Shown here one piece after another: positions 1 to 64,000 of a stretch of DNA of 64,000 nt. The position numbers and the translations under genes were made by a program. How positions within the stretch are numbered: position 1 is the stretch's first letter; each line of letters opens with the position of its first letter. The notes under the pieces were generated by a model. That model saw only the letters and a list, made by a program, of their open reading frames with translations. It made no database searches and was not told the DNA's origin. This stretch comes from an uncultured SAR116 cluster alpha proteobacterium (GTDB lineage: Bacteria; Pseudomonadota; Alphaproteobacteria; Puniceispirillales; Marisalimonadaceae), in contig CACMRG010000003.1 in assembly GCA_902616005.1 (NCBI GenBank), positions 1 through 64,000 of the forward strand, read 5' to 3'.

Positions 1-267
1 CATAGAATACTTGATCACTCTACGTCTGAAATAGTTAACACTGCTAGAAGGACCGGTGCTCAAGTAAAAGGCCCGATACCCTTGCCTATCTCATTGAAAA
101 GATTTACTGTATTGAAGAGTCCTCACGTAGATAAAAAAAGTAGAGAACAATTCGAGATCAGAACTCACAAAAGATTATTAGACATAATTGAACCAACACC
201 TCAAACTGTAGATGCTTTAATGAAATTAGATCTTGCATCTGGTGTTGATGTAGAAATTAAGATTTAA
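1..267 (+). CDS. rpsJ: 30S ribosomal protein S10 (5' end missing)
   Basis: This is the 3' part of rpsJ. The reading frame is open from base 1, and about the first 15 residues lie outside the window. The translated start carries the S10 signature [16 protein letters not shown], followed by the [19 protein letters not shown] block and the C-terminal [11 protein letters not shown]10 is a small-subunit head protein and, as NusE, also binds NusB and NusG in antitermination. It is the first gene of the S10 operon, and rplC follows after a few bases. The first in-frame ATG in the window (82) is internal and is not the start. Confidence 0.97.
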
Positions 268-276
268 GAGTTGATT

Positions 277-1149
277 ATGCGTAGTGGTTTAATTTTTAAA
301 AAAATAGGCATGACAAGAATTTTTGATGATACTGGTAATTCATTTCCCGTAACTGTTATGAAACTTGAAGAAAATCAAGTTGTAAAGATTCTAGATAGAA
401 ATAAAAATGGTTACTTTGCAATTCAAGTTGCAACAGGAAAAGTAAAAACAAAAAATATAAGTAAAGCTATTAGAGGTCATTTTGCAAAATCCAATGTAGA
501 ACCAAAAAGAATTTTAAAAGAATTTCGTGTAAATGAAGATATGTTGGTTGGAGAAGGTAAAATATTTTCTATAAATCATTTTAGTGTAGGCCAAAAGGTT
601 GATGTCTCTGGGGTAACGCATGGTAAAGGTTTTTCTGGTGGAATGAAAAGACATAATTTTGCTGGATTAGAAGCAACTCATGGTGTGTCAATTAGTCATA
701 GATCACACGGTTCAACTGGAAATAGCCAAGACCCTGGTAGGGTGTGGAAAGGAAAAAAGATGGCTGGCCAGTATGGAAATGTTAATAAAACAATTCAAAA
801 TCTTACAGTTCTTCAAATTAATGATGTAGATGATTTACTTTATATTAAGGGGTCTGTCCCTGGTCCAAAAAATGGTTATTTAACGATAAGAGACGCTATT
901 AAATCTATATTACCTGAAAACGCTCTAAAACCTGCTGGGCTTAAAGATAATAAAAAGGCTGAGATAAATATTACTGATCAAAAAGAAAATGTTCAAGATA
1001 CTAAAAAAGAAACTAATTCTGAAAATGTTGAAGCTAAAAATGATAAAACAGATCATCAAAACCCTAATACTCCAGTTGAAGCTACTATTGACGAAGCATC
1101 TAATTCAGAAATTACGGATACTGATAATAATAATAATAAAAAGGTTTAA
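277..1149 (+). CDS. rplC: 50S ribosomal protein L3 with long acidic C-terminal tail
   Basis: L3 binds 23S rRNA near the peptidyl transferase centre and nucleates large-subunit assembly. The core is recognised from GLIFKKIGMTRIF at the N terminus and the central GVTHGKGFSGGMKRHNF block. I chose ATG 277 because AAGAG sits six bases before it; a TTG at 271 would add two residues. The protein is about 290 residues, against about 210 in E. coli. The extra is a C-terminal tail of roughly 70 residues rich in Asn, Asp, Glu and Lys, of low complexity and probably disordered. Some alphaproteobacterial L3 proteins also carry extensions. Confidence 0.97.
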   Translation: MRSGLIFKKIGMTRIFDDTGNSFPVTVMKLEENQVVKILDRNKNGYFAIQVATGKVKTKNISKAIRGHFAKSNVEPKRILKEFRVNEDMLVGEGKIFSINHFSVGQKVDVSGVTHGKGFSGGMKRHNFAGLEATHGVSISHRSHGSTGNSQDPGRVWKGKKMAGQYGNVNKTIQNLTVLQINDVDDLLYIKGSVPGPKNGYLTIRDAIKSILPENALKPAGLKDNKKAEINITDQKENVQDTKKETNSENVEAKNDKTDHQNPNTPVEATIDEASNSEITDTDNNNNKKV

Positions 1150-1151
1150 AA

Positions 1152-1775
1152 TTGAAAATTAAGACTTTAAATAAATCTAAGTCAAACAACTCTGACAATG
1201 TAATAAACGACGAAATATTTGGTATTGATCCTAATGAAGACGTTATTTTAAGAGTTTTAAATTGGCAGCTTGCTAAAAAACAACAAGGTAGTCATAAAGT
1301 TAAATCTAGAAGTGAAGTTAAATCAACAACAGCCAAGATGTATAGACAAAAAGGTGGTGGAAGAGCTCGTCATGGAGCGCCATCAGTCGTCCAATTTCGT
1401 GGCGGTGGAGTTGTCCATGGGCCAGTACCTAGATCTCATTCACACAAGTTACCTAAAAAAATCAGATTGTTAGGATTAAAATCAGCACTCTCCCAAAAGG
1501 CTAAAAATGATAGCATTTTAATTTTTAATATTGATAAAATTTCGAATAAAACTTCTGAATTAGTTAGAATTTTTTCTAAAGAAGGTATAAAAAAATTTTT
1601 ATTAGTTTTTGGAAATGATGATAAGCAAGATATTCTTAATTTAGCTATTAGAAATATCCCTTTAGCTGACACAATTAATCAAGTTGGGTTAAATGTATAT
1701 GATATCTTAAAAAAGGATCACATTCTTTTTACTGAACAAGGTTTAAAGGAATTTGAAAATAGGTTATTAAAATGA
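1152..1775 (+). CDS. rplD: 50S ribosomal protein L4
   Basis: L4 lines the peptide exit tunnel and in enterobacteria represses its own operon. The loop segment [13 protein letters not shown] and the following [14 protein letters not shown] are the family signature. Length is 207 residues, as usual. The only suitable start is TTG at 1152, one base or so after the rplC stop. The gene overlaps rplW by four bases (ATGA), which implies translational coupling. Confidence 0.97.
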
Positions 1776-2095
1776 TTAAATATAGAAATAAAATTAAAGA
1801 AGTTGATTTAAATAAATCTTACAAAATTATCCGTAAACCAATAATAACTGAAAAAGCTACTAAATTGTCTGAATTTAACAAAGTTGTATTTGAAGTAGCA
1901 TATAAAAGCAATAAGAATGAAATTAAAGGTGCTGTTGAAAAACTTTTTTCAGTAAAAGTTAGGTCCGTGAATATTATTAATATTAAAGGAAAGATTAAGA
2001 GATTTAAAGGTGTACTAGGCAGAAGGAATGACATCAAAAAGGCTGTTATTACTTTAGAAGAAGGAAATACTATTGATATTTCAGCAGGGATTTAA
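1772..2095 (+). CDS. rplW: 50S ribosomal protein L23
   Basis: L23 sits at the exit of the peptide tunnel, where it docks SRP and trigger factor. The text [14 protein letters not shown] and the later [11 protein letters not shown]-like block ([13 protein letters not shown]) identify it. It is 107 residues, a little longer at the N terminus than the E. coli protein. Its start overlaps the rplD stop by four bases. Confidence 0.96.
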
Positions 2096-2098
2096 CTT

Positions 2099-2923
2099 AT
2101 GGCTTTAAAACAATATAATCCGATTACACCTGGTCAAAGAGGTCTTGTATTAATTGACAGATCAGAGCTGTTTAAAGGTAAGCCAGTTAAAAAATTAACA
2201 AAAGGACTTTCAAAATCTGGCGGCAGAAATAATACTGGTAGAATTACATCCTGGCAAAAAGGTGGTGGTCACAAAAAGAAATATAGGATTATTGATTTTA
2301 AAAGATCAAAATTTGATATTCAAGCCACTGTAGAAAGGATCGAATATGACCCAAATAGGTCAGCATTTATTGCATTAATAAAATATGATGATGGTGAATT
2401 AAGTTACATATTAGCTCCACAAAAATTATCAATTGGTAATAAAGTTATTTCCTCCACTAAGGCAGATATTAAACCTGGAAATGCTATGCCACTAAATGCA
2501 GTTCCTGTCGGAACTATTATACATAATGTAGAGTTAAAACCAGGTAAAGGTGGACAAATAGCAAGGTCTGCTGGATCGTATGTACAAGTTATCGGAAAAG
2601 ATTTATCGTACTCTATTTTAAGGCTTATCTCTGGAGAAGTAAGACTTGTTCTATCCGCCTGTATGTGTTCTATAGGAGCTGTTTCTAATCAAGATAATCA
2701 AAATCAAAACTTTGGTAAAGCTGGAAGAAAAAGATGGATGGGTAAGAGGCCTTCCGTTAGGGGTGTAGCTATGAATCCAATTGATCATCCTCACGGAGGA
2801 GGAGAAGGTAGAACTTCGGGAGGTAGGCATCCCGTTACTCCTTGGGGTAAGCCGACAAAAGGTAAACGAACAAGAAATAACAAAAAAACTGATAGATTAA
2901 TAATTAGAAGAAGGAATAAATAA
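2099..2923 (+). CDS. rplB: 50S ribosomal protein L2
   Basis: L2 is a primary 23S rRNA binding protein needed for subunit association and peptidyl transferase activity. Visible signatures are [19 protein letters not shown] near residue 42 and the C-terminal [18 protein letters not shown], which includes the conserved His region. Length 274 is normal. It begins three bases after rplW. Confidence 0.98.
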
Positions 2924-2927
2924 ATTT

Positions 2928-3206
2928 ATGACTAGGTCTGTATGGAAGGGTCCTTTCGTAGATGGATACTTGATAAAAAAAGCTGATGCTGTTAGAGAGT
3001 CGGGTAGAAATGATGTGATCAAAACATGGTCTAGACGTTCTACTATAATGCCTCAATTTGTAGGTTTAACTTTCGGAGTTCATAATGGAAAAAAATTTAT
3101 CCCAGTTACTGTAACTGAGGCTATGGTTGGGCATAAGTTAGGAGAATTTTCACCTACCAGAACATTTTATGGTCACGCAGCAGATAAAAAGGTTAAAGGC
3201 AAATAA
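2928..3206 (+). CDS. rpsS: 30S ribosomal protein S19
   Basis: S19 is in the head of the small subunit and contacts S13 and the A-site tRNA. The N-terminal [14 protein letters not shown] and the later [18 protein letters not shown] are diagnostic. Length 92 is normal. Its stop codon directly abuts the rplV ATG. Confidence 0.97.
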
Positions 3207-3602
3207 ATGAGTATAAAGTCAAACATTCGTAGAGAAAAAGATAATGAAGCTAAAGTTGTGTTAAAGAATTTAAGAATAAGTCCACAAAAATTAAACTTAG
3301 TTCTTGGAATGATCAGAAGACAAAAAGCAGATGTTGCTATATCAAAGCTTCAGTTTTCTAACAAGAGAATATCAAAAGATGTTGAAAAAGCTCTCAAATC
3401 AGTTATTTCAAACGCTGAAAACAATCATTCATTGGATATTGATAAATTATTTGTAAAAGAGGCTTTTGTTGGAAAAGGTATTGTTATGAAAAGATTTCAT
3501 GCTAGAGCTAGAGGAAGAGGTGCAAGAATTCTAAAACCTTTCTCACATTTGACAATTATACTTTCTGAACTAACGGAGGAAAAAAATGGGTCAAAAGACT
3601 AA
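3207..3602 (+). CDS. rplV: 50S ribosomal protein L22
   Basis: L22 forms part of the exit tunnel wall; its beta-hairpin is where macrolide resistance mutations arise. The protein has [16 protein letters not shown] and the hairpin/C-terminal segment [17 protein letters not shown]. At 131 residues it is somewhat longer than the 110 of E. coli. It starts immediately after the rpsS stop and overlaps rpsC by 17 bases, so the two are probably coupled. Confidence 0.96.
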
Positions 3603-4266
3603 ACCTACAGGTTTCAGACTAGGTGTAAATAGAACATGGGATTCGCGTTGGTTTGGCACAAAGCTATATTCTGAACAATTACACCAAGACTTGAAATTAA
3701 GAAAATATCTTTTTGATAAATTAAAAGCTGCTGCAGTAAGTAAAATTATCATAGAGAGACCTGCTGGTAAAACAAGAGTTTCAATATATGCAGGAAGACC
3801 AGGTCTTGTAATCGGAAAAAAGGGTCAAGATATAGAAACGTTGAGAAAAAATTTAGAAAAGCAAATTGGTAATGAAGTTAATCTTAATATAATTGAAGTT
3901 AGAAAACCTGAATTGGATGCAAAATTAGTTGCTGAGACCATCGCCCAACAGTTAGAAAGAAGAGTTGCTTTTAGAAGAGCTATGAAAAGAGCAGTTCAAG
4001 CAGCATTAAGGCTAGGCGCAAAGGGAGTAAGGATTAATTGTGCTGGACGTTTAGGTGGTGCAGAAATAGCTAGAACAGAATGGTATAGAGAAGGAAGAGT
4101 ACCTTTACATACCTTAAGAGCTGATGTTGATTATGGTGAAGCTACAGCATTTACGACTTATGGTGCCACTGGTGTCAAAGTCTGGATATTTAAAGGTGAA
4201 ATTATGGAACATGATCCGATGGCTCAAGACAAACTTTTAAATAACAAACCACAAAATCAGATCTAA
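3586..4266 (+). CDS. rpsC: 30S ribosomal protein S3
   Basis: S3 lies at the mRNA entry channel. [20 protein letters not shown] at the N terminus is typical, followed by the KH domain motif [15 protein letters not shown]. The start has a strong ribosome binding site, GGAGG, seven bases upstream, inside the end of rplV. Length 226 is in the family range. Confidence 0.98.
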
Positions 4267-4277
4267 AAGAGAAGATT

Positions 4278-4688
4278 ATGCTACAACCTAAAAGAACTAA
4301 ATTTAGAAAAGCTCATAAAGGTAGAATACATGGTATGGCAAAAGGTGGTATTTCATTGATCTTTGGCTCATATGGCTTAAAAGCTATAAGGCCTGAAAGG
4401 GTTACCGCTAGACAAATTGAATCAGCTAGACGAGCTATAACTAGACATTTAAAAAGAGCTGGCAGATTGTGGATTAGAATTTTTCCTGATGTTCCAGTTT
4501 CAAAAAAGCCGGCAGAAGTTAGAATGGGCAAAGGTAAGGGTACGCCTGAATTTTGGGTATGCAGGGTTAAGCCCGGTAAAATTATGTTCGAATTGGATGG
4601 TGTAACTGAAGAAGCGGCAAAAGAAGCTTTTAATCTAGCTGCAGCTAAATTACCACTCCAAACAAAATTCGTTAGAAAAATACAATAA
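4278..4688 (+). CDS. rplP: 50S ribosomal protein L16
   Basis: L16 organises the A-site finger and the tRNA-binding region of the large subunit. [38 protein letters not shown] and [14 protein letters not shown] are the family signatures. It has the normal 136 residues and no anomaly. Confidence 0.98.
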
Positions 4689-4696
4689 GGTTAGTT

Positions 4697-4903
4697 ATGG
4701 CTAAATATAAATCAAAAGATCTTTTAACTAAAACTAAAGATGAATTAAATGATAGAATACAGTTTTTAAGAAAAGAACAATTGAACCTAAGGTTTCAAAT
4801 GGTAAATGGACAAATTGAAAACCCACTAAGGTTCAGATTAATTCGAAGAGAAATAGCTGCTATTAAAACTATTATTAATAATAATTTAATGAAGGTAAAA
4901 TAA
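4697..4903 (+). CDS. rpmC: 50S ribosomal protein L29
   Basis: L29 is a small helical-hairpin protein near the tunnel exit. The 68-residue product has the expected pattern, with [17 protein letters not shown] and then [12 protein letters not shown]. Its TAA stop overlaps the rpsQ ATG by one base (TAATG). Confidence 0.95.
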
Positions 4904-5130
4904 TGCCGAAAAGAATATTAACAGGAAAAGTTGTAAGTAATAAAGCTGATAAAACAATAACAGTTTTAGTTGAAAGAAGGATAATGCATCCCATTTATAA
5001 AAAATTTGTTACAAAATCCAAAAAAATTCAGGCTCATGACAAAGATAATAAGTTTAAACCTGGAGACGCTGTTGAAATAATCGAAACTAAACCCTTTTCA
5101 AAAACAAAAAAATTTGAAGTGATATATTAA
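4903..5130 (+). CDS. rpsQ: 30S ribosomal protein S17
   Basis: S17 is an early 16S rRNA-binding OB-fold protein. The N-terminal [19 protein letters not shown] and the central [13 protein letters not shown] are characteristic. The length is 75 residues. The start overlaps the rpmC stop by one base. Confidence 0.96.
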
Positions 5131-5143
5131 TTTGGAGAATTAA

Positions 5144-5512
5144 ATGATTCAAATGCAGACAAAATTAGATGTTGCTGACAATTCTGGTGCTAGATTGTTA
5201 CAGTGTATTAAAGTATTGGGCGGTAGTAAGCGAAAGACTGCTTCTGTTGGAGATGTAATTGTAGTATCAATCAAAGAAGCTATTCCTAGGGGAAGAGTAA
5301 AAAAGGGTGATGTTCACAGAGCAGTAATCGTCAGAACTTCTAAGGAAGTAAAAAGAAATGATGGAACATGTATTAGATTTGATAAAAATGCCGCTGTTTT
5401 AGTCAATAAAAGTAACGAACCAATAGGAACTAGAATATTTGGCCCTGTCACCAGAGAACTAAGGGGAAAACAGTTCATGAAGATCGTATCATTAGCACCG
5501 GAAGTATTATAA
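5144..5512 (+). CDS. rplN: 50S ribosomal protein L14
   Basis: L14 forms part of an intersubunit bridge. [32 protein letters not shown] and the C-terminal [12 protein letters not shown] identify it. The 122-residue length is exact for the family. It begins spc-operon order and overlaps rplX by one base (TAATG). TTGGAGAA precedes the start as the ribosome binding site. Confidence 0.98.
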
Positions 5513-5823
5513 TGAAAAAATTTAAATTAAAAAAAGGTGATAACGTCACTGTTATCTCTGGTAAAGACAAAGGTAAATCAGGTGAAATAATTGAAGTTTT
5601 AAAGAGTTTAGACAAAGTAAAAGTGCGTGGTGTGAATATTGTTAAAAAACATAGAAAACCAACACAAGAGAGTCCTGGTAAGATTGACGAAATTGAGCTC
5701 CCAATTCATATATCAAATGTTGCTTTTCTTGATCCTAAAAATTCTAAACCTACTAGAATAAAATATGAGATTAACAAAAAAGAAAAAATTAGACTAACAG
5801 TTTCATCTGGTTCGAAAGTTTGA
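5512..5823 (+). CDS. rplX: 50S ribosomal protein L24
   Basis: L24 starts large-subunit assembly at the 5' end of 23S rRNA. The KOW motif is visible as [20 protein letters not shown], followed by [15 protein letters not shown]. Length 103 is normal. Confidence 0.97.
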
Positions 5824-5836
5824 TTTAGGAGTATTT

Positions 5837-6379
5837 ATGCCTGAAAGATTATATCAAAACTATAAAAAAGATATTGTAACAGTGTTACAAAATAAATTTA
5901 ATTATAAAAACGTAATGGAAATTCCCAAAATTGATAAAGTTGTTATCAATATGGGAGTTGGAGAAGCGGTAAAAGATTCAAAGAAAATTGAAATTGCTCA
6001 AAAAGAATTATCTTCTATAACAGGTCAGCTTCCTATCATTACTAAAGCAAAAAAAGCTAATGCAAGTTTTAAGCTTAGGGAAGGTATGTCGGTTGGTCTC
6101 AAGGTTACCTTAAGAAAAAGTAAAATGTATGAGTTTATAGATAGATTAATTAATATAGCATTACCCAGAGTTAGAGATTTTAGAGGTATTAGTAATAAAA
6201 GTTTCGATGGTAAAGGAAATTATTCTTTAGGTCTTAAAGAACAATTTATATTTCCTGAAATAGAATATGATAATGTTGATACTCCTAGAGGAATGGATAT
6301 CACAATAGTTACAACTGCAAAAACAGATGAAGAAGCAAAAGAGTTATTAAAAAATTTTAATTTTCCTTTTGTAAAATAA
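5837..6379 (+). CDS. rplE: 50S ribosomal protein L5
   Basis: L5 binds 5S rRNA in the central protuberance. Recognised from [20 protein letters not shown], from [20 protein letters not shown] and from [18 protein letters not shown]. Length 180 matches the family. TAGGAG upstream of ATG 5837 gives a good ribosome binding site. Confidence 0.98.
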
Positions 6380-6395
6380 TATATGGAGAAAATTT

Positions 6396-6701
6396 ATGGC
6401 TAAGCTTAGTGCGATACAAAAAAATCTTAGACGATCAAAACTTGTAGATAAATATAGTTCAAAAAGGTCTAAATTGAAAAAAATTTGCTGTAATAAAAGC
6501 CTATCTATTGAAGAAAGGTTTAATGCTCAGTTAAAATTGTCTGAATGCCCACGTAATGGAGCAAAAATTAGATTAAGAAACAGATGTGCAGTTACTGGGA
6601 GACCAAGAGGCTTTTATAGAAAGTTTAAGATGTCTAGAATAGCTCTAAGAGAACATGCTTTAGCAGGTCTCATTCCAGGCATGGTTAAATCAAGTTGGTA
6701 A
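6396..6701 (+). CDS. rpsN: 30S ribosomal protein S14 (zinc-free type)
   Basis: S14 is a head protein near the P site. The 101-residue product is the long, zinc-independent form. It has [22 protein letters not shown] rather than the paired CxxC motifs of the short form, and ends in [17 protein letters not shown] precedes the start. Confidence 0.97.
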
Positions 6702-6714
6702 GAGGTGAATTAAA

Positions 6715-7113
6715 ATGTCAATGAGTGATACACTAGGTGATATGTTAACTAGAATAAGGAATGGACAAACAACAAATAAAAAAGTTGTTGATGCTCCAGC
6801 TTCTAGATTTAGAAAAAATGTTTTGGAAGTTTTAAAAAGAGAAGGTTTCATAAGAAATTTTGAAGAAAAGGAAACAAAACCAGGGATTAATTTTTTTGAA
6901 ATTGAACTTAAATATTATAATGGTAAACCAGTTATAACTGAAATTAAAAGAGTCTCAAAACCAGGAAGAAGAGTCTACTCTAGTATAAAAAACTTACAAA
7001 AAACTTATAATGGTTTAGGCATTTCTATTTTATCAACTCCAAGAGGTGTAATGAGTGATAATGAGGCAAGAGAAGCTAATGTAGGTGGAGAAGTTTTGTG
7101 TACTATATATTAG
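6715..7113 (+). CDS. rpsH: 30S ribosomal protein S8
   Basis: S8 binds the central domain of 16S rRNA. MSMSDTLGDMLTRIRNGQ, the central RVSKPGRRVYSS and the terminal ANVGGEVLCTIY are typical. It is 132 residues. A second Met at codon 3 is a possible alternative start. Confidence 0.97.
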   Translation: MSMSDTLGDMLTRIRNGQTTNKKVVDAPASRFRKNVLEVLKREGFIRNFEEKETKPGINFFEIELKYYNGKPVITEIKRVSKPGRRVYSSIKNLQKTYNGLGISILSTPRGVMSDNEAREANVGGEVLCTIY

Positions 7114-7122
7114 AGGTGGTTT

Positions 7123-7656
7123 ATGTCTAGAATTGGTCAAAGCCCTATTAATTTTCAGGAAAATGTTGAAGTTTTTTTTGAAAATAAATTACTTAGGCTT
7201 AAAGGTCCTAAAGGTTTGTTAGAAATGGTGATTACAAATTCTGTGGATGTAAAAATCAATGATAATAAAATATTGGTAGAAAATAAAGATGACACCCAAA
7301 AAGGTAAGGCTAATTGGGGTACTACACGAGCTTTAATAAACAATATGGTAATTGGTGTAACAACAGGATTTACAAAAAATTTAGAAATAGTTGGTGTAGG
7401 ATATAGAGGAGCTGTTTCTGGAAAAAAATTGACATTGAATCTTGGTTTAAGTCATTCAGTAGAAATTGAAATTCCAGATGATATTGAAGTTAAAATGGAA
7501 GGGAATACTAAGCTTTCTATTAGCAGCGCTAATAAACATAAACTTGGTCAATTTTGTTCTGTGATAAGATCTAAAAGACCACCAGAACCCTTCAAAGGTA
7601 AAGGAATTAAATATGCAGATGAATATATTATAAGAAAAGAAGGTAAGAAAAAATAG
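7123..7656 (+). CDS. rplF: 50S ribosomal protein L6
   Basis: L6 sits near the factor-binding site of the large subunit. MSRIGQSPI at the start, GVGYRGA in the middle and KRPPEPFKGKGIKYADE near the C terminus identify it. The length is 177 residues. AGAGGTGG precedes the start codon. Confidence 0.97.
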   Translation: MSRIGQSPINFQENVEVFFENKLLRLKGPKGLLEMVITNSVDVKINDNKILVENKDDTQKGKANWGTTRALINNMVIGVTTGFTKNLEIVGVGYRGAVSGKKLTLNLGLSHSVEIEIPDDIEVKMEGNTKLSISSANKHKLGQFCSVIRSKRPPEPFKGKGIKYADEYIIRKEGKKK

Positions 7657-7664
7657 GTTAAAAA

Positions 7665-8027
7665 ATGAGTACAAAAAAATCTCTTTTTGATAAAAGAAAA
7701 TTAAGAAATAGATTATCAATAAAAAAAAATATTGGAAATAAACTAAGGCTTTCAGTTTTTAGATCTAATAAACATATTTACTGTCAGATAATAGATGATT
7801 TGAAACAAATTACGTTATGCTCGTCATCCACATTAGATCCAGAAGTAAAGAAAGGACTTAAAGGTTCAGGTACAATCGAAGCAGCAGAAAAAGTAGGAAA
7901 AGATATAGCATTAAAAGCAAAAAAAAATGGACTTGAAAAGGTGGTTTTTGATAGAGGTGGATATATTTATCACGGAAGAATTAAGTCATTAGCAGAAGGT
8001 GCTAGATCAAACGGATTAAAATTTTAA
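7665..8027 (+). CDS. rplR: 50S ribosomal protein L18
   Basis: L18 brings 5S rRNA into the ribosome together with L5. The pattern [18 protein letters not shown] and the terminal [20 protein letters not shown] are diagnostic. The 120-residue length is normal. Confidence 0.97.
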
Positions 8028-8036
8028 GGATAATTT

Positions 8037-8573
8037 ATGAATCAGATTGATATAAAAAAAAATAACAAAGATGAAACCGAATTGACAGATAAGTTGGTCG
8101 GTATTAATAGAGTAGCTAAGGTAGTTAAAGGTGGTAGGAGGTTTGGGTTCGCAGCTTTAGTTGTTGTTGGAGATATGAGAGGTAGAGTAGGTTTTGGAAC
8201 TGGGAAAGCCAAAGAAGTTCCAGAAGCTATCAAGAAGGCTACTGATGATGCAAAAAAGAAAATGATAAGAGTTCCTCTTAAAGAAGGAAGAACACTACAT
8301 CATGATATGAAAGGGCATTATGGTGCAGGAAGGGTTGTTTTAAGATCAGCACCTCCAGGTACTGGTATAATTGCTGGAGGGCCAATGAGAGCTGTTTTCG
8401 AAACTCTTGGTGTTCAAGATGTAGTTGCTAAATCTGTTGGCACCTCCAACCCTCACAATATGATTAAAGCTACTTTTGAAGCTTTTTCTTTTATGAATTC
8501 ACCAAGAAGCGTTGCCTCTAAAAGAGGTAAGAAAGTTTCAGAAATTTTCGGAAACAAAGATAATATTAAATAG
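8037..8573 (+). CDS. rpsE: 30S ribosomal protein S5
   Basis: S5 is at the mRNA entry and is a decoding-fidelity protein. Seen are [20 protein letters not shown] in the N-terminal dsRBD-like domain and [20 protein letters not shown]. It is 178 residues long with ordinary short N- and C-terminal extensions. Confidence 0.98.
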
Positions 8574-8590
8574 AATTGATGATGAATACT

Positions 8591-8770
8591 ATGAATAAAA
8601 AAAATATTAAAATTATGCTTGTTAAAAGTGGAATTGGAAGAAAGTCTGATCAAAAAAAGACATTAATTGGTTTAGGATTAAGTCGTGTTGGTAAAATTAG
8701 AGAACTGGAAGACACACCATCAGTTCGTGGAATGGTCAATAAAGTTAGTCACTTAGTAAAAATAATTTAA
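8591..8770 (+). CDS. rpmD: 50S ribosomal protein L30
   Basis: L30 is a small large-subunit protein. [12 protein letters not shown] and [22 protein letters not shown] mark the family. Several in-frame starts are packed together: TTG 8576, and ATG at 8579, 8582 and 8591. I chose 8591 because it gives 59 residues and the standard N terminus; no strong ribosome binding site decides between them. Confidence 0.93.
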
Positions 8771-8788
8771 TATTTGTCGGAGTACATA

Positions 8789-9247
8789 ATGCAACTAAAT
8801 CAACTTAAATCTGATAATAAAAAAAGTAAAAAAAGAATTGGCAGGGGTATTGGATCTGGTACTGGAAAAACTTCTGGTAAAGGACATAAGGGTCAAAAGG
8901 CTAGATCAGGAGTTGCTATAAAAGGTTTTGAAGGTGGTCAAATGCCTATTCATAGAAGATTACCAAAAAGAGGTTTTAATAATATATTTAGAAAAGAATA
9001 TATTCCGATTAACCTAGGTACAATTCAAAAGTTAATTAACGAAAAGAAAATATCTATTGAAAAACCATTAAAATTAGAAATTTTATTGAAAGTAGGTTTA
9101 TTAAAGAAACACAATAGTAATATTAAAATTCTAGCTAAAGGTGAGTTTAAAAGTAAGCTAAAATTTATTGGTTTTAATTTTTCAAAAAATGCTAAAAACA
9201 TTGTTGAAAAAAATGGTGGAACTTTTGAAAATTTAAATAGCAAGTAA
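8789..9247 (+). CDS. rplO: 50S ribosomal protein L15
   Basis: L15 is a late-assembly large-subunit protein. It carries KRIGRGIGSGTGKTSGKGHKGQ-type N-terminal glycine-rich sequence and GFEGGQMPIHRRLPKRGF. ATG 8789 is preferred to the upstream TTG 8774 because GGAG ends seven bases before it. The resulting protein is 152 residues. Confidence 0.96.
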   Translation: MQLNQLKSDNKKSKKRIGRGIGSGTGKTSGKGHKGQKARSGVAIKGFEGGQMPIHRRLPKRGFNNIFRKEYIPINLGTIQKLINEKKISIEKPLKLEILLKVGLLKKHNSNIKILAKGEFKSKLKFIGFNFSKNAKNIVEKNGGTFENLNSK

Positions 9248-9253
9248 TTTATT

Positions 9254-10582
9254 ATGGCTGATCAAAATATATTTGGTACATTTGGAAAAGCAAAAGAACT
9301 CCGTCAAAGAATATTGTTTACATTAGGAGCTTTAGTTATTTATAGGCTTGGAACATACATTCCTGTTCCAGGTATTAATACTGCTGTTCTTAATGAAATC
9401 GTAAATCAAACAAGTGGTGGTGTGTTGGGAATGTTTAATATGTTCTCAGGTGGTGCTCTTGGAAGGATGACCATTTTTGCTTTGACAATAATACCATATA
9501 TATCTGCTTCAATTATTATGCAATTAATGAGTTCTTTATCACCTCAAATAGCTCAATTAAAAAAGGAAGGTGAAACAGGCCGTCAGGTCATAAATCAATA
9601 TACTAGATATTTGACAGTTTTGTTAGCGACTGTTCAAGCCTGGGGATTTGCTGTTGCATTGGAAAGTACTTCTGGGGCAAGCGGTTCTTTAGTATTGAAT
9701 GCTGGAATTTATTTTAAAATAACTACTGTTGTTACCTTGGTGGGTGGCGTTATGTTTTTATTATGGCTTGGAGAGCAAATTACCGAAAGAGGATTAGGTA
9801 ATGGAGTTTCATTAATAATTTTTTCTGGTATTGTCGCTGAATTGCCGAGGGCTTTAGCACAAATATTAGAACAAGGTAGAACTGGAGCAATATCTCCAAT
9901 TTTGATTATTATAATCTTTTTATTAGCTATTGCAGTAATTGCATTTATTGTGTTTATTGAGAGATCTCAAAGAAAAATTATTGTTCAGTATCCAAAAAGA
10001 CAGGTAGGAAACAAAATTTTTTCAGGTGACTCTTCACATCTCCCACTTAAAATAAATGTCCCTGGAGTAATTCCTCCAATTTTTGCATCTGCGCTTCTCT
10101 TATTACCTACTTCAGTAAGCTCATTTGCAGGTATTGGTGCTGAGAGTCCTGAATGGTTAATTACAGTTAATTCCTTATTAGGAAGAGGCCAACCTATATA
10201 TCTCGCCATATATATAGGATTGATTGTATTTTTTGCTTTTTTTTATACTGCAATTGTTTTTAATCCAGATGAGACTGCAGACAATCTAAAAAGAAATGGG
10301 GGATTTGTCCCAGGTATAAGACCTGGACCACCAACTGCTGATTATTTAGACTTTGTTCTCACTAGATTGACAGCAATTGGAGCACTATATCTATCCGCAG
10401 TTTGTATATTACCTGAAATTTTAATTTCAAAATATTCAATACCATTTTACTTTGGAGGAACGAGTCTTTTAATTGTTGTTACAGTAGCTATTGATACAGT
10501 AACACAAGCTCAATCGCATATGTTAGCTCATCAGTATTCAGGGTTAATAAAGAAAAGGAGATTGGGGGGATATTCTAGATGA
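9254..10582 (+). CDS. secY: Protein translocase subunit SecY
   Basis: SecY is the channel of the Sec translocon in the inner membrane. The 442-residue product shows about ten hydrophobic segments and the N-terminal family text GTYIPVPGI. Also present are the first-TM/plug region FNMFSGGALGRMTIFAL and the cytoplasmic RNGGFVPGIRPG loop. As in most bacteria it lies between rplO and adk. It overlaps adk by four bases (ATGA). Confidence 0.98.
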   Translation: MADQNIFGTFGKAKELRQRILFTLGALVIYRLGTYIPVPGINTAVLNEIVNQTSGGVLGMFNMFSGGALGRMTIFALTIIPYISASIIMQLMSSLSPQIAQLKKEGETGRQVINQYTRYLTVLLATVQAWGFAVALESTSGASGSLVLNAGIYFKITTVVTLVGGVMFLLWLGEQITERGLGNGVSLIIFSGIVAELPRALAQILEQGRTGAISPILIIIIFLLAIAVIAFIVFIERSQRKIIVQYPKRQVGNKIFSGDSSHLPLKINVPGVIPPIFASALLLLPTSVSSFAGIGAESPEWLITVNSLLGRGQPIYLAIYIGLIVFFAFFYTAIVFNPDETADNLKRNGGFVPGIRPGPPTADYLDFVLTRLTAIGALYLSAVCILPEILISKYSIPFYFGGTSLLIVVTVAIDTVTQAQSHMLAHQYSGLIKKRRLGGYSR

Positions 10583-11163
10583 ATGTTATTTTATTCGGTG
10601 CTCCGGGTGCAGGAAAAGGTACTCAAGCAAATTTTTTGATTAAGGAATATAACCTGACACAAATATCGACTGGTGACATGCTAAGGGAATCTGTTAAACG
10701 TAAAACAGAATTAGGAAAAAAAGTTGAAATTATTATGACTAAAGGAGATTTAGTGTCTGACGAAATTATTTTTTCCCTCATTAGCAATAGATTAAATAAT
10801 ACAGATTATACAAATGGATTTATTTTTGATGGTTTTCCAAGAAACTTAAAGCAAGCTAAAAAACTAGATGAGATGATGTATGACATGAAAATCAATTTAG
10901 ACTTTGTATTTCATATAGATGTAGACGAACAGATATTGACTAGTAGAATTGAAAATAGAGCGAAACAAGAAAAAATAACTAGAAAAGATGACACCTCTTC
11001 CGTTTTGATTGAAAGACTAAAGGTATATAATAGGGAAACTAAACCTGTACTAGATCACTATTCCAATCAAAATAAATTAAATGTTATCAATGGTATGGGG
11101 ACAATTGAAGAAGTCTCGTCTAATATTTCTAATATAATTCAGAAAGACTTTAAGGTTGACTAG
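10579..11163 (+). CDS. adk: Adenylate kinase (short form)
   Basis: Adk interconverts ATP plus AMP with two ADP. The P-loop GAPGAGKGTQ is at residues 7-16, followed by STGDMLR and the NMP-binding text FDGFPRN. At 194 residues the LID region is short, without the zinc-type insertion found in the 214-residue enzymes. The start overlaps the secY stop by four bases. The last codons of adk contain a probable promoter for rpsM. Confidence 0.97.
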   Translation: MNVILFGAPGAGKGTQANFLIKEYNLTQISTGDMLRESVKRKTELGKKVEIIMTKGDLVSDEIIFSLISNRLNNTDYTNGFIFDGFPRNLKQAKKLDEMMYDMKINLDFVFHIDVDEQILTSRIENRAKQEKITRKDDTSSVLIERLKVYNRETKPVLDHYSNQNKLNVINGMGTIEEVSSNISNIIQKDFKVD

Positions 11164-11183
11164 TACATGTTAAAGTTTATAAT
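11156..11183 (+). promoter_or_regulatory. Probable sigma70-type promoter for rpsM-rpsK-rpoA-rplQ
   Basis: TTGACT (11156-11161) and a perfect TATAAT (11178-11183) are separated by 16 bases. The element overlaps the end of adk and lies 33 bases before the rpsM start. It would let the alpha-operon part be transcribed on its own. The call rests on consensus match only. Confidence 0.5.
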
Positions 11184-11215
11184 CCGCAAATCCCTATATT
11201 TTATGGAGAAGTCTT

Positions 11216-11584
11216 ATGGCAAGAATAGCTGGTATTAATATTCCTACGAATAAAAGAGTTGAAATTGCTCTAACATATATACATGGTATTGGTTTAAATA
11301 CCAGTAAGAAGATATGTGAACTTGCAAATATCACAGTACAAACAAGAGTCAATAACTTGACTGAGAGTGAATTAACAAAAATTAGAGATATTATAGATAA
11401 AGATTATCTGGTTGAAGGAGATTTAAGAAGAAAAAAATCACTTGATATAAAAAGGTATCTCGATTTAGGGTGCTTAAGGGGTTTAAGACATAGAAAAAAT
11501 TTACCTGTCAGAGGTCAAAGAACTCATACTAATGCAAGAACAAGAAAAGGTCCTGCTAAAGCAATTGCTGGTAAAAAGAAATAA
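11216..11584 (+). CDS. rpsM: 30S ribosomal protein S13
   Basis: S13 contacts the P-site tRNA and bridges the subunits. [21 protein letters not shown] at the N terminus and [18 protein letters not shown] at the C terminus are diagnostic. It is 122 residues. TGGAGAAG precedes the start and a probable promoter lies just upstream. Confidence 0.98.
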
Positions 11585-11597
11585 TTAGAGGAAAATA

Positions 11598-11993
11598 ATG
11601 GCAAAACAACCGTCTCAAACTAAAGTTAAGAAAAAAGAAAAGAAGAATATTTCAAATGCAATTGCTCACGTAAATTCATCTTTTAATAATACTCTTATAA
11701 CAATAACTGATTATCAAGGCAATACAATAGCTTGGTCGTCATCAGGAAGTATGGGTTTTAAAGGGTCACGTAAATCAACCCCTTATGCAGCTCAATTAGC
11801 AGCTGAAGATGCTGGTAAAAAAGCTTCAGAACATGGAGTTAAAGTTGTTGATATTGAAGTTCAGGGACCAGGATCTGGAAGAGAATCAGCACTACGCGCT
11901 CTTCAAGTTGTAGGTTTTCAAGTAAATTCGATAAGGGATGTCACACCAATACCACATAATGGTTGTAGGCCTAAAAAAAGAAGAAGAGTATAA
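11598..11993 (+). CDS. rpsK: 30S ribosomal protein S11
   Basis: S11 forms part of the platform near the E site. [19 protein letters not shown], the [16 protein letters not shown] block and the C-terminal [18 protein letters not shown] identify it. The length is 131 residues. AGAGGAAA precedes the start. Confidence 0.98.
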
Positions 11994-12031
11994 AAATAAT
12001 AAATTAAACTTAAATTATTTATGGATAGAAA

Positions 12032-13051
12032 ATGATTGAAAAAAATTGGAAAGAATTAATTAAGCCAGCAAAACTCACTGTTAAATATAATAACGATCAA
12101 AAATCAAACGCAACAATTATAGCTGAGCCAATTGAAAGAGGATTTGGTGTTACAATTGGAAATGCTTTAAGAAGAATACTATTGTCTTCACTTCAAGGTT
12201 CCGCCATTACATCTATACAGGTTCAAGGTGCACTTCATGAATTTTCATCTTTACCTGGTGTTAGAGAAGATTTAACAGATATAATTTTAAATATTAAAGG
12301 CATTAAAGTTAAAATGGAAGAAGAGGGGCCTAAAAAAATATATTTAAATATTGAAGGACCTTTAACTGTTACGGCTGGTCATATAGAAGAAAAATCTAAT
12401 ATAACTATTATGAATCCAGAACATGAAATATGCACTCTAGAGGAAGGTAATAAATTATCTATTGAATTTAACGTGGAAAATGGAAAAGGATATGTTTCTG
12501 CAGGTTTAAATTATATTGAAGATAAGCCAATTGGATTAATTCCGATTGACGCAATTTTCAGTCCTATTTTACAAGTCTCATATGATGTAGATAATGCTCG
12601 TGTAGGTCAGCAAACAGACTTTGATAAATTACTACTTAATGTAACTACTGATGGATCAGTTTCACCTGAAGATGCAGTCGCTTTTGCTGCAAGAATTATG
12701 CAAGATCAAATGCAGAACTTTATTAATTTTGAAGAACCAGAAGAAGAAGAAGTTGCCCCAGAAGTTGACGATTTACCGTTTAATAGAAATTTATTAAGAA
12801 AAGTTGATGAACTTGAATTATCAGTTAGATCTGCAAATTGCTTAAAAAATGATAATATTGTTTATATAGGTGACTTAGTGTTAAGAACAGAACCTGAAAT
12901 GTTGAGAACTCCAAACTTTGGTAGAAAAAGTTTAAATGAGATCAGAGAAGTTTTAAAAGTAATGGATCTTGAATTAGGTATGATAATAGAAAATTGGCCA
13001 CCAGAGAATATTGAAGATCTTGCTAAAAAAATTGAGGACCCATTTAATTAA
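12032..13051 (+). CDS. rpoA: RNA polymerase alpha subunit
   Basis: RpoA dimerises to nucleate RNA polymerase assembly and its C-terminal domain binds UP elements and activators. The N-terminal domain shows [21 protein letters not shown]. The C-terminal domain, from about residue 250, shows [16 protein letters not shown] and [16 protein letters not shown]. An acidic linker ([14 protein letters not shown]) joins them. Length 339 is usual. Confidence 0.98.
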
Positions 13052-13062
13052 AGGTAGATCGT

Positions 13063-13515
13063 ATGAAACACAGAATTAAAGGAAAAAAACTAAATAGAAC
13101 CTCTTCTCATAGAAAGGCACTATTAAAAAATATGTCACAAGCTTTAATCAAGCACGAACAAATCATTACAACTTTAGTAAAAGCTAAAACACTTAAGCCT
13201 TATTTTGACAAATTAATTACGATTGGTAAAAAAGGTGATCTTTCGGCAAGAAGACAAGCTATCAGTAAGGTTGGAGATATAAAATTAGTTGAAAAACTAT
13301 TTAGTACATTAGCAAAAAGATATGAAACTAGGAACGGTGGTTATTCACGTGTATTGAAGGCTGGATTCAGGTATGGTGATGCCGCGCCTATGGCTGTTAT
13401 TGAACTAGTGGACAGAGATGAGGAGGCTAGAGGTAAAGATAGCGGCCCAACTCAAGAACAAAAAAATTCAAATCAAAATGCTAAAGAGCAAGAGCCTAAA
13501 ACTGCTACTGGCTAG
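13063..13515 (+). CDS. rplQ: 50S ribosomal protein L17
   Basis: L17 is a large-subunit protein near the tunnel exit. [21 protein letters not shown] and [20 protein letters not shown] are diagnostic. At 150 residues it has a hydrophilic Gln/Lys/Glu-rich tail of about 25 residues, as in other alphaproteobacteria. It closes the ribosomal superoperon, and the next gene follows after six bases. Confidence 0.97.
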
Positions 13516-13521
13516 GTTATC

Positions 13522-14400
13522 ATGCTATTTGATGGTTTTTTTGGAATTGATTGGTCGGGTGATAAAAGTCAATTTCAAAAAGGCATCAAGGTAGCCTATT
13601 TAGACAAAAAAAATATAAATCCTAAAATAATCGCCCCACCAAATAAAGATAGATACTGGAATAGGTCTTCTTTAATTGAATATTTAAAAAATTTAAATTC
13701 AAATAAATCGTACTTGATTGGGTTTGATTTTGCCTTTGCATATCCTTTTGAAGATTACAAAAATTATTTTGTAGACTTTGATAATCCACCACAGTCAGCC
13801 AAAAAACTCTGGGATTTTATAGATTTTCATAATTCTGAAAACCTTAATTATTATGGTGGTAATATCTGGAAAAAGAATAAAATATGTGAATATTTTAATT
13901 CACCAGTAAAAAGAGGAGTGAAATTTACATCAAGAAGAAGGATTACAGAATTACATGCTAAAAAAATTTGCTCTCCTAGTCCTACATTTAATTGTGTAGG
14001 TCCTGGTGCAGTTGGAACAGGTAGTCTTGCAGGAATGAGAGTATTAAAAATATTAAAAAAAAATTATAATATATGGCCCTTTGATAATTTAAAAAATGAC
14101 AAAAAAAGTGTAGTTGTTGAAATTTTTCCAACATTGTACTTTAGAAAACACTCAATTAAGCCAAAAAAGAATACTGGTTATACTTTAAATCAAATAAATG
14201 AAGCTTTAAAAAAATATAATTGTTTACCTGTTTCTAAAAATTTTAAGATGTTTGGTCCCGACCAAGATGAAGCAGATGCCATTATATCTGCAGCAGCTTT
14301 AAAATATTTTTCACAAAACAAAAAATATTGGAAAGTTCACAAAGCTGCAAAAAAAGAAGGCTGGATTTACGGTGTTAAATTTATTAATGATAAAGTGTGA
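13522..14400 (+). CDS. DUF429-like protein (predicted RNase H fold)
   Basis: The 292-residue product begins with FFGIDWSG and continues with LIGFDFAFAYPFED, CVGPGAVGTGSLAGMR, VVEIFPTLYF and DQDEADAIISAAAL. This series of Asp/Glu-bearing strands resembles the DUF429 group, for which an RNase H-like nuclease fold has been predicted; the true substrate is unknown. It starts six bases after rplQ and overlaps the next gene by four bases. It may therefore be read through from the ribosomal operon and is coupled to the pseudouridine synthase. The fold assignment is by motif reading only. Confidence 0.6.
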   Translation: MLFDGFFGIDWSGDKSQFQKGIKVAYLDKKNINPKIIAPPNKDRYWNRSSLIEYLKNLNSNKSYLIGFDFAFAYPFEDYKNYFVDFDNPPQSAKKLWDFIDFHNSENLNYYGGNIWKKNKICEYFNSPVKRGVKFTSRRRITELHAKKICSPSPTFNCVGPGAVGTGSLAGMRVLKILKKNYNIWPFDNLKNDKKSVVVEIFPTLYFRKHSIKPKKNTGYTLNQINEALKKYNCLPVSKNFKMFGPDQDEADAIISAAALKYFSQNKKYWKVHKAAKKEGWIYGVKFINDKV

Positions 14401-15368
14401 ACAAATTAGAACAATTTATAATTCCTGATAATGAAGATAAATCCCGTTTGGATAGATGCCTAAGAAGAAACTTAGGAAAGATAAATCAATCACTTTTAGA
14501 AAAATCGTTACGGAATAAACATATTTTATTAGATGGAAAAAAAGCAAAAGCTTCAGATAAGATAGAAAAAAACCAAATCATTACTTATAAAGCATCCCTT
14601 TTTTTTAAAGGTAAGAGAGTAATCTCTACACTAAGTAAAAATAAAAAATCATATTATTTTGATCTTTATAAAAAAACTGTAATAAATGAGAATAAAAATT
14701 GGATTATATTAAATAAACCAAATAAAATAGCCGTTCAAGGAGGTACTAGTCAAAATAAAAATATAGTTGAGCTATTGAGATCAATTTCGAATGACTCTCA
14801 ATACAAACTAGTTCATAGATTAGATAAAGACACATCTGGAATACTTGTTGTTGCTAAAAATTTAAAAACAGCAAAAACTTTCCATCATTTTTTTAAAGAT
14901 AAAAGAATTGTAAAAATTTATTTAGCCATTATTTACCCTCCACCTTTAAAGAATGAACAATATATCACATCAAATATAGAAAAAAGTAGTTTCTCGAACG
15001 TAAGAAAAATGACAACATCTGATGTTAAAGGTAAGTTTGCCAAAACGTATATGAAAACTTTAATAAAAAACTCAAAGTATGCATTAGCGCTATTATACCC
15101 TATAACTGGAAGAACACATCAATTAAGAGTGCATATGAATTATATAGGTTGTTCAATAATTGGAGATGTTAAATACAAATTAAATAAAAATTTTCAAGAT
15201 GATGAAGATTTTCTTAAACTTCATTCTTATATTATTAAATTTCCAAAGGAAAATTTTATAAAAGCACCATTACCTAAACATTTTACTAATTTTATGAAAG
15301 AAAAAAAATTAGATTTTGATTTAAAAAAAATTGAAAAAGATTTTGAAAAGGAATTAAAATATGAATAG
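14397..15368 (+). CDS. rluC: RluA-family 23S rRNA pseudouridine synthase (RluC-like)
   Basis: It converts specific uridines in RNA to pseudouridine. An S4-like RNA-binding region occupies roughly residues 12-60 (RLDRCLRRNLGKINQSLLEK). The catalytic motif HRLDKDTSGILVVAKN follows near residue 140, with the Asp nucleophile present, and the later GRTHQLRVHMNYIG block completes the family signature. Length 323 fits RluC/RluD. RluC is preferred because alphaproteobacteria commonly place rluC beside a HAD phosphatase and the ATP12 gene, as here. It starts with GTG in a four-base overlap with the preceding gene. Confidence 0.8.
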   Translation: MNKLEQFIIPDNEDKSRLDRCLRRNLGKINQSLLEKSLRNKHILLDGKKAKASDKIEKNQIITYKASLFFKGKRVISTLSKNKKSYYFDLYKKTVINENKNWIILNKPNKIAVQGGTSQNKNIVELLRSISNDSQYKLVHRLDKDTSGILVVAKNLKTAKTFHHFFKDKRIVKIYLAIIYPPPLKNEQYITSNIEKSSFSNVRKMTTSDVKGKFAKTYMKTLIKNSKYALALLYPITGRTHQLRVHMNYIGCSIIGDVKYKLNKNFQDDEDFLKLHSYIIKFPKENFIKAPLPKHFTNFMKEKKLDFDLKKIEKDFEKELKYE

Positions 15369-16023
15369 AAAATTAATTTTGTTTGATTATGATGGTACGA
15401 TTGTAGATTCTGCAAAGATGATTGTAAAGGGAGCAATAGAAGCATTTAGAATGTGTGGATTGCCAGATCCAGATCCTAACAAAGTTAGAGAAAATATTGG
15501 TAAACCTCTTGCGACTGCTCTAGATGCATATGCGCCAAAAGATTACGAAATAAATCCAGAAATGATATCTAATGCATATAAAGAATGGTATGCAGAACAA
15601 GGAAGATTGGGTTTACAAGATGAACCATTATATCCAGGAATGTTTAAACTTTTAAATGATTTAAAAAATGATGAGGAATTTAATATAGGTGTTGCTACAA
15701 ATAAGTCTCGGATCGCCCTTAACAATGGGTTAGAAAAACACAATTTAAATGATATTTTTGATGTTACACTTACAATGGAAGAAGCTAGGCCTAAACCTCA
15801 TCCAGATATGGCTATACAAGCAATGTCAAAGTTAAACATAGAAAAAAAATCAACAATTATCGTTGGAGATACAATTAATGATATTGGCTTAGGTGTAAAT
15901 GCCGGCATTAGTTCAATAGGGGTAGCCTGGGGATATAATAGTATTGAAATGCTAAGAAATCAGGGTGCAGATTTTATCGTAGAAAATTCTAAAGAATTAT
16001 TTGATACAATTATCGATTTATAA
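15361..16023 (+). CDS. HAD-superfamily hydrolase (phosphoglycolate phosphatase-like)
   Basis: A 220-residue HAD phosphatase. Motif I is LFDYDGTIVDSA, with the nucleophile and acid/base aspartates. Motif II is the VATNKS region, motif III the Lys in ARPKPHPDMA, and motif IV is VGDTINDIGLGVNAG. The cap after motif I is of the helical Gph/beta-PGM type. The physiological substrate cannot be told from sequence. The gene overlaps the pseudouridine synthase by eight bases and is followed by the ATP12 gene, a frequent alphaproteobacterial order. Confidence 0.85.
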   Translation: MNRKLILFDYDGTIVDSAKMIVKGAIEAFRMCGLPDPDPNKVRENIGKPLATALDAYAPKDYEINPEMISNAYKEWYAEQGRLGLQDEPLYPGMFKLLNDLKNDEEFNIGVATNKSRIALNNGLEKHNLNDIFDVTLTMEEARPKPHPDMAIQAMSKLNIEKKSTIIVGDTINDIGLGVNAGISSIGVAWGYNSIEMLRNQGADFIVENSKELFDTIIDL

Positions 16024-16025
16024 AT

Positions 16026-16724
16026 ATGTATTTAAAACCTAAATTAAAATGTGAAAATGGTATTTATAATTTATTAATTAATAATAAAGAAATGAAAACA
16101 CCAGAAAACGTATCATTTAATTTTAAAGAGAAAATTTTTCCTGAGTTGATTTTGAAGGATATTAAAAGATCTAAGTTTAAAAATTTAAATCAATCAATAT
16201 ATTATAAAATTTTTTCTTTAGCTAAAGATAAAATTTTTGTCGATAAACAGAAATATATTGATGAAGTTATGAAGTATATAAATACCGATCTAATTTGTTA
16301 CTGGGAAAATAAGCCAAAAGATTTATATATTTTACAAAATAATAACTGGAGCAAACAATTAAAAAAATTAAAAAAAGAAGAATTAAAATTTGATTTTACA
16401 TTTAATATTTTACCAATTAAACAAAAACACTCTTCAATAGAATTATTAAAAAATAAGATAACTGAGTTAGATGATTCTATTTTAGCATGCTTATTGATTC
16501 TTACAAAAACAACAAGTTCATTACTATTAAGTTATCTCTTTATAACTAACAAAATTAAACCAAGAGATTTATATAAAAATACTTATTTACATGAGACATG
16601 GCAATCTAATAAGTGGGGTATTGTTGAAGAAGAAAGAGAAAAAAGAAAAAGTGACTTATTAACATTTAAAAAAATTTATAAATTAATAAAAATTAGTTAT
16701 GAGCAACAAAAGCGACCAGTTTGA
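16026..16724 (+). CDS. ATP12-family F1-ATPase assembly chaperone
   Basis: ATP12 proteins bind the alpha subunit of F1-ATPase during assembly and occur in alphaproteobacteria and mitochondria. The 232-residue product has the family order. There is an N-terminal segment resembling LLINNKEMKTPENV, then TDLICYWENKPKDLYILQNNNW, and a C-terminal helix with LHETWQSNKWGIVEEEREKR (the E-x-x-Q-x-x-W-G pattern). It starts two bases after the HAD gene and overlaps the next small gene by 26 bases. Confidence 0.85.
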   Translation: MYLKPKLKCENGIYNLLINNKEMKTPENVSFNFKEKIFPELILKDIKRSKFKNLNQSIYYKIFSLAKDKIFVDKQKYIDEVMKYINTDLICYWENKPKDLYILQNNNWSKQLKKLKKEELKFDFTFNILPIKQKHSSIELLKNKITELDDSILACLLILTKTTSSLLLSYLFITNKIKPRDLYKNTYLHETWQSNKWGIVEEEREKRKSDLLTFKKIYKLIKISYEQQKRPV

Positions 16725-17088
16725 AATAGAAATAATTTTAAGTTATTTAAATTCAAATTCAAAAAAAATGTTTAATGAAATTATATTAGCAAAAAAAAAT
16801 AATATGTGGGCAACGATCATAGTATTTTCGTTAACAATTTTAGATAATATATTTCATCAAAATGATACTAATGATTTAGTTGAAGGTTTAGAACTAAATA
16901 TGATAAAATATTCAAAGGATATATCTTGGTTGAGAAAAAAAAGAAATGAGATTTTACATTATGAAAATAGTGAGAATAATGAATCTGTAGGATTTTTTAA
17001 TGATGAAGATTTAAAGATTGCTTCGTTTAAGGCGTATAATATTTTATGTAAAAATTTAATTAAACTTCATAAAAGTAGAAATATTTAA
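16699..17088 (+). CDS. Small protein with HEPN-like RxxxxH motif
   Basis: A 129-residue, mostly helical protein that I do not recognise as a named family. Residues about 80-90 read LRKKRNEILHYE, which fits the R-x4-H motif of HEPN domains; many HEPN proteins are RNases or bind nucleotides. The preceding two helices (MWATIIVFSLTILDNIF) also suit a four-helix HEPN bundle. It overlaps the ATP12 gene by 26 bases, so it is probably co-translated. Its TAA stop interlocks with the lipB stop in a shared TTAA. It could be a housekeeping HEPN-like protein or a lone toxin-like one; no antitoxin is visible next to it. Confidence 0.5.
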   Translation: MSNKSDQFEIEIILSYLNSNSKKMFNEIILAKKNNMWATIIVFSLTILDNIFHQNDTNDLVEGLELNMIKYSKDISWLRKKRNEILHYENSENNESVGFFNDEDLKIASFKAYNILCKNLIKLHKSRNI

Positions 17089-17717
17089 AAGAACAAATAA
17101 AAATTTTCTTTTAACTTTTTATCAAACTGATCTATTGAAATATTTTTAACTTCTCTTTCTATACTTGTCACAAAACCATTTTGAACTCCACATGGAACAA
17201 TTTCTTCAAATGATTTCAAATTTGGATTTATATTTATAGATATACCATGCCATGTTATCCAGTTGGATATGCGTACACCTACAGATGCTATTTTAAAAAA
17301 TGTATTTTTTTTCTTTATCCATACACCTGGTTTACCACTTTGAACTATAGCATTAATTTTAAAAAATTTTAAAGTCGATATAATCCATTGTTCTAAATTA
17401 TTTACATACTTTTTAATGTCTTTTTCTCTTTTTTTGAGATCTAGCATAATATAAACTACTCTTTGTCCAGGCCCATGCCAAGTCCACTGACCACCCCTTC
17501 CAACATACCTGATCAATTTTTTATTTTTTATATTTTGATCTATTTCTTTTGCGGATGTACCGGCTGTAAAAATAGACTTATGTTCTAAAAACCATAACAT
17601 TTCTTCTGCTCTATTTTTTTTCATATTATTAATATGTAGGTTCATAAATTCTATTGCCGTATCATATTCAACCAAATCTTTTGAGTGTCTAAATTCTACA
17701 ATATTATTAATTTTCAT
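17085..17717 (-). CDS. lipB: Octanoyltransferase LipB
   Basis: LipB transfers octanoate from acyl carrier protein to lipoyl domains, the first step of lipoate synthesis. The 210-residue product has YVGRGGQWTWHGPGQRVVYIM, where the substrate-binding RGGxxTxHGPGQ motif lies. The catalytic Lys is in KIASVGVRI and the catalytic Cys in VPCGVQNG. It converges with the small HEPN-like gene and shares its stop tetranucleotide TTAA. Its upstream region faces tRNA-Leu. Confidence 0.95.
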   Translation of the reverse strand: MKINNIVEFRHSKDLVEYDTAIEFMNLHINNMKKNRAEEMLWFLEHKSIFTAGTSAKEIDQNIKNKKLIRYVGRGGQWTWHGPGQRVVYIMLDLKKREKDIKKYVNNLEQWIISTLKFFKINAIVQSGKPGVWIKKKNTFFKIASVGVRISNWITWHGISININPNLKSFEEIVPCGVQNGFVTSIEREVKNISIDQFDKKLKENFYLFF

Positions 17718-17731
17718 AGGATTGTTATATG

Positions 17732-17759
17732 TTGATTTTTAAATTTTACAACATAAGAT
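17732..17759 (+). promoter_or_regulatory. Possible promoter for tRNA-Leu
   Basis: TTGATT (17732-17737) and TAAGAT (17754-17759) are 16 bases apart. The -10 element ends ten bases before the tRNA 5' end, a plausible distance for a short leader. Consensus match only. Confidence 0.35.
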
Positions 17760-17769
17760 ACAAATAAAT

Positions 17770-17856
17770 GCGGTTGTGGCGGAATTGGTAGACGCGCAGC
17801 GTTGAGGTCGCTGTGGAGTAAAATCCGTGGAAGTTCGAGTCTTCTCAGCCGCACCA
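17770..17856 (+). tRNA. tRNA-Leu (anticodon GAG)
   Basis: An 87-base cloverleaf with a long variable arm, typical of class II leucine tRNA. The acceptor stem pairs GCGGTTG with CAGCCGC and is followed by A and an encoded CCA. The anticodon stem pairs CAGCG with CGCTG around the loop TTGAGGT, giving GAG (CUU/CUC codons). The T-loop text GTTCGAGTC is present. Confidence 0.97.
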
Positions 17857-17984
17857 ACACCTAAATCTAAGCAATCGATATGTGAGCATATTCTTATAAT
17901 TCAATGTAAACTGTAAAATATTTCGTCCTTATTAACATAACAATGTAAATAGACATTATAAGTTAAATTTAATGCTATTATTTA

Positions 17985-18011
17985 TTGAATGTGTAAAGAA
18001 TTTTTTATAAT
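17985..18011 (+). promoter_or_regulatory. Possible promoter of the outer-membrane protein gene
   Basis: TTGAAT (17985-17990) and a perfect TATAAT (18006-18011) with a 15-base spacer lie about 48 bases before the start of the beta-barrel gene. The spacer is slightly short, so the call is tentative. The rest of the 202-base gap from the tRNA holds only a small AT-rich hairpin (17878-17891), which could terminate tRNA transcription. Confidence 0.35.
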
Positions 18012-18058
18012 CTTAAGGTTGATTTTTTTTAAAACTAAATTTTATTGAGAGGTTTTTT

Positions 18059-18685
18059 ATGTATAAATTTATCAGTTTTTTTATTTTATTTGTATTACTT
18101 CCATTCACCAAAACTTTAGTTGCTGATGAAAATGATAGTAAGTCATATTTTGGTATAGATGGAGGATATGCATTTGTTGATCTAAAAGCAGAAGAAACCG
18201 CACAGACATTAGCTAATTTGTCAGGTAGTACAGTTACTTATCAAGAAGATCAAGCTGCAGGATATTTAAGATTTTATTATGGGTTTGCAGTAAGTGAAAA
18301 TCTAGATCTTCAAGCTGGATATTTTAATACATCAAGTATCTCTGCCACTTATACAATTGGTGCTAATTCAGCTTCAGAGAGTTATGAAGCTAGTGGATTT
18401 GACGCTTCTTTTAAATTTCGTCCAGATGTTCAAGGCGGATTTTATGCAAAACTAGGTGTTCATTATTCAGAATTAACAGGTAATGCGACAATAACAATTG
18501 GAGGAACTACCTACAACATCGCATCTGCTAAAGCAACTGGTTCTGGATTAATGTATGGTTTAGGATACGATTTTGGACAAAATGTTGATGGTTCTGGATG
18601 GAAAGTAGGATACGATATTTATAATAGTATAGGAGGTTTAAGTGGAGCTGACTTTGGTTTAATGTATTTAGGTTATAATTTTTAA
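18059..18685 (+). CDS. Predicted outer-membrane beta-barrel protein
   Basis: The 208-residue protein has a Sec signal peptide (residues about 1-22, MYKFISFFILFVLLPF). It is followed by alternating polar/hydrophobic strands such as YFGIDGGYAFVDL, AAGYLRFYYGF and LDLQAGYF, and it ends in LMYLGYNF. The C-terminal Phe and the Gly/aromatic strands are typical of small OmpW/OmpX/opacity-like barrels of about eight strands. GAGAGG lies seven bases before ATG. The role (porin-like or adhesion) is not evident. It is the first gene of the exported-protein region. Confidence 0.75.
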   Translation: MYKFISFFILFVLLPFTKTLVADENDSKSYFGIDGGYAFVDLKAEETAQTLANLSGSTVTYQEDQAAGYLRFYYGFAVSENLDLQAGYFNTSSISATYTIGANSASESYEASGFDASFKFRPDVQGGFYAKLGVHYSELTGNATITIGGTTYNIASAKATGSGLMYGLGYDFGQNVDGSGWKVGYDIYNSIGGLSGADFGLMYLGYNF

Positions 18686-18716
18686 TGTGTAAATATAAAT
18701 TATTTTTCAATTGGTA

Positions 18717-19679
18717 ATGTTTAGATTTAGAATATTTTTTATTGTTTTTATATTAATATTATTTAATGCATGTCAAAAAAATATTCCCCGTCCATTTAAC
18801 AAAGCATTTAAAAGTAATGATGGTACAAAAACTGCCCTTTTTAACCAAAATATTTACTTAGAAGAGCGTAAACGTAAAGCTTTAGAGCAAAAATTAGTAT
18901 CATTAGAAAAAGAAAAAAAAAAGCGTATTAAAGAAGAAAAAAAAAAGAGAACACAACTAGAAAAGAAGTTAGCTGCTTTACAATTTGAAAAGAAAAAACA
19001 AATTAAGAACACTAAAAAAAACAAATTTGGTTCTGGTTTTTATGTAAGTAAGTTCAGACATATTGTTACTAATCAACACGTTGTGAGTAAGTGTAATAAG
19101 ATTACTGTGGGTGATAGTATGAAGACACAGATACCTGCAGACTTAATTGCCTCAGATAAAAGAAATGATTTAGCAATTCTTCAAACTATATCTATGGAGA
19201 TGGCTTCTTCTGATACAAAATTATTTGTTCAGAAGTTGTCTATCCAGATTGTACCTGTGTTATCTGGAGGATTGATGAGGTCAGAAGATGTCAATGGTGG
19301 TGAAGAGATACTAGTTGCAGGATATCCATTAGGTAATATGGTAAGTGATACAATGAAAGTAACAAAAGGTATCGTAAGTGCTACCAAGGGAATGGATAAT
19401 GATGTTAGTCAGTTTGAGATTGATGCTGTTATCAGAAAAGGAAATAGTGGCGGTCCTATTTATGACAAAAGAGGGAACATAGTTGGCGTAGCGGTATCAC
19501 GGTTAAATGTAAATAGAACTGATACAATTAATTTTGGTATTAAAGGTTCTACAGTTAAGCAGTTCTTATCTGCTCATGATATACCTACTAAATGGTCTAA
19601 TAGAGAAGATGAGATAGATACTAAAGACATCTATAAGATAGCCTCAAAACAAACGGTAATGGTTGTGTGCCATCGTTAA
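18717..19679 (+). CDS. Lipoprotein with coiled coil and trypsin-like protease domain
   Basis: About 320 residues. A lipoprotein-type signal (IFFIVFILILFNAC) is followed by a charged coiled coil at residues about 45-98 (Lys/Glu-rich, EERKRKALEQKLVSLEKEK). The chymotrypsin-fold protease domain runs from residue 101. The catalytic triad is intact: His121 in TNQHVV, Asp151 in RNDLAIL and Ser244 in GNSGGP. The protease part is identical at the DNA level to that of the MORN-repeat protease downstream. The domain family resembles bacterial S1C/DegP-like proteases but no PDZ domain is present. ATG 18717 and TTG 18711 are both possible starts. Likely anchored in the envelope; its substrate is unknown. 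Confidence 0.8.
   Translation: MFRFRIFFIVFILILFNACQKNIPRPFNKAFKSNDGTKTALFNQNIYLEERKRKALEQKLVSLEKEKKKRIKEEKKKRTQLEKKLAALQFEKKKQIKNTKKNKFGSGFYVSKFRHIVTNQHVVSKCNKITVGDSMKTQIPADLIASDKRNDLAILQTISMEMASSDTKLFVQKLSIQIVPVLSGGLMRSEDVNGGEEILVAGYPLGNMVSDTMKVTKGIVSATKGMDNDVSQFEIDAVIRKGNSGGPIYDKRGNIVGVAVSRLNVNRTDTINFGIKGSTVKQFLSAHDIPTKWSNREDEIDTKDIYKIASKQTVMVVCHR
19020..19676 (+). repeat. 657-bp perfect direct repeat, copy 1
   Basis: This segment encodes the whole trypsin-like domain of the first protease and matches 22626-23282 base for base as far as I can compare line by line. The copies differ on the first base outside each end. The separation is 3606 bases. Sequence outside the repeat is different, though both copies are preceded by a related Lys/Glu coiled-coil linker. 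Confidence 0.95.
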
Positions 19680-20047
19680 TGACTCATTAAGGTGGTTAAC
19701 ATCTCTATAATCACACCTGTGTAACACTACAAAAATAATTACGTACACACCCTAAGGTAGCTTATGCATGGGTAGAATATGTGTGAACACACTTATAAAG
19801 TCTTTTTATTAACGAAATATTTTTAAATCTAAAACAAATTATAAAACAAATAATGCGTATTTATATCATGTTATGAAAAAAAAATCTAAGCTAATACTAA
19901 AGTTAAATAAGTTACGGTCAGTCTATGAGAGTAAAATATTGAAATTGAATTAAATTTATTCAAATTATCTGTTTTTAAATTAATTCCCAAAAACAATATT
20001 AATATCTATAATATTTATGTTAATGTATTTAAAAGACTGGAATAATT
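19680..20047. other. 368-bp intergenic region without a recognised gene
   Basis: No credible coding frame is seen. It holds a weak inverted sequence GTGTGAACACAC near 19790, followed eight bases later by a T-run (TTTTTATT), which might terminate the protease transcript. The remainder is AT-rich, with no clear promoter before the small gene at 20048. Confidence 0.4.
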
Positions 20048-20386
20048 ATGACTACATCAAAACTAATTAATTATACAACAAGAGAGTTTGTTTCTGAAAA
20101 TGAATTAGAATTATATGCAGCTAAACAAGATGATATATTTACTCCAAGAGTTGTTGAAGAATTTAAAAAAGCAGGTATGCTAAGAAGAGTTTTAACGAGG
20201 ATTTGGAATAAAGATGGCGTAGCGAGGGTTGGGATATTATTTGAATATAGAGACGAAAAAGCTTTTGTAGCATGTCAGACATTATTAGACAAATATCATG
20301 CGCCAAAAGTTAAAACTTTTGTTAACAAAGTTGTTGGTAGTAGAGGCATTGTACTTCATGAGTTTACAGCAGATGATTTTAGATAG
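20048..20386 (+). CDS. Conserved small protein of unknown function, paralogue A
   Basis: A 112-residue soluble protein with no signal peptide. I do not recognise the family. It is clearly paralogous to the product of 32289-32633. Shared text includes VEEFKKAGMLR / MEELSKAGLVR, WNKD, FEY-x2-EKAF-x-ACQ / FEY-x2-EKAY-x-ACQ, a PK-x-K, and RGI near the C terminus. The size and the alternation of strand and helix would suit a dimeric alpha-beta barrel (ferredoxin-like) fold, but that is inference. It stands alone between exported-protein genes. Confidence 0.7.
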   Translation: MTTSKLINYTTREFVSENELELYAAKQDDIFTPRVVEEFKKAGMLRRVLTRIWNKDGVARVGILFEYRDEKAFVACQTLLDKYHAPKVKTFVNKVVGSRGIVLHEFTADDFR

Positions 20387-20567
20387 TGTTTAATTGATGC
20401 TGTTTTTACGCATTTATATCAACTTTATACAAACACCAATAATATTGATCAATTATTCTTTTAATAACACATATGGTAGGGCGAGTAAGTGAAAACACTT
20501 TAGATATTAATTACAAATATTTTGTGTCAGAATTAATATCTTTATTAAATCCTATTGTTAAATCTTT

Positions 20568-21152
20568 TTAATGATATAATTTACTTCTTTTAGTTTCAAT
20601 TTTATTAAAGTATGTTTTTTTTAATTCATTTAATAAATCATCTGGCAACTCTATTTGAGTAATTTTCCAATCAATTCCTATTCGTTGAAATAATAGTGAT
20701 ATTTCATGCTCATTAACTGTATGATTTATAATAAAAGAATTATAGTTTTTAAATTTTATGATTTTAAATCCACCTATTAATGTATCAAAACTAGGTTTTG
20801 GTAGTTTTTTTGCCAATTGATTTTTTTTTAACAAAACACTTAAACCTTCGGAATTAACGTATCTATCTAGAATACTATCTATAATTTTTGATGCAAAACC
20901 TGTAATTAAAACACCTAAACCACCCAAATTATTAAAATTTGCATCTTTTTGAATTTCCTGAAGTAAATTTACATTCATATAATTTTTAAGATTTTGTCTG
21001 AACTTTTTCCATTCAATATATTCTTTAATAAGTGTCTTATCGTTATAGTAAATACCTTTGTGAATTTGGTGTGTTGAATAAAGGGCTGAAAATAAGTAGG
21101 CAATTATAGCTAAAATACTAATTACTATCGAACTTATAAAAAATTTTTTCAT
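20568..21152 (-). CDS. DUF2939-like membrane-anchored protein
   Basis: A 194-residue protein with an N-terminal membrane anchor (FFISSIVISILAIIAYLFS). After it comes LYSTHQIHKGIYYNDKTLIKEYIEWKKFRQNLK, which fits the DUF2939 pattern of a tyrosine/His-containing start, an acidic-aromatic turn and a following arginine helix. DRYVNSEGLSVLL resembles the family's second conserved block (D-x-x-V-T-P-E-G-L). Members are of unknown function and usually face the periplasm. It is the only minus-strand gene in its surroundings, with 250 bases of AT-rich spacer before the MORN protease. Confidence 0.65.
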   Translation of the reverse strand: MKKFFISSIVISILAIIAYLFSALYSTHQIHKGIYYNDKTLIKEYIEWKKFRQNLKNYMNVNLLQEIQKDANFNNLGGLGVLITGFASKIIDSILDRYVNSEGLSVLLKKNQLAKKLPKPSFDTLIGGFKIIKFKNYNSFIINHTVNEHEISLLFQRIGIDWKITQIELPDDLLNELKKTYFNKIETKRSKLYH

Positions 21153-21401
21153 TAAAAATATTATACCAAATTTAAATTCTTTATTAAAAGTTAAAAATGT
21201 ATAAAAGAAATTATACTATAAAGAATGGAATCAGTCATATAAAGTAGTATGGAATACATAAGAAATATATTTGAAAAAAAAAGGGTTATGTATTTGTTCT
21301 AATTGTATTCGTTTGATCAAATAGCTTTATGAAAAAATTTTAAATTATAGTAGTTTTTTCACAGGATTAACATTTATAAAATAATATTATAATATAACGA
21401 T

Positions 21402-23288
21402 ATGTTTTTTTTTAGAAAATTAATTTTACTCATCTCCCTAACAATCTGTATCGGTGTCAGTTATGCATCAAACATTAAAAACTGTCCAACCTGTACAAAT
21501 AATTCCTCTAAAGAAACAAAAGATAATCCAAATAATCAAAGTTCAAATCAATTAGATTTGTCAGATATTGGATGTATTTTTGCGTTTTCTGACCGGGCAC
21601 AATGTAGAGTGAAAAGGTTAAGTGATATAGAAATTTGTGAAATTATTGAAAGAGGTAGATTATCAAATGTTATAACTGAAGAACTTTTCAAAAAAAGTTT
21701 AAAAGAGGGCAAAAAAAGGTCTTTAAAATGTATAGACATTAGAGAAAAACCTACAAAAGTTATATCTAACTTATCAATAAATAAAAATGAAAATAAAAAA
21801 AATAAATGTCCTGAAAGTATTAAAGCGTATAAGGATAATTGTTATGGTTTTTTTAGATATAAAGATGGAGTTTTATATGAAGGATATTTTAAAAAAAACA
21901 AGTTTCATGGAAAAGGCAAGTATGTTTTTGGTGAAAATAGTGATTATTTCAGGAGCAAGTATGAAGGTCAATTTAAACAAGGGAAATTTGATGGATATGG
22001 TGAATTCTTAATTAACAATGGTGATGTTTATAAAGGGCAATTTAAGAATAATAAATATGAAGGTTATGGAACATATAAGTTTAAAAATGGCGAATCATAT
22101 CGAGGCAATTGGAAATATGGAAAATACCATGGTGTAGGAACTTTATATTTACTCTCTGGTGATAAATTATCTGGACAATTTAAAGATGGGAAAGCAAACG
22201 GAGAAGGTATTTATATCTACTCTAATAAAGGTAAATGGGCTGGTTATAAATATGAAGGTCAGTTTGCTAATGGAAAAAGAAATGGAAATGGAGTGTTAAC
22301 TTATGCTTCAGGAGCTCAATACAAAGGAAATTGGAAAAAGGATAAAAAGCATGGACAAGGTATTTATATTTCAAAAAATAAAAAAATCACTAATGGAACA
22401 TGGAGAAATGGAAAATTTGTTAAAGAAGATAATATAAAATCTAAAAATGCAAGACCATCTACATTATCTGTGGAGTCTCAAAAAGAAAGACATAAGATAA
22501 TAGCTTTGCAAAATAAGGCAGAAAAAGAAAAACGAAGGCGTAAAGCTTTAGAAAAAAGAGTTGCTGAGTTAGAAAAAAAGAATAGAGAGTTACAACAACC
22601 AAAAATACTTCAGCAAAAGCAATTGAACAAATTTGGTTCTGGTTTTTATGTAAGTAAGTTCAGACATATTGTTACTAATCAACACGTTGTGAGTAAGTGT
22701 AATAAGATTACTGTGGGTGATAGTATGAAGACACAGATACCTGCAGACTTAATTGCCTCAGATAAAAGAAATGATTTAGCAATTCTTCAAACTATATCTA
22801 TGGAGATGGCTTCTTCTGATACAAAATTATTTGTTCAGAAGTTGTCTATCCAGATTGTACCTGTGTTATCTGGAGGATTGATGAGGTCAGAAGATGTCAA
22901 TGGTGGTGAAGAGATACTAGTTGCAGGATATCCATTAGGTAATATGGTAAGTGATACAATGAAAGTAACAAAAGGTATCGTAAGTGCTACCAAGGGAATG
23001 GATAATGATGTTAGTCAGTTTGAGATTGATGCTGTTATCAGAAAAGGAAATAGTGGCGGTCCTATTTATGACAAAAGAGGGAACATAGTTGGCGTAGCGG
23101 TATCACGGTTAAATGTAAATAGAACTGATACAATTAATTTTGGTATTAAAGGTTCTACAGTTAAGCAGTTCTTATCTGCTCATGATATACCTACTAAATG
23201 GTCTAATAGAGAAGATGAGATAGATACTAAAGACATCTATAAGATAGCCTCAAAACAAACGGTAATGGTTGTGTGCCATCGTAACTAA
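21402..23288 (+). CDS. Exported MORN-repeat / coiled-coil / trypsin-like protease fusion
   Basis: 628 residues in four parts. A Sec signal peptide ends near SYAS (residue about 23). A short Cys-pair segment follows at about 65-110 (LSDIEICEI ... KKRSLKC). Seven full MORN repeats and a partial eighth lie at about 150-345 (units such as YKGQFKNNKYEGYGTYKF). Then come a charged coiled coil (about 365-405) and a trypsin-like domain with His428, Asp458 and Ser551 in TNQHVV, NDLAIL and GNSGGP. MORN repeats bind lipids or proteins in other systems, so the array may tether or regulate the protease. The protease part is an exact DNA copy of the domain at 19020-19676. Substrate and partners are unknown. 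Confidence 0.85.
   Translation: MFFFRKLILLISLTICIGVSYASNIKNCPTCTNNSSKETKDNPNNQSSNQLDLSDIGCIFAFSDRAQCRVKRLSDIEICEIIERGRLSNVITEELFKKSLKEGKKRSLKCIDIREKPTKVISNLSINKNENKKNKCPESIKAYKDNCYGFFRYKDGVLYEGYFKKNKFHGKGKYVFGENSDYFRSKYEGQFKQGKFDGYGEFLINNGDVYKGQFKNNKYEGYGTYKFKNGESYRGNWKYGKYHGVGTLYLLSGDKLSGQFKDGKANGEGIYIYSNKGKWAGYKYEGQFANGKRNGNGVLTYASGAQYKGNWKKDKKHGQGIYISKNKKITNGTWRNGKFVKEDNIKSKNARPSTLSVESQKERHKIIALQNKAEKEKRRRKALEKRVAELEKKNRELQQPKILQQKQLNKFGSGFYVSKFRHIVTNQHVVSKCNKITVGDSMKTQIPADLIASDKRNDLAILQTISMEMASSDTKLFVQKLSIQIVPVLSGGLMRSEDVNGGEEILVAGYPLGNMVSDTMKVTKGIVSATKGMDNDVSQFEIDAVIRKGNSGGPIYDKRGNIVGVAVSRLNVNRTDTINFGIKGSTVKQFLSAHDIPTKWSNREDEIDTKDIYKIASKQTVMVVCHRN
22626..23282 (+). repeat. 657-bp perfect direct repeat, copy 2
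   Basis: Second copy of the protease-domain repeat, offset by 3606 bases from 19020-19676. It begins at the base before the codon for Asn in NKFGSGF and ends two bases before the stop region, where the copies diverge (one extra Asn codon here). Confidence 0.95.
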
Positions 23289-23304
23289 AATTAATACATA
23301 AATG

Positions 23305-23332
23305 AAGCTTGTTTAAACTAGCATTCAAGCTT
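23305..23332. repeat. Inverted repeat after the MORN protease
   Basis: AAGCTTG (23305-23311) pairs with CAAGCTT (23326-23332) around a 14-base loop, 17 bases after the stop codon. No T-run follows, so it is a poor intrinsic terminator; it may still protect the 3' end or be chance. Confidence 0.3.
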
Positions 23333-23389
23333 GACTTGATAAGATTTAAAAAAATAATATAATTGAAATTTAATTTTATTTGAAAACTT

Positions 23390-23570
23390 ATGGCACTAAC
23401 TAAATTTGAAAAAGAACATAGAGAATATACCGAGTATAGAAAAATATTGCTCAGCGAGATGCAGCAAAGGCATCAATTAAGCAAGCAGAGGCAACTCAAA
23501 AGATAGCTAAAGAGGCAGTTAAACAAACTGAATTTTAAAAAAAACTGAGTCCTTAAAACAACAAGAAATT
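23390..23570 (+). pseudogene. 5' fragment of an interrupted coiled-coil protein gene
   Basis: From ATG 23390 the frame reads MALTKFEKEHREYTEYRK. The sensible Ala/Lys-rich coiled coil then continues in another frame (NIAQRDAAKASIKQAEATQK) from about 23443 to a TAA at 23536. A third frame continues from about 23532 (KKTESLKQQEILRKKEIEE) into the open frame at 23571. Both shifts fall at A-rich runs (around 23440 and 23536). Joined, they would make one protein with the gene at 23571-24437. This could be real decay, sequencing or assembly error in homopolymers, or, less likely, programmed shifting. Confidence 0.5.
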
Positions 23571-24437
23571 TTGAGGAAAAAAGAAATTGAAGAACGAATT
23601 AGCTATATAAAGAAAGTTATAGCAAAATTAAAATTCGAAATATCTGATGTTGATTTATCAGAGGGTAGTGGTAGAGCTGAAAAATTTTTAAAGATTAATA
23701 AAGAGTTTATTGTAAATGCGTCTAATTATCGAGAAGCATTAATTGAATTAGGAGAAACAGACTTAATTGAAAGTTTTATTAATTTTGAAAAAAAATTAAA
23801 AACTGTTAGAACTTCTATTTATAAAAATCCAAAGGATGCTAATTATATTCAATTAAAAGAAAATTTGATAAAGCTTCAAGATCTTATAAAAAAAAAGGAA
23901 ATAATTGAAGATGAAATTGCTGATCTAGAGAATAACCTCAAAGAAAATATTTCTTTGAAAAATAGTTTTTCTGAAAATTATTGTAATGTTTTTAATATTA
24001 GCAGTATAGAATTTAAAAAGATAATAAATGAAGATAGTATTAAATTTCCGAAATCTGGTTTTTTTATAATGATATTAAGAAGGTTTCTTTTAACATGTGG
24101 ATTTTTTTTAATTTTAGCATATTTTACAACTATAAATACTCCAGGATTTCAAAAGAATATTAGTGTTCTTATTGCTATAATTGTTCTTACATTTATTATT
24201 GCAGCTTTTGTTGGGAGAAAAACAGTAAAAAAAAGAGCTATAATATCCAAAATTGAAAAAGAATATAGAAAATTTAAAGTTAATGAAGAGAGATATGAAA
24301 TTAATTCCAAAAATTTAAAAGAGCAAAATAATATTCTTAAAAACTTAACAAATAATATCAATTCAGTTAAAAAAGAATTAGAAAAATTAAAAGAGAAAGC
24401 ACATAAATTAGGAAATGATATAAGAGAAATTTTCTAA
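23571..24437 (+). CDS. Coiled-coil membrane protein (probably 3' part of a broken gene)
   Basis: 288 residues from a TTG start. The layout is a charged coiled-coil stretch (about 1-150), two membrane segments (about 170-188, LLTCGFFLILAYF, and 198-212, LIAIIVLTFIIAAF), and a second coiled coil to the C terminus. No family was recognised. The same frame is open back to about 23532, and coiled-coil coding text continues upstream in other frames, so the annotated start is probably not the original one. It faces the caspase gene convergently, 32 bases away. Confidence 0.55.
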   Translation: MRKKEIEERISYIKKVIAKLKFEISDVDLSEGSGRAEKFLKINKEFIVNASNYREALIELGETDLIESFINFEKKLKTVRTSIYKNPKDANYIQLKENLIKLQDLIKKKEIIEDEIADLENNLKENISLKNSFSENYCNVFNISSIEFKKIINEDSIKFPKSGFFIMILRRFLLTCGFFLILAYFTTINTPGFQKNISVLIAIIVLTFIIAAFVGRKTVKKRAIISKIEKEYRKFKVNEERYEINSKNLKEQNNILKNLTNNINSVKKELEKLKEKAHKLGNDIREIF

Positions 24438-24469
24438 AATGTATATCTAATCTCATTAAGTATTAATAT

Positions 24470-25963
24470 CTAGTTGAACTGAACTAATACTGTTTTACCA
24501 TCACCTTGTAATTCAGGAGTTTGTAAGCCAGATGATTGTTGTATAACGTTCTCTCTAACATATTCATGAAGTTCAAGTGCTGTTATCTTATTGTCATTGT
24601 TAGTGTCTGCGAAACCTTCCATGCCTTTCATTAAGAAGTATGAGAACATTCCATGTTTAGCTTCTTCAAGCGGACGCGATATCTGTTCATTAGATGCAGC
24701 AGATAGGAGGATAAAATTATCTGGAATAGTTTGTTTTTTAACTTTAATTACAATAGGTCTTCCTGCTATAAGCATTTCCTCATTACGTGTTACACCTGAG
24801 TAGCATGTATCTAGAAAAACTGTTACACTTCGAGGATTGGATTGTTTGATGTCTTTGAATAATTCATTACGTAAAATAGCAGTTTTTTCAAGTAGTCTTG
24901 GTGAACCATCATGTGGAAGAAGATACATGTTTTTACCATCTTGGGACGCAAGACCATGACCAGCGAAAAATACGAATACATCTGACTTGTTAGTCATAAC
25001 AGAACGTCTTAACCACTCTTTTACTGATAAAAGAATTTCTTGTTCAGTTGCTTTATCATTTAATAAGATCCTTATTTTGTTTTCAGGTACACCTAGTTTT
25101 TCCGATGCAAAATCTTTGAAAAGTACTGCGTCTCTGTCTGCATAGAGCGCATCACCATTAGTGTTTTTATATCCTTCAATACCAACGATTAGAGCCAAAG
25201 CATTATTTTTTATAGATACTTTTTTATTGTTTAAAGGGTTAAGTTTTTTAAATTTTAGTTTAGTTTCTGTATTTGTATTTTTTCTTAAAAAAGTTACTTG
25301 CTTAGAAGTTTCTAGACCTGACTTATCAATTACAATAATTGATAATTCTAAGCCAGATAATGGTACAAAAGTTGAGTATTCGAATTTTCCATGACTATCA
25401 AAAAAAATGCTTTCATTATCAATTAATAATTTTTCTATTCCTAAGTTATCGCTAACTAACCCTCTAATAATACCAACTTTATTTTTAACTGTTTTGAATT
25501 TAATAATTAAGCTAGGTTGCTCTTTATCCGTGGTAATTTTAAACTTTTCTTCTTTTTTTTCTAAATTTAAATTTTTTTTCCAAAATTCACTCTCGTAACT
25601 ATTAGTAATTTTTTTTTTGCACTTAATATTTCTTTTTTTTATTTCTCTTTCCCATTTTAATATTTCAAATTTATTACTTCTATCAGAAGAATTAATATAC
25701 ATTGAACAAATATTTTTGTCAGTAGCTTTTAAATAAGTTTTACAGTAAAGCCCTCTTAAAAAGGCCTCTTTAACGTATTTACCGTACTCTCCATCAACTG
25801 CAACCCATACATTCCCATAGGAAGAAGTTTTTGAAGTTGCTAATTTACATATTTCTGCATCAGATTTACTAAACTCTGATGAATACAAGGTATGAATACA
25901 AATTAAAGGAGATAAAAAAATTAAAAAAAAGAATAAATTGAATTTTTTAATTATATATTTCAA
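24470..25963 (-). CDS. Exported caspase-like protease (orthocaspase) with EF-hand loop
   Basis: 497 residues from a TTG start one base after the upstream lipoprotein stop. A signal peptide (about 12-30, LFFFLIFLSPLICI) is followed by two Cys-pair segments (DAEIC ... RGLYC and DKNIC ... KRNIKC). A beta-rich middle comes next, then a C14 caspase domain from about residue 265 (ALIVGIEGY). The catalytic dyad is His336 in FAGHG and Cys387 in DTCYSG. Residues 453-464 (DTNNDNKITALE) match a canonical EF-hand calcium loop. Caspase-like proteins with Lys/Arg specificity are often Ca2+-activated; here secretion would expose the site to external Ca2+. The catalytic half is less AT-rich than the N-terminal half. 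Confidence 0.85.
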   Translation of the reverse strand: MKYIIKKFNLFFFLIFLSPLICIHTLYSSEFSKSDAEICKLATSKTSSYGNVWVAVDGEYGKYVKEAFLRGLYCKTYLKATDKNICSMYINSSDRSNKFEILKWEREIKKRNIKCKKKITNSYESEFWKKNLNLEKKEEKFKITTDKEQPSLIIKFKTVKNKVGIIRGLVSDNLGIEKLLIDNESIFFDSHGKFEYSTFVPLSGLELSIIVIDKSGLETSKQVTFLRKNTNTETKLKFKKLNPLNNKKVSIKNNALALIVGIEGYKNTNGDALYADRDAVLFKDFASEKLGVPENKIRILLNDKATEQEILLSVKEWLRRSVMTNKSDVFVFFAGHGLASQDGKNMYLLPHDGSPRLLEKTAILRNELFKDIKQSNPRSVTVFLDTCYSGVTRNEEMLIAGRPIVIKVKKQTIPDNFILLSAASNEQISRPLEEAKHGMFSYFLMKGMEGFADTNNDNKITALELHEYVRENVIQQSSGLQTPELQGDGKTVLVQFN

Positions 25964-25964
25964 T

Positions 25965-26300
25965 TTACTTACATTTAAGTTTTTGTTGAGCTGTATTTAT
26001 AGCCTCTACTTCACCCTTCCATTTTGCAACGTCACCTTCATGGTCTCCAGACAACTTACTGGCTGGAATTAAAACAAAAAATACAGTACCTGCATCTAAA
26101 TTTGCTTTAGAATTTTGCATATCAGAATATTTTTGTAATTCTCCTCTTGCATCGCTCATTTTTGTTGCTAATTGTGTACAAGAATAGTCCATATACTTTT
26201 CATGTGAAACATATGAAGCAGCAATTGAAGATGGCCTCGAAGCACATGATGTAATAAATAGTAAAGTTAAAAACATAAAAATGAATTTTGTTCTATACAT
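25965..26300 (-). CDS. Small lipoprotein upstream of the caspase gene
   Basis: 111 residues. The signal ends in a lipobox (LFITSC), followed by ASRPSSIAASYVSHEKYMDYSCTQLA, an amphipathic region and a Cys-ending C terminus (QQKLKCK). The N-terminal ASYVS...Y...SC-x-QL pattern occurs in a family of small proteobacterial lipoproteins of unknown function. ATG 26300 is chosen because AGGAG lies seven bases upstream; an upstream in-frame start would place ten odd residues before the signal peptide. It is followed after one base by the caspase start, so the two form an operon. Confidence 0.75.
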   Translation of the reverse strand: MYRTKFIFMFLTLLFITSCASRPSSIAASYVSHEKYMDYSCTQLATKMSDARGELQKYSDMQNSKANLDAGTVFFVLIPASKLSGDHEGDVAKWKGEVEAINTAQQKLKCK

Positions 26301-26486
26301 ATAATAACTCCTATAAATTATGTCTAACATGATTCAATAAATTTGCATAGGATTTCTTATATTTTTAAACAATCCAATTACTTATTTTAAAACTAATAAT
26401 ATTTAAAAGTAAAAGATGTATTTATTGTAAAAAATGTGAACAACGGAAAATAATTTTATTTCGTACGTTTATATAGGAATAATTAA

Positions 26487-27833
26487 TCAATTCTTTATCT
26501 TTACAATTTTAATTTTCTCATCAGATAATGTTGTAAACTCATGTATTAATTTTTTAAGTTTAATAAGTTTTTTGGTTAATTCCTTCTGTTTTTTAGTTAT
26601 TCTTTGAAGAGCAACTAATGAATCATTTGCATTTGTAAAGTCTTTGTTAAGAATGGAGCTAGTTCCAGCAGAGTAAAAGTACTTGCCTGCTTTTCTAAAA
26701 AAACCTTGTTTCTCAAATATTAAACCAGAATTAAAGTAAGCAAAATTATTTTTATTATTCAAAGAAATTGCTTTTTGGTATGCGGCAACTGATTTATCAT
26801 AATCTCCTAATTTAGTATAAACAAAGCCAAGGCCATTAAAATATATATCCTTTGGTTTAATGGCAATTGAGTCTAAAAAACTTGAAGAAGCTTTTTTATA
26901 TTGATTAAGCATTAAATATGAACGTCCTTTTAAAAAAATTAGTTCATGATTAGTGGCATTAATTTTTAATTTTTCATCAATTAAATCTATTGCTTTATTA
27001 TACTCACCCAATGAAAATAAAATATTTGGATTTATAATATTTTTATTTTTTATAGGTATTATTTTTTTATCAATAGGTACATTCATATATTTTAATTGTA
27101 ATTTATTATTTATAGTTTTTCTATCTGGAATAGTTTTAACTAATCGTCTTACTGCTGCATCTAACATTTGTAGCGCTACTTCTTCCTCAGTATTTGTTGA
27201 TGCTGAAAAAATTCCTGTGGCAAGACTTATTGGTGAAAGCGGAATTGTTCCTGCCCTTGAGGAAGCAATATGATTACCTTGCCACAGAAGTTCGCCATTT
27301 CGTTTTTTCAAAGAGAGGTATAAACCTACTTGTGTTGAAGAAAAAGCGACATAAAATTTATTTTCAAATTTTAAGATTTCACCTTCTAGTATAGCATCGC
27401 AATTAAGTGTTTTTAAAACAAGGTTAATATTTTTTTTAAGTTTTAAAAAATAAGTCATTTGATGAATTTCAACATCTCGGTATTTTTTTGGCGATAAATG
27501 ACCGTAAAGAGAATATTTTGCAAGGTTTACTTTATCTAATTTTGGAAACTCGTTTTTGTCTGACTTATCTTCTATTTTTCCTATAGCTATACAATTAATT
27601 TCTTCTGGATCAAAATTTTCATTAATTAAATATTTTACTTCCGGTAAGATGCTATCAGATTTAGTAAAATTTTTGACTTGCAAATATTTAGGTGTTTGGC
27701 AAGATGAAAGTATTAAAATCAAAAAAATAAATGGATAATTAATAAAAATTTTTTTTATGTATAAATTTAGAAAATATTTATTCACTTGTTTTGCCTTTAT
27801 TATATTTGCATATTCATTAAAAGCATACTCCAT
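26487..27833 (-). CDS. TPR lipoprotein with GNA1162/DUF799-like N-terminal domain
   Basis: A lipoprotein signal (FIFLILILSSCQ) is followed by a domain with CIAIGKIEDKS, NCDAILEGEI and LLWQGNHIASSRAGTIPLSP. This recalls the GNA1162/DUF799 lipoproteins and the CsgG/LpoB-type fold. About four TPR units then follow (EYNKAIDLIDEKLKIN, QYKKASSSFLDSIAIKP, DYDKSVAAYQKAISLN, FFRKAGKYF). The start is unresolved: the signal peptide would naturally begin near 27758-27747, where only ATA or ATT codons occur. The nearest in-frame ATG (27833) lies inside the divergent protease gene and has no ribosome binding site. I give that ATG as the outer limit. Confidence 0.6.
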   Translation of the reverse strand: MEYAFNEYANIIKAKQVNKYFLNLYIKKIFINYPFIFLILILSSCQTPKYLQVKNFTKSDSILPEVKYLINENFDPEEINCIAIGKIEDKSDKNEFPKLDKVNLAKYSLYGHLSPKKYRDVEIHQMTYFLKLKKNINLVLKTLNCDAILEGEILKFENKFYVAFSSTQVGLYLSLKKRNGELLWQGNHIASSRAGTIPLSPISLATGIFSASTNTEEEVALQMLDAAVRRLVKTIPDRKTINNKLQLKYMNVPIDKKIIPIKNKNIINPNILFSLGEYNKAIDLIDEKLKINATNHELIFLKGRSYLMLNQYKKASSSFLDSIAIKPKDIYFNGLGFVYTKLGDYDKSVAAYQKAISLNNKNNFAYFNSGLIFEKQGFFRKAGKYFYSAGTSSILNKDFTNANDSLVALQRITKKQKELTKKLIKLKKLIHEFTTLSDEKIKIVKIKN

Positions 27834-29280
27834 AACAAATAATGAATATAGTAAAATCAATAATTTGATTGAATTAGAAAATATTGATAAGGCATTCAAA
27901 GAATTAAAGGTCATTCAAAAAAAAGAGAGTAAATTATCTGCAAAAGTTCAAATATTAATTGGAAAAATTTATTTGTCATTAGAACAACCTGCTAAAGCGT
28001 TTGATTATTTTAATAAAGCGACTTTTACTTCTGTCACAACTGATGATTTAGCCTATGCAGGAATGTCACTAGCTTCTATCAAATTAGGAAACTTAATTGA
28101 TGCCCAAAAGTTTGCTAATAAATCACTTAATAAAAATCCTGATTTAATAGATGCAAAACTAGCCTTAGGTTTAATTTATTCAGATTTAGGGCAATATGAT
28201 GAATCAGAAAAATTTTTTAAGTCTGCGATATTAGCAAGTGGCACATCATTATTTGCCACAAGACAATATGCTTCAAATGAAATGAGAAAAGGAAACAATA
28301 AAAAAGCAAAAGAAATTATTAATAAAGTTCTTCTTGAAAAAAAAGCAGATGCTGCAACTACTGATTTGTTAGGTAAACTTTATTGGCTCGAAGGAAATAT
28401 AGAGGAATCTTTAAGACTTAGAACAAATGCATCTTTGATGTTCAAAAAAGCAGGAAACATAGCTCGTTCTGAACAAATTATAAATTGGCTAAACACGTCA
28501 GCAACTTTAAAAGTAAATCAAATAATCGAGGACAAATCTAAACCTAAAGTTAAAGAGATTATTACAAAACAAAAACCATCCATTAAAAAAACTATTCAAC
28601 AAAATGATAATCCTGAGCCAATTAATATTAATTCTAAAAAAGAATTTTTTACTGGTAGTGGTGTAGTTTTGAATAATGGAAAATGGATAATTACTAATAG
28701 ACATGTTGTTAAGGGGGCAAAATATATTTCTGTTAGAAATGGACTAGGAAAAGTAAGAACTGTAAAGTCTGTTCAATATCCAAGTAATGATAAAATAGAT
28801 TTAGCGTTATTAATTTTATCAAAACCTTATCCTTCTGACTACAGTATTAAGTTTAATGAAATTAATTTACCCAAAACTGGACAAAAGATTTTTGTTATGG
28901 GTTACCCAATATCTTCAATTTTAGGTAGATTTAACCCTTCTATCACTGAAGGAATTATTAGCAAGAATAGAGGGTTTGGAGAAGTTGTTGACGAATTTCA
29001 AATTACAGCACCAATTAATAAAGGTAGCAGTGGTGGCCCTATATTTAATGCATATGGTGAGATTGTGGGTATAGCAGTAGCTGGTTTAGATAAATTAACT
29101 CTAATGAAGGAACAAGGCTTTATACCCCAAGACATCAATCTGGGGATTTCTTCTAATGTTTTAAAAGATTTTCTTAATCAACCAATAATAGCCTCTATAA
29201 ACAATAAAAAAGGAAGTTTTGATGCATCACAAATTTATCAATTTATGCGGCCATCAGTTGTTTTTGTGGTTTGCCAGTAG
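27757..29280 (+). CDS. Exported TPR / trypsin-like protease fusion
   Basis: 507 residues. After a signal peptide (about 6-24) come TPR-like repeats (about 30-240; units such as AKAFDYFNKATF, LIDAQKFANKSLNKNPD and QYDESEKFFKSAIL). A Lys/Pro-rich linker (about 255-290) leads to a trypsin-like domain starting FFTGSGVVLNNGKWIITNRHVV. The triad is His316, Asp348 (KIDLALL) and Ser425 (GSSGGP). It is a diverged relative of the two identical proteases upstream and shares their C-terminal ending (SVVFVVC here, TVMVVC there). It is divergent from the TPR lipoprotein, with the start regions touching, and overlaps the next gene by about 59 bases. Confidence 0.85.
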   Translation: MYKFRKYLFTCFAFIIFAYSLKAYSITNNEYSKINNLIELENIDKAFKELKVIQKKESKLSAKVQILIGKIYLSLEQPAKAFDYFNKATFTSVTTDDLAYAGMSLASIKLGNLIDAQKFANKSLNKNPDLIDAKLALGLIYSDLGQYDESEKFFKSAILASGTSLFATRQYASNEMRKGNNKKAKEIINKVLLEKKADAATTDLLGKLYWLEGNIEESLRLRTNASLMFKKAGNIARSEQIINWLNTSATLKVNQIIEDKSKPKVKEIITKQKPSIKKTIQQNDNPEPININSKKEFFTGSGVVLNNGKWIITNRHVVKGAKYISVRNGLGKVRTVKSVQYPSNDKIDLALLILSKPYPSDYSIKFNEINLPKTGQKIFVMGYPISSILGRFNPSITEGIISKNRGFGEVVDEFQITAPINKGSSGGPIFNAYGEIVGIAVAGLDKLTLMKEQGFIPQDINLGISSNVLKDFLNQPIIASINNKKGSFDASQIYQFMRPSVVFVVCQ

Positions 29281-30061
29281 TTTATTAATAATTATTTTTT
29301 TATCCACTAATGTCTTAGCAAAATGGGTTGAAGCTGAAGGAAGATATTTTATTGATAGAAAAACAACCCGCGAAGAGGCTTGTAATATAGCTTTAGAAGA
29401 GGCAAAGCAAAATGCTTTAAAAAAAATAGTTGGTGAAAAACTAAATTCTAGTCAGCTTGAAGTTTGTACAGATGATGATAATAAATCACGTTGTACACTT
29501 TATCAAAATACATTTAATTATATTGAAGGTGGTTACATTACTGAGATTAAAAATAAAAAAGAAGAGATATTACAAAGTGCACCTGAAAAAGAATGTCTTA
29601 TTAGAATAGATGCTTTTATTAAAGAGTATGAAGAAAAACCTGACGTAAATTTTACTCTTGAAGCAAATCTGAATCAAAAACCAAGATTATACGCTGGGAA
29701 AAAAATTAGTATAACTGGTGAAGTAATGCAAAAATCCTATATAACAGTTTTAGGATGGTATCCAGATTTTGATAAAGAAAATTACTATCAAATTTTTCCT
29801 AATCAATATGATAAAAATAATTTAGTTGAAAAACTATTTAATATTCCGAGTAAAAATAATACAAAATACAAGCTTGTGACAAAATTTCCAAACAATTTTG
29901 CTCAAGATGAAACTTATGAATTTTTCGTAATAGTTGCATCAAAAAAAAAATTAGACATACTTAGTAAACAAAATATTATAGAATTTAATAAAAGACTCTC
30001 ACTTTTAGGACGCTCTAACTGGGAGATGAAGAAACTTGGATATACAATAATGAGGGATTAA
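29222..30061 (+). CDS. Exported DUF4384-like protein
   Basis: About 280 residues with a hydrophobic signal (LFLWFASSLLIIIFLSTNVLA). The N-terminal domain reads WVEAEGRYF...TREEACNIALEEAKQNALKKI, a form seen in FlgT/LPP20-like envelope proteins. The C-terminal domain has AGKKISITGEV, GWYPDFDKENYYQIFPNQYDKNN and ETYEFFVIVASKK. That corresponds to the DUF4384 pattern (a beta-rich module with a Phe/Pro-Asn strand). ATG 29222 lies inside the end of the protease gene (59-base overlap); TTG 29258 or 29264 would give a more compact signal peptide. Function is unknown; DUF4384 modules often sit with caspases or kinases. Confidence 0.65.
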   Translation: MHHKFINLCGHQLFLWFASSLLIIIFLSTNVLAKWVEAEGRYFIDRKTTREEACNIALEEAKQNALKKIVGEKLNSSQLEVCTDDDNKSRCTLYQNTFNYIEGGYITEIKNKKEEILQSAPEKECLIRIDAFIKEYEEKPDVNFTLEANLNQKPRLYAGKKISITGEVMQKSYITVLGWYPDFDKENYYQIFPNQYDKNNLVEKLFNIPSKNNTKYKLVTKFPNNFAQDETYEFFVIVASKKKLDILSKQNIIEFNKRLSLLGRSNWEMKKLGYTIMRD

Positions 30062-30062
30062 A

Positions 30063-30677
30063 ATGAGATATATTACTTATACGATCATACTATTTTTGTT
30101 AACGATTTTAAATGCATGTGCTCCAAAGCCCGGAACACCTGAAGCTGCTTTAAAAATTAAACAAGAAGCTATAAAAGCTCAAAAAAACAAAGTGGATAAA
30201 ACAGTATCTAGTATTCCAAAATGGTGTTTAAATCCTCCTTTGTCTGACCTAGCTTTATCAGCGTGTGGAACTGGAGAATCATCAAATATGAATATGGCTA
30301 GGAACAGGGCTATTTTAGATGGCAAAAGGGTGTTAGCTGATAAAATGGATAGTGAAATTTCATCTAGAATGGATGATTTTTTAAAATCCACTGGAACATT
30401 TGAAAATGAACAAGTAAAGCAAGCTAGTGAAATTGTAACTAAAAATACGACTATTGAAGCAAAACTTACTGGGTATAAACAAAAAAAAAGTGAAGCAGTT
30501 AGCATGAGTGGAAAGTTTCAATTTTATGTTCTTTTGGAATATCCTATTGGCAAGGCTAACCAAGCTTTACTTAATCAAATTAAAAAAAATGAAATCTTAA
30601 GTACTCAAAAAGATGCAGATAAAGCAATGGCAGAATTAGAGGCTGAGATTGAGAAAAGAAGAAAAAGTAAAGAATAA
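30063..30677 (+). CDS. LPP20-like lipoprotein
   Basis: 204 residues with a lipobox (LLTILNAC) after a short signal peptide. The mature part has IPKWCLNPPLSDLALSACGTGESSNMNMARN and RAILDGKRVLADKMDSEISSRM. This is the W-x-x-x-P ... G-x-(G/A)-x-S-x(n)-A-x(n)-A-x-x-x-L/ A layout of LPP20-family lipoproteins. It ends with a charged helix (MAELEAEIEKRRKSKE). It starts one base after the DUF4384-like gene, so protease, DUF4384-like protein and this lipoprotein form one transcription unit. The role is probably structural or assembly-related in the outer membrane. Confidence 0.7.
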   Translation: MRYITYTIILFLLTILNACAPKPGTPEAALKIKQEAIKAQKNKVDKTVSSIPKWCLNPPLSDLALSACGTGESSNMNMARNRAILDGKRVLADKMDSEISSRMDDFLKSTGTFENEQVKQASEIVTKNTTIEAKLTGYKQKKSEAVSMSGKFQFYVLLEYPIGKANQALLNQIKKNEILSTQKDADKAMAELEAEIEKRRKSKE

Positions 30678-30704
30678 TCATTTATCATAAGTTACTATTA
30701 ATTT

Positions 30705-30732
30705 TTGATTAGCATTATTCAGGAGATATAAT
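30705..30732 (+). promoter_or_regulatory. Possible promoter before the small TPR genes
   Basis: TTGATT (30705-30710) and a perfect TATAAT (30727-30732) with a 16-base spacer lie between the LPP20-like gene and the small frame at 30793. A second TATAAT-like element follows a few bases later. Consensus match only. Confidence 0.4.
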
Positions 30733-30792
30733 GGTATAATTTAGAGAATAACTATTTTATAGATTTATAGAATATAGTTTGATTTCATATTC

Positions 30793-30891
30793 ATGAGTCA
30801 ACAAAATAAACGATATGTATACTTTTCTTCCTTTATACTATCTCAACTTATAGGTTATACAATTATTGGTTTAAATATCTGGAATGATTAA
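30793..30891 (+). CDS. Possible 32-residue small hydrophobic protein
   Basis: ATG 30793 opens a frame MSQQNKRYVYFSSFIL... ending IIGLNIWND. It has a polar N terminus and a hydrophobic middle that could form one membrane helix. It overlaps the next start codon by eight bases, which would couple their translation. No ribosome binding site is evident. It could equally be leader sequence read by chance. Confidence 0.3.
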   Translation: MSQQNKRYVYFSSFILSQLIGYTIIGLNIWND

Positions 30892-31450
30892 AACAAATTT
30901 TTTTTTCATATTAATTACTTTATTATTTTTAAATTCTAATGGACATACAGATGAATTAGACAAATTATTTTTAAAACTTAAAAATGCAGAAAATTTATCT
31001 GAAGCTACAAGTATAGAAAAAAAAATATGGAACATTTGGATAACTAAAGGCTCAGAACAAAAAAATAATTTAGAAATGAGTAAAGGTGTTATATTGCTTA
31101 ATAATGGTAATTTAAACAAAGCCCTCAAAGTATTTTTAAATCTTTGTAAGATTGAACCAGAATGGGCTGAACCTTTTAATAAAGTAGCTACAATTAAATT
31201 TTTACAAAAAGATTATTTAACATCTATAAAATATATTAAATTAACATTGGAAAAAGAGAGAAGACATTTTGGTGCTATTTCAGGTTTAGCTCAGATAAAT
31301 TTACGTTTAGGAAAATTTGAAAATGCACTAAAAAATATTAATGAAGCTCTTAAAATCCATCCTTTTGTAGGAATAAAAAAAATAAAACCACTTTTGTTAG
31401 AAAAACTTAACAAAAAGGAAATTAATTTCCTTTTTAATTATATAAATTAA
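30884..31450 (+). CDS. Exported TPR-repeat protein
   Basis: 188 residues with a signal peptide (about 1-22, FFFILITLLFLNSNG). TPR-like helical pairs follow: NNGNLNKALKVFLNLCKIEPEWAEPF, KDYLTSIKYIKLTLEKER and GKFENALKNINEALKIHP. TPR modules mediate protein contacts; a partner is not evident, though the neighbouring proteins also carry TPRs. It lies three bases before the TauE/SafE gene and is likely co-transcribed. Confidence 0.75.
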   Translation: MIKTNFFFILITLLFLNSNGHTDELDKLFLKLKNAENLSEATSIEKKIWNIWITKGSEQKNNLEMSKGVILLNNGNLNKALKVFLNLCKIEPEWAEPFNKVATIKFLQKDYLTSIKYIKLTLEKERRHFGAISGLAQINLRLGKFENALKNINEALKIHPFVGIKKIKPLLLEKLNKKEINFLFNYIN

Positions 31451-31453
31451 ATA

Positions 31454-32218
31454 ATGTCTGAGTATCTTCTTATTGAAAACTTAATATTAATTATTTTATC
31501 GGTTTTTATAGGGGGTATTGTAAAAGGATCAGTTGGCATTGGAATGTCAATGTTTTCAGTTCCAATTATTGCTTTTATATTACCTCCAACAAAAGCAATG
31601 ATGCTTCTATGTTTTCCAGTAATATTTACAAATTTTTTACAAATGGATGTTAAAAAGGGAATAGGTAGTTTTCGATTTTTACCAATGTTTCTAGCTCTTT
31701 TTTTAGGATTGTTAATTGGTGGAAAATTAATTTTGAGTTTAAGTTTAAACTTTATATCAATTTCTATTGCTACTGTGATTATTATATTTACTTCATTAAA
31801 TTTTTTTGGGATCAATTTAAAAAATTTAAAAAAAGCTAATGAAAAAATATTATCAGTTATAATAGGTTTTTTTTCTGGAATATTAGGTGGGTTAACAACT
31901 TTTTATGCTCCCCCAATAATCACTTTTTTGATTTCAATTAATTTAGATAAAGAGTTTTTTATAAGAACAACTGCAACAATGTATTTTTTTGCATCGATAC
32001 CACTTTATTCTTCTATGATTTACCATGGATTAGGTAATTATTATGATTTAACTATAAGCTTAATATTAGTAATACCAGCAATTGTAGGACAGCTTTTTGG
32101 TTCTAAAGTTAGAAAAAAAATGTCAAATGAAATTTTTCAAAAACTTGTATTAATAATTTTAATTATAATTGGTTTTACTTTACTAATTAAAAATTTAATT
32201 AGTTTGATTTTGGAATAG
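31454..32218 (+). CDS. TauE/SafE-family membrane transporter
   Basis: 254 residues with about eight hydrophobic segments. The N-terminal repeat has VFIGGIVKGSVGIGMSMFSVPIIAF and the second half has FFSGILGGLTTFYAPPIITF. These are the two glycine-rich half-repeats of the sulfite exporter TauE/SafE (former DUF81) family. Members export sulfite, sulfoacetate or other organic anions; the substrate is not predictable here. It sits in tandem after the small TPR gene. Confidence 0.85.
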   Translation: MSEYLLIENLILIILSVFIGGIVKGSVGIGMSMFSVPIIAFILPPTKAMMLLCFPVIFTNFLQMDVKKGIGSFRFLPMFLALFLGLLIGGKLILSLSLNFISISIATVIIIFTSLNFFGINLKNLKKANEKILSVIIGFFSGILGGLTTFYAPPIITFLISINLDKEFFIRTTATMYFFASIPLYSSMIYHGLGNYYDLTISLILVIPAIVGQLFGSKVRKKMSNEIFQKLVLIILIIIGFTLLIKNLISLILE

Positions 32219-32288
32219 TTTAATTGAAAAAAGTATTTTTCATTTTTAAAAAAATTATTAAAATAATAAAAATTATAAAGGTTCCCAA

Positions 32289-32633
32289 ATGGTAAAACCA
32301 ATAACTAAAGAAACATTATTTATGAATTGCATGGAACTAGATTTTGCGACAAAAATTGAACTTGAACACTGGATTGCTACTTTTGAAGAAAAAGTTTGGA
32401 CCAAAGATGTCATGGAAGAGTTGTCAAAAGCTGGTTTAGTTAGAACTACAGCAGCGCAAGTTTGGAATAAGGATAATCATAGAATTACAAGAATATTTGA
32501 ATATGAAAATGAAAAGGCGTACAGAGCTTGTCAGGCAATTATAGAAAAAAAAATAATGCCAAAAGCTAAGGTAAGTTATAATTCTAAAATTAGAAATAAT
32601 AGAGGTATTATTTTTTATGATTATAGGAGTTAA
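32289..32633 (+). CDS. Conserved small protein of unknown function, paralogue B
   Basis: 114 residues, soluble, with no signal peptide. It is paralogous to the product of 20048-20386 (shared EELSKAGLVR, VWNKD, FEYENEKAYRACQ, PKAKV and RGI). The family was not recognised. The distance to the next gene is 19 bases, so it may be co-expressed with the GFA-type protein. Its own N terminus (about 25 residues) is unlike that of the first copy. Confidence 0.7.
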   Translation: MVKPITKETLFMNCMELDFATKIELEHWIATFEEKVWTKDVMEELSKAGLVRTTAAQVWNKDNHRITRIFEYENEKAYRACQAIIEKKIMPKAKVSYNSKIRNNRGIIFYDYRS

Positions 32634-32652
32634 AAGTGTATAAGAGTTTATA

Positions 32653-33054
32653 ATGAAAATTTCTGGTGGATGTTATTGTGGCGCTATAAAATATGAATCG
32701 TTTGGTGATATTCAAGCTTCGATACAGTGCCACTGTAGAGAATGTCAGTATATAACAGGAGGTCATCCAAATGTTTTAGTGATCGTGCCTTTAGATAAAT
32801 TTAACTTCGTAAAAGGCAAGCCGAAAATGTACAAAAGAAAAGACATTGAAATGGCTATGAGTCGTCTCTTTTGCAAAGATTGCGGCACAGCAATAGGAAC
32901 AAGAAATCCTAATAGACCTAATTCAATAATTCTTAAGGTTGGAACTTTTGACGATCCTTCGGTTTTTAAACCAGAAATCGCGATATTCACTATTGATAAA
33001 CAAAAATTTCATCATATTGAAGATGGTATTAAAACTTTTGAAAAAAAACCATAA
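32653..33054 (+). CDS. GFA-family zinc protein
   Basis: 133 residues of the GFA fold (glutathione-dependent formaldehyde-activating enzyme family, CENP-V domain). The zinc ligands are visible: CYCGAIKY (C-x-C), IQCHCRECQ (C-x-C-x-x-C) and LFCKDCGTAIG (C-x-x-C). The family includes enzymes and proteins of unknown role; the specific S-hydroxymethylglutathione function has been questioned in the literature. No formaldehyde oxidation gene is near. Confidence 0.85.
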   Translation: MKISGGCYCGAIKYESFGDIQASIQCHCRECQYITGGHPNVLVIVPLDKFNFVKGKPKMYKRKDIEMAMSRLFCKDCGTAIGTRNPNRPNSIILKVGTFDDPSVFKPEIAIFTIDKQKFHHIEDGIKTFEKKP

Positions 33055-33071
33055 TTTTAAAGTATTATATT

Positions 33072-33218
33072 TTGTTAAAAAGATTAAAACAGTGGCATAT
33101 TAATAAATTAGAACAAGTTCAAAAACTTTTAAACTTATCTAATTATGAAATTCTATGGGTTGTTTTTTTTGAAGGAATTTTAATAGGGATATTATTAACT
33201 TATTTAATTTTGAGTTAG
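33072..33218 (+). CDS. Possible 48-residue single-pass membrane protein
   Basis: A TTG-initiated frame gives a basic N-terminal helix (LKRLKQWHINKLEQVQKLL), then NYEILWVVFFEGILIGILLTYLILS, a clear membrane segment. The amphipathic-plus-TM layout argues for a real small protein. It overlaps the end of the convergent ABC ATPase gene by 15 bases. No ribosome binding site is visible and the start codon is weak, so it remains a candidate. Confidence 0.4.
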   Translation: MLKRLKQWHINKLEQVQKLLNLSNYEILWVVFFEGILIGILLTYLILS

Positions 33219-34154
33219 TGAAATAAATACATCTTCTAAATTTGCATCTTTGGTTTGAAGATCTAATATAGTTAAGCCATGATTTTTTGTAACTTTTAAA
33301 ATATTATCGATTGATACTTTCGTGGGTTTAAAGGTTATTTGACAAACTTTTTTAAGAATTTTTGTTTCTCCAAACCTACTTAGAGCATTTATTAATGTTT
33401 TATTTGGAGAATCTTCAAATTTGATTATCAATATTTTTTTATCAATTAATTTAAGTAGGTTTTTTTTATTATCATTTGCGACTATTTCGCCTTTATGAAT
33501 TATAGCAATTTCATCACATAATGTTTCAGCTTCTTCTAGATAATGCGTCGTTAAAATAATTGTTATACCTTCTTTATTTAATTTTTTAAAATTATCCCAA
33601 AGTTTTTTTCTCAATTCTATGTCAACCCCAGCTGTTGGTTCATCTAGAATAATTATTGGAGGATTATGTACCATTGCTTTTGCAACTAAAAGTCTCCTTC
33701 TCATACCTCCAGATAAATTTCTACTATATGAATTTGCTTTTTCAGTTAGCTCCATCAATTCTAATATGTAATCTGTAACTCTTTGCTTTTTTGGTACATT
33801 GAACAACCCAGCTTGTAGTTCAAGTTGATCTTTTGGTGTAAAAAAAGCATCTATGTTTAATTCTTGAGGTACTATCCCAATTGCTAGTTTGGATTGCTTT
33901 CTATGAGTATCAATATTAAGTCCCCAAATTTTAATTTTTCCAGTATCTTTAGTAGTTGTACCACCTAAAATATTAATTATAGTTGATTTTCCAGCTCCAT
34001 TAGGACCAAGTAAACCATAAAAACTTCCGCATTTTATATTCAAATTAATATTTGATAAGGCATAAATTTTTTTTTGTGAATTTATATAAGTTTTACTTAA
34101 ATCTTGTATCTCAATAGCTAAATTATTTTTTGGTTTAATCCATTTTTTATGCAT
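33204..34154 (-). CDS. ABC transporter ATP-binding protein (YadG-like)
   Basis: 316 residues. The Walker A is GPNGAGKS, the signature LSGGMRRRL, the Walker B IIILDEPTAGVD, and the H-loop TTHYLEEAE. The N-terminal beta strands and the C-terminal extension of about 90 residues fit the CcmA/YadG-type exporters, whose ATPase is paired with a separate ABC-2 permease. No permease is adjacent in this window. The substrate is unknown. Confidence 0.85.
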   Translation of the reverse strand: MHKKWIKPKNNLAIEIQDLSKTYINSQKKIYALSNINLNIKCGSFYGLLGPNGAGKSTIINILGGTTTKDTGKIKIWGLNIDTHRKQSKLAIGIVPQELNIDAFFTPKDQLELQAGLFNVPKKQRVTDYILELMELTEKANSYSRNLSGGMRRRLLVAKAMVHNPPIIILDEPTAGVDIELRKKLWDNFKKLNKEGITIILTTHYLEEAETLCDEIAIIHKGEIVANDNKKNLLKLIDKKILIIKFEDSPNKTLINALSRFGETKILKKVCQITFKPTKVSIDNILKVTKNHGLTILDLQTKDANLEDVFISLTQN

Positions 34155-34219
34155 AGATGATTGATATATTTGTGTTAAAGTTTATTATTACATAATAAAA
34201 TCTATGAATAAATACAACA

Positions 34220-34402
34220 ATGAGAAACTTAAAAATAAAAACAAATAAAACTGACCTTAAACAGATTTTTAGAGTAAGAGACAAAATTATTGCTTGTGAT
34301 GGTGGCGAAGATTATGGGCATCCCTTAATTTATTTAAATTTAACAAAAGGTGGCAAACAAGTTTGTCCATATTGTTCTAAAATTTTTATTTTAAAAAAAT
34401 AA
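34220..34402 (+). CDS. Small zinc-ribbon protein (zf-CHCC type)
   Basis: 60 residues. ACDGGEDYGHPLIYLNLTKGGKQVCPYCSKIF holds the C-x(n)-GHP-x-x-YL ... C-x-x-C arrangement of the zf-CHCC family, which includes the mitochondrial complex I subunit NDUFS6. In alphaproteobacteria the family is small and stand-alone. It is placed 15 bases before polA. Confidence 0.85.
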   Translation: MRNLKIKTNKTDLKQIFRVRDKIIACDGGEDYGHPLIYLNLTKGGKQVCPYCSKIFILKK

Positions 34403-34417
34403 TTATTAGAAGAAAAA

Positions 34418-37222
34418 TTGAAGAACATATCGGAAAAAAAAGCTAATGAAAAACTGATATTAGTTGATGGTTCTGGATATATTTTTAGAGCATATTATGC
34501 TCTTCCTCCAATGAATAATCCTGATGGTATTCCAATAAATGCAGTTTATGGGTTTACAAATATGATGGTAAAACTAATAGAAGATTTTAATCCTAAAGAC
34601 ATATGTGTATTGTTTGATTATGGAAGAGAAACTTTTAGAAACGAAATCTATGCTAACTATAAGGCTAATAGAACCTCACCACCTGAAGATTTAATCCCTC
34701 AATTTGATTTAATTAAACAAGCATCCAAATCAATTGGTTTGCCAACTATAGAGATGGAAGGATTTGAGGCAGATGATTTAATTGCCACTTTCGTACAAAA
34801 AGCTAAAAAAATAAATAAGGAAGTTATCATAGTTTCTTCGGATAAAGACTTAATGCAATTAGTAGAAAACGATGTATTAATGCTAGATCCTATGAAAAAT
34901 TTATGGATTGATGAAAATAAAGTTAAAGAAAAATTTGGTGTTTCACCTGATAAAGTTATAGATGTTCAAGCATTAGCTGGTGATAGTAGTGACAATATTC
35001 CAGGTGTGCCAGGTATTGGATTAAAAACAGCGGCTGATTTAATAAATGAATTTAATAATTTAGAAGATCTTTTAACTAGAAGTAATGAAATTAAACAAAA
35101 CAAGAGAAGAGAAAATCTCATAGAGTTTAAAGATTTAGCTTTAATTTCAAAAAAACTAGTTACATTAAAAAATGATGTCCCTATAAATTTAGATTTAGCT
35201 CAATTAAAATTTGATTTTAATAAAAATAAAAAGATATTCTCAAATTTTTTACAAAAACATTCTTTTAAAAAGCTTATTGAGAAAATAAGTGATGGTATTG
35301 ATTCAGAAAAATCAAAGACGAAAGAAAATATCAATGAAATTAATAACTTTAGTGAACGTAAAGTTAATTATGAATTAGTAACATCTGAGAATGAACTAAT
35401 AAAAGTTTTAGAAATTTGTAATGAAAAATCAGAAATTGCTATTGATTGTGAAACAAATTCTTTAAATTTTAAAAGTGGAAACCTAGTTGGCTTATCAATT
35501 GCGTATGATATTGGCAAAGCAGTGTATATACCACTGAGGCATATTAATAATGATAATGATCTTTTTGAAAATAAAAAGAATGACGATTTTCCTAATCAAA
35601 TCGAATTTGAAAAAGCAATAAATTTAATTAAACCTATTTTAGAAGACCCTTCTATTTTGAAAATTGGACATAATATCAAATTTGACATGAATGTATTAAG
35701 ACAAAATCATAATGGTAACATTGAAGTTTCCCCAGTTGATGATACTATGTGTATGTCGTATTGTACCAATCTTGGAAAAGTACAAAATCATAAATTAGAT
35801 ACACTCGCACAAACAGAGCTCAATTATACAACAATTAAATATGAAGATTTGTGCGGTAAAGGTGTAAACCAAAAAACTTTTGATTTAATCAATCCACTTG
35901 AAGCTCTTAACTATGCAGCTGAAGATTCAGATGTTGCTCTTGCTCTTTATCAAAATTTAAAGTTAAGATTGATGTCTGATAAAAAAAATTTTGTTTATCA
36001 AAAATTAGAACGCGAATTAATATCAGTTTTATCTGACATTGAAAATGAAGGTATAATAGTAAATAAAAAAACATTAAATTCACTTTCAGAAACATTAACT
36101 AAAAATATTATAGAATTAGAGAAAAAAATTTTTTCAATAACTAAAGAAGAATTCAACATTGGTTCTCCTAAGCAATTAGGTGAAATACTTTTTGACAAAT
36201 TAAAATTAGATAAGGGAAAAAAATCAAAAACTGGAGCTTGGCAAACTAGTGTTTCAATTTTAGAGGATTTATCAAATAAAGGACATGAAATAGCAGATTT
36301 ACTTTTAGATTGGAGACATTTTTCAAAACTTAAGAGCACTTACTCAAAAGCTTTAATTGAACAGATAAATATTAAAACAAAAAGAATACATACTAGTTAT
36401 TCAATGGTTGGAACTAGCACGGGAAGATTGTCTTCATCAGACCCTAATCTTCAAAATATTCCAATAAAAACAAACGAAGGTAAATTGATAAGGACTGCAT
36501 TTGAATCAAAACCTAATTATTATCTTCTTTCAATGGATTATTCTCAAATTGAGTTAAGGCTAATTGCTCATATTGCTGAGGAAAGGAGTATGCTCTCTGC
36601 TTTTAATAATGGAGTTGATATTCATCTAGATACAGCTTCAAAAATTTTTAACAAAAATAAAAATGAAATTACATCAGATTTAAGAAGAAGTGCAAAAGCT
36701 ATAAACTTTGGAATTATTTATGGTATTTCACCATTTGGTTTAGCAAAACAATTAAAGTGTTCAAATTCTGAAGCAAAACAGTTTATTGATTCTTATTTTC
36801 TAAGATTTCCAAATATAAGAAATTATATGGATGAAATTAAAAGAAAACTTTACTCAGATGGATATGTAGAAACCTTATTTGGAAGAAGAATGCATATTAA
36901 TATTCAAAAAAATAGTAATCAAAATTTAAAACTTTTTTCTGAAAGACAAGCTATCAATGCTCCAATACAAGGAACAGCAGCTGACATAATTAAACTTGCA
37001 ATGGTTAAGGTTCAAAATAAATTAAAAGAGATCGATTCGGATTCTAAAATTTTACTTCAGGTTCATGATGAACTTGTATTTGAAGTTAATAGCAAAGATA
37101 TTGAAGAAATAATTGCCTTAGTAAAACCTATAATGGAAAATGCGCATTTACCTGTAAAACCATTAAATGTAAAATTAAGTGTAGATCATGGGTTTGCTAA
37201 AAATTGGGCAGATGCTCATTAG
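34418..37222 (+). CDS. polA: DNA polymerase I
   Basis: 934 residues with all three domains. The 5' nuclease domain starts ILVDGSGYIFRAYYALPP and has ALAGDSSDNIPGVPGIG. The 3'-5' exonuclease domain keeps its acidic residues (AIDCETNSL, IGHNIKFDMNVL, YAAEDSDVAL). The polymerase domain has motif A SMDYSQIELR, motif B RRSAKAINFGIIYG and motif C QVHDELVFE. It therefore looks proofreading-competent. The start is TTG at 34418, preceded by GAAGAAA; no ATG fits the N terminus. It repairs gaps and removes RNA primers. Confidence 0.97.
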   Translation: MKNISEKKANEKLILVDGSGYIFRAYYALPPMNNPDGIPINAVYGFTNMMVKLIEDFNPKDICVLFDYGRETFRNEIYANYKANRTSPPEDLIPQFDLIKQASKSIGLPTIEMEGFEADDLIATFVQKAKKINKEVIIVSSDKDLMQLVENDVLMLDPMKNLWIDENKVKEKFGVSPDKVIDVQALAGDSSDNIPGVPGIGLKTAADLINEFNNLEDLLTRSNEIKQNKRRENLIEFKDLALISKKLVTLKNDVPINLDLAQLKFDFNKNKKIFSNFLQKHSFKKLIEKISDGIDSEKSKTKENINEINNFSERKVNYELVTSENELIKVLEICNEKSEIAIDCETNSLNFKSGNLVGLSIAYDIGKAVYIPLRHINNDNDLFENKKNDDFPNQIEFEKAINLIKPILEDPSILKIGHNIKFDMNVLRQNHNGNIEVSPVDDTMCMSYCTNLGKVQNHKLDTLAQTELNYTTIKYEDLCGKGVNQKTFDLINPLEALNYAAEDSDVALALYQNLKLRLMSDKKNFVYQKLERELISVLSDIENEGIIVNKKTLNSLSETLTKNIIELEKKIFSITKEEFNIGSPKQLGEILFDKLKLDKGKKSKTGAWQTSVSILEDLSNKGHEIADLLLDWRHFSKLKSTYSKALIEQINIKTKRIHTSYSMVGTSTGRLSSSDPNLQNIPIKTNEGKLIRTAFESKPNYYLLSMDYSQIELRLIAHIAEERSMLSAFNNGVDIHLDTASKIFNKNKNEITSDLRRSAKAINFGIIYGISPFGLAKQLKCSNSEAKQFIDSYFLRFPNIRNYMDEIKRKLYSDGYVETLFGRRMHINIQKNSNQNLKLFSERQAINAPIQGTAADIIKLAMVKVQNKLKEIDSDSKILLQVHDELVFEVNSKDIEEIIALVKPIMENAHLPVKPLNVKLSVDHGFAKNWADAH

Positions 37223-37234
37223 TTTTTCACATTT

Positions 37235-37263
37235 TTGACATAAACATTTATTATTTTGTTAAT
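37235..37263 (+). promoter_or_regulatory. Possible promoter for chvI-chvG
   Basis: A perfect TTGACA (37235-37240) with a 17-base spacer to GTTAAT (37258-37263, four of six consensus bases) lies between polA and the response-regulator start. Tentative. Confidence 0.3.
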
Positions 37264-37277
37264 GAATAGGTGAAAAG

Positions 37278-37970
37278 ATGAATGAAAAAATTATTTTAGT
37301 TGATGATGATAATCATATATTAACCTCAGTATCAGTTGCTTTAAGAAATGAAGGTTGGCAAGTCGAAACATATCCTGACGGTGAAAAAGGATTGATAGCA
37401 TTGCAAAGAAACATACCTGATCTTGTTATCTTGGATATTAAAATGCCACGTATTGATGGCATGGAGATGTTAAAAAGATTGAGAATAAGTTCAAATGTTC
37501 CTGTAATTTTTCTTACAAGTAAAGATGAAGAAATTGATGAAGCATTAGGTTTAAGAATGGGTGCTGATGATTATATCACAAAACCCTTTTCACAAAAATT
37601 ATTAATAGAAAGGATCAGAGCAGTTTTAAGGAGATCATCGTTATCCAACTCTACTGATCCAGAAAAAATTATTCAAAGAGGTGATCTAATGTTAGATATA
37701 GATAGACACATATCTACATGGAAAAATGTAGATGTAAGATTAACAGTCACCGAATTTTTGATTTTACAAAGTTTAGTTTCCAGACCTGGATTAGTTAAGA
37801 GTAGAGATCAGTTAATGGATGTTGCATATGGTGAAACAATTTATGTCGATGATAGAACAATAGATAGTCATATTAAGAGAATGAGAAGAAAATTTAAACA
37901 TAGCGATAAAGAATTTGATAAAATTGAAACACTTTATGGAATTGGGTATAGATATAGAGATAATAAGTGA
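37278..37970 (+). CDS. chvI: ChvI-type response regulator
   Basis: 230 residues. The receiver domain has the acidic pair in ILVDDD, the phospho-Asp in [14 protein letters not shown], and the conserved Thr and Lys (FLTSKDE, YITKPFS). The C-terminal winged helix is OmpR/PhoB-like ([31 protein letters not shown]). The pairing with a ChvG-like kinase, and the ahcY gene next to it, match the alphaproteobacterial ChvI/ChvG locus, which controls envelope and acid-stress genes. Its stop overlaps the kinase GTG start by four bases. Confidence 0.85.
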
Positions 37971-39550
37971 AAAAAATTTTTAAAAATTTCTTTTTACCAT
38001 TAAAAGTTAGAATTCTTATTATAATAATATTCCCGGTAATTTTTTATCCTTTTATCATTTTATATTTTAATAAATATCAAGAGATTTTAATTAACTCAGA
38101 GTTCTTAGCTATGGAAAGGCAAGGTACAACTTTTGCAAAAGCTATTGGAATGGCAGAAGATCAATATGGGTTAATTGAAAAGAATAAAATTTCAGGTGTA
38201 GCGCTTCAAACTTTACTTACATCAGGAGATCAAAATTTTCAACTTAAAGCAACATTATATAATACAGATGGAAATTTAATTGCTGATAGTGATGCAAGAT
38301 TTTTTTCATCTAAAGTGGAGATTAGTAAACTTCCAGTTTTTAAAGAAGATAGAGATGTTAATAAATTTTTTACAAGTATTGTTTCAAGTTTATCAAAAAT
38401 AATTTCTCAACCAATAGATATAAAAAAATATAATCAAAATTTTGAAAACGATGAAATAAAAACGATCTCTATAAAAAATGCTCTAAATGGAAAAACTTCT
38501 AGATTTGTTACAATTGATAATTTTAAAAATCTTAAATTAAATGTAGCTTTACCAGTTAAGTCCTTAAAAGTTATCAGGGGGGTTGCAGTTATATCATCAT
38601 CTGGAAATAAAATAGAAAATGAATTATTGGATTTAGAAATTGAATTATTTAAAACATTAGGAATAATTCTAATAGTTACAATTTTATTAGCAGCATATTT
38701 AATTAAATCTATAACAAATCCAATTATAAAATTGGCGAATTTAGCAGATTATATTTCAAAAAATAAAATAATAAGATCAAAAAAACTTTTTGAAATACCT
38801 AAATATAATGATGAGATAGGAAAATTAACAAAGTCATTCGAAACTATGATTAGTGAAATTGAAAAGAGAGTTAATGATATAGAATCATTTGCTGCAGATG
38901 TAGCGCATGAATTGAAAAACCCACTTACTTCACTTCGTTCAGCATCAGAAACTTTTATCCAATCTAAAAATAAAAAAGATCAAAAACAAATGATAGAAAT
39001 AATGTTTAAAGATATAGATAGAATTGACAGGTTAATAACGGACATTTCTTTTTCTAGTAGATTAGATGCTGACTTAGTCAGAACAAAATTTGAAAACATT
39101 GATCTCTTTAAATTATTAAAAAACTATATTTCAATAAGAGCAACAAAACTTAAGTATAAAATTATCCACGACCAAAATGAAACTGATATACAATTACTAG
39201 GAAATAGTAATAAACTAGTTCAAGTTTTTGATAATTTAATAGATAACTCTCTATCTATAATTGGAAAAAATTGTAAGATTAATATAATAGTTTTTTCTAG
39301 AGGCAAAAAAATTTTTATTTTGTTTGAAGATAATGGACCAGGATTTCCTAAAAATGCTATTAACAAAATTTTTAATAGATTCTATACTGATAGAATTAAT
39401 CAAAAAGAATTTGGAAAGCATTCTGGATTAGGTTTGTCTATTTCTAAACAAATAATATCAGCCCACAATGGTGACATTTTTGCAGAAAATATTATTAATG
39501 ATAACAAAAAAATAATTGGTGCTCGAGTTAATATAATTTTAAACAAATAA
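37967..39550 (+). CDS. chvG: ChvG-type sensor histidine kinase
   Basis: 527 residues. Two membrane segments (about 13-31, and 218-240) bracket a periplasmic sensor of about 185 residues. A HAMP region follows, then the HisKA motif [21 protein letters not shown] and the ATP-binding blocks [17 protein letters not shown] and [11 protein letters not shown]. The start is GTG in a four-base overlap with chvI. In many relatives hprK and PTS genes follow; here ahcY follows directly, so no HprK/PTS input is encoded at this place. Confidence 0.87.
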
Positions 39551-39608
39551 ATTCTTTCAAATTTATAAATATTGACAAAAACTATAAGATCTCTAAAAAG
39601 AAATAATA

Positions 39609-41000
39609 ATGAAGAATTTTGAAATTAACGATATATCATTATCTGATTGGGGATTAAAAGAAATTGCTATAGCAGAGAGTGAAATGCCTGGTTTAATGGC
39701 ATGCCGTGAACTATATGGCAAAAGTAAACCTCTAAATGGAGCTAAAATTTCTGGTTGTCTTCACATGACAATTCAAACTGCTGTTTTAATAGAAACTCTT
39801 GAAAAATTAGGTGCTTCATTGAGATGGGCGAGTTGCAATATTTTTTCAACTCAGGATCATGCAGCAGCTGCAATCGCATCTAAAAATATTCCTGTATTTG
39901 CTAAGAAAGGTGAAACATTAACTGAATATTGGCAATATGTGGATAAAATTTTTGATTGGGGTAGTGATGAATTCCCAAATATGATTTTAGATGATGGAGG
40001 CGATGCTACCTTATATATAATTTTGGGAGCTGAATTAGAAAATGGCAAAGATGTTTTGAGTTCCCCGAGTAATGAAGAAGAGGAAGCTTTAAAAAAACAG
40101 TTAATGACAAGATTTAAATCTACTCCAGGATGGTTTGCTAAGGTTAGAAATTCAATTAAGGGCGTGTCTGAGGAAACTACAACTGGTGTGTTGAGATTAC
40201 ATCAAATGGCAGAAAAAGGGCAATTACCTTTCCCAGCTTTTAATGTAAATGATTCAGTTACTAAGTCTAAATTTGATAATCTTTATGGATGTAGAGAATC
40301 CTTAGTAGATGGAATTAGAAGAGCAACAGATGTAATGTTGTCTGGAAAAGTTGCAGTGGTAGCAGGTTTTGGTGATGTTGGTAAAGGTTCTGCAGCATCT
40401 CTAAGGCAGGGTGGTGCGAGAGTTATAGTTACTGAGATTGATCCTATCTGTGCATTACAAGCTGCGATGGAAGGATATGAAGTTTGTACTATGGAAGAAG
40501 CATCTAAAAGAGGAGATATATTTGTTACTGCTACTGGTAATAAAGATGTAATCACTTTGGATCATATGAGAAATATGAAGGATAGATCAATTGTATGTAA
40601 TATTGGGCACTTTGACTCAGAAATTCAAGTTGAATCTTTACAAAATATGAAATGGAACGAGATTAAACCTCAAGTTGATGAAGTTGAGTTTAATAACGGT
40701 AAAAAATTAATTGTTTTAGCCAAGGGTAGGTTAGTGAATCTAGGTTGCGCAACAGGTCATCCAAGTTTTGTTATGAGTGCTTCTTTCACAAATCAAGTTT
40801 TAGCACAAATCGAGTTGTGGCAAAAACATGATAATTATCAAAACAAAGTATATACTTTACCAAGACATTTAGATGAAAAAGTAGCACGACTTCATCTTGA
40901 AAAAGTAGGTGCAAAATTAACAGAATTATCAGAAGATCAAGCTAGTTATATAGGAGTTTCAAAAGCAGGACCTTTCAAATCTGATAATTATAGATATTAA
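39609..41000 (+). CDS. ahcY: S-adenosylhomocysteine hydrolase
   Basis: It splits S-adenosylhomocysteine to adenosine and homocysteine in the activated methyl cycle, using bound NAD. 463 residues, with [15 protein letters not shown], the NAD-binding [20 protein letters not shown] and the C-terminal KSDNYRY signature whose Lys/Tyr reach the cofactor. The spacer before it (58 bases) is too short for a known SAH riboswitch. It overlaps tsaE by one base. Confidence 0.97.
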
Positions 41001-41446
41001 TGGATTTAAAAAAAAACTTTCGATCTAAGTTAGCTGTAAATCTTTTTTTAAAAGACTTTGTAAATTATATAAAAGCTGGTCACTGTATTTTTCTTTTTGG
41101 TGATTTGGGTGTTGGAAAAACATACTTTTCTCAACAAATAATCAAATCTTTTACATCTGTAGAGTTTGTTTCTAGTCCTACATATAATATAGTTAATACA
41201 TATAAATATAATGATGATGTAGATATATTGCATTGTGATTTGTATAGATTAAATTCATATGAAGAAGTTTTAGAGTTAGGAATTTTAGATAATTTAGATA
41301 AAAAAATTTTACTTGTTGAGTGGCCAATTTTTTTAGAAAAAAAAATTAAAGACCCAATTATTTTTAAAATTAATTTTGGTAAAACAAATTATGAAAGAGA
41401 TGTTATTATCAATCTACCAAAAAATTTTATGATGATAGAAAAATAA
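41000..41446 (+). CDS. tsaE: tRNA t6A synthesis ATPase TsaE
   Basis: TsaE works with TsaB and TsaD to add threonylcarbamoyl to A37 of ANN-decoding tRNAs. 148 residues with the Walker A FGDLGVGKTYF, the following SPTYNIVNTY and the acidic LHCDLYRL motif, then LVEWP. It is placed after ahcY as in many alphaproteobacteria, but the aminoglycoside phosphotransferase-like, nucleotidyltransferase and addAB genes that usually follow are absent. Confidence 0.93.
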   Translation: MDLKKNFRSKLAVNLFLKDFVNYIKAGHCIFLFGDLGVGKTYFSQQIIKSFTSVEFVSSPTYNIVNTYKYNDDVDILHCDLYRLNSYEEVLELGILDNLDKKILLVEWPIFLEKKIKDPIIFKINFGKTNYERDVIINLPKNFMMIEK

Positions 41447-41460
41447 TGAGTTGCTTGTAA

Positions 41461-42888
41461 ATGAAATATGTATTTTATGATTTAGAGACGACTGGTAAAA
41501 ATAAAGATTGGTCACAAATTATTCAATTTGGTGCAGTTTGTGTTGATGAACAATTTAATGAATTAGATAGATTTGAAACAAGATGTAGATTAAAAACTGG
41601 ACTTGTTCCGGAACCAGAGGCTTTGATAGTAAATAATACAAGTATAAAGAATTTAGAAAACACAAATTTATCACATTATGATTTAACAAAAGACATTAAA
41701 AGAAAAATTGAAAATTGGTCTCCAGCTATCTTTTTTGGTTATAATTCAATAAATTTTGATGAAGAGATTATAAGAAAAACTTTTTTTAAAACATTATTTA
41801 ATGCCTACGTAACACAATTAGATGGGAATAAAAGAGGTGATATTCTTAATGTTATAAGATCATTTTATAATTATGATAATAATTATCTTAAAACAATCAT
41901 TAATTCTAAGGGTAACTCAAGTTTTAAACTGGAAGATTTGGCCAAAGAAAATCAAATTGATCATAAGGCTCATGATGCAATGGGTGATGTATTAGCTACA
42001 ATTGATTTAGCAAAGATTGTAAAAAAAAGTGATTTTGACATATGGAAACAAGTATTATTAACTTGTAGCAAAAAAGATGTAGATAATTTTATGAATCTTA
42101 ATGAAAATTTTTCATTAAATGAATTTTCTTTTGGTAAAATAAAAACTCTTTTAGTAACAAATATTTGTAATCATCCTAATTATAATTATCCACAATGTTA
42201 TGATTTATCAATTGATCCAGAACCAATTATGTCGCTAACTTATCAAGAATTAAAAAAAAGGATGAAAGAAAAACCAAAGTTTTTGAAAACACTTGGTCAT
42301 AATAAACATCCATCTATTTTTAATAATAATTATTTTTTTGAAATTAATAATATCAGTAAATCTGAAAAAGATTTGTTTGAAAATAGATCAGCTCAAATAA
42401 GATCGAATAAAGAGTTCATAGAAAGGGTTAAATTAATTTTAGATGAAGAGTACCAAGATAAAGAAAACCTTAAACCACAAAATGACATTTTAGCAGAAGA
42501 AAGCTTGTATTTTGGAGGCTTTCCATCCAATAAAGACAAAAATCTTATGGAAGAATTTCATTTATCAAGTTGGAAAGATAAATACATAATATCTGAGAGA
42601 TTTGAAGACAAAAGATATGAATTTTTTGCAAAAAAAATTATTTATGAAGAAGCCCCTGAAAATCTACCTATGGAAGTCTTCAATAAATTTCACAAACAAA
42701 TAGGTGGACAAATAATGACACTAGATGATGTTTCTTGGTTCACTATTCCTAAAGCTTATAAACAGATTGATGATTTAAGAAATAAGTATAGTATAGAAAA
42801 AAATAATGAAAAATTAAATTTTGTTGAAGAAATAAATATATATATCCAAAAAATGGAAAAAGTTTATTCCGCTGCTAAATTTTTATAG
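41461..42888 (+). CDS. sbcB: Exodeoxyribonuclease I
   Basis: A 3'-5' single-strand DNA exonuclease (DnaQ-like, DEDDh). 475 residues, the same length as the E. coli enzyme. The first motif is FYDLETTGKNKDWSQIIQFGAV, the second GYNSINFDEEIIRK, and the third DKKAHDAMGDVLAT-like text (IDHKAHDAMGDV). It is followed by the SH3-like and C-terminal helical parts typical of ExoI (LYFGGFPSNKDK, SERFEDKRYEFFAKK). Its position between tsaE and trxA is where alphaproteobacteria usually carry addB-addA. Confidence 0.93.
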   Translation: MKYVFYDLETTGKNKDWSQIIQFGAVCVDEQFNELDRFETRCRLKTGLVPEPEALIVNNTSIKNLENTNLSHYDLTKDIKRKIENWSPAIFFGYNSINFDEEIIRKTFFKTLFNAYVTQLDGNKRGDILNVIRSFYNYDNNYLKTIINSKGNSSFKLEDLAKENQIDHKAHDAMGDVLATIDLAKIVKKSDFDIWKQVLLTCSKKDVDNFMNLNENFSLNEFSFGKIKTLLVTNICNHPNYNYPQCYDLSIDPEPIMSLTYQELKKRMKEKPKFLKTLGHNKHPSIFNNNYFFEINNISKSEKDLFENRSAQIRSNKEFIERVKLILDEEYQDKENLKPQNDILAEESLYFGGFPSNKDKNLMEEFHLSSWKDKYIISERFEDKRYEFFAKKIIYEEAPENLPMEVFNKFHKQIGGQIMTLDDVSWFTIPKAYKQIDDLRNKYSIEKNNEKLNFVEEINIYIQKMEKVYSAAKFL

Positions 42889-42897
42889 GAGAAAAAA

Positions 42898-43218
42898 ATG
42901 CCAGTTTTAAATACAACAGATAAAAATTTTAAAAATGATGTTCTTGATTCATCAAAACCAGTTTTAGTTGATTTTTGGGCTGAATGGTGTGGACCTTGTA
43001 AAGCTATTGCACCAGCTTTAGACGAAATTTCAAATGAGATGAGTGATAACATAACAGTTGCAAAAATAAATATAGATGAAAATCCTAATACTGCTCAGGA
43101 GTTTAATATAAGATCTATTCCAGCTTTGATGATATTTAAAAATGGCAAACTAGAAGCTGAAATGATGGGACAAGTTCCTAAATCGCAATTAGAGGAATGG
43201 ATTAAGGAGAGTATCTAA
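42898..43218 (+). CDS. trxA: Thioredoxin
   Basis: 106 residues, cytoplasmic disulfide reductant. The redox motif is [13 protein letters not shown] and the cis-proline loop is [17 protein letters not shown] precedes the start. It converges on folC with a one-base gap. The trxA-folC-accD-trp order is standard for alphaproteobacteria, with the sides here on opposite strands. Confidence 0.97.
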
Positions 43219-43219
43219 A

Positions 43220-44458
43220 TTAAAAATCTAATTCTTTAAAGGAAAATAATTTTAAAACTTCTCCCATTAAATAGAGAGATCCGGTAATAAATAATGGTTT
43301 ATTTGAATTAATCGAATTAAGAGCAGATTTTAAATCTCTTTTCACTAAAGATTCAAATTTTTTTTCTTGAAAAATCATTTTTAACTCTTCAGGCTGAAAA
43401 GAGTTCTTTTGATTTTGTATTGGAACAAAAATAATTTTTTCAATATGTGATTCAATTATATCTAAGAATTTTTCAGGTTTTTTGTTATTCATCATTCCAA
43501 ATATAAAATTCCATTTACCTATATTTAATTGATTTAAATGGTTGTTAATTATTTTTGCCCCCTCAATGTTATGAGCTCCATCAATTAGAATTTCATTTGA
43601 ATTCGTTATTAATTTATTTTTAAATGATATTTTTTGAATTCTACCTGGCCATATAGTTTTTTTTAAACCATTTTGTATTACTTCATTTTTAATATTTTTT
43701 AAAACATACTTTATAGCGGTAACAGCAGTTTTAGCATTAATTTTTTGGTGATTTCCTAATAATCCAAGACAGCTATTCTTAGGAATAGATTTAAGTTTTA
43801 AAATTTTACAGTTGATATCTTTAATTTTTTTTCTTAATAAATAACTCTTATAATTAGTACTTTGTTTAGAGATTATAACTGGGACACTTTTATTTAATAT
43901 ACCACATTTTTCTATAACAATATTTTTTAAGTAAGGAGATAAAAATTCTTCATGATCTAATCCTATTGAAGTAATTATATTTAATATTTTTTTTTTTATA
44001 ATATTTGTTGCATCTAATCTTCCACCTAATCCTGTTTCGATTAAGCAAAAATCAGCTTTTTTTCTTGAAAAAATAAGTAATGCTACTGCTGTTGTTAATT
44101 CAAAAAATGTTATTTCTTCATTATTATTAATTTTAATTACTTCATTTAATGTGTTGAAAAGATCATCATCACGAATTTTTTTATTTGATATAACAATTCT
44201 TTCATTAAAATGAATAAGGTGAGGTGATGTATAACAATGAACTTTTAATCCATATTCTTCCATTATATTTTTTATAAAAATTAGTGTAGACCCTTTTCCA
44301 TTTGTGCCAGCTATATGGATAACAGGTGGAAGTTTATTTTGTGGATTATCTAATTTCTGAAGAAGTTTTTTAAGTCTCAACAAATTTAAATCAATGTATT
44401 TTGGATATAATTTATTAATAGAATACAATAAATTATTAATTTTGTTATTGAATTCCAA
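43220..44458 (-). CDS. folC: Dihydrofolate synthase / folylpolyglutamate synthase
   Basis: FolC adds glutamates to dihydropteroate or tetrahydrofolate. 412 residues. The P-loop is HIAGTNGKGSTLIF, followed by YTSPHLIHFNERI and the Mur-ligase type LIETGLGGRLDATN and SIGLDHEEFL. The C-terminal ligase domain has LIDGAHNIEGA. It is the last gene of the minus-strand run from aroA. Confidence 0.95.
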   Translation of the reverse strand: MEFNNKINNLLYSINKLYPKYIDLNLLRLKKLLQKLDNPQNKLPPVIHIAGTNGKGSTLIFIKNIMEEYGLKVHCYTSPHLIHFNERIVISNKKIRDDDLFNTLNEVIKINNNEEITFFELTTAVALLIFSRKKADFCLIETGLGGRLDATNIIKKKILNIITSIGLDHEEFLSPYLKNIVIEKCGILNKSVPVIISKQSTNYKSYLLRKKIKDINCKILKLKSIPKNSCLGLLGNHQKINAKTAVTAIKYVLKNIKNEVIQNGLKKTIWPGRIQKISFKNKLITNSNEILIDGAHNIEGAKIINNHLNQLNIGKWNFIFGMMNNKKPEKFLDIIESHIEKIIFVPIQNQKNSFQPEELKMIFQEKKFESLVKRDLKSALNSINSNKPLFITGSLYLMGEVLKLFSFKELDF

Positions 44459-44464
44459 AATAAT

Positions 44465-45310
44465 TTACTTTTGAAAAAAATCTAAAATTTGTGCAATTTC
44501 TTCTTTTTGGTTTTTTCTTTCAACAACTCTATCTATCATTCCATGTTCGTATAGGTATTCTGATTTTTGAAAATCATTTGGCAATTTTTCTTTCACTGTT
44601 TCTTCAATTACTCTTCTACCTGCAAAACCTATAACTGCTCCAGGTTCGGCTAAATGTATATCTCCTAGCATTGCAAAACTTGCAGTAACTCCACCAGTTG
44701 TAGGATTTGACAATAAGACTATATATGGTAAATGTTTTTCTTTTAATTTTTGAATTGCAACTATTGATCTTGGCATTTGCATCAGAGAAAGTATGCCTTC
44801 TTGCATTCTAGCGCCACCAGATGAAGGTATAATTAGTAAAGCGCAATTTTTTTCAATTGCAGTATCCACAGCTTTAATAATCGCATTTCCTACTGACCTG
44901 CCCATAGAACCACCCATAAATGAAAAATCGAACAAAAGTAAAACACAAGACTTTTTATTAATTAGACCATATTTTATAGAGATAGCATCATAAGATTTTG
45001 TTTTATTTCGAGCAATTTTAAGTCTATCTGAATACTTTTTTAAATCTTTAAATTGTAAAGGATCATCTTTAATTTCGTTTATTTGTATGTTTTCAATTGT
45101 TTCTATATCTAAGAGTAGCTTAACTCTATTTTCAATTTTCATAAAATCATGATAACCACAAGATTTACATACGTTAAAATTGCTATCATGTTCTTTATGA
45201 AAAATCATTTGGTCGCATGATTTACACTTAATCCAAAGAATTTCTTCAGAAACATCTTTTTTAACTAATGCTTTAAACTTTGGTAAGACTTTGTCTGTTA
45301 TCCAATTCAA
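44465..45310 (-). CDS. accD: Acetyl-CoA carboxylase carboxyltransferase subunit beta
   Basis: AccD with AccA transfers CO2 from carboxybiotin to acetyl-CoA, making malonyl-CoA for fatty acids. 281 residues. The N-terminal zinc ribbon has CKSCDQ and CKSCGYHD. The carboxyltransferase core shows FMGGSMGRSVGNAI, IPSSGGARMQEGI and GDIHLAEPGAVIGFAGRRVIE. It lies six bases before folC, giving one transcription unit. Confidence 0.96.
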   Translation of the reverse strand: MNWITDKVLPKFKALVKKDVSEEILWIKCKSCDQMIFHKEHDSNFNVCKSCGYHDFMKIENRVKLLLDIETIENIQINEIKDDPLQFKDLKKYSDRLKIARNKTKSYDAISIKYGLINKKSCVLLLFDFSFMGGSMGRSVGNAIIKAVDTAIEKNCALLIIPSSGGARMQEGILSLMQMPRSIVAIQKLKEKHLPYIVLLSNPTTGGVTASFAMLGDIHLAEPGAVIGFAGRRVIEETVKEKLPNDFQKSEYLYEHGMIDRVVERKNQKEEIAQILDFFQK

Positions 45311-45328
45311 ATTAACACCTCAAAACAA

Positions 45329-46114
45329 CTATTTAAAACTTTTTAAAAATTTAAAAATTTCTGTTAAACCACTTTTCTTTTTATAAACTGCGTCAATTTT
45401 TTCTACTAAAGAAGACCCAATTACAACTCCATCTGATATTAAACTCATTTTTTTTGCATCCATTGCATTTTTAATCCCAAACCCTGAAATTACTGGTAGG
45501 TTTGTTATATTTTTAATAACTTTAATTTTATTCTTAACATCGCTTACTAAAGCACTTTTTGTTCCAGTTATACCAGTTATTGCGACATAATAAATAAAAC
45601 CACGTGCATTTTTCAGTATTTTTTTTAACCTTGCTTCATCAGTTGTTGGTGTGACTAATCTTATAAGAGGCAAATCATTCTCGTAAGACAAATTATAAAA
45701 TTCATCATCCTCTTCCATTGGCAAATCAACTATTATTAATCCATCAACCCCTGATGAAACTGCTTTTTTAATAAAATTTGAGTTACCAAAATAATGGATT
45801 GGATTGTAGTATCCCATCAATATAATTGGTATATCAGCATTTATTTTTCTAATTTCTTCTACAATTTTAAAGCACTCTGGTATAGCTATGTTTTGCTGTA
45901 TAGCAATTTGGCTTGAATGTTGAATCAAAGGACCATCAGCCATTGGATCTGAAAATGGTAATCCAATTTCAATAAAATCAACCTTAGCATCAAGAATTTT
46001 CTTAAAAATTTCTTTTGAATATTCTAGGGATGGGTAACCAGCTGTTAAAAATACACCAAAAGCTTTTTGTTTTTTTTGTTTTAGTTCATGAAATTTATTT
46101 TTAATTCTTATCAT
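45329..46114 (-). CDS. trpA: Tryptophan synthase alpha chain
   Basis: TrpA cleaves indole-3-glycerol phosphate to indole. 261 residues, with the catalytic Glu in [17 protein letters not shown], the LMGYYNPI strand and the phosphate loop around VISGFGI. Its start overlaps the trpB end by 14 bases, consistent with coupled synthesis of the alpha2-beta2 complex. Confidence 0.97.
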
Positions 46115-47327
46115 TAATTTTTTTATCTAAAATTGGTATGATTGTTGGCAAATCTTTATCACCCCTACCACACATATTCATTACAAGTACTTGACCTTTT
46201 CTTTTTTTAGCAAGAACTCCAGTAACATGTAAAGCGTGTGATGGCTCAAGAGCAGGGATTATACCTTCAAGTTTGGAGCAAAGTTGAAAAGCGTTTAAGC
46301 TATCTTTATCAGTAGCTGTTAAATATTTCACTCTTCCAATATCATTTAACCATGAGTGTTCTGGTCCAATACCTGGATAGTCTAATCCAGCTGAAATTGA
46401 ATGGGCATCTTCAATTTGTCCAAATTTATCTTGTAATAAATAAGTTTTATTCCCGTGTAAAATACCTATTTTACCTTTATTTATTGAAGATGCATGTTCT
46501 CCAGAGTTTAATCCTTTTCCAGCTGCTTCAACACCAAATAATTCTACATCTGTGTCATCTAAGAAAGGATGGAATAAACCTATAGCATTTGAACCACCGC
46601 CTATACAAGCTATAAGTGCATTTGGTAATTTACCCTCTTTTTCAAGAATTTGTTTTTTTGTCTCTTCTCCAATTATAGATTGAAAGTCTCTTACCATTTT
46701 TGGATAAGGATGGGGTCCTGCTACTGTACCAATTATATAAAAATGAGTGTTTGCATTTGATACCCAATATCTCAATGCGTCATTCATAGCATCTTTTAAG
46801 GTTCCTTTGCCACTACTTACAGGATGTATTTTTGCGCCTAATAGATGCATTCTCTGTACATTAGGCTTTTGTCTTTCGATATCAGATGCTCCCATGAAAA
46901 CTTCACATTGATAACCAAACAAAGCACAAGCTGTAGCAGTAGCAACACCATGTTGACCTGCACCAGTTTCAGCAATGATTTTATTTTTTCCCATTCTTTT
47001 GGCTAATAATATTTGACCAATTACGTTATTTATTTTGTGAGCACCAGTGTGATTTAATTCATCTCTTTTAAAATATATTTTTGCACCCTTAAAGTAGTCT
47101 GTAAGTCTTTTAGCTAAGTACAAAGGGCTAGGTCTTCCAATATAATCTCTTCTATATAAATCGAGTTCTGATAAAAAGAATTTATCTTTCGATGCTTTTT
47201 CATATGCATCTTCAACACTTAAAATCAATGGCATCAGGGTTTCTGCGACAAATCTTCCACCAAATTTACCAAACCGTCCATTGAAGTCTGGTAAATTTTT
47301 TAAACTATTTGTGTTTAAATTAATCAT
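46101..47327 (-). CDS. trpB: Tryptophan synthase beta chain
   Basis: TrpB joins indole and serine using PLP. 408 residues. The PLP lysine lies in [10 protein letters not shown], with [14 protein letters not shown] and the phosphate cradle [10 protein letters not shown]. The overlap with trpA and the four-base gap from trpF make a trpFBA operon. Confidence 0.98.
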
Positions 47328-47330
47328 AAT

Positions 47331-47966
47331 TTATATATTCCTACATTTTCTTACAAAAGATTTAATTAGTCGGGGTGACTTTACACCTTTTGATATTTCA
47401 ACTCCTGAAGATATATCTACCCCTTTTGATTTTGTTATTTTAATGGCTTTAGATACGTTACTTAAATTTATTCCTCCTGCCAACAACCAGTCTACATTTC
47501 TTTTTTCTTTTTTTAATAATTTCCAATTGAATGTTTTACCATTACCTCCAGGCAAATATTCTTTTGGAGAATCAATAATAATTTTATCAGTTATAAATTT
47601 ATATTTATTTATTTCATAATTTAAGTTTTTAGCAGACTTGGCACTAATCGCTTTTATTATTTTAGTTTTAAACTTTTTTTTAATTTCAAAGCATCTAAAT
47701 GGAGTTTCTTCGCCATGAAGTTGCAAATAGTCAGGAGATAAATTAGCAACTATCTCTCTTAAAAATTGATCTGTAGCATTTACGGTTAGAGCAACAATTT
47801 TTATTGAATTACTTAAATACTTTAAAATAAATTTAGCTTTTTCTATTGATACATTTCGTGGAGATTTCTCAAAAAAAACTAATCCTACGTAATCAACTTT
47901 CAGATTGGATATTACTGACATGTTATATTGATCTGAAATTCCACATATTTTAATTTTTATTTTCAT
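47331..47966 (-). CDS. trpF: Phosphoribosylanthranilate isomerase
   Basis: TrpF isomerises phosphoribosylanthranilate in tryptophan synthesis. 211 residues. The catalytic Cys is in KICGISD, the substrate region reads YVGLVFFEKSPRNVS, and the C-terminal phosphate loop is DISSGVE. It is a stand-alone TIM barrel, as in other alphaproteobacteria. It lies between ihfB and trpB. Confidence 0.96.
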   Translation of the reverse strand: MKIKIKICGISDQYNMSVISNLKVDYVGLVFFEKSPRNVSIEKAKFILKYLSNSIKIVALTVNATDQFLREIVANLSPDYLQLHGEETPFRCFEIKKKFKTKIIKAISAKSAKNLNYEINKYKFITDKIIIDSPKEYLPGGNGKTFNWKLLKKEKRNVDWLLAGGINLSNVSKAIKITKSKGVDISSGVEISKGVKSPRLIKSFVRKCRNI

Positions 47967-47986
47967 TTATTTGAAATAAAAGTGAA

Positions 47987-48265
47987 TTAACTATTTATTC
48001 TCTCTTTCATTGACTTACCCATTTTAAAAAAAGGCATTTTTTTTTTGGGTATAGCTACGGGATCACCTGTTTTTGGATTTCTTCCTATTCTGGCATTACG
48101 GTTTTTTGCTGAAAATGTTCCAAAACCTCTTAGTTCAACTCTATCACCATTTTTCAATGCTCTAATAACAGTATTAAATATTGCGTCAACGATTTTATAA
48201 ACATCTTTTTGGTACAAAAAAGAATTTTTATTAGTAATTTTAAGAATTAGTTCTGATTTAGTCAT
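47987..48265 (-). CDS. ihfB: Integration host factor beta subunit (HU/IHF family)
   Basis: 92 residues of the HU/IHF DNA-bending fold. The arm motif VELRGFGTFSAKNRNARIGRNPKTGDPV is clear, with Pro at the intercalating tip. IhfB rather than HU is chosen from its place directly after rpsA, the usual site of ihfB in proteobacteria. No ihfA or hup gene is in the window for comparison. Confidence 0.85.
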   Translation of the reverse strand: MTKSELILKITNKNSFLYQKDVYKIVDAIFNTVIRALKNGDRVELRGFGTFSAKNRNARIGRNPKTGDPVAIPKKKMPFFKMGKSMKERINS

Positions 48266-48277
48266 GTATATATAATT

Positions 48278-49996
48278 TCAATTATTTTCATTTTTATTTT
48301 TTTTTTCAAGTGCTGCACCCAATATATCACCTAAACTAGCACCACTATCTGATGAACCAAATTCTGCCATTGCTTGTTTTTCTTCTTCAATTTCACGCGC
48401 TTTAATAGATACATTAACTGATCTTAGTTTTTTATCAATTTTAATAACAGTGGCGTCTACTTTATCACCAACTCCAAACCTATCAGTTCTTTGTTCTTTC
48501 CTGTCTCGTGATAGGTCAGATTTCTTTATATTGCCTTTTATATTGTCTCCAATAGATACATCAATATTATTGTCAGTAATTTTATTAATTAAGCATGTCA
48601 CAGTATCACCAAGTTTAATATTTTCTAATTCAGAAGTAAACTTGTCTTCAGTTAATTGTTTGATACCAAGTGAAACTTTTTCATTTTCAACATTTATATC
48701 TAAGATTTTAGTTTTTAAAATGGTCCCTTGTTTATAGTCTTTAATAAGATCATCACCATTCCCATCCCAGCTAATATCAGATAAATGAACTAACCCATCA
48801 ATATCACCCTTAAGACCAACAAAAATTCCAAAATTAGTAATATTTTTTATTTCACCCTCAATTTCTTGGTTTACTTTAAATTCTTTGTTAAAACTTTCCC
48901 AAGGATTTTCTACACATTGTTTAATTCCCAAAGAAATTCTTCTTTTATCTTCCTCAATTTCAAGAACCATCACCTCTATTTTTTCAGATGAAGATAACAA
49001 ATGATTTGGATGGACATTTTTTTTTGTCCAACTCATCTCTGAAACGTGAACTAAACCTTCTATTCCGTCCTCTAATTCAACAAAAGAACCATAATCTGTA
49101 ATATTTGTTACTACACCAAACATCTTTGAACCAATAGGAAATCTTTCATGAATATTTTGCCATGGATCTTCGTTTAATTGTTTTATTCCAAGTGATATAC
49201 GTTTTGTTTCGTCATTAAATTTTATTACTTTTACTTTAACATTATCTCCAATTTTTAAGGCTTCTGATGGATGATTTATTCTTTTCCATGAAATATCAGT
49301 TACATGTAATAATCCATCTACACCTCCCAGATCAACAAATGCACCATAATCTGTAATATTTTTTACAATACCATCTAAAGTTTGCCCTTCTTGAATATTA
49401 GATACTATTTCAGATCTAGCTTCAGCTCGATTTTCTTCTAACACAGCTCTTCTTGATATAACAATATTACCTCTTTTTTTATCCATTTTAAGAATTTGAA
49501 ACTTTTGAGGTACATTCATAATCGAATAAAAATCTTTAATTGGTTTAATATCAACTTGACTACCAGGAAGAAATGCAGTTGCACCGTCAATATCTACAGT
49601 AAATCCACCCTTTACTCTCCCAAGTATTACACCAGTTACAATTCTTTCCTCTTTATGAAATTTTTCTAGCTCAACCCAAGCTTCTTCTCTTCTTGCTTTT
49701 TCTCTGCTTAGAATAGTATTTCCATTAATGTCTTCTAATCTTTCAATGTAAACTTCAACTAAATCGCCAATCTTAATTGATTCTGTCTTTTCTTCATTAC
49801 CAAATTCTCTTTTTAAAATTCGACCTTCTGATTTAAGACCAATATCAACAATAATTGCTTCTTTTTCAACTAAAATAACTTTTCCTTCAACTACAGAACC
49901 TTCAAGGTTTTTTATTTTTTCAAAACTTTTTTCAAATAAATCAGAAAATGATTCTGTTTTGGATTTAGGTGCTTCTTTAGTAGATAATTCAGTCAA
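48278..49996 (-). CDS. rpsA: 30S ribosomal protein S1
   Basis: S1 binds mRNA and helps unfold it on the 30S subunit. 572 residues with six S1 domains. Typical repeats are IVKNITDYGAFVDLGGVDGLLHVTDISW (third), VTNITDYGSFVELEDGIEGLVHVSEMSW (fourth) and IKNITNFGIFVGLKGDIDGLVHLSDISW (fifth). The first two domains are the diverged ribosome-binding pair. It ends in a Glu/Lys/Asn-rich tail. It is flanked by cmk and ihfB as in many proteobacteria. Confidence 0.97.
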   Translation of the reverse strand: MTELSTKEAPKSKTESFSDLFEKSFEKIKNLEGSVVEGKVILVEKEAIIVDIGLKSEGRILKREFGNEEKTESIKIGDLVEVYIERLEDINGNTILSREKARREEAWVELEKFHKEERIVTGVILGRVKGGFTVDIDGATAFLPGSQVDIKPIKDFYSIMNVPQKFQILKMDKKRGNIVISRRAVLEENRAEARSEIVSNIQEGQTLDGIVKNITDYGAFVDLGGVDGLLHVTDISWKRINHPSEALKIGDNVKVKVIKFNDETKRISLGIKQLNEDPWQNIHERFPIGSKMFGVVTNITDYGSFVELEDGIEGLVHVSEMSWTKKNVHPNHLLSSSEKIEVMVLEIEEDKRRISLGIKQCVENPWESFNKEFKVNQEIEGEIKNITNFGIFVGLKGDIDGLVHLSDISWDGNGDDLIKDYKQGTILKTKILDINVENEKVSLGIKQLTEDKFTSELENIKLGDTVTCLINKITDNNIDVSIGDNIKGNIKKSDLSRDRKEQRTDRFGVGDKVDATVIKIDKKLRSVNVSIKAREIEEEKQAMAEFGSSDSGASLGDILGAALEKKNKNENN

Positions 49997-50066
49997 AATT
50001 TACTCCATTCCAGTTACTATTGATTTGTATAGTTTATTTTCAAAAAAAAACAATATATCTTTTAAT

Positions 50067-50714
50067 TTATTTAAATTTTTTAATATATTTAAGAGCTTTT
50101 TTTAATACTTGGTTAGGATTCAAGAATTCTGTATCTAATAAAATAGAGTCTTTTGATGGGATCAAAGGAGAATTTTCTCTTGATTTGTCATTAAAATCTC
50201 TTTTTTCTAAATCAAGTAAAATATTTTTCAATTCAATTGATTTGTTATGAGAGTAAAGTTGTTCAAATCTCCTTTTTGCTCTTGTTTCAAGTGGAGCGTC
50301 TAAATAAAACTTAAAATCGGCATTTGGTAAAATCTCAGTCCCAATATCTCTTCCATCCAAAATACACCCACCCTTTTTTTTATTCATATTTTTAACAAAA
50401 TCAATTTGAAGTATTTTAAGTTTTTTTCTTACAAAATTGGATTTTCCAATAATTGATGCAAAATTACCATATAAATCGCTTTTTAAAGTTTCTGGATCTA
50501 AATCGTTCAAATCAAAATCTTTTAAAATATTTTTCAAAGAGGTGTTATCGACATTATTTTGATAAGGAGTTAATTTTTTGGATTTAATATATAGAAAAGC
50601 TAATTTTCTATACAAAAGACCAGTATCAAGGCGTGGTAATTTTAAAGCTTTGGATAAGTTTTCACTTAAAGTACCTTTTCCTGATGCGGCAGTACCATCA
50701 ATAGCGATTTTCAT
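50067..50714 (-). CDS. cmk: Cytidylate kinase
   Basis: Cmk phosphorylates CMP and dCMP. 215 residues, with the P-loop IAIDGTAASGKGTL and the NMP-binding LDTGLLYR. Also present are the GRDIGTEILPNADFKFYLDA motif and the catalytic region RAKRRFEQL. It lies one base after aroA and about 70 bases before rpsA. Confidence 0.96.
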   Translation of the reverse strand: MKIAIDGTAASGKGTLSENLSKALKLPRLDTGLLYRKLAFLYIKSKKLTPYQNNVDNTSLKNILKDFDLNDLDPETLKSDLYGNFASIIGKSNFVRKKLKILQIDFVKNMNKKKGGCILDGRDIGTEILPNADFKFYLDAPLETRAKRRFEQLYSHNKSIELKNILLDLEKRDFNDKSRENSPLIPSKDSILLDTEFLNPNQVLKKALKYIKKFK

Positions 50715-50715
50715 T

Positions 50716-52044
50716 CTAATCTCTTTGTTTTTTTAAATTAGCCCCTAAAGACTTCATTATTTGATAAAAACTTGGAAATGAAGTACTGATTGTTTCAGCA
50801 TTTTTTACTTTAATACCATTTTCCATTACCAAACCAAGACATAAAAAAGACATAGCAATTCTATGATCAAATTTTGAATCAATTACAATTTGTTTTTTTG
50901 GATTAACCTTTTTGTCTCCAATGATTGAAATAGAGTTTGCTGTAGATTTAACAAAAAATCCAAATTTTTTTAAATTTTCAACTATCTCATTAATTCTATC
51001 AGACTCTTTATTTCTTAAATCTTCTATACCTGTCATTGTTGTTTCTCCTTCAGCAAAACAGGCAACTATACAAAATATAGGAAATTCATCAATCATACTA
51101 GGAACTCTTTTTTTAGGAACAACAATACCATTGAGTTTGCTGTATTTTACATAAATATCCCCAACCACTTCACCAGAGACATTTTTTTTGTTTATGAATC
51201 TTATAATTCCACCCATTTCTCTTATGGTTTTGTAAAATCCAGTTCTTAAATCATTTAGGCAAACGTTTTTAATTTTGATTTCACTATTTGGAATGATTAA
51301 AGCTGCAGCTGTTGGAAAAGCTGCACTAGAGGGATCATTTGGAATTTTAAAATGTTTTCCTTTTAAATATGGCAGACCTATGAGTTTTATTTTATTTGTT
51401 CCATTTTTAAGATTTTTCGAAGAAATTTCAGCTCCCATGAAATGTAACATTTTTTCTGTATGGTCTCGAGATTTAACAACTTCTGAATATGAAGTGTTAC
51501 CAGTTGAAGTTAATCCATTTAAAAGAACACATGATTTAACCTGAGCTGAAGAAAGTGATGATGTATATTTAATAGGGATAGGAATTTTATTCCCTTTAAT
51601 TGTTACAGGTAGCTTATAATCATTAGATGAAATTTCTGCTCCACTTTGCCCTAAAGGTACAAGCACTCTTTTCATTGGTCTAGCACTTAAAGAAACATCT
51701 CCTGTAAATGATACAGTTATATCACAACCTGAAACCAAACCCATTAAAAGTCTTACTCCTGTTCCAGAATTGCCTAAATCAAGTATTTGACTTGGATTTC
51801 TTAGGCTACCCAGTCCATTTCCTCGAATTTCCCAAAAATTCTGATATTTTTTTATATATACTCCAAGTAACTTTAAAGCATTTAAAGTTGCAAAAACATC
51901 TTCACTTTCTAACAAATTTTCAATTGTTGTTTTACCGACTGCGCATGCGCCAAGTATTAATGCTCTATGAGATATCGATTTGTCACCAGGGACAGAAATT
52001 TCACCATTTAGCTTTTCTGATTTAATAGAAAATATAGAAACCAT
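50716..52044 (-). CDS. aroA: 5-Enolpyruvylshikimate-3-phosphate synthase
   Basis: AroA makes EPSP in the shikimate pathway. 442 residues. PGDKSISHRALILGA near the N terminus, LDLGNSGTGVRLLMGLVSG near residue 90 and the C-terminal KNAETISTSFPSF are the family motifs. The start codon is flanked immediately upstream by a perfect 16-bp inverted repeat. It heads the minus-strand run aroA-cmk-rpsA-ihfB-trpFBA-accD-folC. Confidence 0.97.
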   Translation of the reverse strand: MVSIFSIKSEKLNGEISVPGDKSISHRALILGACAVGKTTIENLLESEDVFATLNALKLLGVYIKKYQNFWEIRGNGLGSLRNPSQILDLGNSGTGVRLLMGLVSGCDITVSFTGDVSLSARPMKRVLVPLGQSGAEISSNDYKLPVTIKGNKIPIPIKYTSSLSSAQVKSCVLLNGLTSTGNTSYSEVVKSRDHTEKMLHFMGAEISSKNLKNGTNKIKLIGLPYLKGKHFKIPNDPSSAAFPTAAALIIPNSEIKIKNVCLNDLRTGFYKTIREMGGIIRFINKKNVSGEVVGDIYVKYSKLNGIVVPKKRVPSMIDEFPIFCIVACFAEGETTMTGIEDLRNKESDRINEIVENLKKFGFFVKSTANSISIIGDKKVNPKKQIVIDSKFDHRIAMSFLCLGLVMENGIKVKNAETISTSFPSFYQIMKSLGANLKKQRD

Positions 52045-52084
52045 TTGATTTTTATTCTTAAAGCGTTAAAGAATAAAAATCAAA
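52044..52084. promoter_or_regulatory. Perfect 16-bp inverted repeat at the aroA start
   Basis: Bases 52044-52059 are the exact complement of 52069-52084 read backwards, with a nine-base centre (AAAGCGTTA). In the aroA mRNA the hairpin would end at the A of the start codon, hiding the initiation region. As DNA it would be a symmetric site between divergent aroA and the FYDLN gene. It may be a translational control hairpin or an operator. No T-run points to a terminator role. Confidence 0.6.
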
Positions 52085-52147
52085 AGCTATTTTAATTTAT
52101 TTATTATTAAGTTTGCTAGCCTATTTAAACAATATGGAGATTAAAAC

Positions 52148-52567
52148 ATGTCTAATCCAGAATGGGGTATTAAAAGAGTTTGTCCGTCATGTAGTATTAA
52201 ATATTACGATTTTAATAAAAATCCTATAACTTGTCCTAAATGTGAATTTGAGTTTGATCCAGATTTGTTGTTAAAAAGCAGGAAAGGTAGAGGTATAGCT
52301 TTGAAAATTGAAGATGATACAGCTTCTAATAACCCTAAAAAAGAAAATGAGACATTTGAAGAAGATATTCATTCAATTGAAAATAATGAAGAAATCTTAG
52401 AAATTGATGATGATAGTGATATTGAAGATATTAATAATGATTTGGAAAAAAATGTCAGTAGTAAAAGTGATGATATTGAAATTACTGATGATGCCTTAGA
52501 TCAGAAAGATAATTTTTCAATAGAAATCGTTGATGAAATTGATAACAACGGTGAAGATAAAGATTAA
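52148..52567 (+). CDS. TIGR02300 (FYDLN acid) family protein
   Basis: 139 residues. The N terminus has WGIKRVCPSCSIKYYDFNKNP and CPKCEFEF, two CxxC pairs forming a zinc ribbon around the family's FYDL(N/K)-like text. A strongly acidic, probably disordered tail (residues about 60-139, rich in Asp, Glu, Asn) follows. The family is typical of alphaproteobacteria, next to aroA and a tRNA-Ala, as here. Its role is unknown. GGAG lies about eight bases before ATG. Confidence 0.92.
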   Translation: MSNPEWGIKRVCPSCSIKYYDFNKNPITCPKCEFEFDPDLLLKSRKGRGIALKIEDDTASNNPKKENETFEEDIHSIENNEEILEIDDDSDIEDINNDLEKNVSSKSDDIEITDDALDQKDNFSIEIVDEIDNNGEDKD

Positions 52568-52573
52568 ATAAAT

Positions 52574-52649
52574 GGGGCTATAGCTCAGCTGGGAGAGCGC
52601 TACACTGGCAGTGTAGAGGTCAGGGGTTCGAGCCCCCTTAGCTCCACCA
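52574..52649 (+). tRNA. tRNA-Ala (anticodon GGC)
   Basis: A 76-base cloverleaf. The acceptor stem pairs GGGGCTA with TAGCTCC (one G-T pair) and CCA is encoded. The anticodon stem pairs CTACA with TGTAG around CTGGCAG, giving GGC (GCC/GCU codons). It begins six bases after the FYDLN gene stop, so the two are co-transcribed. A weak AT-only hairpin with a T-run (52664-52688) may terminate it. Confidence 0.98.
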
Positions 52650-52801
52650 AAATTCTTCATTATAATATTTCAATTAGAATATTTTTTTAATAAATTTGAA
52701 GAAACTTCGCATATATATCTTCATAAAATAACTTCTAAACTAGACTTTAGATTAATAATAAATATTAGTTCAATAAAATTTTAATTATGTATAATTAACT
52801 T

Positions 52802-53737
52802 ATGAAAAAAGTTTTGTTTTATCAAAAAGGTACTCCGAAAAACCAAATTGAATTATGGAATATTAATTTAAAAAAATGGCATCAAGATTTCAAATTAATT
52901 CACTTAGATGACCCTCAAGCGCACGAGGCTCTGATAGCATTATTATGGAAAGCACCAATGGAAATAATTTCTAAATATAAAAATTTAAAAGCACTTATAT
53001 CTTTAGGGCAAGGTGTTGACCATATTATCAATGATATTAATTTTGTTAAAAACATGTCTGTTTATAGAATTGTTGATCCTTATATGGCAAAATCAATGAG
53101 TCATTGGATGATTTTATCAATATTAAACTTCATAAGAGATTATGAAGGTTATAGAGTACAACAAATTAAAAAAATTTATAAATCAAGAAATTGTTTAGAT
53201 TTCAAAAAAATTAAAATAGGTATTTATGGAGTAGGAGAAATAGGAAAAGTTGTTGCAAAAGATCTTAACTCACTAGGATTTAATATTTTAGGATGGAGTA
53301 GGGTACAAAAGGATTTTAAGTTTTTTAAAAGCTATCATTCTAAAGATGGGTTTAATTACATGATTGAAAATTGTGATATACATATATGTTTATTGCCTCT
53401 TACAAGAAACACGAAAAATATATTTAATAAAGATGTTTTTTTTAAAATGAAAAACGGAGTTTGTTTTATAAATGCAGGAAGAGGCGAGCATATAGATGAA
53501 AAAGACTTAATTTATTTTTGTGGTAATAAAATAAAATTAGCAATTTTAGATGTCTTCAGAGTTGAACCATTACCTAAAACTCATCCATTTTGGAGATGTA
53601 AAAATATTGTTATTTGGCCACATGTCTCCGCTGAAACGAATGTTGAAACAGCTGCTAAACAAGTGGCAAAAGCTATAAAATTAATTCATGCTGGTAAAAT
53701 ACCAAAAAATAAAATTAATTTTGACTTAGGTTATTAA
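52802..53737 (+). CDS. D-2-hydroxyacid dehydrogenase (GhrA-like)
   Basis: 311 residues. The Rossmann motif is GIYGVGEIGKVVAKDLNSLGF. The catalytic Arg, Glu and His are in FINAGRGEHI, RVEPLP and WPHVSAETN. The short catalytic domain and the HPFW text near the C terminus resemble glyoxylate/hydroxypyruvate reductase A. It lies 19 bases before an HpcH/HpaI aldolase and a second dehydrogenase. Together they would cleave and reduce 2-oxo acids; the specific substrate is not deducible. Confidence 0.82.
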   Translation: MKKVLFYQKGTPKNQIELWNINLKKWHQDFKLIHLDDPQAHEALIALLWKAPMEIISKYKNLKALISLGQGVDHIINDINFVKNMSVYRIVDPYMAKSMSHWMILSILNFIRDYEGYRVQQIKKIYKSRNCLDFKKIKIGIYGVGEIGKVVAKDLNSLGFNILGWSRVQKDFKFFKSYHSKDGFNYMIENCDIHICLLPLTRNTKNIFNKDVFFKMKNGVCFINAGRGEHIDEKDLIYFCGNKIKLAILDVFRVEPLPKTHPFWRCKNIVIWPHVSAETNVETAAKQVAKAIKLIHAGKIPKNKINFDLGY

Positions 53738-53756
53738 CAATTAGAGGGCCAATTTT

Positions 53757-54518
53757 ATGATTGAGGATCTAAAAAAAAAGTTTTTAAATAGAATGCCAAT
53801 TAAAGGTGCCATGATATTTGATTTTTTTTCACCTGGTATACCTTACGTGATTAAGAATTCAGGTTGTGAATTTGTGATTTATGATATGGAACATGGAGGA
53901 CTTACTTTAGATAAGTTTAAAGAATTATCATTGATTTCAAAAGGCATAGGATTGAACCCTATGATTAGAATTCCTGAAATTAGTTATAATTATATATCCA
54001 GATCGTTAGATTTAGGTGCACATGGAATTATGATACCAATGGTTAACGACCAAAAAGAGGTGTTAGAAATTGTAAAGTTTTCTAAATATCCACCATTAGG
54101 AAGGCGTGGTGCTGGATTTGGTTTTGCACATAACCAATATAAAAAAGAAAATCCGATTGAGGTAATGGAACAAGCAAATAAAACACTTATTAATATCATT
54201 CAGATAGAAAATAAAACTGGTTTGGAGAATTTAGAAGAAATTGCAAAAATTAAGGATGTAGATTGTTTATGGGTTGGTCATTTTGATCTTAGCAATTTTT
54301 TAAAAGTTCCTGGTCAATTTGAGTCTAAATTGTATTTAGATTCTATTAATACAATTGTTAAAATTGGAAAAAAATATCAAAAATCTCTAGGTATAATGGT
54401 ATCTACAAGACAAGAGATGAATTTTTATTCTAATTTAGGATTTAATGTTATAGCAGTTGGTACAGAAATGAGTCTTTTAACAGACAAAATTTCAAATTTA
54501 ATAAAAAATGAAGGTTAA
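53757..54518 (+). CDS. HpcH/HpaI-family aldolase
   Basis: 253 residues, a class II pyruvate-type aldolase TIM barrel. VIYDMEHGGLTLD holds the metal-binding/catalytic His region. MIRIPE, GAHGIMIPMVND and YPPLGRRGAGFG follow the 2-keto-3-deoxyglucarate / 4-hydroxy-2-oxoheptanedioate aldolase pattern, as does IQIENKTGLENLEEIA. The product would include pyruvate; the donor is unknown. It overlaps the next dehydrogenase by 11 bases, so the two are coupled. Confidence 0.87.
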   Translation: MIEDLKKKFLNRMPIKGAMIFDFFSPGIPYVIKNSGCEFVIYDMEHGGLTLDKFKELSLISKGIGLNPMIRIPEISYNYISRSLDLGAHGIMIPMVNDQKEVLEIVKFSKYPPLGRRGAGFGFAHNQYKKENPIEVMEQANKTLINIIQIENKTGLENLEEIAKIKDVDCLWVGHFDLSNFLKVPGQFESKLYLDSINTIVKIGKKYQKSLGIMVSTRQEMNFYSNLGFNVIAVGTEMSLLTDKISNLIKNEG

Positions 54519-55500
54519 CTTAATGCAATTTACTTTAGGAATATCAGGTGACTTATTAACTAGTGATGGTAATCCATGTTTTGGAGAAGAGCCTTTAGAG
54601 GTTATATATAAAGAAAAACAAATTCTTTGTGAATGGATGGAACCTAGCATTCAAACTTTATCAGAAAAAGAAACTTCAAAATATGACGCAATTTTATTAA
54701 ATTCACCAAAAATAACAAGAAATAGTATTAACCCAAAAAATAATAAACTTAAAATAGTTTCAAGATTTGGTGTTGGATATGATTCGGTAGATTTAGACGT
54801 TTTAAAAAAAAATAAAATTATACTTACTAACACCCCTCATGCTGTTAGAAGGCCAGTCGCTGTAGCTTCTTTAACTATGATTTTATCATTAGCAGGAAAA
54901 ATTATAATTAAAGATAATTTGCTAAGGAGGGGTCGTTGGAGTGAAAGAACAAATTATATGGGAGTTGGGTTAATAAATAAAACACTTGGTATAATTGGCT
55001 TAGGTGGAATTGGAAAAGAGTTTGTTAAAATTTCAAAAGATCTATTTAAAAGAGTTGTATGTTATGATCCTTTTGTTAGTAGAGATGAAATGAAAACTTT
55101 AAGTGTTGATAAGGTAGAGTTTGATGAAATAGCAAATCTAAGTGATTTTATAGTTATTTTATGTGACCTTAACGAAAATACGAGAGGAATGATTGATATT
55201 AATTTTTTCAACAAAATGAAAAGTAGTTCGTATTTAATTAACATGTCAAGAGGCCCTGTTGTAAATGAAAATGACCTCATTACTGCATTAAAACAAAATA
55301 AAATTGCAGGTGCTGGATTAGATGTTATGAAGAATGAACCGATAGAAAAGAATAATGAACTCATTAATTTAAAAAATACAATATTAACACCTCATTCATT
55401 GTGTTGGACTGATGAGTGTTTTAATTCAATAGCTAAAGAGGCAATTTCTTCAATTATAAATTTTTATTATAACAAAAGAATCTTAAATATAGTAATTTAA
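54508..55500 (+). CDS. D-isomer-specific 2-hydroxyacid dehydrogenase
   Basis: 330 residues of the D-2-hydroxyacid dehydrogenase family. The NAD motif is LGIIGLGGIGKEFVKISKDLF. The catalytic residues are in INMSRGPVVNE (Arg), VMKNEPIEK (Glu) and LTPHSLCWTDE (His). RFGVGYDSVDLDVLKKN and NTPHAVRRPVA are the N-terminal signatures of the phosphoglycerate-dehydrogenase-like branch. It is only distantly related to the GhrA-like enzyme two genes upstream. Its stop interlocks with that of ptsN in a shared TTAA. Confidence 0.85.
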   Translation: MKVNLMQFTLGISGDLLTSDGNPCFGEEPLEVIYKEKQILCEWMEPSIQTLSEKETSKYDAILLNSPKITRNSINPKNNKLKIVSRFGVGYDSVDLDVLKKNKIILTNTPHAVRRPVAVASLTMILSLAGKIIIKDNLLRRGRWSERTNYMGVGLINKTLGIIGLGGIGKEFVKISKDLFKRVVCYDPFVSRDEMKTLSVDKVEFDEIANLSDFIVILCDLNENTRGMIDINFFNKMKSSSYLINMSRGPVVNENDLITALKQNKIAGAGLDVMKNEPIEKNNELINLKNTILTPHSLCWTDECFNSIAKEAISSIINFYYNKRILNIVI

Positions 55501-55964
55501 GCTGCTTTATCCTTAAGATGTTGTGAGATGATGGCAAATGCACTTTCCTCTGATTTACACCCTCTTAATTTATCAGTTATGTCAGAGTTCCGTAAGAGTC
55601 TAGACACTTGAGCTAGAATTTGCAAATTTTCAGATTTACTTACCTCAGGAAGTATCAAAAAAACGACAAGATCTACAGGATTGTTATCTAAAGCATCAAA
55701 ATCAAGACCTTTTGAAAGTATTGCAACAATACAAGACGGTTTAAATATTTTACTACTTTGGACATGAGGAATTGCTATTCCATTACCTATAGAAGTTGCA
55801 CCTATTTTTTCTCTTTTAATCAGATTGTTAAGTAATAGATTTTTTTCAATATTGTATTTTTCAAAAGCTTTGATGCAAATTTTGTCAAAAACCATTTTTT
55901 TACTAGTTGGTTTATCAATCATCAAAAATGAATTCGTATTTAATAATTCTTTTAGATCTAACAT
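55497..55964 (-). CDS. ptsN: Nitrogen PTS EIIA protein
   Basis: 155 residues of the EIIA-fructose/Ntr fold. The phosphorylated His is in GNGIAIPHVQSSK, with the ILSKGLDFDALDNNPVDLVVFL block. EIIA-Ntr regulates K+ transport and stress responses. It normally lies after rpoN and hpf; here it directly follows lptB, with 57 bases between them and no rpoN or hpf. Confidence 0.93.
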   Translation of the reverse strand: MLDLKELLNTNSFLMIDKPTSKKMVFDKICIKAFEKYNIEKNLLLNNLIKREKIGATSIGNGIAIPHVQSSKIFKPSCIVAILSKGLDFDALDNNPVDLVVFLILPEVSKSENLQILAQVSRLLRNSDITDKLRGCKSEESAFAIISQHLKDKAA

Positions 55965-56021
55965 TACTTAACTCGTAATGTATACCTAACTATGCTTATT
56001 ATTTTGTCAAGTTATATTTCG

Positions 56022-56828
56022 CTACACAGAGAATGATTTACCTAAATATACACTTTTAACCTTTTGATCATTCTTTATTTCAAAAGGATTGCCTTTAAGT
56101 ATAATTTTTCCATCATATAAAACATATGCTCTATCAACTATATCTAACGTATCTTTCACATTATGATCAGTAATTAAAACTCCTATTTTTCTTTGTTTTA
56201 AGTACATTATCAGATTTTTTAAATCTTGAATGGCTATTGGATCAATACCAGAAAATGGTTCATCTAGTAAAATATGCGTCGGATTAGAAGCTATGCATCT
56301 TGCTATTTCAACTCTTCTTCTTTCTCCTCCAGATAAAGTAATTCCGAGTGAAGATCTAATTTTTGTAATATTGAATTCAACAAGTAAATCTTCGAGTATT
56401 TGGTATCTTTTATGGTTATCAAATTCTTTGGTTTCAATAATTGATAAAAGGTTATCTTCAACAGACAAACCTTTAAAGATAGACATTTCCTGCGGAAGAT
56501 AACCTAAACCAATTCTTGCTCGTTCAAAAACTGGATAGCCAGTAATATCAGTTTTTCCAATATTTACTTTTCCATTATCGGGTTTAATTAAACCTACAAT
56601 AATATAAAAACATGTAGTTTTACCAGCTCCATTCGGCCCTAATAAGCCTACAACTTCTCCAATATCTACATCAATACTGGCATTATCAAGAACGTTAATT
56701 TTTTTATAAGTCTTACTTAAGTTTCTAGCAACTAACCTTTTATCAGAATATTGAGTTTTAATTTTTTTTATAGGTTGAATTGTTTGTATTTGTTTTAAAA
56801 ATTCAAGTTGTTCTTTTAAAGTTGTCAG
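56022..56828 (-). CDS. lptB: LPS export ABC ATPase LptB, with a CTG start
   Basis: LptB powers lipopolysaccharide extraction by LptFG. The frame encodes VARNLSKTYKKINVLDNA, the Walker A LLGPNGAGKTTCFY, the Q-loop LPQEMSIFKGLSVEDNL, the signature TLSGGERRRVEIA, and the Walker B HILLDEPFSGIDP. No ATG, GTG or TTG occurs in frame between the lptA stop and the Walker A; the first ATG (56486) lies after it and would remove the P-loop. CTG at 56828 has AGGAG (overlapping the lptA stop TAG) six bases upstream, so I take it as the start. That gives 268 residues with an N-terminal extension of about 35, as seen in other alphaproteobacterial LptB proteins. Confidence 0.85.
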   Translation of the reverse strand: MTTLKEQLEFLKQIQTIQPIKKIKTQYSDKRLVARNLSKTYKKINVLDNASIDVDIGEVVGLLGPNGAGKTTCFYIIVGLIKPDNGKVNIGKTDITGYPVFERARIGLGYLPQEMSIFKGLSVEDNLLSIIETKEFDNHKRYQILEDLLVEFNITKIRSSLGITLSGGERRRVEIARCIASNPTHILLDEPFSGIDPIAIQDLKNLIMYLKQRKIGVLITDHNVKDTLDIVDRAYVLYDGKIILKGNPFEIKNDQKVKSVYLGKSFSV

Positions 56829-56837
56829 TTTTGTCTC

Positions 56838-57608
56838 CTAATCTTCATTATTGATTGCTGAAAAAACACCCTTTACTCTTTTCGAGTTACTGCTTTCAAT
56901 TTTACTTTTACGTGTAATTAAATTCATATACCCTTTTTCGCCAGTCAATACACTTTTTTCACTCTTAATAACTACATTACCTTTTAGAGAAATTAAATTA
57001 GTTTTATTATTATATTTAGCGAAATTACAAGTAACTGTCTCTGATTTAGTTTTTATTTTTACATTACCTCTCGCAAATGCTGAAATTAAGGCATTATTTT
57101 TTTTATCAAAATTAGCATTAATTCTATGTGAAAAAATAGTTACAGGCCCGTTTAATAGAAGTTTCACATCTCCTTCACTAGAAGCAATTTTATTAATATC
57201 ATCAAAAGTTATGATTTTTTTTGATTGTATTGTAAATTTTTTTGATTTTATAGATAAAGTATTACCTTTTAAAACAATAAATTTTTTTTTAAAATTATAT
57301 CTAGCAAAGTCAGATTTTGCTCTGGTATCTTGATTACTAATAATTACGTCACCGCTTGCTTCTATATCTGTAATATTTGAATGTTTTGTTTTGCTCATAA
57401 ATGCTGTAATTTTTTCAGCTTTTACTAACAGGTTACCTTTTGATGCTATAGCATTGCCTGATGCAACGTAAATTTTTTGTTTTTCAAAATACTCAATTGA
57501 TTTATTTGCTTCAACTTTAAATTGATTAATATTTTCACTAGATAATGCTGTTTCGAAATTAATTATTATTAAAAAATAAAAAATTTTTTTCTTATCAATT
57601 ATTTTCAT
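56838..57608 (-). CDS. lptA: LPS transport periplasmic protein LptA (OstA-like)
   Basis: 256 residues. The N-terminal signal is short (KKIFYFLIIINFETALS). It is followed by repeated beta-jellyroll strands with the pattern YVASGNAIASKGNLLVKAEKITA, IEASGDVIISNQDTRAKSD and SSEGDVKLLLNGPVTIFSHRI, ending in a basic tail. LptA bridges LptC and LptD in the periplasm. It is longer than the E. coli protein (185) and probably has an extra repeat block. It sits between lptC and lptB. Confidence 0.88.
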   Translation of the reverse strand: MKIIDKKKIFYFLIIINFETALSSENINQFKVEANKSIEYFEKQKIYVASGNAIASKGNLLVKAEKITAFMSKTKHSNITDIEASGDVIISNQDTRAKSDFARYNFKKKFIVLKGNTLSIKSKKFTIQSKKIITFDDINKIASSEGDVKLLLNGPVTIFSHRINANFDKKNNALISAFARGNVKIKTKSETVTCNFAKYNNKTNLISLKGNVVIKSEKSVLTGEKGYMNLITRKSKIESSNSKRVKGVFSAINNED

Positions 57609-57609
57609 A

Positions 57610-58161
57610 TCAATATATTATTAGTTTAGCTTTACCAAATACTTTAACGTATTCTCCATAATTTTTAAGAGTTAAACTAGACCCTATTATTTTTGAATTA
57701 CTAATTTGGATGTTTACCGGCGAATTTGTATGCATGTCACCCGTATTAAATATTCCTGAAAGCTCCTCAGTTTTTAATTCAAATTTTTTTTTACTATTAT
57801 GAATATTAACATTTTTATTAAGTTTAAACCTTGAGTAATTATTTTCAATGTACCCATATTTTGAAGTAATCTTTGTTACATCACTTTTTTTTGTGATTTT
57901 AGTAATTGGGTTTATCAATTTTATAATTTTCTTCTCTTTATTTTCTTCCATTAAATCTGCAAAAATTTCAATTTTTTCACCATTTGGTTGATTCTGTTCA
58001 ATATTAACACCAACTGTTTTGCCTTCTTTGGATGTATCAATAGTTTTAATATTATCTGAGTTAATTTGTTTGTTTCTATTAATAAAATTAAATGCAAGAA
58101 TAGCTGTCATTAAAATGATCAAAATAATAAAAATAAATTTCACATTAAATTTAAATTCCAT
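57610..58161 (-). CDS. lptC: LPS export protein LptC
   Basis: About 183 residues. A single N-terminal membrane anchor (about 5-24, FNVKFIFIILIILMTAILAF) is followed by beta strands such as VNIEQNQPNGEKIEIFADL and NTGDMHTNSPVNIQISNSKIIGSSLTL. This is the LptC layout. I use ATG 58161, directly after the rnd stop; TTG 58173 would overlap rnd. The gene lies one base or so before lptA. Confidence 0.85.
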   Translation of the reverse strand: MEFKFNVKFIFIILIILMTAILAFNFINRNKQINSDNIKTIDTSKEGKTVGVNIEQNQPNGEKIEIFADLMEENKEKKIIKLINPITKITKKSDVTKITSKYGYIENNYSRFKLNKNVNIHNSKKKFELKTEELSGIFNTGDMHTNSPVNIQISNSKIIGSSLTLKNYGEYVKVFGKAKLIIY

Positions 58162-58162
58162 C

Positions 58163-58777
58163 TTAATGAGCAAAAATATCTAATTCTTGAAAACCTTCTA
58201 GGTCTAATTTGACGCGGATTTTCAGGCTTTCAAAGCATTCAATTGCTAGATCTAATTTACCTTCTCTGAGTAGTATTTCATCTAATTTAAGTTTTAATTT
58301 ATGTAGAAATAAAACATCCTGTGCTGCATAGGACAATTGACCTTTAGATAATTCTTTAGCCCCCCAATCAGAGGTTTGATTAAACTTATCAAGTTCAATA
58401 TTTAGCAGGTCTTTACACAAATCCTTTAAACTATGTTTTGCGCCGAATGTTCTAGCTAATTTAGAAGCTATTTTTGTACAATATATTGGGCCATTAACTG
58501 AACATATATTCTTATTTAATATAGCTAAATCAAATCTTCCATAATGAAAGACTTTCGTGATATTTTTATCTTGTAGTAGCTTTATCAAATTTGTAGGTTT
58601 TTTTTTAGAATTCTTTGAGAATTGTATTAAATGAGCAACATTGTCACCAAAACAAATTTGAACTAGACAAAGTCTATCTCTATTAAGATTTAGACCCATA
58701 GTTTCAGTATCAATTGCAACAATTTTTTTAAAATTTAATGTTGCTGGAAAATCATTTTTGTATAATTTATAATTCAT
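58163..58777 (-). CDS. rnd: RNase D-like 3'-5' exonuclease
   Basis: 204 residues with only the DEDDy exonuclease domain. The motifs are AIDTETMGLNL (DxE), FHYGRFDLAIL (Asp) and YAAQDVLFL (Tyr-x3-Asp). It lacks the HRDC domains of E. coli RNase D, as is usual for the short alphaproteobacterial form. It probably trims tRNA precursors, though the short form's substrate is less certain. It is placed beside lptC, a conserved order. Confidence 0.88.
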   Translation of the reverse strand: MNYKLYKNDFPATLNFKKIVAIDTETMGLNLNRDRLCLVQICFGDNVAHLIQFSKNSKKKPTNLIKLLQDKNITKVFHYGRFDLAILNKNICSVNGPIYCTKIASKLARTFGAKHSLKDLCKDLLNIELDKFNQTSDWGAKELSKGQLSYAAQDVLFLHKLKLKLDEILLREGKLDLAIECFESLKIRVKLDLEGFQELDIFAH

Positions 58778-58812
58778 TGCAATATGATTAATATAAATTA
58801 GAGTAAATTTGA

Positions 58813-59739
58813 ATGCAAAACTTTCTTAAAAATAAAAAATTCTTAATTCTTGGTGGGTCTGGTTTCGTTGGCAAATCGATTACAAAGAAACTCTTAACTC
58901 ACGGAGCTAGGGTGGTTATATTAACAAGGAACTCAAACAAAATTAAGTCTTTAAAAGTTTCCGGGTATCCTGGACAATTAGAAATAATATCTGGAAATAT
59001 TTTTGAAGACGGTTTGTTAGAATTATTAATTGAAGATAAATTCGCAGTAATAAATTTATGTGGAGTATTATACGAAAAAAATAAAAATGAATTTGATACA
59101 ATTCATAATTTTTTGCCTGAGATGATAAGTAAATTATGCAAAAAATATAATACAAAAAAATTTGTTCACATTTCAGCACTTGGTGTAACAAAAGATTCAT
59201 CTAGTGTTTACTCATCCACAAAAGCACTTGGAGAAGAAAATATAAGGAGAAATTTTAAATCCTCTATAATATTAAGACCCTCTATTATTTATGGAAATGG
59301 CGATAATTTTTTTGGCCTTTTTTCAAAGATATCTAAGTTTGCACCAATTATACCAATAATTGGTCCTAGTACTATGTTTCAACCTGTTTATGTAGATGAT
59401 GTTTCATTAGCAGTTATTGAAACACTTAAAATTAACGAAAATAATTCTAAAACTTTCAATATTTATGGTCCAAAACAATATTCTTTTTATGAATTGATTA
59501 AAATTTTATTATCTTTTTTAGAAAGAAAAAGAATTTTGATTAAGGTAAGCCCAAAATTAATGATGTTACCAGGTTTGTTTTTACAGAATTTGCCAAACCC
59601 TCCATTTACTTATGATCAAATGAAACTTCTTTTAAAAGACAATATATCAGATGGACTTTTTCCAAATTTAGAGGATTTAAATATTAAACCAGTTTTGTTA
59701 GAGACTAAACTGAAAGAATTAATAAAATTTTACAGTTAA
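58813..59739 (+). CDS. NAD(P)-binding epimerase-like protein (NDUFA9-like)
   Basis: 308 residues, atypical short-chain dehydrogenase. The cofactor motif is LILGGSGFVGKSITKKLL and the active-site region reads HISALGVTKDSSSVYSSTKALGEE (Ser, Tyr-x3-Lys type as YSSTK). ILRPSIIYGNGDNFF and FQPVYVDDVSLAV are typical of the NDUFA9/COG0702 complex I-associated group in alphaproteobacteria. It probably acts at the membrane. It converges with uppP, sharing a TTAA stop overlap. Confidence 0.82.
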   Translation: MQNFLKNKKFLILGGSGFVGKSITKKLLTHGARVVILTRNSNKIKSLKVSGYPGQLEIISGNIFEDGLLELLIEDKFAVINLCGVLYEKNKNEFDTIHNFLPEMISKLCKKYNTKKFVHISALGVTKDSSSVYSSTKALGEENIRRNFKSSIILRPSIIYGNGDNFFGLFSKISKFAPIIPIIGPSTMFQPVYVDDVSLAVIETLKINENNSKTFNIYGPKQYSFYELIKILLSFLERKRILIKVSPKLMMLPGLFLQNLPNPPFTYDQMKLLLKDNISDGLFPNLEDLNIKPVLLETKLKELIKFYS

Positions 59740-60521
59740 TTTAAATATGCAAAAAATAAGATCACTAAACCTAGAAAAATTCTATATACAACGAATATAT
59801 TTAGAGACATTTTTTCTATATAATTCATGAATAATTTAATTGTAGTTAGCGCAATAAGAAAAGTTAGAACAATTCCAATAAAATATTCTTCAATAAAAAT
59901 AAAATCTTCTCTAATTGATAATTGAACTGTTTCTAAAATAGTTGCCGAAATAATAACTGGAATAGATAGAAATAGAGAAAATTTGGAAGAATTAAAGCGA
60001 TTATATCCGAGAAATCTTCCAGCAGTAATTGCCGCTCCTGAACGACTAACACCAGGTATTATTGCTAATGCTTGAAATACGCCTATTAAAAAGGCATCTT
60101 TTAAATTAATTTCTTTTTTTGTTATTTTTTTAAAATCAGATAAACCTAATAAAACTCCAAATATAAGAGTTGTCCATCCTATTAAAATAATTGCATTGCC
60201 GAAATCTAGTTTTATTAAAGTTATGAATGTACCAAAAACTATGACTGGAATGGTACCTATTAACATCAATTTTATAAACATTATGCTTAAAGATTTGTTT
60301 TTAATATGAAAAAGATTTTTCATATAAAAAATTAAATCTTTTTTTAAATAATATAAAACAGCTAAAAGACATCCGAAATGTAAGCAGACATCAAAAGATC
60401 TTCCTTGATAAGGATTTTCATAAAAAAATGGAATTAATATCAAATGTGCACTAGATGATATAGGAAGAAACTCTGTGATTCCTTGAATTACTGATAATAT
60501 GATTAAAAAAGTTAGGGACAT
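59736..60521 (-). CDS. uppP: Undecaprenyl-diphosphatase UppP
   Basis: UppP (BacA) recycles the undecaprenyl carrier for peptidoglycan and surface polysaccharides. 261 residues, with about eight membrane segments. The two active-site motifs are GITEFLPISSSAHLIL and IIPGVSRSGAAITAGR. It is near an NDUFA9-like gene and gltB, as in other alphaproteobacteria. Confidence 0.95.
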   Translation of the reverse strand: MSLTFLIILSVIQGITEFLPISSSAHLILIPFFYENPYQGRSFDVCLHFGCLLAVLYYLKKDLIFYMKNLFHIKNKSLSIMFIKLMLIGTIPVIVFGTFITLIKLDFGNAIILIGWTTLIFGVLLGLSDFKKITKKEINLKDAFLIGVFQALAIIPGVSRSGAAITAGRFLGYNRFNSSKFSLFLSIPVIISATILETVQLSIREDFIFIEEYFIGIVLTFLIALTTIKLFMNYIEKMSLNIFVVYRIFLGLVILFFAYLN

Positions 60522-60633
60522 AAACTTTATTTTTCCATTAAAATATGATATTAGAATAAATTCTTCATTATGAAATTATTAATATAATAAATCTTGATAT
60601 TAAAGTTTAAATTATTAACTGAATTGTAGATGT

Positions 60634-63600
60634 ATGAAAAAAGAAATATTTAAAAGAATTGGTTTCCCAGAAAAAAAAGGTCTTTACGATCCATCTTTTG
60701 AAAAAGATGCCTGTGGTTTTGGATTTATTGCTGATATCAATAATGAACCAAAACATGAAATTGTTCATCAAGCCCTTGATATCGTCCACAAATTAGATCA
60801 TCGTGGAGCAATTGGTGCCGATCCGTTAGCTGGTGATGGAGCAGGAATTCTTATACAATTACCCGATAAATTTTTTAGAGATTATTTTAAGAGTCAGAAA
60901 ATTTCTTTACCTGAGTTAGGTAATTATGCTGTTGGTATGGTTTTTCTACCAAATGACATAACAAGATCAAGTATTGCTCAAAAAGCTGTTGAACAAGCCA
61001 TATCAGATGAAGGTCAAATATTTATTGGTTGGAGGGATGTACCAACTGAAGATACTGTTCTAGGTAATTCTGTTATAAATAATAAACCTATCATTAAACA
61101 ATTTTTTATTCAAAGAAGCAGCAAATGTAAAGATGAGAAGCATTTTCAAAGAAAGCTGTATGTAATAAGAAAAACTGTTCATAAAAAAATTCATCAAAGT
61201 AATTTGTTAGAATGGGAAGATTTCTACATCGTATCACTCTCAACTAGAACTATTGTATTTAAGGGAATGGTTTTAGCTCCAAATTTATCTAAATTTTATG
61301 TTGATTTTCAAGACACTAAATTTGAAACTGCAATAGCTCTGTTTCATCAAAGATTTTCAACAAATACTTTTCCATCTTGGCGTTTGGCTCAACCATTTAG
61401 ATTTTTATGCCATAATGGTGAGATTAATACTGTTAAAGGAAACATCAATTGGATGAATTCTAGAAAACACAGTATGAAATCAAAAACACTTGGAGATGAT
61501 TTAGATAAACTTTGGCCTATTATTGAAAATTCACCATCTGATTCTTCAACATTTGATAATGCTCTAGAATTATTAGTTATGGGTGGATACTCTCTACCAC
61601 ACGCTATGATGCTTATGATTCCTGAAGCTTGGAAAGATAATGCCTCTATGGACGCTGAGAGAAAAGCTTTTTATGAGTATTATTCAGCACTTATTGAACC
61701 ATGGGATGGTCCAGCTGCAATGGCATTTACCGATGGAAAACAAATTGCTGCGACCTTAGATAGAAACGGATTAAGACCTGCGAGATATATAGTTACTGAT
61801 GATAATTTGATTATTATGGCATCTGAAGTAGGTGTCCTTCCCGAAATCCCAGAAGAAAAGATTGTAAAAAAATGGAGATTACAACCAGGAAAAATGCTCT
61901 TGGTGGATTTAGAAAAAAATAAAATAATATCTGATGAAGACTTAAAAGATGATCTGAAAAGAAAACATCCATATACAGAATGGCTTAAATCTAACCAAAT
62001 ATTACTCTCTGATGTTCCTAAAGAAATTGGACCAATGACACCAGATGAGAAATCACTTTTAAATTTACAAAAAGCTTTTGGTTATACACAAGAAGACTTA
62101 AAATTTTTTCTTGAGCCTATGATTAAATCTGGAGAAGATCCAATTGGGTCAATGGGTAGAGATATTCCATTAGCTGCATTATCTAACAAGAGTAGGTTAT
62201 TATATGATTATTTTTTTCAAAATTTCGCTCAAGTAACTAATCCACCTATTGATCCCATTAGAGAAGAGCTTGTTATGTCTTTGGTCAGTTTTATTGGCCC
62301 TAGACCTAATTTACTTGATCTAACATCTGGTGGTAAACAAAAAAGATTAGAAGTTGATCAACCCATATTAACGAATACAGATCTAGAGAGAATTAGAAGA
62401 ATTGAAAATCATTTAAGCGGATCATTTAAAACATTAACCTTGAGTATTTGCTATAAAAAAGACAAAAATACAGGTAATATTGATAGTATAATTTCTTCTT
62501 TATGTAGCAAGGCTGAAAAAGCAGTTAGTGAAAATGACTATAATATTTTAATTCTGTCAGATAGAAAGGTTGATGAAGATCACATTGCATTACCTGCTTT
62601 ATTAGCAACTGGAGCTGTTCATCATCACCTTATAAAAAAAGGTTTAAGAACAGACGTAGGTATTGTAGTTGAAACTGGTGAGGCTCGAAGGGTTCATGAT
62701 ATTTGTCTTCTTGCTGGATATGGAGCTGAAGCTATAAATCCATATCTTGCTTTTTACACTTTATCAAACATCATTTCAAAAAGTAAAATTAATGTTTTAG
62801 AAGATGAGGCATCCAAAAAATATATTAAGGCTCTTAATAAAGGCATGCTTAAAGTTATGTCTAAAATGGGGATATCTACATTTCAATCTTATTGTGGTGC
62901 TCAAATTTTTGATGCAGTAGGACTTAGTTCGAATGTAGTAGAAAAATTTTTTACTGGTACTGCAACCAGAATTGAGGGTGTAAACCTTAGAGAAATTCAA
63001 AGTGAAACTGAAGATAGACATTTTAACGCATTTAAAGATAATTTTGAATATGATAATATTTTAAATATAGGTGGTGATCTTAGTTTTAGACTAAACGGTG
63101 AAAACCATGTATGGACACCAGAAACAATTGGAATGCTTCAACATGCAGTTAGAAGTGCTGATTATTCTATTTTTAAAAAATATTCTAATAAGATTAATAA
63201 TCAAACAGAAAATTTTAAAAGTCTCAGGGGTTTATTCAAGTTTAAAAATATAAACAAACCAATACACATAGATGAGGTTGAACCAACATCTGAAATTGTA
63301 AAAAGATTCGCAACTGGTGCTATGTCTTTAGGCTCTATTTCTACAGAAGCACATTCTACTCTTGCGATCGCTATGAATAGATTAGGTGGGAGATCAAATA
63401 CTGGAGAAGGCGGTGAAGAACCATCAAGATTTAAAGAACTACCAAATGGTGATTCAATGAAATCAAGAATTAAGCAGGTTGCATCCGGTAGATTCGGCGT
63501 GACAACTGAGTATTTGGTTAATGCCACGGATATTCAAATTAAAATGGCTCAAGGAGCTAAGCCTGGTGAAGGAGGTCAATTGCCAGGACATAAAGTTGAT

Positions 63601-64000
63601 AAATTTATCGCTAAAGTTAGACATTCAACTCCTGGTGTTGGACTGATTTCACCACCGCCTCATCATGATATTTATTCAATTGAAGATTTAGCTCAACTTA
63701 TATTTGATTTAAAAAATGTAAATCCTGAAGCCAGAATTTCTGTAAAGCTTGTCTCTGAGGTAGGTGTTGGCACTGTAGCGGCTGGAGTAAGTAAAGCACA
63801 TGCTGATCATGTTACAATTTCAGGGCATGATGGTGGAACTGGAGCCAGCCCGTTAACCTCAGTTTTAAATGCTGGAGGTCCTTGGGAGATAGGCTTATCA
63901 GAAACTCATCAAACTTTAGTAACAAATGGTTTAAGAGGTAGAATAGCAGTTCAAGTTGATGGTGGATTGAGAACAGGTAGAGACGTTGTGATTGGAGCAA
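60634..64000 (+). CDS. gltB: Glutamate synthase large subunit (3' end outside window)
   Basis: An open frame runs from ATG 60634 to the window end (at least 1122 codons of about 1500). It starts with a short propeptide, then the catalytic Cys27 of the glutamine amidotransferase ([13 protein letters not shown]); cleavage before this Cys would be needed. The Ntn domain continues with [17 protein letters not shown] and [13 protein letters not shown]. The FMN/synthase domain begins with [33 protein letters not shown] and [14 protein letters not shown]. At the edge it reads [14 protein letters not shown]. The iron-sulfur cluster and C-terminal beta-helix are beyond the window. It makes glutamate from 2-oxoglutarate and glutamine with NADPH. 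Confidence 0.97.

Follow-up and report, generated by a model that had tools for sequence, protein, structure and literature searches.

An exported caspase and trypsin locus of a SAR116 bacterium suggests a proteolytic system in which varied effectors surround a constant core

Do the trypsin-like and caspase-like proteases that crowd together in the genome of an uncultured SAR116 bacterium belong to one system, and what could such a system do outside the cytoplasm? We analysed a window of 64,000 nt, the whole stretch of DNA under study, in which one locus encodes a C14 caspase, a DUF4384 protein, lipoproteins and three proteins of the trypsin_2 type; export signals mark almost every one of these products (Table 1). 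The Pfam matches placed the three trypsin-like proteases on coiled-coil, MORN and TPR modules, just as the first-pass annotation had read them, and the exported caspase-like protein was recovered as well. Of its three lipoproteins the presence was borne out but not the number, as lipoboxes are legible in the products at 18717 (LFNAC), 25965 (ITSC), 26487 (LSSC) and 30063 (LNAC), making four. The outer-membrane-protein-like gene at 18059 is probably a member of the locus and may encode a barrel: its orthologue (in L076) lies immediately upstream of an N-terminally related effector that carries a caspase, not a trypsin. Neither an integrase nor an att repeat was detected for the window's own island, and since no such repeat follows the tRNA-Leu gene at the left edge, the use of that gene as integration site is a possibility that we infer. 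Three neighbours, at 20048, 20568 and 23571, are apparently unrelated to the system; the second (20568-21152) matches PDC-S55 of PADLOC-DB 2.0.0.

Table 1. Features of the locus, in window positions
Feature	Position	Strand	Evidence and remarks
tRNA-Leu (gag)	17770..17856	+	ARAGORN; left edge of island, locus starts immediately after
OM-barrel-like exported protein, partner of neighbouring effector slot	18059..18685	+	Orthologue 147/205 identical
Effector A: lipoprotein, coiled coil and trypsin_2 module	18717..19679	+	Pfam PF13365, E 1.7e-23; start TTG 18711 or ATG 18717
Constant trypsin module, copy 1 (660 nt)	19018..19677	+	100% identical to copy 2
Effector B: exported, MORN repeats and a trypsin_2 module	21402..23288	+	Pfam PF13365, E 4.7e-23; 7 MORN stretches
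Constant trypsin module, copy 2 (660 nt)	22624..23283	+	100% identical to copy 1
Effector C: exported caspase (C14)	24470..25963	-	Pfam PF00656, E 1.9e-18; NCBIfam
Small lipoprotein accompanying effector C slot	25965..26330	-	With the slot in G001, G015, G017
Core CsgG/GNA1162-like lipoprotein with TPRs	26487..27914	-	Alignment; start probably near 27788
Core TPR-trypsin, proposed initiator protease	27757..29280	+	Pfam PF13365, E 6.3e-23
Core exported DUF4384 protein	29219..30061	+	Orthologue profile; start may lie downstream of 29219
Core LPP20-type lipoprotein	30063..30677	+	Orthologue profile, lipobox

Four of the genes form an exported core, in which genes for the TPR-trypsin, the DUF4384 protein and the LPP20 lipoprotein follow one another as in an operon and the gene of the CsgG/GNA1162-like TPR lipoprotein is oriented divergently from them. 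The catalytic His, Asp and Ser of the TPR-trypsin are invariant among 11 orthologues ranging from SAR116 to SAR11 and Litoricola. Taken alone, the DUF4384 and LPP20 proteins of the window both fall below the Pfam cut-off; across orthologues, DUF4384 is matched by 7 of 8 members (best E 7.8e-7) and LPP20 by 8 of 8 (best E 2.9e-6). The DUF4384-like reading made at first pass holds across the orthologues. The CsgG/GNA1162-like lipoprotein is GNA1162-like in 5 of 7 members. A fair AlphaFold model of the DUF4384 protein (pLDDT 81) gave no convincing fold in Foldseek (TM to query < 0.3), the CsgG-TPR model (pLDDT 58) was too poor for structure search, and PDB profile searches returned no matches. 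The core recalls the FlgO/FlgP/FlgT and CsgG-type outer-membrane assemblies in its LPP20-like lipoprotein, in an exported protein whose small N-domain contains cysteine, and in its CsgG/GNA1162-like lipoprotein as a possible platform; we presume that core parts resemble FlgP/FlgT. Unlike in those assemblies, TPRs and proteases are fused here, and no flagellar or curli genes were seen nearby.

Around the core lie arrays of exported effectors, each built of a signal peptide, a variable N-part and a constant C-terminal caspase or trypsin that is strongly conserved with intact catalytic residues. The N-parts comprise MORN, Sel1, TPR, PDZ, solute-binding proteins (SBPs), FliL and coiled coils. A signal-like N-terminus was found in 99 of 115 effectors versus 131 of 613 neighbouring ORFs, in agreement with the common export proposed earlier. 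Effector C of the window has a Cys-paired N-part, an Ig-like middle and an intact catalytic His and Cys, the caspase includes a loop of EF-hand-like type, and its Peptidase_C14 domain and dyad make it a bacterial orthocaspase (C14). The catalytic residues, read as intact from the start, proved so in the alignment columns of all 50 complete caspase modules and, for the trypsin triad, by inspection. The accompanying small lipoprotein is identical at 97 of 109 positions in G001.

The two proteases swap on related N-parts at orthologous sites. The lipo121 slot holds a caspase in G000, G015 and G017 and a trypsin in G001 (N-part 84/120 identical); the MORN slot holds a trypsin in the window and a caspase in other genomes, the N-part of effector B being homologous to MORN-caspases that adjoin the core there; and the OMP slot holds a trypsin in the window and a caspase in G043. 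In G012, a trypsin is fused to DUF4384. Instead of the one fixed island first described, we find a constant core with an exchangeable, partly mobile effector repertoire. One source of N-parts is suggested by a SAR11 SBP-caspase effector, whose SBP_bac_5 N-part is 409/519 (79%) identical to the cell's own stand-alone SBP, whose gene stands 8 kb off in a row of ABC-transporter genes. For the Bmp and OpuAC N-parts no host paralogue was found, but those genomes are incomplete; same-genome capture was seen in one of three tests.

Mobility is evident from effector arrays that sit on tRNA-integrase islands: in relatives, an integrase lies beside tRNA-Ser, tRNA-Gly or tRNA-Arg, and 76-nt tRNA-Gly repeats bracket an integrase together with a caspase array. 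At the level of sequence, this establishes that some effector versions spread on such islands. The caspase had no match in the phage collection, and viral contigs gave only two distant relatives, one of them among phage-like genes (L180); we rejected a phage origin on these grounds.

In our judgement there is about an even chance that the locus represents a proteolytic system of two tiers, exported from the cytoplasm, in which a constant core serves a variable effector repertoire. From its anatomy, which can be read off the genes, we infer the following function. The core would serve as a platform, either periplasmic or at the outer membrane, and the N-parts would act as baits or sensors for attackers or entrants of the envelope. 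A disturbed bait would either expose its effector to the TPR-trypsin of the core or allow the effector to activate itself, and the constant protease would then cleave envelope or invader proteins, probably the latter, with defence or cell death as the outcome. The constant modules would remain alike because every effector must work with one core. Baits copied from host solute-binding proteins may be likened in principle to the integrated decoys of plant NLR receptors.

The same parts could instead serve envelope quality control or a stress response, in which proteases of the HtrA/DegS type, using N-parts that bind substrates, keep the envelope intact as conditions change. The trypsin modules do match DegP/DegS models and share with HtrA, DegP and DegS an exported trypsin fold with intact triad, MORN, TPR, Sel1 and PDZ are widespread protein-interaction domains, and the core lipoproteins resemble the LPP20 and GNA1162 families. 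We nevertheless consider this function unlikely: the window modules reach 84 bits against a DegP cut-off of 416, and the window effectors differ from HtrA proteins in their modular N-parts, their multi-copy variation and the lack of any PDZ match in Pfam or NCBIfam, which led us to reject HtrA/DegP membership. The sporadic distribution, the tRNA-integrase islands and the swapped repertoire are unlike housekeeping, and a separate HtrA-like match lies elsewhere in the genome (C6). Secreted polymorphic effectors against competitors or kin, with the N-part targeting, the protease as toxin and the core as export or anchoring machine, would account for the signal peptides and the variable arrays on islands, and the lipoprotein and CsgG-like parts are conceivable as an export platform. 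Known polymorphic toxins, however, have a constant N-terminal part and a varying toxin tip, the reverse of the order seen here; no cognate immunity gene was recognised beside each effector, and the N-parts include ordinary periplasmic solute-binding proteins. We rejected membership in that class and regard such a role as quite improbable.

The trypsins had been said to share a protease module. This holds for effectors A and B, whose modules show no nucleotide difference along 660 nt, starting at the domain boundary and ending just short of the stop codon, with no similarity beyond, but not for the third trypsin, the TPR protein, which belongs to another subfamily (34% identical). Identical pairs occur in G000 and, independently, in G001, and G020 carries mosaic tracts; by these pairs and tracts, the trypsin modules are shown to be homogenised within genomes via gene conversion. 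The identity might have arisen in assembly, near-identical copies having collapsed onto one consensus with no true recent conversion, as the genome is a fragmented draft with short contigs (C44 and C50) made up of such genes and 660 nt exceeds short-read length. Yet SAG AG-920-B04, an independent genome, contains a separate pair with about 745 identical nt and other ends, G020 shows mosaic tracts, and the copies must be near-identical even if collapsed, so we hold an assembly product to be rather improbable. The caspase arrays show dS of 0.61-0.74 and dN of 0.023-0.056; because dS is 0.6-0.7 for the caspases of G103 and G074, their similarity reflects mostly purifying selection, not recent conversion.

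Among 136 SAR116-order genomes, 15 contained an orthologue of the four-gene core, and all 15 also had the caspase, which was present in 33 overall (hypergeometric P 3e-11 for co-occurrence). In all 13 core genomes with enough contig the caspase adjoined the core; 18 of the 33 caspase genomes had no detectable core, partly because genomes are incomplete. SAR11, Litoricola and BS150m-G7 have diverged cores with caspase arrays next to them, and G239 combines the core with a trypsin effector. Outside SAR116, all seven caspase-bearing genomes encode the DUF4384 core protein, against a background of only 3 in 385 genomes class-wide and 4 in 247 of the SAR11 order. The joint function proposed at first pass gains support from this neighbourhood, conserved in SAR116, SAR11, Litoricola and two further alphaproteobacteria, and neither homologues scattered independently of synteny nor rejection of the signal peptides, the outcomes named beforehand as counting against it, was observed. 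Envelope surveillance, proteolytic activation or lysis, suggested at the time as its content, would be possible roles. Chance clustering of unrelated exported proteases, for which one could cite the commonness of Trypsin_2 and C14 domains and the unrelated-looking neighbours, is extremely improbable, contradicted as it is by core gene order kept across families and classes, the 15/15 co-occurrence of core and caspase, fusions and swaps.

The closest known kind is that of the caspase/trypsin conflict systems of the cytoplasm or membrane (Kaur et al. 2020; PMC7159879). These are defined by EACC1, vWA and MoxR, none of which was found at the window locus. System 4 of that study is a membrane-associated two-gene system with an N-terminal caspase, a C-terminal variable part and a single-TM partner, EACC1 (PMC7159879). 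Both sets have proteins that join a constant caspase to highly variable partner domains, periplasmic-binding-protein domains included, as well as membrane proximity and presumed proteolytic activation; here, in contrast, the caspase is C-terminal and interchangeable with trypsin, the proteins are exported, and an exported core of four genes accompanies them. The window caspase scored 70.5 bits with NF047832 (caspase_w_EACC1; cut-off 140), and no EACC1 gene with a single TM helix was recognised by Pfam or NCBIfam among the scanned window genes, the caspase neighbour being the small lipoprotein; given the reversed order as well, we did not assign the locus to this class. Trypsin- and caspase-superfamily peptidases also alternate in the same position in the VMAP/iSTAND ternary vWA-MoxR and NucA-peptidase systems, which are NTPase- or nuclease-centred, occur mainly in multicellular bacteria and have been proposed to use domains taken from host subsystems as decoys (PMC7159879). 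Here, by contrast, SAR116 and SAR11 are the hosts, both planktonic; system proteins yielded no domain of the NTPase, vWA or nuclease kind, and Pfam detected no vWA, MoxR ATPase or VMAP in ten window proteins, the remaining neighbours being read by eye. A Sulfurimonas aquatica plasmid has an operon in which a caspase gene overlaps one for a lipoprotein of the LPP20 family, but this caspase is only 29% identical, and the models used gave no trypsin, DUF4384 or CsgG core match. PADLOC-DB 2.0.0 returned no specific multi-gene system, only generic caspase, RT-Protease, PDC and TPR models, and literature searches for exported or periplasmic caspases, caspases in SAR11 or SAR116 and LPP20 with DUF4384 yielded nothing relevant, in keeping with the initial impression that the set had no prior description.

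SAR116 and SAR11 are very abundant planktonic ocean bacteria with streamlined genomes, and few defence systems are recognised in their populations. We tentatively propose, as a possibility short of an even chance, a hitherto undescribed system of innate immunity or programmed death in the Gram-negative periplasm, in which caspase/trypsin arrays with interchangeable baits would answer to one constant lipoprotein-TPR-trypsin platform. It would have passed between SAR116, SAR11 and Litoricola by way of tRNA-integrase islands, with gene conversion of the constant protease modules keeping it coherent. The caspase/trypsin effector systems described so far are cytoplasmic or membrane-bound; this modular set is exported. 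If the proposal is true, sensing and killing would take place in the periplasm, the first arrival point of phage DNA, bacteriocins and predators. Bait domains copied from periplasmic binding proteins would give a direct, testable prediction of the guarded target, and the system would bear on how SAR11 and SAR116 resist phages despite so few recognised defences.

A gene for a CsgG/GNA1162-like TPR lipoprotein lies divergent from those of a TPR-trypsin, a DUF4384 protein and an LPP20 lipoprotein, and in a neighbourhood comparison this row, here called the core, recurred repeatedly across relatives, giving the conserved neighbourhood that the first-pass annotation had asked for; its gene content was likewise confirmed by ORFs and domain matches. 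The TPR-trypsin, the third trypsin in the window, represents another subfamily (34% identical), and the catalytic triad is intact in 11 core trypsins. Among 136 genomes of the order, whose named loci are SAR116 cluster, a TPR-trypsin orthologue was found in 15 and the caspase in 33, although the genomes are almost all drafts from single cells or metagenomes and absence from any single one means little. The caspase was present in all 15 core genomes (hypergeometric P 3e-11) and adjacent to the core in 13 of the 13 with contigs long enough. Caspase arrays also adjoin a diverged core in single-cell genomes of SAR11 (L133-L136, L138-L140, L142, L153), in Litoricola (L128) and in alphaproteobacterium BS150m-G7 (L129), and in one further genome (G239, L165) the core adjoins a trypsin effector. 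A profile built on the DUF4384 protein had matches in only 3 of the 385 genomes of a class-wide sample and in 4 of the 247 from the SAR11 order, but in all seven tested caspase-bearing genomes outside SAR116; the set is therefore rare, sporadic and linked.

The 5' ends of the divergent CsgG-TPR and TPR-trypsin genes apparently overlap, and the DUF4384 gene in turn shares up to 62 nt with the end of the TPR-trypsin gene. Similar overlaps occur in relatives, and regulation or translation may thus be coupled. In another phylum, a caspase gene overlaps an LPP20 family lipoprotein gene on Sulfurimonas aquatica plasmid pSULFM1 (L184), and this pairing may be older and wider.

Coordinates of features in the window and in two other loci
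Feature	Locus	Position	Strand
OM-barrel-like gene	window	18059	
Coiled-coil lipoprotein-trypsin	window	18717-19679	
Its trypsin module	window	19018-19677	
NIPSNAP-like small gene	window	20048-20386	
DUF2939 protein, predicted exported	window	20568-21152	-
MORN-trypsin	window	21402-23288	
Its trypsin module	window	22624-23283	
Caspase effector	window	24470-25963	-
Small lipoprotein	window	25965-26330	
TPR-trypsin	window	27757-29280	
Apparent overlap, CsgG-TPR/TPR-trypsin	window	27757-27914	
DUF4384 protein	window	29219-30061	
Overlap, TPR-trypsin/DUF4384 (up to 62 nt)	window	29219-29280	
NIPSNAP-like small gene	window	32289-32633	
Effector with two-cysteine motif	L071	12072-13868	
Region with tRNA-Glu repeats around a caspase gene	L130	3597-14822	

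The effectors share one format, in which a signal peptide or lipobox is followed by a variable N-part, in many cases a linker of coiled-coil or Ig-like type, and finally a constant C-terminal caspase or trypsin module. The catalytic residues, thought intact at first reading, proved so in both types: His and Cys in 50 of 50 complete caspase modules, and the triad in all effector trypsins (alignment inspected by eye). Modules of tandem arrays are alike (97% identical in G103, 95% in G074), and most pairs of their bodies have no significant similarity; with dS of 0.61-0.74 and dN of 0.02-0.06, the array caspases are under strong purifying selection. At L131, five caspase genes follow in succession, neighbours overlapping by 7 nt. 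An EF-hand-like loop (ADxNxDxxIT..EL), in the C-terminal part of the window caspase and conserved in nearly all caspase modules, suggests calcium dependence. Caspase remnants, broken or orphaned, that lie close to intact caspases (L076, L077, L079, L094; internal stops, C-terminal ends of 37-115 aa) suggest effector turnover. Two short contigs of the window's own genome (C44 and C50; L065, L066) consist almost wholly of effector genes, four more with trypsin modules, and the assembly breaks there.

Export, predicted at first reading, looks probable for most effectors and core proteins by a simple home-made rule (a hydrophobic segment, a lipobox and no TM further on), which classed as export-like 99 of 115 effectors versus 131 of 613 neighbouring ORFs, and 25/27 LPP20, 31/34 DUF4384, 14/16 CsgG-TPR and 22/28 TPR-trypsin proteins. 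Several SAR11 effectors have the signal peptide MKRLLAYLFIVLG... in common, and the paired cysteines of an N-part motif (below) fit an oxidising compartment.

Pfam matches on 110 N-parts comprised the Ig-like Glucodextran_B linker (31), MORN (16), Sel1 (7), TPR and PDZ, and, once each, SBP_bac_5, OpuAC, Bmp, FliL, SurA_N and further domains. In a SAR11 cell (L132, L185), the SBP_bac_5-caspase shares 79% identity over 519 aa with a stand-alone binding protein, whose intact gene lies 8 kb away, followed by permease genes; either a host periplasmic binding protein was captured in front of the caspase, or the reverse. For Bmp and OpuAC no paralogue was found in their own, incomplete genomes. A two-cysteine motif, C..A(T)...EAKRRGLxC, with no Pfam family in the scans made, occurs in the N-parts of 33 among 135 caspase and trypsin effectors versus 4 of 824 other ORFs, examples being in L071, L066 and the window caspase.

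Caspase and trypsin replace each other. Behind the small lipoprotein stands a caspase in the window's genome, G015 and G017, and in the single-cell genome AG-920-B04 a trypsin module on the same N-part (84/120 identical). From its first residues onward, the window MORN protein shows homology to MORN-caspases that adjoin the core in other genomes. Behind the OM-barrel-like gene (147/205 identical between window and G043) the window has a trypsin and G043 a caspase, the N-part match being short but above 200 shuffles. In G012, a trypsin module fused to a DUF4384 domain ties effector to core. Over 660 nt, from domain start almost to the stop codon, the two window effector trypsin modules have identical DNA, and beyond either end there is no similarity. 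This exactness could be sharpened by assembly; the near identity and the process of gene conversion are independent of that question. AG-920-B04, an independent genome, carries a pair of its own, with about 745 identical nt and unrelated N-parts, and one G020 module is a mosaic, 100% identical to a paralogue in two tracts and nearer the orthologue elsewhere.

Two perfect 76-nt copies of tRNA-Gly flank an integrase and a caspase array in G074, and phage-type integrases adjoin tRNA-Ser (L166, L172), tRNA-Gly (L171) and tRNA-Arg (L074). The caspase at L130 is bracketed by 48-nt repeats of a tRNA-Glu end; the 3' end recurs at three further places around it (41-48 of 48 nt), as stacked integration sites. 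A tRNA-Leu marks the start of the island in the window, for which no integrase or repeat was detected. Among other window genes, the DUF2939 protein matched the PADLOC phage-defence-candidate model PDC-S55 full length (E 1.1e-26), and relatives of the NIPSNAP-like genes recur beside effector islands (L072, L073, L076, L079).

No description of this set was found in the papers searched. The systems of Kaur et al. 2020 (PMC7159879) share its theme: caspase and trypsin peptidases occupy alternative positions there, and an EACC1-caspase membrane system draws on as many as 50 variable domains. Domain order, export, core and host bacteria, however, differ here, and EACC1, vWA and MoxR parts were not recognised. 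In polymorphic toxins the enzyme varies, whereas here it is constant and the front varies. A constant core and effectors so built follow the logic of a receptor repertoire: N-parts would serve as periplasmic or outer-membrane baits or sensors, the core as platform and initiator protease, and the constant modules as executioners. That the exported core-plus-effector system is real and functionally linked we hold with high confidence; the exact activation order proposed is doubtful. From the sporadic, mobile and diversifying pattern we infer that defence or self-killing fits better than housekeeping, and a defence-like role has about an even chance of being correct.
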